This document shows, piece after piece, positions 1 to 64,000 of a stretch of DNA of 64,000 bases. Origin of the DNA: Thiomonas intermedia. GTDB taxonomy: Bacteria > Pseudomonadota > Gammaproteobacteria > Burkholderiales > Burkholderiaceae_C. The notes below the pieces were generated by a model. The model had not been told where the DNA came from, ran no database searches, and was given only the letters and a program-made list of their open reading frames with translations. The DNA is taken from positions 1-64,000 of the forward strand of contig DZDA01000002.1 in assembly GCA_022730375.1 (NCBI GenBank). Reading direction: 5' to 3'. A program made the translations under genes and the position numbers. The first letter of the stretch is position 1. Every line of letters begins with the position of its first letter.

Positions 1-76
1 TGGTGCCGGTGAAAGGAGTCGAACCCTCGACCTTCGCATTACGAATGCGCTGCTCTACCAACTGAGCTACACCGGC
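1..76 (-). tRNA. tRNA-Thr (anticodon CGT), CCA encoded
   Basis: Reverse complement GCCGGTGTAGCTCAGTTGGTAGAGCAGCGCATTCGTAATGCG...GGTTCGACTCC...CACCGGCACCA; 7-bp acceptor stem, anticodon CGT at 41-43, T-loop GGTTCGA. Confidence 0.95.
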
Positions 77-119
77 GAAACCCGCCATTCTATACCAGGG
101 GCGGGATTTACTTTTCAGT

Positions 120-1130
120 TCAGGCGGTCTGGGCGTGGTAGCGCTGCAGCAGTTCGACTTCTTCGCGCGAGCCGAGCATCACGCTGCAACGCTCATGCAG
201 CGAGGTGGGGACGATGTCGAGGATGCGCTGGGCGCCATTTGTGGCTGCGCCGCCGGCTTGCTCCACCAGCAAGCTCATGGGGTTGGCTTCGTACAGCAGG
301 CGCAGCTTGCCGGGTTTGTTCGGCTCGCGCTGATCCCACGGATACAGGAACACGCCGCCGCGCATGAGGATGCGGTGCACGTCAGCCACCATGCTGCCCA
401 CCCAGCGCATATTGAAGTCGCGCTCGCGCGGGCCGTCCTTGCCTTGCAGGCATTCGTCGATGTAGCGCTTGACTGGCGGCGCCCAGTGGCGCAGGTTGGA
501 CATATTGATGGAGAACTCGCTGGTGCTCGGCGGAATTTGCAGATCGCTCTGGGTGAGCACGAAGCTGCCTTGTTCGCGGTCGAGGGTGAAGACGGCCACG
601 CCGTGCCCCACGGTAAGCACGATCTGGGTTTGCGGGCCGTAAACGCAATAGCCTGCGGCGACCTGTTGGGCGCCGACTTGCAGGAAGTCGGCCTCGCTCA
701 CTTCGCGGGCGTTCTTGGGCAATTGCAGCACGGAGAAGATGGTGCCGATGGTGACGTCGACATCGATATTGGACGAGCCGTCGAGCGGGTCGAACAGCAG
801 CAGATATTCGCCGCGCGGGTAGTGCTCGGAGACCGGGAACACGGTGTCCATTTCTTCCGAGGCCATGGCGGCCAGATGTCCGCCCCACTCATTGGCGTGG
901 ATCAGCACATCGTTGGCGATGACGTCGAGCTTCTTTTGCACTTCGCCTTGCACATTGCCGGTGCCGGCGGAGCCGAGCACGTCGCCCAATGCGCCTTTGT
1001 TCACGGCGATGCTGATGCGCTTGCAGGCGCGGGCGACCACTTCGACGAGCAGGCGCAGTTGGGGCGTGATGACGCCGTGCTCGCGCTCCTGTTCGACGAG
1101 GTAGCGGGTGAGGTTGACGGATTGGGTCAT
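120..1130 (-). CDS. fbp: Fructose-1,6-bisphosphatase class I
   Basis: [14 protein letters not shown]...; [22 protein letters not shown] and [16 protein letters not shown] motifs. Start moved inside the 405-aa ORF. Confidence 0.95.
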
Positions 1131-1164
1131 GGGGAGTCTCTGGAAGGAAAGGGGCGCGCCGCGA

Positions 1165-3837
1165 TCAGTCGGCCAGGGCGCGTTCGATGATTTCACGGGT
1201 GTCGGCGGAGAGGGCTGCGTTTTGCGCCACTGTGCGCAGTGCCTGCTGTGCCGCGTCGCGGTAGGCGGGGGCGAGCTTGCGCCAGCGGTCGAGCGCGCGG
1301 GCCAGCCGGGCGGCGATCTGCGGGTTGAAGGCGTCAAGCGCCTGCACTTGCTCGGCCCAGAATGCGTAGCCGGCGCCGTCTACGTGGTGGAAAGCGCCAG
1401 GGTTGGCCTGGCAGTAGGCGAACAGCACGCTGCGCGCGCGGTTGGGGTTGTGGATGGAGAAGGCGGGGTGTTGCATCAGCGCACGCACGCGGTCAATCTG
1501 CTGCCCGTCGTGGTCTGGGGCGCTGGCCTGCAGCGCGAACCATTTGTCCATGACCAGCGCTTCACCGGCGAACTGGGCCGCGAAGCGCTCAAGCGCTGGC
1601 TTGGCCAGATCGGCGCCAACATGAACCAACGCGGCCAGCGCGGCGAAGCGGTCGGTCATGTTGTCGGCGTCTTTGACGCACTGATAGACGCGGCCCAGCC
1701 ATTGCGCCTCTCCGAGTTCGCACAGATGCGCCTGCGCCTGATTGCGCAGTGCACGCCGACCCGCGTTGGCGAAGTCGGGGCTGTAGCCGCCGTGGGGTGC
1801 GAGCGCGTCCCAGGCGGCTTGCCAGTCTGGGGCGAGTTGGTGGGCGAGGGCGGTGCGCAAGGCGCGGCGGGCGCGGTGGATGCGGGGCGGGTCGACCTCG
1901 TCGAGTTGCTCGGCGATATAGGCCTCGCCCGGCGGGGTGAGCAGCAGTTCCTTGAATGCGGGGTCGAGCTGCGGATCGCGCAGCACGGTGCGCAGGGCGT
2001 CGAGATAGGCCGCGTCCAGGGCCAGTTCTTCGCCACGGATGGTACGCAGCAGGCGTGAGAGCGCTAGGCGTTGCGCCGCTTCCCAGCGGTTGAAGGGATC
2101 AGCATCAAACGCAAGCAGGTGCAGCAGTTCAGCGTCGGTGTAGGCATAGTCGAGGATCACCGGGGCGGAGAAGCCGCGCAGCAGCGAGGGCGTGACCGCT
2201 TCTGCTGCGATGTTCTCGAAGAGGAAGGTCTGTTCGGTCTCGGTGAGCACGAGCACGGTCGACGTGCCCTTGTCCTGGCCCTGCAGCCAAAGCGGCAGGG
2301 CGTTGCCCCGGGCGTCGAGCAGGCCCGTGGCGACCGGAATGACCTGCGGCTGCTTGCCCGTCTGACCGGGCGTATCGGGCAGGGTTTGTCGCAGGGTGAG
2401 GGTGTAGGTGCGAGCGGCGGTATCGAACGCGCCGCTGGCATGCAGGCGCGGGGTGCCAGCCTGGCTGTACCAACGCTTGAAAGCGGCAAGGTGTTGCGCC
2501 AGCGCAGAGCCCGGGTTGGCGTCGGACATGGACTGGGCGAAGTCGTCGCAGGTCACGGCCTGACCGTCGAAGCGCTGGAAGTACAAATCCATGCCTTTGC
2601 GGAAACCGGCTCGGCCCACCAGGGTCTGCATCATGCGCACCACCTCGGCGCCTTTTTCGTAGACGGTCGCGGTGTAGAAATTGTCGATGGCCTGGTATTG
2701 CTCGGGCCGCACCGGGTGCGCCATCGGGCCGGCGTCTTCGGAAAACTGCGCGGTACGCAGCACGCGCACGTCTTCGATGCGCTTGACCGCGCGGGCGGAT
2801 TCACCGCCCGCAGCGGCGGCCAGGTCCTGGCTGAATTCCTGATCGCGGAAGACGGTGAGACCTTCCTTGAGGCTGAGCTGAAACCAGTCGCGGCAGGTGA
2901 TGCGGTCACCCGTCCAGTTGTGGAAGTACTCGTGGCCGACCACGCTCTCAATCCCGTCATAGTCGGCATCGGTGGCGGTGGCCGGATTGGCCAGCACATA
3001 CTTGGTGTTGAAAATGTTGAGGCCTTTGTTCTCCATGGCTCCCATGTTGAAGTCGCTTACCGCCACGATCATGAAACGGTCCAGATCGAGGCTCAGGCCG
3101 AAGCGCTGTTCGTCCCACGCGATCGACTTGATCAGCGACTCCATCGCGTGCTCGGTCTTGTCGAGATCGCCCGCGCGCACATAGACCTGCAGCAGATGCG
3201 TCTTGCCTGAGGCGGCGCGCACGGTCTGTTCGCGGCACACCAGATTGCCGCCGACCAGGGCGAACAGGTAGCAGGGCTTGGGAAACGGATCGTCCCACAC
3301 CGCTTCATGGCGGCCGCCGTCCAGGTCAGTCTGCGACACCAGATTGCCGTTCGAAAGCAGCACCGGGTACTGCGCCTTGTCTGCCCGCAGGGTGACGTGG
3401 AAGCGGCTCATCACATCCGGGCGGTCGGGCCAATAAGTGATGCGGCGAAAGCCCTCGGCCTCGCACTGGGTGAAGAACGCGCCGCCCGACATGTAAAGGC
3501 CGGCCAGCTGGGTGTTGGCCTGAGGGACGTTGAGCGTTTCGATTTCCAGCGTGAACGTCTCGGGCAGTTTGTCGAGCACCAGGGTGTTGCCGTCCTGGCG
3601 GAAGGCGACGAATTCGCCGTTCACCTTCAGCGTCAGCAGGGTGATGTCTTCGCCGTCGAGCACCAGCGGGGCGGACTCGGCGACGCCTTCAATGCGACGC
3701 ACCGCCATGCGGCTGTGCACGCGGGTCTTGGCGGGGTCGAGATCGAAGCGCAGGTGCACGCTGTCGATGGCGTAGGACGGCGGGGTGTACTCCGCCAGGC
3801 GGGTGATGCGGGCAGGCGTGTCGGGTTTGGCGGTCAT
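1165..3837 (-). CDS. pepN: Aminopeptidase N (M1 family)
   Basis: GAMENKGLN exopeptidase motif and [28 protein letters not shown] zinc motif. Confidence 0.95.
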
Positions 3838-3907
3838 GGCAGTGCGGGTTTCAGCGGGGCGATTGGGGCGATTGGGGGGCGATAGAGGGGAACGCGAGCC
3901 GTGCGGT

Positions 3908-5012
3908 TCAAAGGCCGGACTTCAGGCTGGCGGTGATGAATTCGTCGAGATCGCCGTCGAGCACTTTCTGGGTGTTGGAAATTTCGACGTTAGTGCGCAG
4001 ATCCTTGATGCGGCTTTGATCGAGCACATAGCTGCGGATCTGGTGGCCCCAGCCCACGTCGCTCTTGGTTGATTCCAGCGTCTGCTGCTCGGCCATGCGT
4101 TTGCGCATCTCGTGCTCGTACAGCCGCGAACGCAGCATCTGCCAGGCTTCGGCGCGGTTTTTGTGCTGCGAGCGATCATTCTGGCACTGCACCACGATGC
4201 CGGTGGGAATGTGCGTCAGACGCACCGCGGAGTCGGTCTTGTTGATGTGCTGGCCGCCGGCGCCGCTGGCGCGAAAGGTGTCGGTGCGCACGTCGGCGGG
4301 GTTGATGTCGATCTCGATCGAGTCGTCCACCTCGGGATAGACGAACACGCTGGCGAAGCTGGTGTGGCGTCCGCCGGACGAGTCGAACGGGCTCTTGCGC
4401 ACCAGGCGATGCACGCCGGTTTCGGTGCGGAGCTGGCCGTAGGCGTAGTCGCCCTCGATCTTGATGCTGGCGCTACGCAGGCCCGCGACGTCGCCCTCGG
4501 TCTCTTCCATCACCTCGGTCTTGAAGCCCTTGCGTTCGCAGTAGCGCAGGTACTGGCGCAGCAGCATGCTGGCCCAGTCGCAGGCCTCGGTGCCGCCGGC
4601 GCCAGCCTGGATGTCGATAAAGCAATTGCTGGGGTCGAGCGGGTTGGAGAACATGCGGCGGAATTCCAGCGCCTCGACCTCGGCGGCGGACTTCTCGACA
4701 TCGGCCTCGATGGCTTCGCAGGTGGCGTCATCGCCTTCCTCGCGCGACATCTCGAACAGCTCGCTGTGATCGGCGAGCGCCGTGGTGAGTTGCCCCAGCC
4801 CGAGCACCACGGTTTCGAGCGACTTGCGCTCGCGGCCCAACTCCTGCGCGCGTTTGGGGTCGTTCCAGACCTGCGGGTCTTCGAGCGCACCCGCAACTTC
4901 CATCAGTCGCGACGACTTGGCATCGAAGTCAAAGATACCCCCTTAGCGCTTGAACGCGCTGCTGGAGGTCGGTAATTCGGTTGGAGATGGCGTTGAGGCG
5001 TTCTGCGTCCAT
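3908..5012 (-). CDS. prfB: Peptide chain release factor 2, programmed +1 frameshift near 4929-4934
   Basis: N-terminal frame [30 protein letters not shown] continues in the 331-aa downstream frame ([21 protein letters not shown]). Frameshift site AGGGGGTATCTTTGAC on the minus strand. Confidence 0.95.
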
Positions 5013-5082
5013 GATGCTCTTGTGATGACAAAGGGCGCTATTTTCGCACCCCTTGCCCCTGCCTTGCACTTTGGTCGTTTGC

Positions 5083-6204
<1,122 letters not shown>

Positions 6205-6243
6205 GGGTTCAGCCTTGCAATTCGGTTCAAAAACAATGGACAA

Positions 6244-6278
6244 ACGGGAGGGCCGCGGATGTCATGCGGCCCTCCCGT
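6244..6278. other. Perfect 13-bp hairpin between dnaK and dnaJ
   Basis: ACGGGAGGGCCGC (6244-6256) / GCGGCCCTCCCGT (6266-6278), 9-nt loop; T-rich stretch follows on the minus strand. Confidence 0.8.
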
Positions 6279-6304
6279 CGGGAGACTTCAAAACACAGGG
6301 GCGA

Positions 6305-8242
<1,938 letters not shown>

Positions 8243-8356
8243 GGAAATTCTCCGAATGTGCCGCGCCGCGGGGCGCTGATTTTTAACTGCTAACTAGATG
8301 AGGAAGCTTGTTGTGAATTCAAGTCAGGCGAATTCAGTTCTTGCCGCCGCAGGGGT

Positions 8357-8887
8357 CTATTGCGCCACCGTGATCAGCGCCGGGCGCAGGGTGCGTTCAG
8401 CGATCCGATACCCTTTCTGCAGCACCGAAACCACCGTGCCGGACGGCTGCTCGGCCGGTTGCACCGAAATGGCCTGGTGCAGCGTCGGATCGAATTTCTC
8501 GCCTGCTGCAGGAGCGATTTCCTGCAGGCGGTTGCGCTCGAAGGCCGATTTGAGCTGACTCAGCGTGAGCTCCACACCCTGTTTGAGCACATCGGGCTTG
8601 CCGCTGGTGTCGGCCAGCGCCGCCTCCAGGCTGTCCTTGACCGGGAGCAGTGATTCGGCGAATCCTTCCACTGCAAACTTGCGTGCCTTGGCGGCTTCAT
8701 CTTCCGCGCGGCGGCGAATGTTTTCCACCTCGGCGCGGACGCGCAGCAATTGGTCGTTGAGCTTGGTGATTTCTTCCTGTGCCTGCGCCAGTTCGTCGCT
8801 CAGAACGGGCTCGGGAATCAACTCCTGATGCGCACCGCCAGCGGCTTGCGTATCGTCGGAAGGGGGGGTCTGGGGATCAGTCTGCAT
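8357..8887 (-). CDS. grpE: Nucleotide exchange factor GrpE
   Basis: [40 protein letters not shown] and [10 protein letters not shown]; position upstream of dnaK. Confidence 0.93.
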
Positions 8888-8936
8888 GGTCGCGAGCGCG
8901 GCGATAGCGCGCGGGTATAAAAAATGACCTTTCCAG

Positions 8937-8963
8937 CTTGGGGGTGTCTTGCTGAATTTCAAG
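8937..8963 (-). promoter_or_regulatory. Sigma-32-type heat-shock promoter for grpE-dnaK-dnaJ
   Basis: Minus strand CTTGAAA-N13-CCCCAAGC, close to the CTTGAAA/CCCCATNT sigma-32 consensus, about 50 nt upstream of grpE. Confidence 0.7.
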
Positions 8964-9006
8964 AGCCTGTCGGATCGTCAGGAAGGCCAGTTTTACCGAT
9001 GTGGAA

Positions 9007-9043
9007 TGAAAAAATCCCCCGCGGGTGCTGCTGCGGGGGATTT
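9007..9043 (-). terminator. Rho-independent terminator of the Lys/His-rich gene
   Basis: AAATCCCCCGC/GCGGGGGATTT perfect stem followed on the minus strand by a T run. Confidence 0.8.
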
Positions 9044-9103
9044 CGATGGGCAAGTACGGCAGGTGCTGCCGTCATGCCGGAGCGCCCAGTCTGGGCGAAG
9101 GCC

Positions 9104-9310
9104 TTACTGGGCCTTCTTTTGTTCTTTTTTCATTGCCTTGTGTTCGGCCTTCTTGTGCTCGACCTTTTTGTGCTCGACCTTGTGATGCTCTTTTTTCATT
9201 TCCTTGTGGGCTTCGGGCTTGGCGGCTTCAGGGGCAGCCGGGGCCGGGGTTTGTGCCATGGCAACGGTGGCGAACAGGGAAGCGAACAGCGTGGCAACAA
9301 TTTTTTTCAT
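9104..9310 (-). CDS. Small secreted Lys/His/Glu-rich protein, 68 aa
   Basis: MKKIVATLFASLFATVAMAQTPAPAAPEAAKPEAHKEMKKEHHKVEHKKVEHKKAEHKAMKKEQKKAQ; signal peptide, terminator downstream. Confidence 0.75.
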   Translation of the reverse strand: MKKIVATLFASLFATVAMAQTPAPAAPEAAKPEAHKEMKKEHHKVEHKKVEHKKAEHKAMKKEQKKAQ

Positions 9311-9485
9311 GATGGAATGCACTTTCAATGTTTGGGATGGAAACGATCCAAGCTGGATCAGAGGCTTAATGCGTGTCCCGGTCTTTGGGTTGACACAACT
9401 TTGCAAAACTTGCGATTTCGATGGCTTGCAGCCCGGATAATGTCTATTGCGTCTACCGAATTTCTGCGTTCCTGTGAGTTCAACC

Positions 9486-9974
9486 ATGTCTGAGTTTTCC
9501 GTGCTGTTTGTCTGTATGGGCAATATCTGCCGATCTCCAACCGCCGAGGGCGTGTTTCGCACCAAAGTGCGTGAAGCCGGGTTGGAAAAGCGGGTTCGCA
9601 TCGATTCGGCCGGCACTCACGCCTTCCACGTGGGCTCGGTGCCCGATCGCCGCAGCCAGCGTCATGCGCTGGAGCGGGGCTACGACCTCGCTGGCCTGCG
9701 CGCCCGCGCTGTGGAAGATGCGGATTTTTCGCGTTTCGACCTGCTGTTGGCCATGGACTGGGACAACCTCGCCTTGCTGGAGCAGCGATGCCCGCCGCAG
9801 TTTGCTTCGCGCTGCCGACTGTTTTTGAGTTTTGCGCCGCAGGCGCCGGTGGCCGCCGTGCCCGATCCGTATTACGGCACTGAGCGCGACTTCGAGCGGG
9901 TACTCGATCTGGTGGAGCAGGCCAGCGCGGGTCTGCTCGCCTTCATCGAAAAGCAGCTGGCGCAGCGGGCCTGA
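9486..9974 (+). CDS. Low-molecular-weight protein-tyrosine phosphatase
   Basis: VLFVCMGNICRSPTAEGVF P-loop and VPDPYYG motif. Confidence 0.92.
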   Translation: MSEFSVLFVCMGNICRSPTAEGVFRTKVREAGLEKRVRIDSAGTHAFHVGSVPDRRSQRHALERGYDLAGLRARAVEDADFSRFDLLLAMDWDNLALLEQRCPPQFASRCRLFLSFAPQAPVAAVPDPYYGTERDFERVLDLVEQASAGLLAFIEKQLAQRA

Positions 9975-9986
9975 AACGCCATTGGT

Positions 9987-11159
9987 TCACTGCACTTCCT
10001 TGAACGGCAGGCGCTCTTGCAGGCTGTTCTGATGCTCGGCGAGGGCGGCTGATTCACGCTCCAGATAGTCTTCCACCGCCCGCGAAAACTGCGGGTGTGC
10101 CAGCCAATGCGCTGAGCGGGTGGCGACGGGTTGCAGTCCGCGCGCCATTTTGTGCTCGCCCTGTGCGCCGCCCTCGAAGGTGGTGTAGCCGTGGGACAGA
10201 CACCAGGCGATGGGTTGGTAATAACACGCGTCGAAGTGCAGGGCTGGAACGTGGGCGACGGCGCCCCAGTAGCGGCCGTAAGCGATGCGGCTTTGCGGGT
10301 CGAGCAGGACGAGCGAGCTGGCCACAGGCTGGCCGTCTCGTTCGGCGACAAACAGCAGGCAGTGCTCGGGCATGTGGGCGCCGATGGTCTGAAAAAAGGC
10401 GTGGTTCAGGTAGGGATCGGAACCGTGCAGTGCGTAGGTCGTTTGATAGCAGCGGGTGAAAAAATCCCAGTGCGATTCGGTGATTTCTGCCCCGACAAGG
10501 GCGCGGAAACAAACTCCGGCATCGCGCACCTGGCGTTGCTCCTGTTTGATTTTTTTGCGTTTATCGTGCCGCAAACTGCCAATAAAAGCCTCGAAATCGG
10601 GCCAGGCCGCTCCACCTTCTGCAGGAGGGTTGCGCCAATGAAACTGCAGGGTGGTGCGCTCTAACAGGCCGAGCGCATCGCACCACTCGGCCTCCTGCGG
10701 ATCGAGAAAAAGGGCGTGCAGCGAACTGAACCCGCTGCGCCGGGCGATGGCCAGAATTTCGCCGAGCAGCGCTTTGCGCGCGGTGGCGTCGCGCCCCAGC
10801 AGCTTGGCGCTCCCCACGGGAGTGAAGGGCACGGCGAGCAGGAGTTTGGGGTAGTAGGGCAGGCCGTTTTCGGCATAGGCACGGGCCCAGGCCCAGTCGA
10901 AAACGTATTCGCCGTAGGAGTGCGATTTCACATACAGCGCACAGGCAGCGGCCAGTGCGCCGCTGGCATCGCGCAGCGAAACGACCACGGTCTGCCAGCC
11001 GGTGTCTGCGCCCACGCAGCCGCTTTGCTCCAGCGCGCTCAGCCAGACATGGCGCTGAAACGGGGTGGCGCCGGGCGTTGCCGCGACCAGGCTCTCCCAG
11101 TCGGCGGCGGGCAGTGCGCTCACCGCGTCCGACAACTCGGTGCGAAAATCCTCAGCCAT
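9987..11159 (-). CDS. FemAB/GNAT-like family protein (DUF482-type)
   Basis: DFIGSLRHDKRKKIKQEQRQV-type region, ACYYQPIAWCLSHGYTTFEGGAQGEHKMARGLQPV C-terminus. Confidence 0.8.
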   Translation of the reverse strand: MAEDFRTELSDAVSALPAADWESLVAATPGATPFQRHVWLSALEQSGCVGADTGWQTVVVSLRDASGALAAACALYVKSHSYGEYVFDWAWARAYAENGLPYYPKLLLAVPFTPVGSAKLLGRDATARKALLGEILAIARRSGFSSLHALFLDPQEAEWCDALGLLERTTLQFHWRNPPAEGGAAWPDFEAFIGSLRHDKRKKIKQEQRQVRDAGVCFRALVGAEITESHWDFFTRCYQTTYALHGSDPYLNHAFFQTIGAHMPEHCLLFVAERDGQPVASSLVLLDPQSRIAYGRYWGAVAHVPALHFDACYYQPIAWCLSHGYTTFEGGAQGEHKMARGLQPVATRSAHWLAHPQFSRAVEDYLERESAALAEHQNSLQERLPFKEVQ

Positions 11160-12840
11160 GACTCTCCAACTCGCTGTTATTCAATGCAACCCGACCGTGG
11201 GTGATCTTGCGGGCAATGCGGCGCAGATCGCACGCCTGACGCAGCGCGCTTACGCACAGGGCGCGCGCGTGGTCATCACCCCGGAGCTGGCGCTGACCGG
11301 CTATCCCCCGGAAGACTTGTTGCTGCGCCCGGCCTTTCTTCAAGCCAGTGCTGCCGCATTGAAGCAGCTTGCGCATGACCTGTCGGGTCTGCCGGAATTG
11401 GCGCTGGTCGTCGGGCATCCGCTGGGGCTGGCCGCCGTCGAAGCGCCGCGGCTCGCCTCGACCCAGCAGGCGGTGGCCTGCAACGCGGCCTCGCTGCTGC
11501 GGGGCGGCGTGGTCGAGGCGACTTACTGCAAGCATGAGTTGCCCAACTATCAGGTGTTTGATGAACGCCGTTATTTCGCTCCGGGCGATCAGCCGGTGGT
11601 GTTCGAGGCCGGGGGGACGCATTTCGGCATCAATATCTGCGAAGACGCCTGGCTGCCGCATGCGCCGCGCATGGCCCGCGCGGCCGGCGCTCAGGTACTG
11701 CTGGTGCTCAATGCCTCGCCCTATCACCGTGGCAAGACGGCGGAGCGCGAGCGGGTGATGCGCGAGCGCTGTCTGGAAAACGGCATGGCGCTGGTCGCCT
11801 CGCAAACGGTGGGCGGGCAGGATGAGATCGTGTTCGACGGCGCGTCTTTCGTGCTCGACCGCGCTGGCGACCTCGTGGCACGCTCGCCGCAGTTCGTCGA
11901 AGACATCTTGCGCGTCGATGTGGCCGGCGGCGAGGTGCTCAAGCAGGCTCCGGCGCATGTGGCGCCGTTGAAGTCCGACCATGCCGAGGTCTACTCGGCG
12001 CTGGTGCTCGGGGTGCGCGACTATCTGGGCAAGAACGGATTTCCGGGGGCTCTCATTGGGCTGTCGGGCGGGGCGGATTCGGCGCTGGTGCTGGCCATCG
12101 CGGTGGATGCGCTCGGCGCCGAAAAAGTGCGCGCGGTGATGATGCCGTCCGAGTTCACCGCGCAGATGTCGCTCGACGATGCCGCAGAAATGGCGCAGCG
12201 CCTGGGCGTGCAGTACGACGTGCTGCTTATCACGCCGCTGTTCGAGACCTTCCGCGCCACGCTGGCCCCGCTGTTGCAGCCGCATGTCGGCGACACCACG
12301 CTGGAGAATATTCAGGCGCGCATTCGCGGCACCTTGCTCATGGGCCTGTCGAACAACAGCGGACGTATCGTGCTGACCACCGGCAACAAGAGCGAGATGG
12401 CCATGGGTTACGCCACGCTCTACGGCGACATGGCCGGGGGCTTTGCCGTCATCAAGGACGTGACCAAGACCCTGGTCTGGGAGCTGGCGCGCTGGCGCAA
12501 CGCGCACGCTGCCGCAATGGGCGAAGCCGAGGTCATTCCGCAGCGCATCATCACCCGCGCCCCCAGCGCCGAGCTGCGCGCCAATCAGACCGACCAGGAC
12601 AGCTTGCCTCCGTACGACGTGCTCGACGGCATTTTGCAGCGCTATATGGAGCAGGACGAGCGGGTGGAAACCGTGCTGGCCGCAGGCTACGCCCGGGCCG
12701 ATGTCGAGCGGGTGGTGCACCTGCTCAAACTGTCGGAATACAAGCGGCGGCAGGCTCCTCCGGGCATCCGCATCACCCACCGCGCATTCGGCCGCGATTG
12801 GCGCTATCCGATCACCTCAAAATTCCGGGAATCGTTTTGA
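11158..12840 (+). CDS. nadE: Glutamine-dependent NAD+ synthase
   Basis: N-terminal nitrilase domain (MTLQLAVIQCNPTVGDL) and GLSGGADSALVLAIAVDALG ATP pyrophosphatase motif. Confidence 0.95.
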   Translation: MTLQLAVIQCNPTVGDLAGNAAQIARLTQRAYAQGARVVITPELALTGYPPEDLLLRPAFLQASAAALKQLAHDLSGLPELALVVGHPLGLAAVEAPRLASTQQAVACNAASLLRGGVVEATYCKHELPNYQVFDERRYFAPGDQPVVFEAGGTHFGINICEDAWLPHAPRMARAAGAQVLLVLNASPYHRGKTAERERVMRERCLENGMALVASQTVGGQDEIVFDGASFVLDRAGDLVARSPQFVEDILRVDVAGGEVLKQAPAHVAPLKSDHAEVYSALVLGVRDYLGKNGFPGALIGLSGGADSALVLAIAVDALGAEKVRAVMMPSEFTAQMSLDDAAEMAQRLGVQYDVLLITPLFETFRATLAPLLQPHVGDTTLENIQARIRGTLLMGLSNNSGRIVLTTGNKSEMAMGYATLYGDMAGGFAVIKDVTKTLVWELARWRNAHAAAMGEAEVIPQRIITRAPSAELRANQTDQDSLPPYDVLDGILQRYMEQDERVETVLAAGYARADVERVVHLLKLSEYKRRQAPPGIRITHRAFGRDWRYPITSKFRESF

Positions 12841-12869
12841 TTTCTGCCGATTCACGCATCCCCAGTTAA

Positions 12870-13241
<372 letters not shown>

Positions 13242-13274
13242 GCCCACCCCGAAACCTTCGCTTCGCTCAGTTTT

Positions 13275-13319
13275 CCCTCAAGGGGCAAGAAACTCTTGGG
13301 GCGGCCCGGCGAGTTTCTT
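13275..13319 (+). repeat. Two-hairpin intergenic repeat, copy A
   Basis: CCCTCAAGGGG, then AAGAAACTC-[TTGGGGCGGCCCGGC]-GAGTTTCTT. Homology to copy D extends upstream to about 13242. Confidence 0.85.
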
Positions 13320-13334
13320 CAAAGCATTCACTCC

Positions 13335-14396
13335 ATGCCCCGCGTTCACGTTCTTCCCTCAGAGACCGACCTTCTTGCCGACCCCGACGAGAACCTGCTG
13401 AAGCTGTTGCGACGGCATCAGGTGCCGATTCGTTATTCCTGCAAGTCGGGGGAATGCGGTTCGTGCAAGTGCGTGCTCGAGTCGGGTCAGGTCAAGCTGA
13501 AAAAATACGACCCCAAGGCTCTGCCCGATGCGCAGCGGGACAGCGGCATCATTCTGGCCTGCCGTGCCGTTCTGAGCGAAGACATCACCATCCGGCTGAC
13601 CGATAGCGACGATCTGATCGTGCACCCCGAGCGCAAATTGTTGTGCCGCGTGGTGGCGCTGGAGCCGTTGACGCAGGATATTTTCGCGCTGCGACTGCAT
13701 ATCGAGTTCGCCGACATGGAGGGCATTCCCTTCACCTTTTCCGCTGGCCAGTATGCCCAGATCGTGGTCGAGGTGGACGGGCAGGAAATCGCGCGCGATT
13801 TCTCCATGGCCAGCACCCCGGTGGATGCGGAGTATGACGATCTGCTGGAGTTTCACATTCGCCGCACCCCGACCGGGGCGCTGAGCAGCCTGCTGGGTGG
13901 CGTGATTCGCCCTGGCGCGCAGCTGCTGGTGCGCGGGCCCATGGGAACGAGTTATTTCCGTCCCCGTCACCCGGGCCCGCTCTATGCCGTGGGCGGCGGC
14001 ACCGGCCTGGCGCCCATGCTCAGCGTGGCGCAGACCGCGCTCGACAACGGCAAGCTCGAACCCGTGGTGCTGTTTGCCGGATTTCGCAATCAGGCCGATG
14101 TGTACGGTCTGGAGCAGATGGAGCAGATGCGCCGCAGCTACCGCAACTTCAACTATCACCTGTCACTGGACGAGGCGCAACCGGGAGATCCGCCGCAGGC
14201 CGTGCATCGCCCGCTCGCAGCGCATCTGCTGGAACAGGTGGCCGAATTTGCCGGTTCCAAGGTCTATCTGGCCGGGCCGCCGGGCATGGTTGAGGCCATC
14301 AGCGCGTCACTGCTGGAACGTGGCCTGCCGGAGAACGATCTGCACGCCGACGCGTTCTATCCGCCCGTGACAGCAGAGCTTGCCCCTGACGCCTGA
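13335..14396 (+). CDS. 2Fe-2S/FAD/NAD(P) reductase (oxygenase-reductase-like)
   Basis: SCKSGECGSCKC ferredoxin motif, ARDFSMAST flavin motif, GGGTGLAPMLS NAD motif. Confidence 0.85.
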   Translation: MPRVHVLPSETDLLADPDENLLKLLRRHQVPIRYSCKSGECGSCKCVLESGQVKLKKYDPKALPDAQRDSGIILACRAVLSEDITIRLTDSDDLIVHPERKLLCRVVALEPLTQDIFALRLHIEFADMEGIPFTFSAGQYAQIVVEVDGQEIARDFSMASTPVDAEYDDLLEFHIRRTPTGALSSLLGGVIRPGAQLLVRGPMGTSYFRPRHPGPLYAVGGGTGLAPMLSVAQTALDNGKLEPVVLFAGFRNQADVYGLEQMEQMRRSYRNFNYHLSLDEAQPGDPPQAVHRPLAAHLLEQVAEFAGSKVYLAGPPGMVEAISASLLERGLPENDLHADAFYPPVTAELAPDA

Positions 14397-14448
14397 AGCG
14401 TGAGCGGCAAGTGCGCTGCGCGGACGTATTAAAATTGCTCCACAACTC

Positions 14449-14495
14449 TCAGGGAAACGCGGGGCCGTCCCAAGTTTTTTTGACCCCCAAGGGGG
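14449..14495 (-). repeat. Two-hairpin intergenic repeat, copy B (inverted, partly degraded)
   Basis: + strand TCAGGGAAAC-[GCGGGGCCGTCCCAA]-GTTTTTTTGA then CCCCCAAGGGGG; three arm positions pair only as G.U in a + strand RNA. Confidence 0.7.
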
Positions 14496-14622
14496 CGGGT
14501 CAGGTGCAGCCTGACTCTGGGGGCGCTGATTGAGCGCCACGCATTGACACATCGCGCCCGCCTTCGGGCACCTGCGGCACAGCGGACGACTTCCGGCTGA
14601 TACCGCCCTTTACCGGGTATCT

Positions 14623-15348
14623 ATGAACACGCAAGAGGCCAAGCGGGTACTCGAGACCGCGCTGATCTGTGCTTCCCAAGCCCTTTCCGTCGCTGAACTG
14701 CGGCGCTTGTTCGACGACACGATCGCCGCAGACACCGTGCGCGCGCTGCTCGACGAACTGCGCAGCGATTGGCAGGAGCGCGGCGTCGAGCTTGCGCAAC
14801 TGGCGCAAGGCTGGCGCTTTCAAAGCCGGGCGGAGATGCAGCCTTTTCTCGACCGGCTCTATCCCGAGAAGCCGCAAAAGTATTCGCGCGCCGTGCTGGA
14901 AACGCTGGCCATCATCGCCTATCGTCAACCTGTGACTCGGGGCGACATCGAAGAGATTCGCGGGGTAGTGGTCAATGCCCAGATCATCCGTCAGCTTGAA
15001 GACCGGGGCTGGGTGGAGGTGATCGGCCACCGCGAAGCGCCAGGCCGACCGGCCCTGCTGGCGACCACGGCGCAATTCCTCGACGATCTGGGACTGAAAA
15101 CCCTCGACGCCTTGCCGCTATTGGGCGAGCGCGGCGACATGCTGCCGAATTTCGACGGTCTGCAGCAGCGCCTGCCTGAAATCGAGAGTCTGGAAGCCCC
15201 GCAAGAAACCCCACCGCAAGAAGCGCCAGACCCTGCCGTAGCCGACGCTGAACCCGATGAACTCCATCCTCCGTCTGAAACGACCGAAGTCGTGCAGCCG
15301 GCCCCCATGCCCCGCAGTGCGCCCGAAGGTGCGCTGCCGAACGACTGA
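14623..15348 (+). CDS. scpB: Segregation and condensation protein B
   Basis: [29 protein letters not shown]...[30 protein letters not shown]; adjacent to rluB. Confidence 0.93.
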
Positions 15349-15366
15349 CCTTGAACGGACAGCACC

Positions 15367-17052
15367 ATGAGCTCTACCGACTCGTCTGACTCCCCTGAAT
15401 TCAACCCCGCGCCCGAGGCCGTGGAGGCCGCTGCGGATACGCCGCCAGCGCGCAAGACACGCGCCGCCCCTCGCCGCACGCCGCGCAAGACCGCGGCTGC
15501 AAGCACCGAAGAGGGCGCAGCGCCGGGGTCTGGCGAAGCTGTTGCGCCGCCCATTGTCGAAGTGGTGACTGCTTTGTCGGCTGAACCTGAAGCGCAAAGC
15601 GCGGAGAGTGCAGATTCCGGCGCGGCAGAAGCCGCAGAGGCGAGCCCGCAGGCCGAGCCGCAGCCGTCAATTGAGCCCAAGCGCCCGGCGCGTCCGCCAC
15701 GTTCACCGAAAACCCCGCGTAACCAGACCGAGCCGCAGGCGTCGCAGCCTGGGGCGACGACACCCGCCGCCGTCTCGGCCCCGCCTCTGGTCGGCGTACA
15801 GATTCAGGATGTGATTTCCGGCACTTACGATCAGGCGGCGGAAACCGCCGAGATCGTGCGCCGCGTACTGGCCCCGGCCGAAGATGCGCCCAAGTTGCAT
15901 AAGGTGCTGGCGCAAAGCGGTGTGGGTTCGCGCCGCGAGATGGAAGACCTCATCCTGGCCGGGCGGGTTTCGGTCAATGGCGAACCGGCGCATCTGGGAC
16001 AGCGCATCCTGCCGACCGACCAGATTCGCGTCAATGGCAAGATCATCAAGCGCCGCCTGCGCCCCGCCCAGGCCCGCGTGCTGGCTTATCACAAGCCGAC
16101 GGGTGAAGTGGTGTCGTTCAAAGACCCGGAAGGACGTCCCACGGTGTTTCAGCATCTGCCCAAGCTGCAAGGGGCCAAATGGACCGCAGTCGGGCGGCTG
16201 GACATCAACACCGAAGGCTTGTTGCTGTTTACCACCTCGGGCGACCTGGCCAACCGGCTGATGCACCCGAGCTACGGCGCCGAGCGCGAATACGCCGTGC
16301 GCGTGCTGGGCGAGCTTGACGCGGCGGCCCGCGACGAATTGCTCGAGGGCGTGCAGCTGGGCGATGGTCCGGCGCGTTTTCTCAGCCTCGAAGAGGCGGG
16401 CGGCGAGGGCGCCAATCGCTGGTGGCGCGTGGTCATCTCCGAGGGGCGCAACCGCGAAGTGCGTCGCATGTTCGAGGCGGTTGGATTGACGGTAAGCCGT
16501 CTCATCCGGGTGCGCTATGCCAGTGTGGTGCTGCCTGCGGGGCTGCGCCGCGGCGATTTTGTCGAGCTCGATAAATCGCTCGTGCAGGCGCTGCAAGGTC
16601 GCAGCGGCGAGGCGCCTTCAGGTGCGGGAGACCGCCCCGCGCGCCGCCCGAACGGGCAGAACCAGGGTGGGCGGCGCAACGACAGCCGCGGCAGTGGCCG
16701 CGGCGGGCGCGGCAAGGGACAGGGCGGCGACCAGCAGCAGCCCGGGCCGGACAGCTACGCCCGCACCACGGTCGAGGCGCTGTTCGGCAAGAGCCCGGTG
16801 GTGCGCAGCGGCGGCGGTTCCTGGGGCGGCGAAGGCAATTTCTCGACCGGCAACAAGCCCGGCGGACAATCGCGCCGCAAATCGGGCGGCAAGCAGGGCA
16901 GTTCGCAGCCCGATCCGATGAAAACCAGTTTCGGTTACATCCACAAAGACGCCGGGCCGCATCGCACGGGCGGCGGGGGCGGCCCCTCGGGGGGGCGCCG
17001 ACGCAGCGGCGGTGGAGGTAGCGGTGGCGGTGGCAATCGCGGCGGGCGCTGA
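15367..17052 (+). CDS. rluB: 23S rRNA pseudouridine synthase with long low-complexity termini
   Basis: S4-like [56 protein letters not shown]; Ala/Pro-rich N-terminus and Gly/Arg-rich C-terminus. Confidence 0.92.
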
Positions 17053-17130
17053 GCCCTGTGGGTGACCCTGCAGCACAAGTGCCGTGCTGTCTACAATGAT
17101 GAATTAACCCTTTGATTTCAGGAGCAAAGT

Positions 17131-17556
17131 ATGACCATTGAGCGCACGCTCTCCATCATCAAACCCGATGCCGTTGCGAAAAACGTGATCGGCCAGATCT
17201 ATGCCCGTTTCGAGTCGGCCGGTCTGAAAATCGTCGCTGCGCGCATGGCGCATCTGTCGCGCGCCGAGGCCGAAGCGTTCTATGCAGTGCACAAGGCCCG
17301 TCCGTTTTTCAAGGATCTGGTGGATTTCATGATCTCGGGCCCGGTGATGATTCAGGTGCTCGAAGGCGAAGGCGCCATTCTCAAGAACCGCGACCTGATG
17401 GGCGCAACCGACCCGAAAAAAGCCGCCCCTGGCTCCATCCGCGCCGACTTCGCCGACAGCATCGATGCCAATGCCGTGCATGGCTCCGACGCGGCGGAAA
17501 CCGCAGCGCAGGAGATCGCTTTCTTCTTTCCGGCGATGGCGATCTATTCCCGCTGA
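17131..17556 (+). CDS. ndk: Nucleoside diphosphate kinase
   Basis: [21 protein letters not shown]...[12 protein letters not shown]. Confidence 0.97.
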
Positions 17557-17622
17557 TCGTTTGCTGATCGTTTGCTGATTAGTCTGCCTATCCCCCGCCG
17601 ATTCCCCGCTGATGCCGCGCCC

Positions 17623-18762
17623 ATGTCTGGCGAACTGACCTCCACCAATCTTCTCCAGTTCGATCGCGACGGATTGGTGGAGTGGTTCGGGCGTCACGGT
17701 CATGCGGCGTTTCGCGCTCGACAGGTCTTTCGCTGGATGCACCAGAAGGGCGTGGCCGATTTCGAGGCCATGAGCGATCTGGCCAAGCCCTTGCGCCAAT
17801 TTTTGCGTGAGCGCGCGCATATCGCCGCGCTGCCTGTGCTCAGCGAACAGCGCTCGGCCGATGGCACGGTGAAATGGCTGTTCGATGTGGGGCAGGGCAA
17901 CGCCGTCGAGGCGGTGTTCATTCCAGAGGCGCAGCGCAACACGCTGTGCGTATCGTCTCAGGCCGGTTGTGCGGTGAACTGCAAGTTCTGCTCCACTGGG
18001 CATCAGGGCTTCAGCCGCAATCTGCAAACCTGGGAAATTCTTGCCCAGCTCTGGCACGCCGAGTTCACCATGAGGCGCGAGTTGGGTCTGCCAGAGGGCG
18101 AGCGCGCGATCTCGAACGTGGTGATGATGGGCATGGGCGAGCCGCTGCAAAACTACAGTGCGCTGGTTCCCGCGCTGCGCACCATGCTCGACGACGATGG
18201 TTACGGTCTGTCGCGTCGCCGTGTCACGGTGTCCACCTCGGGTGTGGTGCCCATGATCGACCGGCTGTCGCAGGATTGTCCGGTGGCGCTGGCTGTCTCG
18301 CTGCATGCGCCCGTTGATGCGCTGCGCGACGAACTGGTGCCGCTCAATCGCAAGTACCCGCTGCACGAACTGCTGGCGGCCTGCAAGCGCTATCTCGACT
18401 TCGCCCCGCGCGACTTCATCACCTTCGAATATTGCATGCTCGACGGCGTGAACGACACCCCGGCGCTGGCGCAGGATTTGGTGCGGCTGGTGCGGGCTGC
18501 GCAGGTCAACTGCAAGTTCAATCTGATTCCGTTCAACCCGTTTCCCCAGTCCGGGCTCAAGCGATCTTCCGCGGCGCGGGTCGCGGCGTTTGCCCAGGTG
18601 CTGCTCGATGCGGGTCTGGTCACCACGGTTCGCAAAACCCGCGGCGACGATATTGACGCCGCTTGTGGTCAACTGGCGGGCGAGGTGCAGGATCGCACCC
18701 GTCGCGTCATCCGCATGCAGCAGGCTGCTGCCGCGCCGACTGCGGCCCGCCAGGGTCATTGA
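17623..18762 (+). CDS. rlmN: 23S rRNA/tRNA (adenine-C2) methyltransferase
   Basis: [18 protein letters not shown] radical-SAM motif; [13 protein letters not shown]. Confidence 0.95.
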
Positions 18763-18776
18763 GGGAGACTTTGCCC

Positions 18777-19628
18777 ATGTTCTTGAATCTTTGCGTGCGG
18801 TCCCGCGTTTCGGTCTGGCGGATTGCCGTGCTCGGTTTGCTGATGGCGGGCGCCTCGCTGCTCGGCGGCTGCGCCACGCAGACGCAGCGCGCGGCAGAGA
18901 TGGGCTCGGGTGCGACTTTGAGCACCCAGCAGACCGATGTGCTCAAGCGTGTTCAGTTGCGTCTGGAGCTCGCCGAGGGTTACTACCAGCGCGGGCAGTT
19001 CACCGTGGCGCTTGAAGAGGTGAACAAGGCGCTGGCGGACAAATCTGATTTCGTGCCCGCCTACACCATGCGGGCGCTCATTTACACCGCGTTGAACGAC
19101 AGCGCCAAGGCCGACGCCAATTACCGCGAAGCGCTGCGGCTCTCACCTGACAATCCCGATGCGCTGCACAACTACGGCTGGTTCCTTTGTCAGCAGCGTC
19201 GTTACCCGGACTCGTTCGTTCAGTTCAACAAGGCCCTGGCCATCCAGAATTACCGTTATCCGGTGCGCACTTATCTGGCGCTGGGTGTGTGCCAATACCG
19301 CGCAGGAGATCTGGCTGCATCGGAAGGCACGCTCAAAAAGGGCTTCGCGCTCGATCCGGGCAATCCTGCGTTGTCCACCAATCTGGCTGTCGTGCTCGAC
19401 CGCATGGGCAAGCCCAAGGAGGCGCTGTTCTACATTGCCCGCGTCAACAGTGGTCAGTACGCCAGCGCCCAGTCGCTCTGGGTCGGCATTCTGATTGCTC
19501 GCAAGGCGGGCAATGCGATGGACGCTGCGCTATGGACCAATCAACTCGTACAGCGCTTTCCAGACTCGCGTGAAGCCATCGCCGCGCAGCAGGGGAAGTT
19601 TGATGATTCCGCCCTGCTGAACTACTGA
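18777..19628 (+). CDS. pilW: Type IV pilus biogenesis/stability lipoprotein PilW (TPR)
   Basis: Lipobox LLGGC, TPR repeats, position between rlmN and a RodZ-like gene. Confidence 0.85.
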   Translation: MFLNLCVRSRVSVWRIAVLGLLMAGASLLGGCATQTQRAAEMGSGATLSTQQTDVLKRVQLRLELAEGYYQRGQFTVALEEVNKALADKSDFVPAYTMRALIYTALNDSAKADANYREALRLSPDNPDALHNYGWFLCQQRRYPDSFVQFNKALAIQNYRYPVRTYLALGVCQYRAGDLAASEGTLKKGFALDPGNPALSTNLAVVLDRMGKPKEALFYIARVNSGQYASAQSLWVGILIARKAGNAMDAALWTNQLVQRFPDSREAIAAQQGKFDDSALLNY

Positions 19629-19634
19629 TCCCGT

Positions 19635-20549
19635 ATGACTGAACCCACTCCGGAGCTGATTGCCAGCCGTGCCAAGGCGGGGGCCGCCCTGCGCGAGGCA
19701 CGCATGGCTGCCGGGCGCAATGTCGAAGAGCTTGCCGCACAGCTCAAGGTGGCCCCTGCAAAGATCGCTGCGCTGGAGGCCGGTGACTGGTCTGCGCTGC
19801 CCGATGACACCTTCGGTCGCGCGCTGCTGCGGAGTTGCTGCAAGGCGCTGAAGATCGATGCGAAACCCCTGCTCGACCTGCTTCCGGGCGCCCCAGTGCT
19901 GCACAGCCCGATGCCGGAGGAGGAGGGCGCGGATCTGGCCGCACGCGTGCCAGAGCGTCCTTTGCCGCGCGCGGCGGGTGCTGCGCGTAAATCGCACGGT
20001 CTGCTTTGGTTGGCGGTGTTGATCGTTGCGCTGGCCGCCGTGGTGTTTTTCTGGCCCGCCTTGCGCGGTTTGACTGGGGGGCTGATGCCGAGCGCGGCGA
20101 AGCCTCAAGAGTCCGCGCAGGGCACGGTGGAAAGCGTGCTGCCCGCAGCTTCGCAGCCGACCTCGCATGCCGCGTCGCAACCTGCATCGCACCCAGCATA
20201 TGCCGGTTCGTCGCCGCTGGCCTTGCAGAGTACGCCCACCATGACGGCCTCGGCGCCTGTACAAGTTGTGTCGGCAGCCTCGGCTGCAACCAGCGCTGCT
20301 TCGGGCAATGTGCTGCAAATGGCGGCGAGCGCGCCGAGCTGGGTGCAAGTCACCGCCAGCAGCGGCAAAGTGATTTTTTCGCAACTCATGCAAGCCGGCG
20401 CGCCGCAAAGTGTTCAGGTGCCTATGGGAAGCACGCCGCTGGCCATCGTGGTGGGCAACGCGCCGCATACCACGGTGAGCTATGCAGGCAAGCCCGTCGA
20501 TCTCACACCGGATACGCGAGCGAACGTCGCGCGCTTCACCCTGAAATAA
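19635..20549 (+). CDS. RodZ-like HTH membrane protein (DUF4115 C-terminus)
   Basis: N-terminal [40 protein letters not shown], one TM segment, C-terminal [21 protein letters not shown]. Confidence 0.85.
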
Positions 20550-20560
20550 ATCGGTCATTC

Positions 20561-21844
20561 ATGGAATTGCTCGACCCCCCCATTTCCGAAGCCGTGCCCG
20601 CCCGCCACCGCACGCGCCAGGCCCGCGTGGTCTGGGGCGATCACGTAGTGACCGTGGGCGGCGACGCGCCGGTGCGCGTGCAGTCCATGACCAATACCGA
20701 TACGGCCGACGCGATCAGCACGGCCATTCAGGTGAAGGAGCTTGCCGTGGCCGGCTCGGAGCTGGTGCGCATCACGGTGAATACGCCCGAGGCCGCGGCA
20801 GCCGTGCCTGCCATCCGCGAGCAGCTCGACCGCATGGGCATTTCAGTGCCTCTCATCGGCGACTTTCATTACAACGGCCATCGGCTGTTGAGCGACTTTC
20901 CCGATTGCGCCCGCGCGCTGTCCAAGTACCGCATCAACCCGGGCAATGTGGGCAAGGGCGACAAGAAAGACAAGCAGTTCGGCCAGATGATCGATATCGC
21001 CCAGCGCTACGACAAACCCGTGCGCATCGGGGTGAACTGGGGTAGTCTCGATCAGGAATTGCTCGCCAGCCTGATGGACGTCAATGCCGACCGCGCCCAG
21101 CCTTACGAGGCGCGGCAGATCATGGCGCAGGCGCTGGTGCTCTCGGCGCTGGAGTCGGCTCAGCGCGCTTGTGAATTGGGGATGGATCCGGCGCAGATCC
21201 TGCTGTCGTGCAAGGTTTCCAATGTGCAGGATCTCATCACGGTGTACCGCGCCCTGGCGGCGCGTTGCGACTATCCCCTGCATCTCGGCTTGACCGAGGC
21301 CGGCATGGGCACCAAAGGCGCCGTGGCCTCGACTGCGGCGCTGGCCGTGCTGCTGCAGGAGGGCATCGGCGACACCATCCGCGTGTCTCTCACGCCCGAG
21401 CCGAATGCGCCGCGTAGCCAGGAAGTGGTCGTGGCGCTGGAAATCCTGCAGGCACTGGGTCTGCGCGCCTTCACGCCCAGCGTCACCGCCTGCCCCGGCT
21501 GTGGCCGCACCACCAGCACCTTTTTCCAGGAACTGACCCAGAGCATCGACACGTTTCTGCGCGCGCAGATGCCCGTCTGGCGCACCCGCTACCCCGGCGT
21601 GGAGCAACTGCGCGTGGCCGTCATGGGCTGTATCGTCAATGGCCCGGGTGAAAGCAAGCACGCCGACATCGGCATCAGTCTGCCCGGTACCGGCGAGGCG
21701 CCGGCGGCGCCGGTGTTCATCGACGGCGAAAAGCGCATGACCCTGCGTGGCGAAAACATTGCCGCAGAGTTCCAGACCATCGTCGAGCAATACGTTCAAC
21801 AGCGCTACGGCGCGCCCCATCGCCATCCTGAACAGGCGGCTTGA
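20561..21844 (+). CDS. ispG: 4-hydroxy-3-methylbut-2-enyl diphosphate synthase
   Basis: [55 protein letters not shown]. Confidence 0.96.
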
Positions 21845-21849
21845 ATTCC

Positions 21850-23127
21850 ATGGCAGACAAACTCAGTGCCGTCAAAGGCATGAATGACATCGTGCCGCCC
21901 AAATCGGCGGCCTGGGAGTGGTTTGAAGAGCAGGTGCGCGCGCTCATGGGCAGCTACGGCTACCAGAATCTGCGCACGCCCATACTCGAATACACCCCGC
22001 TGTTCGTGCGCGGCATCGGCGAAGTGACCGACATCGTCGAGAAAGAGATGTACAGCTTCACCGACGCGCTCAACGGCGAACCGCTCACGCTGCGCCCCGA
22101 AGGCACGGCGGCCGTGGTGCGCGCGTGCATCGAACATTCGCTGCTGTATGACGGCGGCAAGCGGCTCTGGTACACCGGGCCGATGTTCCGCCACGAGCGG
22201 CCGCAACGCGGGCGCTATCGCCAGTTCCATCAGGTTGGCGCCGAGGCGCTGGGTTTTGCCGGGCCGGATGTGGATGTGGAGCTGATTCTGATGGCCCGTC
22301 AGCTCTGGGCGCGTCTGGGCTTGAGTGAACTGGTCACGCTCGAAATCAACTGTCTCGGTCAGGCCGACGAGCGGGCGCAGCACCGCGTGGCGCTCATCGT
22401 CTATCTTGAACAACACATCGATCAACTCGATGAAGATGCGCGGCGCCGCCTGCACAGCAATCCGCTGCGCGTGCTCGATACCAAGAATCCGGCCATGCAG
22501 GCGCTGGTGGAGGGGGCTCCCAAGCTCATCGACTACCTCGGCGAAGCGTCGTTGGCGCATTTCGAGGGGGTGCAGGCGTTGCTGCGCGCGGCGGGGCAGT
22601 CTTTCACCCTCAACCCGCGACTGGTGCGCGGGCTGGACTATTACAACCTCACGGTGTTCGAGTGGGTGACCGACCGGCTGGGCGCGCAGGCTACGGTCTG
22701 TGCGGGCGGACGCTACGACGGGCTGATCGAGCAGATCGGCGGCAAGCCCACGCCCGCCTGCGGTTGGGCGCTGGGCATGGAGCGGGTGCTCGAACTGCTG
22801 ATTGAAACGGGTCAGAATGCGCCGGTAAATGCACCCCATGCCTACGCCGTGCTGACGAGCCCCGAGTTGATGTCGCGTGTCATGCCCCTGTGCGAGTCTT
22901 TGCGTGCAGCCGGGGCACGGGTGCAACTGCATATGGGCGGCGGCAGCATGAAGTCGCAAATGAAAAAGGCCGACGCCAGCGGCGCCCGCTGGGCGCTGGT
23001 GTTCGGTGAGCAGGAATTGCAGTCCGGGCAGGTCGGCATCAAGGATCTGCGCGGCGCGCAGGACGCGCAGCAGCAGCGCATGCTCCCGCTGGAACCCCTG
23101 CAGACGCTGGTTTGCGCTCTGCTCTGA
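21850..23127 (+). CDS. hisS: Histidine--tRNA ligase
   Basis: [44 protein letters not shown]. Confidence 0.97.
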
Positions 23128-23169
23128 ATGGCCAACCTAAAATAACCGCTTTTCGTCCCCCGTCGTCCC

Positions 23170-23808
23170 ATGAGCTACAACTTCGAAGAACAAGAACAGA
23201 TCGCCCAGATGCGTCATTTCTGGCAGCGTTGGGGCACCCAGATTTCCGCGGGTGTGCTGGCTGTCGCTGTGGGTTTTGCCGGCTATTACGGCTGGCAATG
23301 GTGGCAACGCAACGAAGGGACGAAGGCGGCGGCGGTGTTCGAGCAGGTGCAGGCCGCCCTCCAGAGCAATAGCCCCGACAAGATCGAACAGGCCTGGGCC
23401 GTCATGCAGAGCAAGGCTCCAGGCAGTGCTTATGCCGGCATGGCTGCGTTGGCCGTCGCCAAGTCCTTGCACGACGCAGGTAAAAACGAGCAGGCCATCG
23501 CCGCGCTCAAGTGGGCCTCCGAGCACGCGGCGGGAACGAGCGCGCGCGCAGTGGCCAGGCTGAATCTCTCGGCTTTGCAGATCGATGCCAAGCAATATGC
23601 CGAAGCGAGCAAAACCCTGGCTGACGTGCCCGAGCCGACTTTCGCGGCCCTGTTTGACATCCGCCGTGGCGATCTGGCCATGCTGCAAGGCCAGCGCGAC
23701 GCGGCCCGCAGCGCTTACGAAGCAGCACTCAAGGCATTGCCTGCAGATTCATCGGAGCGCGCGGCGGTGGAGCAAAAACTGCAGTCGGTCGGCGGAGGTG
23801 CGGCATGA
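23170..23808 (+). CDS. YfgM-family tetratricopeptide membrane protein
   Basis: MSYNFEEQEQIAQMRHFWQRWGTQISAGVLAVAVGFAGYYGWQWWQ; lies between hisS and bamB. Confidence 0.88.
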   Translation: MSYNFEEQEQIAQMRHFWQRWGTQISAGVLAVAVGFAGYYGWQWWQRNEGTKAAAVFEQVQAALQSNSPDKIEQAWAVMQSKAPGSAYAGMAALAVAKSLHDAGKNEQAIAALKWASEHAAGTSARAVARLNLSALQIDAKQYAEASKTLADVPEPTFAALFDIRRGDLAMLQGQRDAARSAYEAALKALPADSSERAAVEQKLQSVGGGAA

Positions 23809-24974
23809 GTGCAGCCCGTCAGAGTTCCCGCTTTGCGGCGCCACGCTTCGTTCGGCTGACGCGTCTGGCTTTGCCTCTATTGTTGGTCGCGGGCTTGGGC
23901 GCCTGCGCTTCGGGCTCCAAGCCGCCTGAGCCGATGCCACTGACCCCGGTGGTCAACATTCTGACCGTCAAGCAAGCCTGGACGCAGCAGATTGGCAAGG
24001 TGCCCGCGTGGTTCCAGACCGCAACGCTGCCGGACGCCGTCGTCGTGGCCTCGTCCGACGGGCAGGTCATGCGCCTGAACAGCGCCACAGGGCAGGTGAC
24101 CTGGTCGGCCAAGGTGACTGCGGGCATCAGCGCAGGGACGGGGAGCGACGGCGCCTTTACCGCCGTGGTCGACAAGAACAACGGCCTCGTGTCGATCGGC
24201 CCCAAGGGCCAGTTGCTGTGGCGCTATCAGTTACCGGCCACGGTGCTCACACCGCCTTCCGTGTTCGATGGTCGCATCATCGTTCAGGCGGCCGATCAGC
24301 GCGTGTTTGCCTTTGACGCGGCGACAGGCAAGCGTTTGTGGCAAGCCGACAGTCGCGCCGCTTCCCTGCTGGTGCAACAAGCCGGCGGCATCGTGGAGCG
24401 CAACGGCGTGGTGATGATCGGCACCGGCCTCGGTCGCATCGATGCCTACGATCTGGACAACGGTTTGCCGCGCTGGCAGGCCACCCTCGCACGCGCCCGG
24501 GGCGTGACCGAGGTCGAGCGCGTGGTGGGCATTACTGGCCAACCGACGCTGCTCGGCTCAGTGCTGTGCGCGCGCGCCTACCAATCCGCCGTGGGCTGCG
24601 TGGACGCCGATACCGGCCGCATGCTCTGGACGCGCAGCGCCAACGGCTACACCGCGCTGAGCATGAACGATCAGGAAGTCGTGGGAACGCAGGCGAACGG
24701 CGACGTGCAGGCGTATTCGGCCACCGATGGCGTGCCGAGCTGGACCAATGCACAGATGAAATGGCGCAAGCTGAGCGCGCCGCTATTGGTCGGTCGCACG
24801 GTGGCGGTGGGTGACTATCAGGGCTATATCAGCTTTCTCTCCGCCAAGGACGGCAGCATCGTCGGCCGCGCGGCGACCGACGGCAGCGCCATCCAGTCGG
24901 CGCCCGTAGTGGTGGGCAAGACCCTGGTGGCGGTCACGGCCAAGGGCGGGGTCTACGCCTTCGTGCCAGACTGA
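23805..24974 (+). CDS. bamB: Outer membrane assembly lipoprotein BamB
   Basis: Lipobox LGAC, PQQ-like beta-propeller repeats, gene order hisS-yfgM-bamB-der. Confidence 0.93.
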   Translation: MSAARQSSRFAAPRFVRLTRLALPLLLVAGLGACASGSKPPEPMPLTPVVNILTVKQAWTQQIGKVPAWFQTATLPDAVVVASSDGQVMRLNSATGQVTWSAKVTAGISAGTGSDGAFTAVVDKNNGLVSIGPKGQLLWRYQLPATVLTPPSVFDGRIIVQAADQRVFAFDAATGKRLWQADSRAASLLVQQAGGIVERNGVVMIGTGLGRIDAYDLDNGLPRWQATLARARGVTEVERVVGITGQPTLLGSVLCARAYQSAVGCVDADTGRMLWTRSANGYTALSMNDQEVVGTQANGDVQAYSATDGVPSWTNAQMKWRKLSAPLLVGRTVAVGDYQGYISFLSAKDGSIVGRAATDGSAIQSAPVVVGKTLVAVTAKGGVYAFVPD

Positions 24975-25134
24975 GAGGGTGTGAACAAATCCGCCATGTC
25001 CGCTCCTCGCGCCCAAACACCCCCGTTCGGCGTTGCAAATGCGCGCCGTGCCGACGGGCACGGCTGTGCTTTGCGCCTTGATCGGGGGCGTTTGGACGCG
25101 CTGCTCGGCCACGCCGAATTCATTCACACCCTCT
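24974..25134. repeat. MITE-like long imperfect palindrome with 12-bp perfect terminal inverted repeats
   Basis: AGAGGGTGTGAA (24974-24985) / TTCACACCCTCT (25123-25134); inner complementary blocks CGCGCCCAAACACCCCCG / CGGGGGCGTTTGGACGCG and GCCGTGCC / GGCACGGC. Confidence 0.85.
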
Positions 25135-25137
25135 GAC

Positions 25138-26535
25138 ATGACCCCTATCGTTTCACTGGTTGGCCGACCGAACGTCGGCAAGTCCACCCTGTTCAATCGC
25201 CTGACGCGTTCGCGCGATGCCATCGTGGCCGACATGCCTGGCCTCACCCGCGACCGTCATTACGGCATGCTGCGCATGGCGGATCGGCCGGTCATCGTGG
25301 TCGATACCGGCGGTTTCGAGCCTGTGGTCGATACCGGCATCGTGCACCAGATGGCGCGGCAGACGCGCCAGGCCATTGCTGAGTCCGACCTGGTGGTGTT
25401 TCTGGTTGATTTGCGTACCGGGCTCAGTCCGCAAGACCTGCATATCGCCGCCGAGTTGCGCAAGACCGGCAAGCCCATACTTTTGGCAGTGAACAAGGCC
25501 GAAGGTCGGCATGGGCACCCGGCGCTGGCCGAATTCCACGAACTCGGCCTAGGCGAGCCCTTTTCCATCAGCGCAGCCCACGGCGACTCGGTGCCGGATC
25601 TGCTGGAGCGCATTCTGGAGGCGCTGCCTTCCGAGCCCTCCGAGGTGATGCCCGAGACCGAGGCGGCAAGCGACGTCGCCGCCGAGACCGCGCCCGACCC
25701 TGGCGCCGAGACCACGAAGCCGCGCGAGCACAGCCTGCGTCTGGCCATTGCCGGGCGTCCCAATGTGGGCAAATCCACACTGGTCAATGCGCTGGTCGGT
25801 GAAGAACGGGTGATTGCCTTTGACATGCCCGGCACGACCCGCGACGCGATCGAGGTGCCGTTCGAGCGCGACGGTCGCAAGTTCATCCTGATCGACACCG
25901 CCGGACTGCGGCGCAAAGGCAAGGTGTTCGAGGCGGTGGAAAAATTTTCGGTCATCAAGACGCTGCAAGCCATCGAGCAGGCCAACGTCGTCGTGCTGCT
26001 GCTCGACGCGACGGAAGGCGTTTCAGACCAGGATGCGCATATCGCCAGTTTTGCCGTTGAGGCCGGCAGGGCGCTCGTGCTGGCGGCCAACAAATGGGAC
26101 GCAGTGGACACCTACGGGCGCGAACGCCTGATGGTCGCCATCCGTCAGCGTTTGCCCTTCGTCAGCTTTGCGAAATTTCACAGCATTTCCGCCCGCACAG
26201 GCTCAGGTCTGAACGGGCTGATGAAGTCGGTTGTCGCCGCACACGCTGCGGCCTATCGCAAATTGCCCACCCCCAAACTCACGCGCGCCATCATTGAAGC
26301 GGTGGCGCAGCAACAGCCGCCGCGTTCCGGCCCGGTGCGGCCCAAGTTGCGATACGCGCACCAGGGCGGTACCAACCCGCCGATCATCATCATTCATGGC
26401 AGCGCGCTCGACCGGGTGCCCGCCACCTACACGCGCTATCTGGAAGGCCAATTGCGTGCAAAATTCGACTTGACGGGCACCCCTTTGCGGGTGGAATACC
26501 GCAGCAGCACCAACCCCTACGCGCGCGACGACTGA
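25138..26535 (+). CDS. der: Ribosome-associated GTPase Der (EngA)
   Basis: Two G domains: [15 protein letters not shown] and [17 protein letters not shown]-like C-terminus. Confidence 0.96.
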
Positions 26536-26640
26536 TGGCCCCGGTGCGGCGGCCTGCGCTGGCACTATGGTATTTTCCAGCCTCTTGCATTCCAGACCAT
26601 GAATGCCATTTAAGCTTTCCTCACCCCAATGGAGAATAAG

Positions 26641-26886
26641 ATGAGTAACAAAGGGCAGTTGCTACAAGACCCCTTTCTGAACCTGCTGCGCAAAGAGCAC
26701 GTCCAGGTGTCGATTTATCTGGTCAATGGCATCAAGTTGCAAGGTCACATCGAATCTTTCGATCAATACGTGGTGTTGCTGCGCAATACCGTCACCCAGA
26801 TGGTTTACAAGCACGCCATTTCCACGGTCGTTCCGGCACGTCCCGTCTCATTCCAAACCGGTGAGCAAGAAGCACCCGCAGCCTGA
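26641..26886 (+). CDS. hfq: RNA chaperone Hfq
   Basis: [49 protein letters not shown]. Confidence 0.98.
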
Positions 26887-28054
26887 AGGGCAGCCTCAGG
26901 GGCCTGAGCGCGCTGCATTGGTCAGCGTCCAGCAGCGACGTCCCTCATCCGACGACGCGCTGGCTGAGTTGGAGCAGCTCAGCACGTCTGCCGGTTATGC
27001 ACTGGCGGGCGAGCTGTCTTGTGTGCGTGCGAGGCCCGACGCGGCGACTTACATCGGTTCGGGCAAGCTCGATGAATTGAGCGAACTGGTCAGCACGACC
27101 TTGGCGGACACCATCATTTTCGACAATGCACTGAGCCCCATCCAGCAGCGCAATCTGGAGAAGGCCCTCGGCAAACCCGTCATCGACCGTACTGGCCTCA
27201 TTCTCGAAATTTTCGCCCGTCGCGCGCAGAGCGCCGAAGGCAAGATGCAGGTTGAGCTCGCTCGTCTCGAACACCTGGCCACCCGCCTCGTGCGCGGCTG
27301 GACTCACCTGGAGCGCCAGACCGGCGGTATCGGCGTGCGTGGCGGCCCGGGCGAAAAGCAGATCGAGCTCGACCGCCGGATGCTCGACGACAAGATCAAG
27401 ATGCTTCGCACACGTCTGGGCAAACTGGGGCGCCAGCGCATGACCCAACGCCGTGCGCGCAGGCGCACCGGCGCTTTTCGCGTGGCGTTGGTGGGCTACA
27501 CCAATGCCGGCAAAAGCACGTTGTTCAACGCCCTCACCAAGTCGAAAATTTACGCGGCCGACCAGCTTTTTGCGACCCTCGACACCACCACGCGCAAGTT
27601 CTACCTGGGCCCGCAGGTCAACGTCACCCTGTCCGACACGGTGGGTTTCATCCGCGATTTGCCGCATACCTTGATCGAGGCCTTCAAGGCCACGCTCGAA
27701 GACACGCTTCAGGCCGATTTGCTGCTGCACGTCGTGGACGCCAGCTCGCCCATGTTGCGCGAGCAGATGGATGAAGTTCACGCCGTTCTGCGCGAGATCG
27801 GCGCGGACGATATTCCGCAATTCTTGATCTTCAACAAATCTGATCTGTTGCCGGTGAACCTTCATGTTACAAATGGTCACACTCAATCCGAGGGCATCGA
27901 ATCGCGTGCTAGCATGCCTCGGCTTGTCGTAAGCGCCTTGACAGGCGCTGGTGTTGCCTCCCTCAAAAGTGCGTTGCTGGAAGCGGTATTGGCTGATCCC
28001 CGCTTCCAATCCTCTGCTTCAGCTTTGTCGGACACTACTCAAATTTCCGCATGA
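26861..28054 (+). CDS. hflX: GTPase HflX (GTG start proposed, overlaps hfq 3' end)
   Basis: [42 protein letters not shown] at 26861 is in frame. Confidence 0.9.
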
Positions 28055-29415
28055 CTCCCTTACGTTTTTGGCCTCGTGTGTGGCCGTTTTCGCGCATGTT
28101 CAACCTCAATGACCCGCGTTGGGGCAAGGACGACGGCACGAACGGCCAACAAAGCAATAACAACCAAGACCCCAACCGGCGTCCCGGTGGCGGCGGCCCG
28201 CCCGATCTCGATGAACTCTGGCGTGATTTCAACCGCAAGCTCAACGGCCTGTTCGGCAAGAAGCGCGGCGGAGGCAATGGTGGCGGCACGCCGCCGCAGC
28301 GTCCCGACCTTTATCCCTCAGCCAAGGGCATGGGTGTGGGGGTCATCATTCTGGTGCTCATCGGGGTGCTGGGCTGGCTGTCTTCCGGTTTTTTCATCGT
28401 GCAGGAAGGTCAGCAGGCCGCGGTGACGCGTTTTGGCAAACTGGCCTACATCACCGACGCCGGTTTTCACTGGCGCCTGCCCTATCCGTTCGAGGCAGAT
28501 GAAATTGTCAACGTCTCACAGGTTCGGTCGGTCGAGGTCGGGCGCGGCGGCGAGGTGAAGGCAACGGGCTTGCCCGAGTCGGCCATGCTGACTGAAGACG
28601 AGAACATCGTCGATGTTCGCTTCGCCGTGCAGTACCGCATCGACAACGTGGTGGATTACCTCTACAACAACCGCAGTCCGGACGACGCGGTAGCGCAGGC
28701 GGCTGAAACCGCCGTGCGCGAAGTCGTGGGCAACAAGACGCTCGACTATGTGCTCTACGAGGGTCGCGAGCAAGTGGCCAGCGATGTGCAGGTTTTGACG
28801 CAGAAAATTCTCGACCGCTACAAGACCGGCATCGTCATCACCACCGTCACGCTGCAGAACGTGCAGCCCCCGGAACAGGTGCAGGCCGCTTTCGATGACG
28901 CCATCAAAGCGGGACAAGACCGTGAACGGCTGAAGAACGAAGCCCAGGCCTACGCCAACAACGTCATTCCCCGTGCGCAGGGCACCGCGTCGCGCCTGAT
29001 CCAGGACGCCGAGGCTTACAACGCGCAGGTCGTGGCGCAGGCGCAGGGCGATACGTCTCGCTTCGACCAGATCCTGCAGCAATACGAAAAGGCGCCGCAA
29101 GTCACCCGCGAGCGTATGTACCTCCAAACCATGCAAGACATTCTTTCCAGCGTTTCCAAGGTCATGGTGGATTCGCGCAACAACAATAACCTCCTCTACA
29201 TGCCACTGGATAAATTGCTGCAGCAATCCGCAGGCAAGGCCCCGACGAGTGTCTCGGCCGCGCCCGCTGCTCCCACCGGCGTGCCGACCTTGCCGGCGGC
29301 CTCCGTGGGCGCCGCCCCTGCGACGGCCGACAGTTCAGCGTCCGCGCCGGACGGAACCGCTCCCTCCAGTTCAAGAACCTCGCGCGATACCCTGCGTGAG
29401 CGCAACTTCCAGTGA
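28051..29415 (+). CDS. hflK: FtsH protease activity modulator HflK (28096 is an alternative start)
   Basis: SPFH/band-7 protein with RPDLYPSAKGMG, ATG overlapping the hflX stop; followed by hflC. Confidence 0.93.
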   Translation: MTPLRFWPRVWPFSRMFNLNDPRWGKDDGTNGQQSNNNQDPNRRPGGGGPPDLDELWRDFNRKLNGLFGKKRGGGNGGGTPPQRPDLYPSAKGMGVGVIILVLIGVLGWLSSGFFIVQEGQQAAVTRFGKLAYITDAGFHWRLPYPFEADEIVNVSQVRSVEVGRGGEVKATGLPESAMLTEDENIVDVRFAVQYRIDNVVDYLYNNRSPDDAVAQAAETAVREVVGNKTLDYVLYEGREQVASDVQVLTQKILDRYKTGIVITTVTLQNVQPPEQVQAAFDDAIKAGQDRERLKNEAQAYANNVIPRAQGTASRLIQDAEAYNAQVVAQAQGDTSRFDQILQQYEKAPQVTRERMYLQTMQDILSSVSKVMVDSRNNNNLLYMPLDKLLQQSAGKAPTSVSAAPAAPTGVPTLPAASVGAAPATADSSASAPDGTAPSSSRTSRDTLRERNFQ

Positions 29416-29425
29416 GGGCTGAGCA

Positions 29426-30316
29426 ATGAACAAGATCATTCTGGCTCTCGTGGCGCTGGTCGTGGCCATTCTGTTGCTGTCTTCCAGCCTGTTCGTGGTG
29501 GATCAACGGCAGTTCGCCGCCGTGTTCGGCTTGGGGCAGATCAAGCGGGTCATCAGCACCCCCGGGCTGTATTTCAAGATTCCGGCGCCTTTCGAGAATG
29601 TGGTGTTTCTCGACAAGCGCATCCTGACCCTGCAAAGCCCTGAGACCGATCGTTTCATCACGGCCGAGAAGAAAAACGTGGTGGTGGACTGGTATCTGAA
29701 ATGGCGCATCACCAATCCGACCGAGTTCATTCGCAGTTACGGAGGCGATCAGCGACGCGCGGGCGACCGGCTGTCGCAGATCGTCAAGGCGGCGTTGAAC
29801 GAGCAGATCACGCGTCGCACCGTGCGTGAGGTGTTGTCTTCGCAGCGCGATCAGGTTATGCAGGACGTGCAGACCGGCATTGCGAAAGACATCAAAGGCA
29901 CGGGCATCCAGATCGTCGACATGCGTCTGACCCGCGTGGACTTCGTTTCCGCCATCACCCAGTCGGTCTATCGCCGCATGGAGGCCGAGCGCCAGCGCGT
30001 CGCCAACGAATTGCGTTCGACGGGCTACGCCGAGGCGGAAAAAATTCGCGCCGAAGCCGACAAGCAGCGTGAAATCGTGATTTCACAGGCGTACAGCAAG
30101 GCGCAGACCATCAAGGGCCAGGGCGATGCCGAAGCCTCGTCGATCTATGCCAAGTCGTTTGGGCAGAACCCGCAATTCGCCGAGTTCTACCGCAGCCTTG
30201 AGGCCTATCGCGCCAGCTTCAACAGCAAGTCCGATGTCTTGGTGCTCGACCCGAACAGCCAGTTCTTCCAGTTCTTCCGCGGGCCGGATGGCGCAGCCTT
30301 GAAGCCGGGCAAGTAA
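29426..30316 (+). CDS. hflC: Protease modulator HflC
   Basis: LFVVDQRQFAAVFGLGQI..., band-7 domain, downstream of hflK. Confidence 0.95.
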   Translation: MNKIILALVALVVAILLLSSSLFVVDQRQFAAVFGLGQIKRVISTPGLYFKIPAPFENVVFLDKRILTLQSPETDRFITAEKKNVVVDWYLKWRITNPTEFIRSYGGDQRRAGDRLSQIVKAALNEQITRRTVREVLSSQRDQVMQDVQTGIAKDIKGTGIQIVDMRLTRVDFVSAITQSVYRRMEAERQRVANELRSTGYAEAEKIRAEADKQREIVISQAYSKAQTIKGQGDAEASSIYAKSFGQNPQFAEFYRSLEAYRASFNSKSDVLVLDPNSQFFQFFRGPDGAALKPGK

Positions 30317-30375
30317 ATCCGCAACAGAGACCGTCTTGAACCGGCGGTCTCTGGCGGTCTCAATGCGGTGTTGCG

Positions 30376-30561
30376 ATGCAGAACGTCTTGCTCCTTGCCA
30401 TTGGCATGGTTCTGGTCATCGAAGGCCTGATGCCGCTGTTCTTGCCCCGGCAGTGGCGAGACATGTTCCGGCAGATCATGGCACTGACGGACGGTCAACT
30501 GCGCTTCGTCGGTCTGATCGCCGTCGCTATCGGCCTTCTCCTGGTGTTCCTCCTCAAGTAA
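30376..30561 (+). CDS. DUF2065 small membrane protein
   Basis: MQNVLLLAIGMVLVIEGLMPLFLPRQWRDMFRQIMALTDGQLRFVGLIAVAIGLLLVFLLK; hflC-DUF2065-hisZ order. Confidence 0.9.
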   Translation: MQNVLLLAIGMVLVIEGLMPLFLPRQWRDMFRQIMALTDGQLRFVGLIAVAIGLLLVFLLK

Positions 30562-30608
30562 GCTTGGATGTTGCACGGATGACCGTGCCCCATTTTTCTG
30601 CGCGTCTT

Positions 30609-31760
30609 ATGAGCAACTGGCTTCTTCCCGAATATTTTTCCGATGTGTTGCCGCGTGAGGCGGCGGTGATTGAGCACCTGCGCCGCGCCTGTCTCGATAC
30701 GGCGCGGGGCTATGGCTATGCCCTGGTCATGCCGCCGCTGCTGGAGTTTGTCGATTCGCTCCTGTCGGGCACAGGGCAAGACCTTGATCTGCAAACTTTC
30801 AAGCTGGTCGACCAGATCTCCGGGCGGGCGCTGGGCTTGCGTGCCGACATGACGCCGCAGGCCGCCCGTATCGACTCTCACTTGCTGAATCAGGACGGCG
30901 TGACGCGCGTTTGCTATTGCGGCAGCGCGGTGCGCACGCATCCCGAGGGCGTGCACGCCAGCCGGGAAATTCTGCAATTTGGCGCCGAGCTGTACGGGCA
31001 TGCCGGACTGGAAGCCGATCTCGAAGTGCAGCAGCTTGCGCTGGACTGCCTGCGACTGGCCGGGGTGGCGCGGGCTGCGCTCGATCTGGCCGACAACCGC
31101 ATCGTGCGTGGCGTGTTGTCAGGCTTGCTGCTCGGGTCACAAGACATGGAAGCGATTCTCGATGCACTGGCCAGCAAGGATGCCGGAGAACTGCGGTTGC
31201 TGACGCGCGACTGCACGCCAACCCAACGCGCAGCCATTCTCGCCCTGCCCGAGCTGTACGGCGATGCGGAGGTATTGCTTGAGGCGCGGCGCGTGTTGCC
31301 GCAGCATGCACTCATTTCCCAGGCGCTCGACGATCTGTCGGCGCTGGCCCGCCGCCACCAGCAGCAGGGCACCCAGGTGCAGATCGATCTGGCCGATATG
31401 CGCGGTTATCGCTATCACAGCGGGGTGATTTTCAGCGTGTACGCACAAGGCTATGCCAATGCCGTGGCGCGCGGCGGGCGTTACGACGAAGTCGGCGCCA
31501 GCTTTGGCCGACCGCGCGCCGCCACCGGATTCTCCATGGACTTGCGCGAAGTGGCGGGCTTCGCCGCCGCGCCGCAGGCCAGCGCCGCCATTGCGGCGGA
31601 GTGGTCAACAGCCTCTGGTTTGCCGGAGGCTGTCGCCGATTTGCGACGGCAGGGCGAAACCGTGGTGCAATTACCCCCTGGTCAGGCGCACGAAGCAAGC
31701 GCTTTCCGCCGCCAGCTTGTTCAGCGAGCCGGTGCCTGGCTGGTTGAAGATTGCGGCTGA
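30609..31760 (+). CDS. hisZ: ATP phosphoribosyltransferase regulatory subunit
   Basis: HisRS-like paralogue (WLLPEYFSDVLPREA, GLRADMTPQAARI) lacking the anticodon domain. Confidence 0.92.
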   Translation: MSNWLLPEYFSDVLPREAAVIEHLRRACLDTARGYGYALVMPPLLEFVDSLLSGTGQDLDLQTFKLVDQISGRALGLRADMTPQAARIDSHLLNQDGVTRVCYCGSAVRTHPEGVHASREILQFGAELYGHAGLEADLEVQQLALDCLRLAGVARAALDLADNRIVRGVLSGLLLGSQDMEAILDALASKDAGELRLLTRDCTPTQRAAILALPELYGDAEVLLEARRVLPQHALISQALDDLSALARRHQQQGTQVQIDLADMRGYRYHSGVIFSVYAQGYANAVARGGRYDEVGASFGRPRAATGFSMDLREVAGFAAAPQASAAIAAEWSTASGLPEAVADLRRQGETVVQLPPGQAHEASAFRRQLVQRAGAWLVEDCG

Positions 31761-31800
31761 TCTTCCCTAACGTAATGGTTGGATTGACTGATTTACTTGA

Positions 31801-33135
<1,335 letters not shown>

Positions 33136-33190
33136 GCGTTCATTGCGCTCCGGCTGATTTCATTTTCCACACGTTCACAAAGGTTCGGCC

Positions 33191-33712
33191 ATGCTCAGCG
33201 AGGACGGCAAACATCTCTATGTTTCCTGGGACGAATACCACGCACTGATCGAAAAACTCGCGCTCAAGGTGCATGCCTCGGGCTGGGAGTTCGATCAGAT
33301 CCTCTGCCTGGCGCGAGGCGGGGTGCGGCCTGGAGACATTCTGTCGCGGATTTTCGACAAACCCCTGGCCATCATGTCCACCAGTTCCTACCGCGAAAGC
33401 GCCGGAACGGTGCAGGGCCGTCTGGACATCGCCCGCTACATCACCCTGCCGCGCGGGGAGCTCGAGGGGCGCGTGCTGCTCGTTGATGATCTGGCCGATT
33501 CGGGCGAGACCTTGAAAGCCGTTGAAAGCCATTTGCGCAGCGCCGGAAAGATTGCCGATCTGCGCAGCGCCGTCATCTGGGTCAAGGGCATTTCGACCTA
33601 TCTGCCCGAGTACTACGTGGACATGCTGCCCACGAGCCCCTGGATACACCAGCCCTTCGAAGAGTACGACGTGCTGCGTCCGACTCGTCTGGCCGAGCGC
33701 TGGAAAATCTGA
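33191..33712 (+). CDS. Purine-type phosphoribosyltransferase
   Basis: VLLVDDLADSGETL PRPP motif; FDQILCLARGGVRPGDILSRI. Confidence 0.88.
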   Translation: MLSEDGKHLYVSWDEYHALIEKLALKVHASGWEFDQILCLARGGVRPGDILSRIFDKPLAIMSTSSYRESAGTVQGRLDIARYITLPRGELEGRVLLVDDLADSGETLKAVESHLRSAGKIADLRSAVIWVKGISTYLPEYYVDMLPTSPWIHQPFEEYDVLRPTRLAERWKI

Positions 33713-33759
33713 TCGCAGCGTGTTCGCCGACAGCTCATGGGCAGCAGCTCATGGGCAAC

Positions 33760-34293
33760 TCAGCGGCAATACTGCGAAATGAGCCCGGCGATCTTGGCGC
33801 GTTCTGCGGCACGTTGCGCATCGTCCATGATGACCCGCTGGCCTTGGGCGTCGACTTGCACCATGCGTTGACCGCTATCGAGCACCTGGAGTTGCTTTTG
33901 CGCCTGCAGGCAGTTCTGCTGGTTCACAAGCGCCTGGGCCTGTTGCTGCTGTAGTTTGGCCTGTTCCTGCGCGGCTTGCTCGGCCTTTTTCTGTTCAGCG
34001 ATTTTCTTTTCCAACTCGCTGCTGGCTTGGTGCTGCGGTGTTTCGCCGACTTGGGGCTGCGATGCAGAGTGACTTGCGGCGGCTGGAACGGCGGCGTTCG
34101 CGGCGGGGCGCTGCAGAATGTTGCTGGCGGGAATGTTGGCTGGCGGCGGCTGGTCGCTGTAATGCACCACGCCGCTGGCATCGCGCCATTTCCACTGTGC
34201 GGCGTGGGCGGACGTCATCCATATCAGGGCCATGGCCAGAAACAGTGCGCTGCTGATAACGCGAAATAGCGGAGCAGTTGCGAGAGTGCGCAT
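33760..34293 (-). CDS. DUF4124 periplasmic protein, Gln-rich coiled coil
   Basis: Signal peptide, then AAQWKWRDASGVVHYSDQPPPANIP (DUF4124-like). Confidence 0.82.
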   Translation of the reverse strand: MRTLATAPLFRVISSALFLAMALIWMTSAHAAQWKWRDASGVVHYSDQPPPANIPASNILQRPAANAAVPAAASHSASQPQVGETPQHQASSELEKKIAEQKKAEQAAQEQAKLQQQQAQALVNQQNCLQAQKQLQVLDSGQRMVQVDAQGQRVIMDDAQRAAERAKIAGLISQYCR

Positions 34294-34333
34294 AAGGAGT
34301 CCCAAAGTCGCCGTGGTCAAAACAGGCCGCTAG

Positions 34334-35905
<1,572 letters not shown>

Positions 35906-35947
35906 ACTCTCATCCACATCGTCGGCTTCGCGCCGACGCTTGCTTTC

Positions 35948-37546
35948 ATGCACGACAAAATTCTCATTCTCGACTTCGGCTCCCAGGTCACGCAACTCAT
36001 CGCGCGCCGCGTGCGCGAGGCGCAGGTGTACTGTGAAATTCACCCTTGCGATGTGAGCGATGCCTTCGTGCGCGAGTTCGCGCCCAAGGGCATCATTCTC
36101 TCGGGCAGCCACGGCAGCACTTACGAAGATCACGAACTGCGCGCGCCGCAAGCCGTATGGGACTCCGGCGTGCCCGTGCTGGGCATTTGCTATGGCATGC
36201 AGACCATGGCGGCGCAACTGGGCGGCAAAGTGGAATGGAGCGACCACCGCGAGTTTGGTTATGCCGAAGTGCGCGCTCGCGGTCACACCCGGCTGTTCGA
36301 CGGCATCGAAGATTTCAGTACGGCCGAAGGGCATGGCATGCTCAAAGTGTGGATGAGCCACGGCGACAAGGTGACCGATATGCCGCCGGGGTTCAAGCTC
36401 ATGGCGTCCACGCCGAGTTGCGCCATCGCGGGCATGGCCGACGAGGCACGCGGTTACTACGCCTTGCAGTTTCACCCCGAAGTCACCCACACCGTGCAGG
36501 GCAAGGCCATGCTCACACGCTTCGTGCGCGAGATCTGCGGCTGCCGCGGCGACTGGGTCATGGGCGATTACATTGTTGAGGCGGTGCAGAGCATTCGCGA
36601 TCAGGTCGGTGACGAGGAGGTCATCCTCGGTCTGTCGGGCGGTGTCGATTCTTCGGTGGCGGCGGCGCTGATTCACCGCGCCATCGGCGACCAACTCACC
36701 TGCGTGTTCGTCGATCACGGCCTGCTGCGCCTGAACGAGGGCGACCTGGTGATGGACATGTTCGCGGGCAAGCTGCACGCCAAGGTGATCCGTGTGGACG
36801 CCGGCGATCTGTTCCTGGGCCAGTTGGCGGGTGTGACCGATCCCGAGAAAAAACGAAAGATCATCGGCGGACTGTTCGTCGATGTGTTCAAGGCCGAGGC
36901 TGCCAAGCTCAAAGGCGACGGCGCCAAGGGCGCGAAGTGGCTGGCGCAGGGCACCATCTACCCCGACGTCATCGAGTCGGGCGGCGCCAAGAGCAAGAAG
37001 GCCGTCACGATCAAGAGTCACCACAACGTGGGCGGCCTGCCCGAGCAACTCGGTCTGAAACTGCTGGAACCCCTGCGCGAACTGTTCAAGGATGAAGTGC
37101 GCGAGCTGGGTGTGGCGCTGGGCCTGCCGCCCGAAATGGTCTACCGCCACCCCTTCCCGGGCCCGGGGCTGGGCGTGCGTATTCTGGGTGAGGTGAAGAA
37201 GGAGTACGCCGACCTGCTGCGCCGGGCCGATGCCATCTTCATCGAAGAGCTGCGTTCGACCCTCGACCCGAATTCCGGCAAGAGCTGGTACGAGCTGACC
37301 AGCCAGGCCTTTACCGTGTTCCTGCCGGTCAAGAGCGTGGGCGTGATGGGGGATGGCCGCACCTACGACTATGTGGTCGCGCTGCGCGCGGTGCAGACCA
37401 GCGATTTCATGACCGCCGACTGGGCCGAGCTGCCCTATGCGCTGCTCAAGAAGGTATCCAGCCGCATCATCAACGAGGTTCGTGGCATCAACCGCGTGAC
37501 CTACGACGTCAGCTCTAAGCCGCCAGCGACCATCGAGTGGGAGTGA
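35948..37546 (+). CDS. guaA: GMP synthase (glutamine-hydrolysing)
   Basis: [10 protein letters not shown] amidotransferase motif, [20 protein letters not shown]. Confidence 0.97.
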
Positions 37547-37552
37547 AACCTT

Positions 37553-38340
<788 letters not shown>

Positions 38341-38382
38341 TTTCTCGCCTTTTCTCATCCTCAACTCTTTGCGGCCTTGTTC

Positions 38383-39333
38383 ATGTCAGATATCGAATCC
38401 GTCCCCGACCTGAAGCCCCGACGCGGTTTGCTGCGCCTCGTCTCACCCGCAGGCGCGGTGCAGGAGCCTCAGCGTCTGGATGTGGCCAAGGCCCATCTGC
38501 AAGCGCTGGGCTTTCGCGTACAGGCCGGTGCGCAAGTGGCGGCGCGCGTACAGCGCTTTGCCGGGACCGATGCGCAGCGTCTGCGCGCGATCCACGATGC
38601 GGCGCGCAGCAAGGCCGATGTGGTGATGATGACCCGCGGGGGTTATGGTCTGAGCCGTCTGCTGCAGGCTTTCGACTATGACCTGCTGGCACAAGCCATC
38701 AAAGGGCGCAAGCAGATGTGGATCGGGCACAGCGACTTCACCGCCCTGCAACTGGCCTTGCTCGCAAAAAAGGGCGCAGTCACCTTCAGCGGGCCGATGG
38801 CCTCCTACGACTTTGGCGACAAGAAGCCCGATGACATTACCGTCGACAGCTTTCTGGATGCGGCCGACGGCACTCTGGAAGCGGTGGGTTTTGCCTGCGA
38901 CGATGCGCCGCGCGGTCTTGACGTCGAGGGCGTGCTTTGGGGCGGCAATCTGGCCCTGGTGACCAGCCTGATCGGCACGCCGTACCTCCCTCGCGCCAAA
39001 GGGGTGTTGTTTCTGGAGGATGTGAACGAGCATCCCTACAGCGTCGAGCGCATGTTCAGCCAGCTGCTCCATGCCGGTGTGGCCCAGCGCCAGAAGGCGG
39101 TGTTGCTCGGGCAATTCACAGCCTACAAACTCAGCGCCCACGATGCTGGTTATGACCTGAACGCTGCGGTGGACTGGCTGCGTGCGCAACTCAAGCCGCA
39201 CGGTGTGCCCGTGTTGACCGGGTTGCCGTTCGGTCATGTGCGCACCAAACTGACCTTGCCCCACGGGGTTCGCACGCATGTGCTGCGTGACGGGCAGGAA
39301 GTCTTTCTGTTTTTCCCGCACGCCCAGCACTGA
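38383..39333 (+). CDS. ldcA: LD-carboxypeptidase (S66 family)
   Basis: MMTRGGYGLSRLLQAFDYDLL, IGHSDFTALQLALL, LFLEDVNEHPYSVERM. Confidence 0.9.
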   Translation: MSDIESVPDLKPRRGLLRLVSPAGAVQEPQRLDVAKAHLQALGFRVQAGAQVAARVQRFAGTDAQRLRAIHDAARSKADVVMMTRGGYGLSRLLQAFDYDLLAQAIKGRKQMWIGHSDFTALQLALLAKKGAVTFSGPMASYDFGDKKPDDITVDSFLDAADGTLEAVGFACDDAPRGLDVEGVLWGGNLALVTSLIGTPYLPRAKGVLFLEDVNEHPYSVERMFSQLLHAGVAQRQKAVLLGQFTAYKLSAHDAGYDLNAAVDWLRAQLKPHGVPVLTGLPFGHVRTKLTLPHGVRTHVLRDGQEVFLFFPHAQH

Positions 39334-39378
39334 GTCTGACTCAACGGGGCGGACTGTTGCGGGCTGTTCAAGGGCGCT

Positions 39379-39657
39379 CTATTGGCGCCGCTGCTGGTAC
39401 TCGCGCCGCAGCCGCTCCTGCTCGCTGGGCGGAAGGCGCTTGAAGCGCTCTTGTTCCTGCAGAATGCGCTCGCGCTGCTGCGGCGGCATGCGCTCCCATT
39501 GCTGGTATGCGCCTTTGCCATCGCGCTGATTTGCAGAGGCCGTCGGCGCCATCATCATCACTCCAAACGCAGCAATGGCGATGGCCGCCGCGGTGAGTCT
39601 TGCCTTGCGCAGTCGGGCGCGCAATTTGATCGAATGGCACTCAAGCCGGATTGCCAT
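39379..39657 (-). CDS. DUF3106-like small secreted protein
   Basis: YQQWERMPPQQRERILQEQERFKRLPPSEQERLRREYQQRRQ; downstream of the anti-sigma gene. Confidence 0.75.
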   Translation of the reverse strand: MAIRLECHSIKLRARLRKARLTAAAIAIAAFGVMMMAPTASANQRDGKGAYQQWERMPPQQRERILQEQERFKRLPPSEQERLRREYQQRRQ

Positions 39658-40096
39658 TTTGCAGCCCTTGTTGCAGCATTTGCGGGTGATTGGAAAGCCA
39701 CTGATAAAACTCGATGTTCTGTACCGCGTCTGCCACCTGCGGGCTGAGTGACTGGGAGTCAAATCCACCCGGATAAGCCCCGTTGCCGCTTGTGAGGTGC
39801 GGCACGCTGATGAACACCGCCAAAGCCAGCGAAGCGGTGGCCATGCCTGCGGCAAACACCCGGGGCCAGCGCACGGTGCGAGAAGAATGACGCGGCAGGC
39901 GGCGATGCGGCAGGCGTGCAGCAAGCTGGGGCAGGGGCGCCAGAAGGTGGCTCAGCTGCTGGCCGAACTGCAGCTCTTGCTGGCACTGCGGGCAATTTTT
40001 CAGATGAGCCTCGATATGCGCCGCCTGTTCAGCCGACGCCAGACCACTGCGATAGTGGTCGATCTGAGCGGAAGAGAGATGGTTGCGGGTCGTCAT
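39641..40096 (-). CDS. Putative zinc-finger anti-sigma factor
   Basis: HIEAHLKNCPQCQQEL HxxxCxxC motif, single TM segment, directly downstream of a sigma factor gene. Confidence 0.78.
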   Translation of the reverse strand: MTTRNHLSSAQIDHYRSGLASAEQAAHIEAHLKNCPQCQQELQFGQQLSHLLAPLPQLAARLPHRRLPRHSSRTVRWPRVFAAGMATASLALAVFISVPHLTSGNGAYPGGFDSQSLSPQVADAVQNIEFYQWLSNHPQMLQQGLQNGNPA

Positions 40097-40118
40097 GATG
40101 TCACCTGATTCAGGCAGT

Positions 40119-40712
40119 TCAAACTTTAGCGGGATGGTCGGATTCAAGCAATTCCCTCAAGCGGGTGAGCGCGCGCATGTGGTGCGTTTTGACGCTACCT
40201 TCACTGACTTTCATCGTCGCTGCCGTGTCCACGATGGACAAACCTTCCATTTCGCGCAGCAGAAACGCCTCGCGCTGCCGCGGGCTGAGGGCGGAAATGG
40301 CATCGGCAATGCGTCCGGCAAGCTGGCCGTTGGCGACTTCCTGCTCCGGGCCGAGGGCGCCGTCGGCAATCTGCTCCCAACTGGGCGGTTGATCGTCTTC
40401 TTCGTCGCTGGAGAAGAAAAAATCGAAAATTTTCTCCACCTTGCGCCGACGGTGCATATCGGTGATGCGGTTGCGCAGAATGCTGTAGAACAGCGGCGCC
40501 CATTCCTCCGCCGGCCGCAGCTTGTAGTTGCTCACCAGTTTGAGCAGGCTGTCCTGCACCACATCGGCGGCCAGCGCAGCGTCGCGCAATTCAATCAGCG
40601 CCATGCGGGTGGCGCGCACGCGCACCTCGGCGCAAAAACGATTGAGCGCGACCGAATCGTGTTGCGAGGTGTCGATCACGAGCGCTTGGGAGAGGGCGTA
40701 AGCATGATCCAT
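40119..40712 (-). CDS. ECF-type RNA polymerase sigma factor
   Basis: Region 2 ALAADVVQDSLLKLVSN...LFYSILRNRITDMHRRRK; region 4 ALSPRQREAFLLREMEGLSIVDTAATMKVSEGSVKTHHMRALTRL. Confidence 0.9.
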   Translation of the reverse strand: MDHAYALSQALVIDTSQHDSVALNRFCAEVRVRATRMALIELRDAALAADVVQDSLLKLVSNYKLRPAEEWAPLFYSILRNRITDMHRRRKVEKIFDFFFSSDEEDDQPPSWEQIADGALGPEQEVANGQLAGRIADAISALSPRQREAFLLREMEGLSIVDTAATMKVSEGSVKTHHMRALTRLRELLESDHPAKV

Positions 40713-40907
40713 AGCATAGTGGGCCGGTTCTGGCGGGTGGGTTTCGGTCGAAAACGGGGTCTTAGCCTCTGTAACGCCGTTCCACATGCCGTGATGACAG
40801 CGAATCCGCTCGCCAGACTGAAAATTTCTGTGACGCCGCCCGGTTTGCGCCTGCGCAGGGCTCCGTAGAATGGCAGCGCCTTTCGCCATCCCGCCCCAGC
40901 GCTTGCC

Positions 40908-42119
40908 GTGAACCCTCGCCTCGACCTGCTTCAGCCCTATCCGTTTGAAAAACTGCGCGCGCTCCACCAAGGGGTGACGGCACCCGCGCAGTGGCCTGCG
41001 ATCAGCCTGGGCATAGGCGAGCCCAAACATCCCACCCCGTCCTTCATCCGCGATGCCCTGGCCGCCCATCTGGAGGGTCTGTCGGTCTATCCCAGCACGC
41101 TCGGCACGGCGGAACTGCGGGAGGCTTGCGCGCAATGGGCGAGCCGCCGCTACGGCGTGCCGCTGAACGCGCAGACGCAGGTGCTGCCGATCAACGGATC
41201 GCGCGAGGCGCTGTTCGCCATTGCGCAGACCGTGGTGGACGCGAGCCGGGCCGGGGCCACGGTGGTCTGTCCCAATCCGTTCTATCAAATCTATGAAGGC
41301 GCTGCGTTGCTGGCTGGCGCGCAGCCGTATTTCGCCGCGGTGGATGCGCAGCGCAATTTCGCCGTCGATTGGGCGGCAGTGCCCGAGGCGGTGTGGCAGC
41401 GCACCCAGTTGCTCTACGTTTGCTCGCCGGGCAATCCCACAGGCGCGGTCATGCCCCTGGAAGAATGGAAGTTGCTGTTCGAGTTGTCCGACCGGCACGG
41501 TTTTGTCATTGCCAGCGACGAGTGCTATTCAGAAATCTGGTTCGGCGGGCAACCTCCGCTGGGCGGACTGGAAGCCGCATGGCAACTGGGGCGGACGGAC
41601 TTTCGCAACCTGCTGTTCTTCACCTCGCTTTCCAAGCGCTCGAACGTGCCCGGTCTGCGCTCCGGTTTTGTCGCGGGCGATGCCAAGCTGATTGCGGCTT
41701 TCACCCGCTATCGCACTTACCACGGCAGCGCGATGGGGCCAGCCGTGCAGGCCGCAAGCGCCGCCGCCTGGAACGATGAAACGCATGTCGAGCACAACCG
41801 CGCGCTATACCGCGAAAAATTCGTCGCCGTGCTGCCGATTTTGCAGCCGGTACTCGACGTGCAATTGCCCGATGCCGGGTTCTACCTCTGGGCGGCCACG
41901 CCGGGCGATGATGCGCAGTTCTCCCGCGGGCTGCTCGAAAAATACAATGTCACTGTTTTGCCGGGCAGCTATCTGGCGCGGGAGCAGGACGGCACCAATC
42001 CGGGGCGCGGTCGTATTCGCATGGCCCTGGTGGCCCCGCTGGAAGAATGCGTCGAAGCCGCCCGCCGTATTGCCGCCTATTGTTCTGAACTGATCCACTC
42101 ACAAAGACCCTCACCATGA
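40908..42119 (+). CDS. dapC: Succinyldiaminopimelate transaminase
   Basis: [22 protein letters not shown]; class I aminotransferase ([15 protein letters not shown]); upstream of dapD. Confidence 0.92.
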
Positions 42120-42937
42120 CGCAACAACTGCAGACCCTTATCGACCAGGCTTGGGAAAACCGCACCGAATACAGCCCGGCCAATGCACCGGCTGAACTGC
42201 GCGATGCCGTGGGCCACGTGATCGACCAGCTCAACGTGGGCAAACTGCGGGTGGCCGAGCGCGTGGGCGGCGAGTGGGTGACGCACCAGTGGCTGAAAAA
42301 GGCCGTGCTGCTGAGCTTCCGTCTGCACGACAACGTGGCCATGCAGGCCGGCGATCTGCACTTTTTCGACAAGGTGCAGACCAAGTTCCACAACCTCGAC
42401 GAAGCGCAGATGCGCGCCACCGGGGTGCGCGTGGTGCCGCCGGCCGTGGCGCGGCACGGCTCTTATATCGCGCCCAATGTGGTGCTCATGCCGTCGTATG
42501 TGAACATCGGCGCCTATGTGGACGAGGGCACGATGGTCGATACCTGGGCCACCGTGGGGTCGTGCGCGCAGATCGGCAAGAACGTGCATCTGTCCGGCGG
42601 CGTAGGCATCGGCGGGGTGCTCGAACCCATCCAGGCCAACCCGACCATCATCGGCGACAACTGCTTCATCGGCGCGCGCTCGGAGGTGGTGGAGGGTGTG
42701 ATCGTCGAAGACAATTGCGTCATTTCGATGGGCGTCTACATCGGCAAATCGACCAAGATCTACGACCGCGCCACCGGCGAAGTGAGCTATGGCCGCATTC
42801 CCGAGGGTTCAGTGGTGGTCAGCGGCAACTTGCCCAGCAGCGATGGCAAATACAGCTTGTACTGCGCCGTAATCGTCAAACAGGTGGATGCGCAGACGCG
42901 CTCCAAGACCAGCATCAACGAACTGCTGCGGACCTGA
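42116..42937 (+). CDS. dapD: Tetrahydrodipicolinate N-succinyltransferase
   Basis: Hexapeptide-repeat protein; [48 protein letters not shown]. Confidence 0.96.
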
Positions 42938-42993
42938 CAGGTACTGCGCGCAGCCTCGGGATCTCGGCGTCCAACACTAAAAAAGGGGGAGTT

Positions 42994-46266
<3,273 letters not shown>

Positions 46267-46270
<4 letters not shown>

Positions 46271-48216
46271 TCCGGCTGACCGACATCGTCTTGCGCCGCG
46301 GCATTCAGGTGGTGCTCGATCAGGCCAGCCTGACCCTGCACCCCGGCGACAAGGTCGGCCTGGTGGGAGTAAACGGCGCGGGGAAAACGTCTTTGTTCGC
46401 CTTGCTGCTCGGCGGACTGCATGAAGATGCGGGCAAGCTGGAAAAGCCGGCGAACTGGCGTCTGGCCACGGTGGCCCAGGACGTTCCCGATTCCGACGGC
46501 ACCGCGACCGATTTCGTGCTGCAAGGCGATGTTGCCCTGCAAGCCGCGCAGCAGGCGCTGCAGGCCGCCATGGCCGCGCCCGAACACGACGAAGCCTCGG
46601 GTCATGCCCTGGCCGAAGCGCAGCATGCGTTTGAACTGGCCGATGGCTACACCGCCCGCGCCCGCGCCGAAGCCTTGCTGCTCGGCCTGGGCTTCAGCGT
46701 GGCCGAACTGCGCAAGCCGGTGATGCAGTTCTCCGGCGGCTGGCGCATGCGGCTGGCCTTGGCGCAGGCGCTGTTCGCTCCCAGCGACTGCCTGCTGCTC
46801 GACGAGCCGACCAATCACCTCGACCTCGACGCGCTGGTCTGGCTGGAGCAATGGCTGGCGCGCTATCCCGGTCTGTTGCTGGTCATTTCGCACGACCGCG
46901 AATTTCTCGACGCGGTGTGCCGCGTCACCGTGCATCTCGACGGCGGCAAGCTCACCCGCTACGGCGGCAATTACACCCTGTTCGAAGAGCAGCGCGCCGA
47001 AAAACTCATGCAGCAGCAGGCGGCGTTCACCCGCCAGCAGCAAGACATCGCGCGGCTGACGCGCTTTGTCGAACGCTTCCGCGCCAAAGCGACCAAGGCG
47101 CGGCAGGCGCAGAGCCGCATGAAAGCGCTTGAACGCATGGAACGGCTGGCGCCGGTCTATCTGAGCGGGGCGCTGCGCATCGAACTGCTGGAGCCGCTGA
47201 ACCTGCCGCAGCAGTTGCTCACCTTGAGCGAGGCCGACTGCGGCTACGGCGATCCGCCGGTATTGCGCTCGGTGGCGCGTGAAATCACCGGTGGGCTGCG
47301 CATCGGCATTCTGGGGGCGAACGGGCAGGGCAAGTCCACACTGGTGAAAACGCTGGCCGGGGTGTTGCCCCTGCGGGCCGGGCACCGCCGAGAAGGCAAA
47401 GGGCTGGTGATCGGCTACTTCGCGCAGCAGGAAGTGGATGTGCTGCGGCTCGACGAAACGCCCCTGCAGCACATGCAGCGCCTGGCGCGCGACATCGCCC
47501 CCAGCACCACGGAACAAGAATGGCGCAACTGGCTCGGACGCTATCAGTTCGACGGCGACATGATGACCCGCGCCTGCGGCAGCTTTTCCGGTGGCGAAAA
47601 AGCACGGCTGGCGCTGGCCCTGGTGATCTGGCGCAAACCCAATCTGCTGTTGCTCGACGAGCCGACCAACCACCTCGATCTGCCCACCCGCGAGGCGCTC
47701 GCCATGGCCTTGCAGGACTTCGCGGGCACGGTGCTGCTGGTGTCGCACGACCGGGCCTTGCTGCGCGCCACCTGCGACGCTTTCTGGCTGGTGGCCGACG
47801 GTCAGGTGCGAGATTTCGACGGCAGTCTCGACGACTATCAGCAATGGGCGCTCTCGCGCACTGCCCAGCGCCAGAGCGCAGCGCAAGACAAGCCGCAGCC
47901 GTCTGGCGTCGCTGCAGACGAACCCTTGCCCGCCGCCGACCGCAAGGAAGCCCGCCGCCAGCAGGCCGAGCAGCGGCAGCAGCGCGCGCAGCAGCTCAAG
48001 CCGGTCAAGGCCGAGTTCACGCGGGTCGAACAAGAGCTGCGCCAACTCGAAGCCGAGCGCACCGCCATCGAGGCCGCGCTGGCGCACCCGGACACGCCGG
48101 CCGCCGAACGGGTGGAGCAGGGGCGGCGGCATCACGCCCTGGCTGAGCGCATCGGCGCACTGGAAGAGCGCTGGCTTGAACTGGGCGAACAACTGGAGTC
48201 TTTGCAATCGGTTTGA
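46267..48216 (+). CDS. ABC-F ATPase, YheS-like
   Basis: Two ABC domains (GVNGAGKTSLFALLLGG, GANGQGKSTLVKTLAG), ABC-F linker, coiled C-terminus. Confidence 0.92.
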
Positions 48217-48247
48217 GAGCCCCCAGACCTGCCGCGTGCGCGCCAGG

Positions 48248-48295
48248 CCCCCCGAGGGGGATGAGAAAACTTGGGGCGGCCCTACGTTTTCTCAT
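48248..48295 (+). repeat. Two-hairpin intergenic repeat, copy C
   Basis: CCCCCCGAGGGGG, then ATGAGAAAAC-[TTGGGGCGGCCCTAC]-GTTTTCTCAT. Confidence 0.85.
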
Positions 48296-48344
48296 GCGCG
48301 CCCGCCGCGAAATTTGATCCATGCTGATATGCGGACGTTTCTAT

Positions 48345-48361
48345 CCGAGTAAATTACTCGG
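48345..48361. promoter_or_regulatory. 17-bp palindromic operator-like site upstream of the DUF6858-like gene
   Basis: CCGAGTAA-A-TTACTCGG perfect inverted repeat, 52 nt upstream of the ATG. Confidence 0.55.
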
Positions 48362-48412
48362 CTGTTCATTCACCTCAGCGCCGATCTGTCTGCGCGCCAT
48401 CCCGGAGTCCCC

Positions 48413-48805
48413 ATGAAACAAACCCTGCTGCAGGAAAAATACCCCGTTTACGTTGCCGAAGTTTCCAAATCCGAAACGCGTTACACCACGGTCGATGAAG
48501 TGGTGGCGTATTTCAAGGAAAAGATCGCGGCCAACCCCAAGGTGAAATTCATCGCCGTGTTCGACCATTTCGAACACACCACCCAGATCGGCGGCACTAT
48601 TGCGCCGGAAATCAAGGCTGCAGCCGAAGTGATCTTCTGCTTCGGCATCGCGCTGCCCAACCCCATGGTGCTGGCTGTGCGTCCCCGCTCCATCGGCATT
48701 GCCGACATGGGCGACAAGTTTGTAGTCACCTTCCTCGAAGCGCCGATGGCCCCTGCCAACGAAGCCATGGAAGCCTGGACCAAGGGTCTGCACACCAAAG
48801 ACTGA
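48413..48805 (+). CDS. Conserved hypothetical protein (DUF6858-like)
   Basis: MKQTLLQEKYPVYVAEVSKSETRYTTVDEVVAYFKEKIAANPKVKFIAVFDHFEHT...; isolated gene with its own terminator. Confidence 0.8.
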   Translation: MKQTLLQEKYPVYVAEVSKSETRYTTVDEVVAYFKEKIAANPKVKFIAVFDHFEHTTQIGGTIAPEIKAAAEVIFCFGIALPNPMVLAVRPRSIGIADMGDKFVVTFLEAPMAPANEAMEAWTKGLHTKD

Positions 48806-48839
48806 TTTCGGCTCCGGCCCTTTCAGCCTGACCAAGGCG

Positions 48840-48871
48840 CCGCGCGACTGCGAAGTCCGCGGTGTTTTTTT
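48840..48871 (+). terminator. Rho-independent terminator after the DUF6858-like gene
   Basis: CCGCG(c)GACT-GCGA-AGTCCGCGG then TG and T7. Confidence 0.75.
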
Positions 48872-48884
48872 GTGTGCCGAAAAA

Positions 48885-50237
48885 CTACCCTGGAGCCCTG
48901 CGAGCCACGCGCCACAACAGCACGGCAAAGCAGCTTGCCGCGATCGCCAGTCCAGTGGTGTTGCCCATCCAGAATCCGGCGGCGCCTTGCAGCGCGGGCG
49001 GGGTGATGCCCAGGGTGTTGAATCCCAGCAGATAGCCGCCCCCCAGGCCGATGCCCCAAAGCGACAGCGCGTACAACATGCTGGGCAGCAGAGCGATGTG
49101 GTACGAGCGCAGGATGAAGGCGCTGGTGGACTGCACCGCGTCGAACACCTGATAAAGCGCGATGAACAGGAACAGGTGATAGGCCACGGCCTGCACCTGC
49201 GGGTCGGAGGTGTACCAGCCGATGATGCGCCCGCGCTCCAGCCAGACGACCAGGCCGATGACGATGGAGAGCAGCGCAGCCGCCCCTACGCCGCTCCAGG
49301 CCGTGTGCCGCGCGGCCCGGGTATGGCCGGCGCCCAGATGCTGGGCCACTACCGAGCCCGTGGCAATGGAAATGGACAGCGGCAGCATATAGAGCACGGT
49401 GGCGAAGCTGGCAGTGATCTGGTGGGCCGCCAGCACGGTGTCTCCCAGCCGGGCGATGAACAGCGCCATGAAGGTGAAGGCCGACACTTCGACCAGCAGG
49501 CTCAGGCCGATCGGCCCGCCCAGACGCAGCAAATGCGCTTGCGCCTTCCAGTCCGGCCAGTCCCAGCGCGAGAGCGCGGCATAGGGACGCAGCGCGGCGC
49601 TGTAGCGGTGCTGCAGCAGCGCCACGGCAAGCAGCCCATATTGAGTCAGCACGGTAGCGGCGGCGCAGCCCTCCGCGCCCAGCGGCGTCATGCCATGCAG
49701 GCCAAATTTCCCGGGCAGTAGAAACACGGCATTGAGCAACAGCTTGACGCCCAGGCCCCCAATCTGCAGCGCGGCGGTAAGCAAGGGGCGCGAAATGGCC
49801 TGGCTGAGCGCGGCGTGCACCCGAAAGGCGAGAGCGGCCGGCAGGCCGAGGGCGAGAATCGCCAGATAGCGATCAACCGTCGCGTCGCGCGCCTGACCGG
49901 TCAACGCCAACAGCGGCTGCGGCCAGAGCAGCACCGCGATGCCCAGAGCGCAAAGACCCCCGGCCAGCCAGAGCCCCTGGCGGAAACTGGCCCCCACCGC
50001 GTCGGGCTGGCCCGCCCCGAATCCTCGCCCGAGCGTGGGCAAGAGGGACTGGGTGACCCCGGAGAGCGAGACGAACAAGGTGATGTAGATCGCCTGCCCG
50101 ATGGACAGAGTGGCCAGACTGGCCGTGGAGGCGAAGTGTCCCAGCATCACCGTATCGGCCACACCGAAGCCGATGACGGCAAGCTGGCCGATGAGCACAC
50201 TCACCGCCAGACGCAACAGATTGCGCAGAGGACGCAT
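48885..50237 (-). CDS. MATE family multidrug/Na+ antiporter
   Basis: 12-TM protein, IGFGVADTVMLGHF and LLPTLGRGFGAGQ motifs. Confidence 0.9.
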   Translation of the reverse strand: MRPLRNLLRLAVSVLIGQLAVIGFGVADTVMLGHFASTASLATLSIGQAIYITLFVSLSGVTQSLLPTLGRGFGAGQPDAVGASFRQGLWLAGGLCALGIAVLLWPQPLLALTGQARDATVDRYLAILALGLPAALAFRVHAALSQAISRPLLTAALQIGGLGVKLLLNAVFLLPGKFGLHGMTPLGAEGCAAATVLTQYGLLAVALLQHRYSAALRPYAALSRWDWPDWKAQAHLLRLGGPIGLSLLVEVSAFTFMALFIARLGDTVLAAHQITASFATVLYMLPLSISIATGSVVAQHLGAGHTRAARHTAWSGVGAAALLSIVIGLVVWLERGRIIGWYTSDPQVQAVAYHLFLFIALYQVFDAVQSTSAFILRSYHIALLPSMLYALSLWGIGLGGGYLLGFNTLGITPPALQGAAGFWMGNTTGLAIAASCFAVLLWRVARRAPG

Positions 50238-50247
50238 GGGAAGCGGC

Positions 50248-51945
50248 TCAGGGGCGTGTAGGCGCGAGACGTTGGTACAGATAGAGCGTGCCGCCGCGAT
50301 CCCCCGGACGGCCGCCGCGCCAGATCAGACGCCACTGCGACGCAGGCAGCGGCGCGCGGGCGCCCAGCGCGTAGGTGCATTGCGCCGTGCGCGAGGCGGA
50401 GAAATCGAGCCGGCTCCAGTAGCCGATCAGCGCCTGCGTGGTCAGATCGATGGCCACAGGCTGTAAGCAGGGCGAGCCGACCTGCATCGACAGCGCGCTG
50501 GCGCTCTGCACCGCATGCGCGACCTCGCGCCCCACGTTGCGGTAGGTGCTCGCATAGTTCAGAACCGGCATCCACAAGCTGCCCACCAGCACCCAGGCCA
50601 GGGTCACGCCGCTGGCCGACAACACCATGCCTTTCCACAAGGGGTGACGGTGGCGTCCGGTACGCCAAACCACCACCGCACCCCAGGCCAGAGTGGCGAA
50701 CAGCGAGATCCCCAGGGCGACGGGGTCGAGACTGAATTGAAAGCCCGGAGCCAGCCGTGCAATATTGGCGGCCGGCTTGGCCGGCCAGCCAATGAACATG
50801 GCCAGCCACATGACCCAGACCACCAAGGCCAGCAGGCTGTAGAACAGCACGGCAAACCAGTCGATCGCCGCCAGGCCCGCGCGGCGCAATACCGGCAGCG
50901 CGAATCCCGACAGAATGGCCAGGGGCGGCAGGGCCAACAGAAAAACCTTGTCGTTGTTGCCCAGCGCCAGCGCGCTGAGCAAAGCCAGGGCCGCAAGGGC
51001 CCATGCGGGCCGCAGATGCCAGGCCATCAGGGACTCACGCCAGCGCCACAAGCCCCATGCGGCCAGCGGCCAGGCCGGCCAGGTGAACCACAGCCCGATG
51101 CGAAAGAATTTGCCCAGAGTGTCCAGATCGGGCCATTTGCCTCGCAGCATCCACCCCATCTGCGATTCGGCCCACAGCCCTGACAACACGCCGACCGCCA
51201 ACGCCAGCATGAGTGCCCAGTTGCCGCGGCGCAAACTGCCCCACAGCACGAGACCGAGCGTGAAGCTCAGCAGCAGGGCAAACCATCCCGCCGCGGTCAG
51301 CGCCAGACACAGCAAGCCCGTGGCGATCAGGCTGGCCGATTTCCAGGGTTTTCGCGGCAGCAGCGATACCCCCAGCAAGATGCCGCTCACTGCGGCGAGT
51401 TGCACGACCTGGGTCGAGGCTTCGTGACCGCGCCCCAACAGGCCCAGCGTGGCCAGAAAGGTCAGCAGCACGCCATCGGCGATGGCGCGTGCATAGTCGT
51501 TGGGAACGATGGGCGGACCAAACGCGGGCCGCACGGGTTGGGCGTCGTCGTGGCGGGCGAAGTGAAAGGCGGCGTACCACGTCAGACTCATGCTGGCTGC
51601 TAATGCCAGCATGAACGGCAGCCGCGACGCCAGTACCGGCCCCAGCCAGGAACCCAGGAGTTGTATCGATCCCGCTCCCAGCCAGTGGGCCAGCCAGCCG
51701 CCGCTGACCGTCTGCCCGTACAGCGTGGGATGAAACCAGGACGTGAGACCCTGCGCCATCTGCCACATCACTGCGAAACTCAGACCATCCGTGCGCCAGG
51801 GATCGCGACCGATGAATCCCGGAAGAAGGTAGGCCGCACACAGGAGCAGAAGCAGCGGCCGCGACAGCTTGCCTACCGCACCCGGCTGCAGCGAGGGGCG
51901 CGTCGGCGGTCTGCGGGTCTGTCCGTGAGAAAACGGCGAGCTCAT
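50248..51945 (-). CDS. Integral membrane glycosyltransferase, ArnT/PMT-like
   Basis: Multi-TM protein with LPGFIGRDPWRTDGLSFAVMWQMAQG N-terminal loop and C-terminal soluble domain. Confidence 0.65.
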   Translation of the reverse strand: MSSPFSHGQTRRPPTRPSLQPGAVGKLSRPLLLLLCAAYLLPGFIGRDPWRTDGLSFAVMWQMAQGLTSWFHPTLYGQTVSGGWLAHWLGAGSIQLLGSWLGPVLASRLPFMLALAASMSLTWYAAFHFARHDDAQPVRPAFGPPIVPNDYARAIADGVLLTFLATLGLLGRGHEASTQVVQLAAVSGILLGVSLLPRKPWKSASLIATGLLCLALTAAGWFALLLSFTLGLVLWGSLRRGNWALMLALAVGVLSGLWAESQMGWMLRGKWPDLDTLGKFFRIGLWFTWPAWPLAAWGLWRWRESLMAWHLRPAWALAALALLSALALGNNDKVFLLALPPLAILSGFALPVLRRAGLAAIDWFAVLFYSLLALVVWVMWLAMFIGWPAKPAANIARLAPGFQFSLDPVALGISLFATLAWGAVVVWRTGRHRHPLWKGMVLSASGVTLAWVLVGSLWMPVLNYASTYRNVGREVAHAVQSASALSMQVGSPCLQPVAIDLTTQALIGYWSRLDFSASRTAQCTYALGARAPLPASQWRLIWRGGRPGDRGGTLYLYQRLAPTRP

Positions 51946-51991
51946 GGCGAGTGCGATGGCGGATGAGAGTTACGGATGCGTGGGAAACAAC

Positions 51992-52014
51992 AACGGGCAG
52001 CCAGGCTGCCCGTT
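51992..52014 (-). terminator. Probable terminator of rpmE2
   Basis: AACGGGCAG-CCAGG-CTGCCCGTT stem 62 nt past the stop; GTTGTTTCC follows on the minus strand. Confidence 0.65.
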
Positions 52015-52076
52015 ATGGGGTGCAACTCAGGGGTTGTTGCGTACAACCCCGTGGCGCGAAAGGCGCGCGATGCGCC

Positions 52077-52337
52077 TCAGGCCTTGCCCGCTGCCTTGGC
52101 GAATTTCTGGCGGAACTTCTCGACGCGGCCGCCCAGTGTATCGATGCTCTTTTGTTTGCCGGTGTAGAAAGGATGCGACTCACCGCTGGTTTCCACTTTG
52201 TACAGGGGAACCTCACGGCCATCGTCGAGCTTGATGGTTTCGCGGGTCTGCGCTGTGGAAGAGATGAGAATCTGCGAACCAGTGGACAGGTCGAGGAAGC
52301 AGACTTCGCGGTACTGGGGGTGGATTCCTGATTTCAT
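52077..52337 (-). CDS. rpmE2: 50S ribosomal protein L31 type B
   Basis: [35 protein letters not shown]...[22 protein letters not shown]; no zinc CxxC. Confidence 0.95.
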
Positions 52338-52477
52338 GGGGGTTCCTTGGGTAACGATCTTGACGATCAAACGCTAGCCGCCGACGCGTGATGTTGCTGC
52401 AAACGATTGCTGCACTCGGTTGTTGCAAACCGTCGGTACTTGGCAAAACACGGCATTGTCGCAGATTTTTCGGGCGA

Positions 52478-53740
<1,263 letters not shown>

Positions 53741-53976
53741 GATGAAAAGCTCGGGAAGGGGAGGCTGCGCTGTATCCGTCGTCAGACGGAGCGTGCATCA
53801 GAGCGGCACGCGCAAGCAGCAAAAAGAATCGTGAGGGAGTGTGGGCCGTGCTATGGGTGCACGGCAGGGTGTCACGGCGGTTGAGTTGCCTGGAGCGGCA
53901 GCTCAACCTGAGTGTTGCGCGGTGCGGAGTGTGAGGATCAGTGTGAGGATTGAGAACTGCACCGCGCAAGAAAGAA
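53741..53976 (-). promoter_or_regulatory. Structured rho 5' leader
   Basis: Inverted repeats: TTGCGCGGTGC/GCACCGCGCAA (53915-53925/53959-53969), GTTGAGTTGCC/GGCAGCTCAAC (about 53880-53907), CCGTGC/GCACGG, TCCGTC/GACGGA. Confidence 0.6.
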
Positions 53977-54007
53977 ATTATAGATGGGCGTCGACGAAAG
54001 CCGTCAA
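53977..54007 (-). promoter_or_regulatory. Putative sigma-70 promoter for rho inside the trxA 3' end
   Basis: Minus strand TTGACG-N19-TATAAT; the -10 contains the trxA TAA stop codon. Confidence 0.5.
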
Positions 54008-54307
54008 TTGGGACTTGGAGGCAGCGCCCACTTTATTGCCAGCCAACTCGCCGTTCTTGAACAGCAGCAGGGTGGGAATGCCACGAATGCCGAACTTGGC
54101 GGGGATGCTGCGGTTCTCGTCCACATTGACCTTCACGATGGCGAGCTTGCCCTGGTATTCGCTGGCCATCTCGTCGAGCGTGGGAGCGATCATGCGGCAA
54201 GGCCCGCACCATTCGGCCCAGAAGTCCACGAGAACGGGAACGCCGGACTTCAGCACGTCTTGCTCGAAATCGGCGTCATTGGTGTGTTTGATCAGTTCGC
54301 TAGCCAT
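53978..54307 (-). CDS. trxA: Thioredoxin 1
   Basis: [24 protein letters not shown]. Confidence 0.98.
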
Positions 54308-54472
54308 GGTCACCTCGATAGAAAGATTTGATGGGGATTTTGACACAAGTTGCCACTAGGGCGCTGAACGCGTCTGGTGGATACGGAATCAGCGCCGGGA
54401 CAAAAAGCCTTTGGGTTGCCGATGAACAAGCGCGCATCAGACGCAGCGGGCAGGCAAGGGTGTTGGGGTGAC

Positions 54473-54562
54473 GAGCCGTTCCCCCGGCACTCACGGTAAA
54501 CGGCTGTGGCTGCTCCGTTCCCGACCTGACCAAGTTCACCGCGCCGCGATGCGAGGCGGCCC
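54473..54562 (-). ncRNA. ffs: Signal recognition particle RNA (4.5S, small bacterial type)
   Basis: Minus strand GGTCAGGTCGGGAACGGAGCAGCCACAGCCGTTTACCGTGAGTGCCGGGGG; conserved SRP RNA apical domain. Ends approximate. Confidence 0.93.
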
Positions 54563-54626
54563 GTCAATCGACATTGTATGGGCAATCGCATGGCCATCAC
54601 TGCAGCGTGCGTGGCGGAGCGCCGAG

Positions 54627-55682
54627 TCAATTGCCCGTTTCTTCCATCAACGCCCGGGCCTGGGCGATTTGGCCGCGGTAGGCGTCGAAGATCTTGCGCA
54701 GTGCGGTCTGCATGTCCGCCTTGGGCGCCCAGTCGAGGTCGCGCATGGTGTTGGTGATTTTGGGCACGCGGTTCTGCACGTCCTGATAACCCGCGCCGTA
54801 ATACGCGCCCGAGCTGGTTTCCACCAACTTCACGTTTTTGGCGGATTCGGCGTATTCGGGCATGTCGGCAGCCAGGCGCAGCATCATGTCGGCGAGTTCG
54901 CGCACCGAATGATTGTTGGCCGGATTGCCGATGTTGTAGATCTGGCCGCTGGCCACGCCGTTCTTGTTTTCGATGATTTTCATCAGCGCGTCGATGCCGT
55001 CGTCAATGTCGGTAAAGGCGCGTTTCTGGTGACCGCCATCGACCAGGCTGATGGTTTCGCCGCGCACGATATGGCCCAGGAACTGGGTGACGACGCGGGA
55101 GCTGCCTTCCTTCGCCGAAAAAATATTGTCCAGTCCGGCGCCGATCCAGTTGAACGGGCGGAACAGGGTGTAGTTCAGGCCGTCCTGCTGGCCGTAACCG
55201 GCGATGACGCGATCCATCAACTGCTTGGAGCAGGCGTAAATCCACCGCGGTTTGTTGATCGGGCCGTAGACCAGCGGCGAGTTTTCCGGGTCGAATTCGG
55301 CATCTCCGCTCATGCCGTACACCTCGGAGGTGGACGGGAACACCAGATGCTTCTTGTGCTTCACCGCCGCGCGCACGATGGGCAGATTGGCCTCGAAGTC
55401 GAGCTCGAACACCCGCAGCGGGGCCTTCACGTAAGTGGCCGGCGTGGCGATGGCGACCAAGGGCAGGATCACGTCGCACTTGCGCACGTGGTACTCGATC
55501 CACTCTTTGTTGATGGTGATGTCGCCTTCGAAAAATTTGAAACGTTTGTTGGCGGTGAGGTCTTCCACGCGGTCCGCGTTCATGTCCATGCCATACACCT
55601 GCCAGTCGGTGGTGGCGAGGATGCGCATGGAGAGATGATGACCGATGAAACCGTTGACGCCGAGGATGAGGACTTTTTTCAT
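54627..55682 (-). CDS. UDP-glucuronate decarboxylase (ArnA C-terminal-domain type, stand-alone)
   Basis: MKKVLILGVNGFIGHHLSMRIL...PSTSEVYGM...RWIYACSKQLMDRVI...FRPFNWIGAGLDNIFSAKEGSSRVVTQF. Confidence 0.92.
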   Translation of the reverse strand: MKKVLILGVNGFIGHHLSMRILATTDWQVYGMDMNADRVEDLTANKRFKFFEGDITINKEWIEYHVRKCDVILPLVAIATPATYVKAPLRVFELDFEANLPIVRAAVKHKKHLVFPSTSEVYGMSGDAEFDPENSPLVYGPINKPRWIYACSKQLMDRVIAGYGQQDGLNYTLFRPFNWIGAGLDNIFSAKEGSSRVVTQFLGHIVRGETISLVDGGHQKRAFTDIDDGIDALMKIIENKNGVASGQIYNIGNPANNHSVRELADMMLRLAADMPEYAESAKNVKLVETSSGAYYGAGYQDVQNRVPKITNTMRDLDWAPKADMQTALRKIFDAYRGQIAQARALMEETGN

Positions 55683-56608
55683 GATTGCTGTGTTGCGAGT
55701 TCCGAAATTTGTAGATCGTTCAGGCGAATGCCCGGTTGGTCGGCGTCCCATAGTTCGACGATGTGCAGTGCGCCGCCATCGCCGGTTCGGGCCAGTAGTT
55801 GCCCATCTGCGATATGCAGGCCAGCAGCGTTTTTGCCGTCGATTTCCGCGCGCAGTGCTGGTGACGCGATGCGGGCGCGCGCCACGATGAAACGGCGGCC
55901 CTGGTAATCGAAAAATGCGCCGGGGTAGGGCGGGGCGACGGCGCGGATGAGGTTGTAAACCGATTGCGCCGACTGGGTCCAGTCGATGCGACCGTCTTCG
56001 GGCTTGCGGCCGCCGAAATAACTGCCGACGGACAGATCGTTGCGGCGACGCGGCACTTCCCCGCGCATCAACTGCGGCAAGACGTTCCACAGCGCGATTT
56101 CTGCGGCCACGGTGAGCTTGTCGAACACCTCCTTGGCGGTGTCGTCCGGCAGGATGGGCACGGCCTGCTGCGCGACGATGTCGCCCGCATCCGGCCTGGC
56201 TTCCATCACATGCAGGGTGGCGCCGGTTTCGGTTTCGCCGTGCAACACGGCCCAGTTCACCGGAACTCGCCCGCGGTATTTGGGCAGCAGGGAGCCGTGC
56301 ATATTGAGCGCGGCGATTTTTGCGGCGGCCAGCAACCGTGCGGGCAGCATGCGGCGGAAGTAGAAGGAAAACAGATAGTCGGGCGAAAGCGCCGTGACCC
56401 GGTCGATCAGGGCCGCGTCAACCGCGTCGTCCACATAGGCCACGGCAATGCCGGCTTCTGCCGCCACGTCGGCCACGCGATCGAACCACAGGGTTTCGGT
56501 CGGGCTGTCCGGGTGGGTGACGACCAGTTGCACCTGCACACCCCGCGCGAGCAGCGTTTTGAGGCAGCGCACGCCGACGTTGTGATAGGCGAAGACGACG
56601 GCGTTCAC
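55679..56608 (-). CDS. Formyltransferase (ArnA N-terminal-domain type, stand-alone)
   Basis: MNAVVFAYHNVGVRCLKTLLARG...ALNMHGSLLPKYRGRVPVNWAVLHGETETGATLH. Confidence 0.92.
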   Translation of the reverse strand: MNAVVFAYHNVGVRCLKTLLARGVQVQLVVTHPDSPTETLWFDRVADVAAEAGIAVAYVDDAVDAALIDRVTALSPDYLFSFYFRRMLPARLLAAAKIAALNMHGSLLPKYRGRVPVNWAVLHGETETGATLHVMEARPDAGDIVAQQAVPILPDDTAKEVFDKLTVAAEIALWNVLPQLMRGEVPRRRNDLSVGSYFGGRKPEDGRIDWTQSAQSVYNLIRAVAPPYPGAFFDYQGRRFIVARARIASPALRAEIDGKNAAGLHIADGQLLARTGDGGALHIVELWDADQPGIRLNDLQISELATQQS

Positions 56609-57627
56609 GGCAGCGGGGCGGGGGTTTGTTGCACAGCGTTGGCCGCCTGCGCGATATGCGGCACGAACACGCCGGGCTCGGGGGGCAGGTCTTGCAATAC
56701 GGCCTGCACCAGATAGCGGGGGCGCCCGCGCACCTGCTCATAGATGCGGCCAATGTATTCCCCAAGCAGGCCGATGCTGAACAGCACCACGCCGAGCAGG
56801 AAGAAGGTGATGGCGAACAGGGTGAAGACCCCCTGTACCTGCGAGCCTTCGACGAAGCGCTGCACCATGAGGTAGAGGAACAGCGCCCCGGATGCGAGCG
56901 ACAGCACGATGCCGGAGTACGACATGAGTTGCAGTGGCACCAGAGAGAATCCGGTGACCAGATCGAAGTTCAGCCGGATCAGCTTGAACAACGAATATTT
57001 GGAGTCTCCAGCCTGCCGCTCCTCATGCGCCACCTCGATCTCGGTGGGGTTGAGCGCGAAGGTGTAGGCCAGCGCGGGCACGAAGGTGTTGGACTCGGTG
57101 CAGCGATTCACGGTGTCCACCACGTCGCGGCCGTAGGCGCGCAGCATGCAGCCTTGGTCGGTCATGCGCACGCTGGTGATTTTTTCGCGCGTCCAGTTCA
57201 TCGCTCGGCTGGCATAGCGGCGAAACCGGCTGTCCTGGCGCATGCGGCGAATGGTGCCGACATAGTCGTAGCCCTCACGCATTTTGGCGACGAGCTTGCC
57301 GATTTCTTCGGGTGGGTTCTGCAGGTCGGCGTCGAGGGTGACGACGATGGGCGCGCGGGTGTGCTCGAAGCCCGCGAGAATGGCCATGTGCTGGCCGTAG
57401 TTGCCGTTGAACAGCACCACGCGGGTGACATCCGGGCGCAGACGTTGCTGCGCGGCCAGCAGCGCGGCCGAGCGGTCGCGGCTGCCGTCGTTGACGAACA
57501 GAATTTCGTAGGGCTCGTTCAGCGCATCGAGCGCGGGGTAGAGGCGGGCGAACAGTGAGGCTAGTCCGGCCTCTTCGTTATAGACGGGAACGACCACCGA
57601 AACGGCGGGGTGAGGATGCAGGGTCAT
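56605..57627 (-). CDS. arnC: Undecaprenyl-phosphate 4-deoxy-4-formamido-L-arabinose transferase
   Basis: GT2 family: SVVVPVYNEEAGLASLFARL, VTLDADLQNPPEEIGKLV, two C-terminal TM segments. Confidence 0.9.
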   Translation of the reverse strand: MTLHPHPAVSVVVPVYNEEAGLASLFARLYPALDALNEPYEILFVNDGSRDRSAALLAAQQRLRPDVTRVVLFNGNYGQHMAILAGFEHTRAPIVVTLDADLQNPPEEIGKLVAKMREGYDYVGTIRRMRQDSRFRRYASRAMNWTREKITSVRMTDQGCMLRAYGRDVVDTVNRCTESNTFVPALAYTFALNPTEIEVAHEERQAGDSKYSLFKLIRLNFDLVTGFSLVPLQLMSYSGIVLSLASGALFLYLMVQRFVEGSQVQGVFTLFAITFFLLGVVLFSIGLLGEYIGRIYEQVRGRPRYLVQAVLQDLPPEPGVFVPHIAQAANAVQQTPAPLP

Positions 57628-58760
57628 AGGCCGAATTGTCGCAGCACGGCGTCGAGGGCGTCAGTCACCCGCGTCACATCGCTGTCCAGCATGCCGGGAA
57701 AAAGCGGCAGGGTGAGAATGGACGCTCCCACGGTTTCAGCGTGCGGAAAGTCGCCGGATTTGAAGCCGCGTTCGCGGTAGAGGCTGAACAGGTGGATGGG
57801 CGGATAGTGCACGCCGGTGGTGATGCCGCGGTCTTTGAGCGCCTGCATCAGGGCGGCGCGTTGCACCTGCGGCGGCGGCACGATCTGGAACATATGCCAA
57901 TTGCTCTGAGTGAAATCACGCGGCGGCAGTTGCACGCCCCTTGCCTCGACGCCCAGGGCATCGAACGCGGCGAAATAGCGCTGCGCCAGATCGCGGCGGC
58001 GGGCGTTGAAGCGCTCGACGTGCTGCAACTGCCCCCAGCCCACGCGCGCGGCCACGTCGGTGAGATTGGACTTGCCGCCGACCACATCGACGTCCATGCC
58101 GTCCAGGCCGCTGCGCTGCACACCTTGCAGGCGCAGGCGGCGGGCCAGATCGACGTCGGCGTCGGCCGGCAGTACCAGACAGCCGCCCTCGATGGAGGTG
58201 ATGTTTTTGTTCGGATGAAAGCTGAACGAGGCAAAGTCGCCAAAGCTGCCGATGCGCTGGTGTTTCCACAGACTGCCGATGGCCTGGGCCGCGTCTTCGA
58301 TGACGCGCAGGCCATGGCGGGCGGCGATGGCGTAGATCGCATCCAGGTCGGCTGGCAGGCCGGCGAGGTGAACAGGCAGGATCGCCCGCGTGCGCGGGGT
58401 GATGGCCGCTTCGATGCGGTTTGCATCGATATTGCGGGTGGCCGGATCGATGTCAACGAACACGGGCGTGGCGCCCACCGTCAGAATCACATTGCTCGTC
58501 GCCACCCAGGACAGCGGTGTGGTGATGACTTCATCGCACTGGCCGATGCCCAGCAGCTTGAGCGCGATCTCCATGGTGACGGTGCCCGAGGAATAGGCGA
58601 GCACCGGGCGTCCGCCGAAATACTCGGACAGCGCCTGCTCGAACCGGGCGCACCAAGGTCCGGAGGTGATCCACCCCGAACGCAGCACTTCGACGACACC
58701 CGCAATGGTGTCTTCGTCGATGTCCGGGCGGGTGAAGGGAAGAATGTTTTGGGAAGTCAT
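57624..58760 (-). CDS. arnB: UDP-4-amino-4-deoxy-L-arabinose aminotransferase (DegT/DnrJ/EryC1)
   Basis: VIEDAAQAIGSLW, FASFSFHPNKNITSIEGGCLV PLP-lysine motif; operon context. Confidence 0.88.
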   Translation of the reverse strand: MTSQNILPFTRPDIDEDTIAGVVEVLRSGWITSGPWCARFEQALSEYFGGRPVLAYSSGTVTMEIALKLLGIGQCDEVITTPLSWVATSNVILTVGATPVFVDIDPATRNIDANRIEAAITPRTRAILPVHLAGLPADLDAIYAIAARHGLRVIEDAAQAIGSLWKHQRIGSFGDFASFSFHPNKNITSIEGGCLVLPADADVDLARRLRLQGVQRSGLDGMDVDVVGGKSNLTDVAARVGWGQLQHVERFNARRRDLAQRYFAAFDALGVEARGVQLPPRDFTQSNWHMFQIVPPPQVQRAALMQALKDRGITTGVHYPPIHLFSLYRERGFKSGDFPHAETVGASILTLPLFPGMLDSDVTRVTDALDAVLRQFGL

Positions 58761-58770
58761 GCGCAGGAGT

Positions 58771-59142
58771 TCAGGCTCGGGCGACGATGATGACGCCCAC
58801 GATGATGACGGCAATGCCGACGAGTTTCTGTGCGGTGAGCGCTTCGCCGAACAGCCACCACGCCGCAAAGGCGGTCACCACATAGCCCAGCGACAGCATG
58901 GGGTAAGCGATGGAGACCTGCACCCGGGTGAGCGCCAATATCCACACCACGACGGAGACCGCGTAGAACGTCAAGCCCAGCAGAATCTGCCATTGCAGGG
59001 CGAAGTGCAGCCCGGCGTGCCAGATATTGCTTGCGGTGAAGTTGAAGCGCCCCACGGTTTCCGCCCCCGATTTGATGAGCAACTGCGCAGCAGCGTTGAG
59101 CAGCACGCCGGTGAGCACCAGGCCAAAGGCAACCGCGCTCAC
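58771..59142 (-). CDS. EamA/SMR-like flippase subunit (ArnE/ArnF-like)
   Basis: 123-aa four-TM protein, AAQLLIKSGA and SIAYPMLSLGYVVTAFAAWWLFGE. Confidence 0.85.
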   Translation of the reverse strand: MSAVAFGLVLTGVLLNAAAQLLIKSGAETVGRFNFTASNIWHAGLHFALQWQILLGLTFYAVSVVVWILALTRVQVSIAYPMLSLGYVVTAFAAWWLFGEALTAQKLVGIAVIIVGVIIVARA

Positions 59143-60950
59143 CGCTGGGCTCCGGCTTCAGCTTGCGGGGAAACCAGCGACGGCCCTGCGTTCCAGTCAG
59201 CGGGCAGCCGTGCCGATGCGGCCTGGGCAGCCACGCCGTAGTCTTGCCCCGGTTTGGCGATGACGACAAAGCGCGGAGCGCGGTAGATCACCGTCATCGG
59301 CAGATGCAGCGCCTGCAGCGCGGGCAGGGTGGACGGTGACATCAATGCCAGAGGCTGTTTGTTCTCGTTCCAGCGCCGGGCGAAATCGGCGTAGGTCGGC
59401 ACCCACAGGCTGGGCTGCTGCGTAATGCCGAAATGCAGTTCGCCCTGATACTCGACCAAGGTGACGGTGCGGTCGAGGTAGAAGGGCAGGGTCTGGTCAT
59501 AAGTGCCCACGGCATAGAACGGCTGGCCCGGCTGAATCCAGGGCCGGATGGCGTTGACCACATCCTTGGTCGACGCGGTGCGGCCCAGAATCTGGAACTG
59601 CTGGATGCCCAGCGAGAACCCCAGCGTCATCGCCACACTGACCAGCAGCACGGCCGCGGTGCGCCGCCCCTGCGCCTCCCAGCGCCAGGCCAGCAGGCCG
59701 CTGCCCAGCGCCAGCACGGCGGTGACTTCCAGCCACCAGCCAAACTGCTGATACAGCGCGCCGGGCGTGATGGCGTTGCCCAGGCGATGCAACTGCGTGA
59801 AGCCGACCACTGCCGCCAGTCCCAGCAGCGCCAGCAGAGCAAACTGCCAGCGCAGTGCGCCGCTGCGGACGCGGTCAAAGTAGTCGGCCATGAGCAGCGC
59901 AATCGCCGGGAAGATGGGCAGGATGTAGGACGGCAGCTTAGATTTGGAGAGGCTGAAAAACACAAAAATGAACACCGCCCAGATGAGCAACATGCCTTGG
60001 GCATGCAGAGTGCGGCCCTGTGCGCCGCCAAATGCCGCGCCACGCAGGGCGGGCTGGGACGCGCTTTTCCACAGCGCCGGAACCAGGCTGCCCAGCCAGG
60101 GCAGCACGCCCAGAATCAGGATGGGAAGGAAATACCACCACGGGCCAGGGCGCTTGAGTTCGCTGGTGAGAAAACGGGTGAACTGCTGGTAGATGAAAAA
60201 GTAGTCGAAAAACTCGGGGTTGCGCAGCTGCACCCAGATGAACCAGGGCGCAGCGATGGCCAGAAAAATGAGCAGGCCGCTGACGATGTAAAGCCGCGTC
60301 CACAACTTCCAGTCGCGGTAAATCAGGGTGTAGAGCACCAGCGCCGCGCCGGGCAGCAGAATGCCGATCAGTCCCTTGGATAGCATGGCCAGCGCCATGA
60401 AGGCCCAGGTGGCCCACATCCACCAACGGGTCTGCGCACGGCTCGCATCGGGCCGCTGCGCCAGCAGAAAGGCCATCAGACTCGCGGACATGGTGGCTGC
60501 GGTGCCCATGTCCAGCGTGTTGATGTGGCTCATCGCGTTCCAGTAAAACATGCTCGCCAGCACGCCTGCGGCAAACACCCCGGTGCGCCGGTTGAACAGT
60601 CGCGTTCCGGCCCAGCCCGTAAACAGCACCGAGAACAGGCCGGTGAGCCCAGTCCACAAACGCGCCTGCCATTCGCCGAAGCCGAACACCTCGTAGCTCA
60701 CCGCGGTGGCCCAGTATTGCAGCGGCGGTTTTTCGAAGTATTTGAAACCGTCAAGGCGGGGCGTGACCCAGTCGCCCGTCACCACCATTTCGCGCGGGAT
60801 TTCGGCGTAGCGGCCTTCGTCCGTCGGCACCAGATCGCGCCAGCCCAGCGTGCCCAGCCAGAGAACGACGAGCGCGGCAAACAGCACCCAGGTCAGGCCG
60901 CGGCCGGGGCCGGTGTCTGAAGCGGAAAAGTCTTGTGTGGAATGCGACAT
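59139..60950 (-). CDS. arnT: Lipid A 4-amino-4-deoxy-L-arabinose transferase family (ArnT)
   Basis: LGWRDLVPTDEGRYAEIPREMVVTGDWVTPRLDGFKYFEKPPLQYWATA. Confidence 0.9.
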   Translation of the reverse strand: MSHSTQDFSASDTGPGRGLTWVLFAALVVLWLGTLGWRDLVPTDEGRYAEIPREMVVTGDWVTPRLDGFKYFEKPPLQYWATAVSYEVFGFGEWQARLWTGLTGLFSVLFTGWAGTRLFNRRTGVFAAGVLASMFYWNAMSHINTLDMGTAATMSASLMAFLLAQRPDASRAQTRWWMWATWAFMALAMLSKGLIGILLPGAALVLYTLIYRDWKLWTRLYIVSGLLIFLAIAAPWFIWVQLRNPEFFDYFFIYQQFTRFLTSELKRPGPWWYFLPILILGVLPWLGSLVPALWKSASQPALRGAAFGGAQGRTLHAQGMLLIWAVFIFVFFSLSKSKLPSYILPIFPAIALLMADYFDRVRSGALRWQFALLALLGLAAVVGFTQLHRLGNAITPGALYQQFGWWLEVTAVLALGSGLLAWRWEAQGRRTAAVLLVSVAMTLGFSLGIQQFQILGRTASTKDVVNAIRPWIQPGQPFYAVGTYDQTLPFYLDRTVTLVEYQGELHFGITQQPSLWVPTYADFARRWNENKQPLALMSPSTLPALQALHLPMTVIYRAPRFVVIAKPGQDYGVAAQAASARLPADWNAGPSLVSPQAEAGAQR

Positions 60951-61079
60951 GGAGCAAGCGTGTTCTGTGCAAGGCCGGGAGCCTGGCGGATAGCCGAGCA
61001 TGGTAACGGGCTGTTCCTTGCATGCCACTGAGGGTCGGTGCTGCAATGCAGAGCACGCGAAACTGAACCGGAGACTCCC

Positions 61080-62711
61080 ATGACCTGGCCCACCCATGAT
61101 GTGACCAATCAAGCCCCGCCCTTGCAGGATTACAACCTATTCACCGCCGATCCCGCGCTGCGCGAGGCGCTAGCCCGTGCTGGCGGCGCCGGGGCGGAGG
61201 AGCAACTCACGCGGCAGGGCGCGGAGCTTGGCGCCGCCGCCAGCTACGAGCAGGGGCGGCTGGCCAACCAGAACTCGCCGATTCTGCACGCTTTCGATGC
61301 CAGGGGTTTTCGCCGCGACCAGATCGAGTTTCACCCGGCCTGGCATGCGTTGATGAGCGACATCGCCCGGCGCGGCCTGCACACCGGCCCGTGGGCGCAG
61401 CCGCAGCCGGGCGCGCATGTGGCGCGGGCAGCGGGCTTCATTCTGCAAACGCAGATCGAAGCCGGGTCGATGTGTCCCACCACCATGACTTATGGCGCGA
61501 TTCCCGCGATGTCGCGCGACGCCCTGCTGGCGCGCGACTGGCTGCCCACGCTGATGCGCCCGGAATACGATCCGCGCGATCTGCCGCTGTCGCAAAAGCG
61601 CGGCGGCCTGATCGGCATGGGCATGACCGAAAAGCAGGGCGGCTCCGATCTGCGCACCAACACCACCCGCGCCGAACCTGATGGCGCGGGCAGCTACCGC
61701 CTGACCGGGCACAAGTGGTTTTTTTCCGCCCCGCAATGCGATGCCCATCTCGTGCTCGCGCAGACGGCGGGCGGCCTGAGCTGCTTTTTCGTGCCCCGCT
61801 GGGCGCCGGACGGCAGCAAGAACCCAGTGCTGATCCAGCGACTCAAAGACAAGCTGGGCAACCGTTCCAACGCTTCGTCCGAAGTGGAATTTCAGGGGGC
61901 TTGGGGGCATCTGCTCGGCGAAGAAGGGCGCGGCGTGCCGACCATTCTCGAAATGGGAACCTATACCCGGCTGGATTGCGTGCTCGGCACCACCGGGCTG
62001 ATGCGCCAGGCCCTGAGCCAGGCGGTGCACTATGCGCGGCACCGCCAGGCTTTCGGCGCCGCGCTGATCGATCAGCCGCTGATGCGCAATGTGCTGGCCG
62101 ACATGGCGCTGGAAGTGGAGGCCGCCATCGCGCTGGCCCTGCGGCTGGCGCAGGCTTTCGACTCGCAGCACGACGAGGCGCAGTCGCTGTTGCGGCGCCT
62201 GCTCACGCCGGCGGGCAAGTTTCGCATCTGCAAACGCGGCGCCGAACTCGCAGCCGAGGCGATGGAGGTGCTGGGCGGCAACGGCTATGTCGAAGACGAT
62301 GTGCAGGCGCGCATCTACCGCGAGATGCCGGTGAATTCCATCTGGGAAGGTTCGGGCAATGTGATGTGCCTGGATGTGCTGCGCGCCCTGGGCAAGAACC
62401 TGCGCACCGCCGATGCCCTGATGGCTGAACTTGCCCCGGCGCAGGGGCGCAACGCCTATTTCGACGCGCACCTGCAGCGCTTCTCGGCGGCCCTGCGCGA
62501 TACCGATGCGCTGCAATCGCGCGCCCGGGCGCTGACCCACGATCTCGTGCTGGCCGTGCAGGCTGCTTTGCTGCTGCGTCACGCACCAGAGCCCATCGCC
62601 CAGGCCTTCTGCGCATCCCGGCTCGGGGGTGAATGGGGCGGGGGCTTCGGCACCTTGAGTAAGGCGACGGATTTTGATCTGCTGCTCAGTCGGGCGCTGC
62701 AAACGCCGTGA
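61080..62711 (+). CDS. aidB: AidB-family acyl-CoA dehydrogenase-like protein
   Basis: MTWPTHDVTNQAPPL..., GMGMTEKQGGSDLRTNTTRAE, VLAQTAGGLSCFFVPR, REMPVNSIWEGSGNVMCLDVLRAL. Confidence 0.92.
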   Translation: MTWPTHDVTNQAPPLQDYNLFTADPALREALARAGGAGAEEQLTRQGAELGAAASYEQGRLANQNSPILHAFDARGFRRDQIEFHPAWHALMSDIARRGLHTGPWAQPQPGAHVARAAGFILQTQIEAGSMCPTTMTYGAIPAMSRDALLARDWLPTLMRPEYDPRDLPLSQKRGGLIGMGMTEKQGGSDLRTNTTRAEPDGAGSYRLTGHKWFFSAPQCDAHLVLAQTAGGLSCFFVPRWAPDGSKNPVLIQRLKDKLGNRSNASSEVEFQGAWGHLLGEEGRGVPTILEMGTYTRLDCVLGTTGLMRQALSQAVHYARHRQAFGAALIDQPLMRNVLADMALEVEAAIALALRLAQAFDSQHDEAQSLLRRLLTPAGKFRICKRGAELAAEAMEVLGGNGYVEDDVQARIYREMPVNSIWEGSGNVMCLDVLRALGKNLRTADALMAELAPAQGRNAYFDAHLQRFSAALRDTDALQSRARALTHDLVLAVQAALLLRHAPEPIAQAFCASRLGGEWGGGFGTLSKATDFDLLLSRALQTP

Positions 62712-62722
62712 GCAGGTTTCTC

Positions 62723-62768
62723 AAGAAGCTCGCCGGGCCGCCCCTAGAGCTTCTTGCCCCTTGAGGGG
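62723..62768 (-). repeat. Two-hairpin intergenic repeat, copy D (inverted)
   Basis: Minus strand CCCCTCAAGGGG, then AAGAAGCTC-[TAGGGGCGGCCCGGC]-GAGCTTCTT; one A-T to G-C covarying pair relative to copy A. Confidence 0.88.
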
Positions 62769-62802
62769 AGAGCCGAGCGAAGCGAAGGGTTTCGGGGTGG
62801 GC

Positions 62803-63609
62803 TCAATTCAAAATGCGGAACTTGATCGGCACCAGCACCCAGGAAGTGACCGACTGACCGTTGCGCGTGGCGGCGACGAAGCGCCACTGCGCCACGGTCG
62901 CCTCGGCGGCCTCGTCCAGCCGCGGATAGCCGGTGGACGACATGAGCTTGATCTGCAGCGGGCGCCCATTCGGCCCAACCTGCACCTTGAGCAGGGCCGT
63001 ACCCTCCTCGCCCAATTGGCGCGACAGACGGGGATAAGGCGGCGGCGGATTGTCGAGATACTCAGCCTTGTACGAGGCCGCAGTTTCCACGACGGGCTCG
63101 GGCGCACCGGAGGCCGCCGCCGCGGGGTGGGGCGGGCCAGGCGCCACTGTGGGGACGGCGACCTGCGGGGCCGCGCTGGGCGCGGCGGCTTTCGCCGGGA
63201 GGTCGGGTGCAGGAGGGGCAGCAGGCGCTGCGGTCGGCTCGATCGGCGGCGTGTTCGCGCGTGGCAAGACTAGCTTCGGTGGCTGCGGGCGCTGGGGTGC
63301 AGGTGGGATCTGCGGAGTCGGATGCGGCGGAGCGGGTCGGGCGAAGTGCTTTTTCGGGGGAACGGGCTGCGTTTTTTCGGGCGGCGACACGGCCGCTGCC
63401 GCCTGGGGTGGCGCAGGGGGCTTCACGGCAGGCAGCGGTGCTTTCTGCAGAGTGACCCATTCAATCCGCTGTTCCGGCTTGTTGGGCGCCTGGGTGGGCG
63501 TGAACACCAGCCAGGCGAGCAGCAAGGCGTGCGCGAGCAGAACGCCGAGTGCGAGAGCGAGCAGGGGGATGGGCCGAGGCGGGGGCGTCAGAGAGGGAAG
63601 GGTGTTCAT
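62803..63609 (-). CDS. tonB: Energy transducer TonB
   Basis: N-terminal TM, Pro-rich spacer, NPPPPYPRLSRQLGEEGTALLKVQVGPNGRPLQIKLMSSTGYPRLDEAAEATVAQWRF. Confidence 0.9.
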   Translation of the reverse strand: MNTLPSLTPPPRPIPLLALALGVLLAHALLLAWLVFTPTQAPNKPEQRIEWVTLQKAPLPAVKPPAPPQAAAAVSPPEKTQPVPPKKHFARPAPPHPTPQIPPAPQRPQPPKLVLPRANTPPIEPTAAPAAPPAPDLPAKAAAPSAAPQVAVPTVAPGPPHPAAAASGAPEPVVETAASYKAEYLDNPPPPYPRLSRQLGEEGTALLKVQVGPNGRPLQIKLMSSTGYPRLDEAAEATVAQWRFVAATRNGQSVTSWVLVPIKFRILN

Positions 63610-63671
63610 TACGACAAGTTGGCGTGTCCGGGCGCTTTGAGCGGCCCCAGGGCCGGGCTAGGCCCAGCCCG

Positions 63672-63719
63672 CCCCCCGTGGGGGTCAAGGAAACTTGGGG
63701 CGGCCCAGCGTTTCCTTGA
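63672..63719 (+). repeat. Two-hairpin intergenic repeat, copy E
   Basis: CCCCCCGTGGGGG, then TCAAGGAAAC-[TTGGGGCGGCCCAGC]-GTTTCCTTGA. Confidence 0.88.
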
Positions 63720-63913
63720 GACGCTGCGCAGACAAACCGCATGAATATAATCTGACAAATTTTGTGCGCCTGAAGTGTTGCCGCTCTGCGGTGACCCCCA
63801 AGGGGCGTGACGGATGGGTGAATTGGCTTTACAGCCATTTGCGCGTCGCGCTCCAGATTGTCGGCCAGGCTGGCGATCCATTCCAATATCCGGGCGCTCA
63901 CCGGAGAATTCTC

Positions 63914-64000
63914 ATGCTGTCCATGCTGCCCAAAGCCGTTCTGGTTCTCGCCGACGGCTCGATCTTTCGCGGACTCTCCATCGGCGCGAGTGGGCAAACG
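63914..64000 (+). CDS. carA: Carbamoyl-phosphate synthase small subunit, 5' part (cut by window end)
   Basis: MLSMLPKAVLVLADGSIFRGLSIGASGQT. Confidence 0.85.
   Translation, partial: MLSMLPKAVLVLADGSIFRGLSIGASGQT

Follow-up and report, generated by a model that had tools for sequence, protein, structure and literature searches.

A palindromic MITE of Thiomonas and its relatives lies in one orientation, mostly at stop codons, and shares a bulged core hairpin with other MITE families

The imperfect palindrome that occupies the spacer between bamB and der in Thiomonas intermedia is a MITE, and the family to which it belongs (family A) is not ordinary either in its landing rule or in the core that it shares with other families. 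Our account as a whole, which we consider probable, is that family A is moved in trans, most likely by a transposase of the IS5 superfamily, into a CTGAG-like target with duplication of the TGA, in one orientation and mostly on stop codons, and that its core is kept. The initial annotation of the window (the whole stretch of 64,000 nucleotides that was analyzed) had already proposed a non-autonomous MITE. That reading is supported by copy number, empty sites and the absence of an encoded transposase, and was right in its main points, although the stop-codon rule, the preference for one orientation and the core hairpin common to other families escaped it.

The mobile unit is a palindrome of 159 bp (24975-25133, plus strand), with 16 copies in its own genome and common ends in the full alignment. 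It is flanked on both sides by TGA: the left TGA (24972-24974, plus strand) is at once the bamB stop codon, closing a 341-codon frame, and the left copy of the target duplication, while the right TGA (25134-25136, plus strand) is the right copy. The host genes are bamB upstream (23949-24974, plus strand; NCBIfam TIGR03300 above cut-off) and der (engA) downstream (25138-26535, plus strand; NCBIfam TIGR03594 above cut-off). The bamB TGA and the der ATG at 25138 stand as first placed, but the mobile unit is better drawn inside the two TGAs than from the last base of the stop codon. The terminal inverted repeats are GAGGGTGTGAA on the left (24975-24985, plus strand) and, on the right, a minus-strand repeat that reads TTCACACCCTC on the plus strand (25123-25133). 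They are perfect over 11 bp, and reach the 12 bp originally claimed only when one duplicated base is included. Inward, the arms (24974-25028 versus 25080-25134) are 76% complementary over 55 nt, and they enclose a 52-nt bulged hairpin (25029-25080, minus strand), the core common to MITE families with different ends, which is supported by covariation and by a cmsearch hit (80.2 bits, for a copy that is itself among the model's own sequences). The element folds far beyond chance on both strands: its RNA folding energy is -91.3 kcal/mol on the plus strand, compared to -61.1 +/- 4.1 for dinucleotide shuffles, and -113.6 kcal/mol on the minus strand, compared to -65.1 +/- 4.3, which bears out the palindrome of about 160 bp seen in the spacer at the outset.

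The element is short, non-coding and bounded by terminal inverted repeats, and it is present in many copies. The T. intermedia genome (a draft MAG of 2.53 Mb in 139 contigs) holds 16 full-length copies with 82-100% identity and the same ends throughout, as well as several fragments, and over 90 more copies are found in relatives. Among sampled genomes, the element occurs in 22 of 61 genomes and 13 of 49 genera, every one in the host's own family, and was found in none of the sample's 24 other families. When 85,462 named genomes, among which the close relatives of ours are Thiomonas, were scanned by pattern, Ottowia, Variovorax, Ramlibacter, Xenophilus, Pseudorhodoferax and Oryzisolibacter were added.

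Comparison with sister strains revealed both empty and independently filled sites. Several Thiomonas genomes have the bamB-der junction without an element (GACTGATCGG...), and the bamB stop TGA is already present in the empty sites of G005 and G009. In G006 and G007 the junction carries the same subfamily as in T. intermedia (G000), while in G008 it carries a copy of the GAGCTTG subfamily, with flanks GACTGA / element / TGATCGG; relative to the empty site, this copy displays a clean 3-bp TGA duplication and probably inserted independently at this stop codon. The initial annotation had held that a single-copy palindrome conserved at this junction across distant genera would point to an inherited hairpin; we found instead a multi-copy element and a junction that is empty in sister strains. 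We also compared ten further insertions with close relatives that do not have them. A TGA pre-existed at the exact place in 6/10 empty sites (L003, L089, L098, L140, L100, L119), L141 was not alignable, and the remaining sites read TGG (L124), TAG (L103) and TCA (L007), the last two being a poor fit to plain TGA duplication. Several filled flanks display one-base changes. Target duplication with an empty counterpart is therefore seen, as TGA, at bamB-der (in G008) and at six other loci, with later one-base changes.

Among 107 copies, TGA is the left triplet in 88 and the right triplet in 95, and a further 6 have TAA on the left. Since TCA is never the left triplet in these 107 copies, the orientation relative to the non-palindromic target is fixed, and insertion is one-way with respect to the asymmetric ends of the element. 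In 74/107 copies a gene (open frame of at least 70 codons) has its in-frame stop at the left triplet. With a run-length test, 81 of the 94 copies with a stop triplet occupy a stop-codon position, compared to 106 of 288 background CTGAG sites taken from the same loci (odds ratio 10.7, p about 1e-17), and stop-codon placement is still 72/95 after sites shared between genomes are merged. Of the TGA-type sites that lie outside coding sequence in the window, which are those open to insertion, only 16-26% are stop codons. The excess among copies can be due partly to survival, in that a duplicated TGA leaves the gene intact; TGA is the commonest stop here and the duplication leaves the upstream gene its stop, which would be why most surviving copies lie on stops. 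The bias may thus reflect active choice of stop codons, survival of harmless insertions, or both. Survival alone does not explain the orientation, since nearly all of the ~30 copies away from stop codons have the fixed orientation as well. One reversed family A copy (L101, G006 C2:893964-894140) lies in frame near the 3' end of a 629-codon YcaO-like gene, the frame of which stays open.

Remnants suggest how copies may decay. In the genomes listed, solo left ends are common beside stop codons, often fused to the ATG of the next gene, and solo right ends are rare. At L250, L253, L256, L257, L266 and L330, solo left ends of ~23-27 bp span from stop codon to next ATG, so that the whole intergenic spacer is an element remnant. 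Forms of ~50 bp with internal deletions, which keep both ends and have no core, are found at L258, L269 and G011 C14:4707-4755. The asymmetry between left and right solo ends may arise because deletions are free to enter the spacer but not the gene; the right part would be lost into the spacer while the left end remains by the stop codon.

The arms themselves point to the minus strand as the folded one. The minus strand is the more stable one in 77 of 78 copies. When the consensus arms of the subfamilies are paired, 62 mismatches are A.C on the plus strand (and thus wobble on the minus strand), compared to 13 that are G.T on the plus strand; these related subfamilies are not independent, but the pattern recurs in many separate columns. 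Arm mismatches in family B are biased the same way, 5 to 1. Thus, the minus-strand G.U bias noticed at bamB-der is general, and the folded minus strand, as RNA or as single-stranded DNA, appears to be the one under constraint.

This genome also has a second repeat family that matches the middle of the element; it is 158 bp long, with TGCAGTGTTTCA ends and a duplicated CTAG target, mostly away from stop codons. Two of its copies, L031 (G000 C70:13476-13637) and L032 (G000 C52:47219-47380), are identical over 162 bp, which suggests that this second family moved recently. Further families with other arms, such as L503 (TAA + GAGCCTGTTCAA ends), contain the 52-nt core as well, and palindromes of ~100 bp (GTTG...CAAC) around it, at L517, L518, L520, L523, L524 and L528 in several Burkholderiales families, are probably another repeat family. 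In 26 distinct cores, 93.4% of cells are paired in the minus-strand structure and 10/18 pairs have changed on both sides, with a covariation score of 0.338, compared to 0.126 for shuffled cores and no more than 0.076 when partners are slid; the sequence of bulges and inner loops is conserved. Covariation alone does not pick the strand, since the counts for the plus strand are almost identical. With a covariance model of the core, we found matches in 28 of 150 Burkholderiales genomes, from 22 families of the order, and outside the order in few genomes and with weak scores.

We considered that the core might be a structured RNA gene or an RNA regulatory motif that is carried by MITEs and active as a minus-strand transcript. 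The covariation and conserved bulges, the wobble bias towards the minus strand and the presence of the core in about 22 of the order's families sampled are all as this idea would have it, but neither the element nor the core has an Rfam match above the gathering score, and in most loci read the core sits within longer palindromes. We thus regard an RNA function as unlikely, although this idea bears on nothing but the core and does not conflict with the MITE reading. (Rfam does recognize a small SRP RNA and a tRNA in the window, at 54467-54565 and 4-76, both on the minus strand; both are ordinary.) For the MITE reading, the central hairpin would be a conserved module, folded on the minus strand as single-stranded DNA in transposition or as RNA, that is kept while families exchange ends and targets.

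Since the element encodes no transposase, as the initial annotation had stated, it must move in trans. IS5-superfamily elements are marked by TNA duplication at CTNAG and by GAG-CTGT-like ends, and family A displays this signature: its GA(A/G)G(C/G)TGT ends and TNA duplication resemble those of an IS5-type IS, L220 (TAA + GAAGCTGTTTTAAA, with a PF13340 transposase), from a genome of another family of the order, and the ends and duplication of L503 are similar as well. We looked for IS5-type partners through PF13340 and PF01609 and rejected the candidates, finding no full-length IS with family A ends in 60 loci, a subset of all matches; likewise, the PF01797 loci examined, also a subset, do not have these ends, and 80 loci from named genomes yielded no full-length element. 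PF01609 has no match at all in four genomes with copies (G000, G013, G018, G034). We also rejected the idea that two inverted copies, 1.6 kb apart in G006, enclose an autonomous element, because the intervening gene reads as YcaO-like. As no full-length IS with the same ends was found, we assign the element to no particular IS. Furthermore, a symmetric DDE transposase by itself would not yield a fixed orientation. Judging from ends and duplication, we conclude that family A would be mobilized most likely by an IS5-superfamily transposase, one that is absent from or unrecognized in the genomes studied.

A Y1/HUH single-stranded DNA transposon (IS200/IS605, REPIN-RAYT) would also account for the orientation, since the folded minus strand would be excised and inserted 3' of a tetranucleotide, and one TGA would belong to the element. 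Fixed orientation, a hairpin constrained on one strand only, and flanks in which the element-adjacent base is kept and the outer base varies in some copies (such as CGA/TGG) are consistent with this mechanism. The transposase does not track the element, however: the complete genomes G005, G006 and G008 have copies and no Y1 transposase, G012 has a Y1 transposase and no element, Y1 loci have neither elements nor the core, and the 3-bp duplication is real at several empty sites. We therefore rejected a Y1/RAYT partner and consider such a mover improbable. Many sampled genomes do have a single RAYT-like Y1 transposase gene of about 210-300 aa (L277, L279, L281-L283, L285-L292), with no adjacent repeat copy.

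We judge it very improbable that the palindrome is protein-coding, extending or encoding peptides as Rickettsia palindromic elements do. Element lengths are mostly multiples of three (159, 171, 168, 180), the plus frame is open in 99/108 copies, and the copy in the YcaO-like gene is in frame, but differences are spread equally over codon positions (143/136/144), the nonsynonymous/synonymous ratio is 1.09 of expectation, one-base indels recur among copies, and the left TGA stops the upstream frame. Thus, the frame shows no coding selection and looks inherited. Least credible of all is that the bamB-der operon inherited the palindrome vertically as a regulatory hairpin or terminator, an origin refuted by the empty sites: G000, G006 and G007 share the bamB-der copy but the junction is empty in other Thiomonas or filled by another subfamily in G008, copies lie at dozens of other genes, and no T run follows the hairpin; a secondary effect on der expression is possible.

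More tentatively, and less probably than not, family A may belong to a Burkholderiales superfamily of MITEs in which one bulged hairpin, acting as a folded single strand of DNA or RNA, would be required for the elements to move or persist, with the ends being exchanged and setting the target; family A would then actively target stop codons one-way, with harmless insertions. The near-harmless landing, with the stop codon duplicated, the gene intact and the direction fixed, makes target choice by the transposase and survival directly testable against each other. The covarying core that these families have in common suggests that MITEs can swap ends around one structured module. A classification based only on the ends would overlook this, and the covariance model of the core can be used to search for a repeat superfamily across an order.

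We found no description of the element, its sequence strings or the core in the literature searched, coverage of which was incomplete; the Polaromonas JS666 genome paper, as cited in a review, reportedly describes MITEs in a member of the same family as our host. Correia/NEMIS, ERIC/IRU and RUP elements are, like family A, MITEs of 100-170 bp with long imperfect palindromes, and they seem to differ from it in ends and target. Family A resembles MITEs of the IS5 superfamily (IS427/IS1031-type ends, CTNAG targets, TNA duplication) in its GA(A/G)G(C/G)TGT ends and 3-bp TNA duplication, but the middle base of its target is G, in one orientation only, its copies lie mostly at stop codons, and the partner transposase that we looked for was not found. 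Rickettsia palindromic elements are likewise palindromic with a mostly open frame, whereas family A displays no coding selection and lies after the stop codon, not inside genes. REP/REPIN sequences with their RAYTs are also palindromic, extragenic and present in many copies, and the termini of GTAG REPs often provide the TAG stop codon of flanking ORFs (PMC3733652); in contrast, family A is 159 bp long, has a 3-bp target duplication and is not associated with a Y1 transposase. Finally, the ISAjo2/IS1202 family provides a precedent for insertion in one orientation at a short site (PMC10132070), although those elements are autonomous 1.5-kb ISs with targets near dif.
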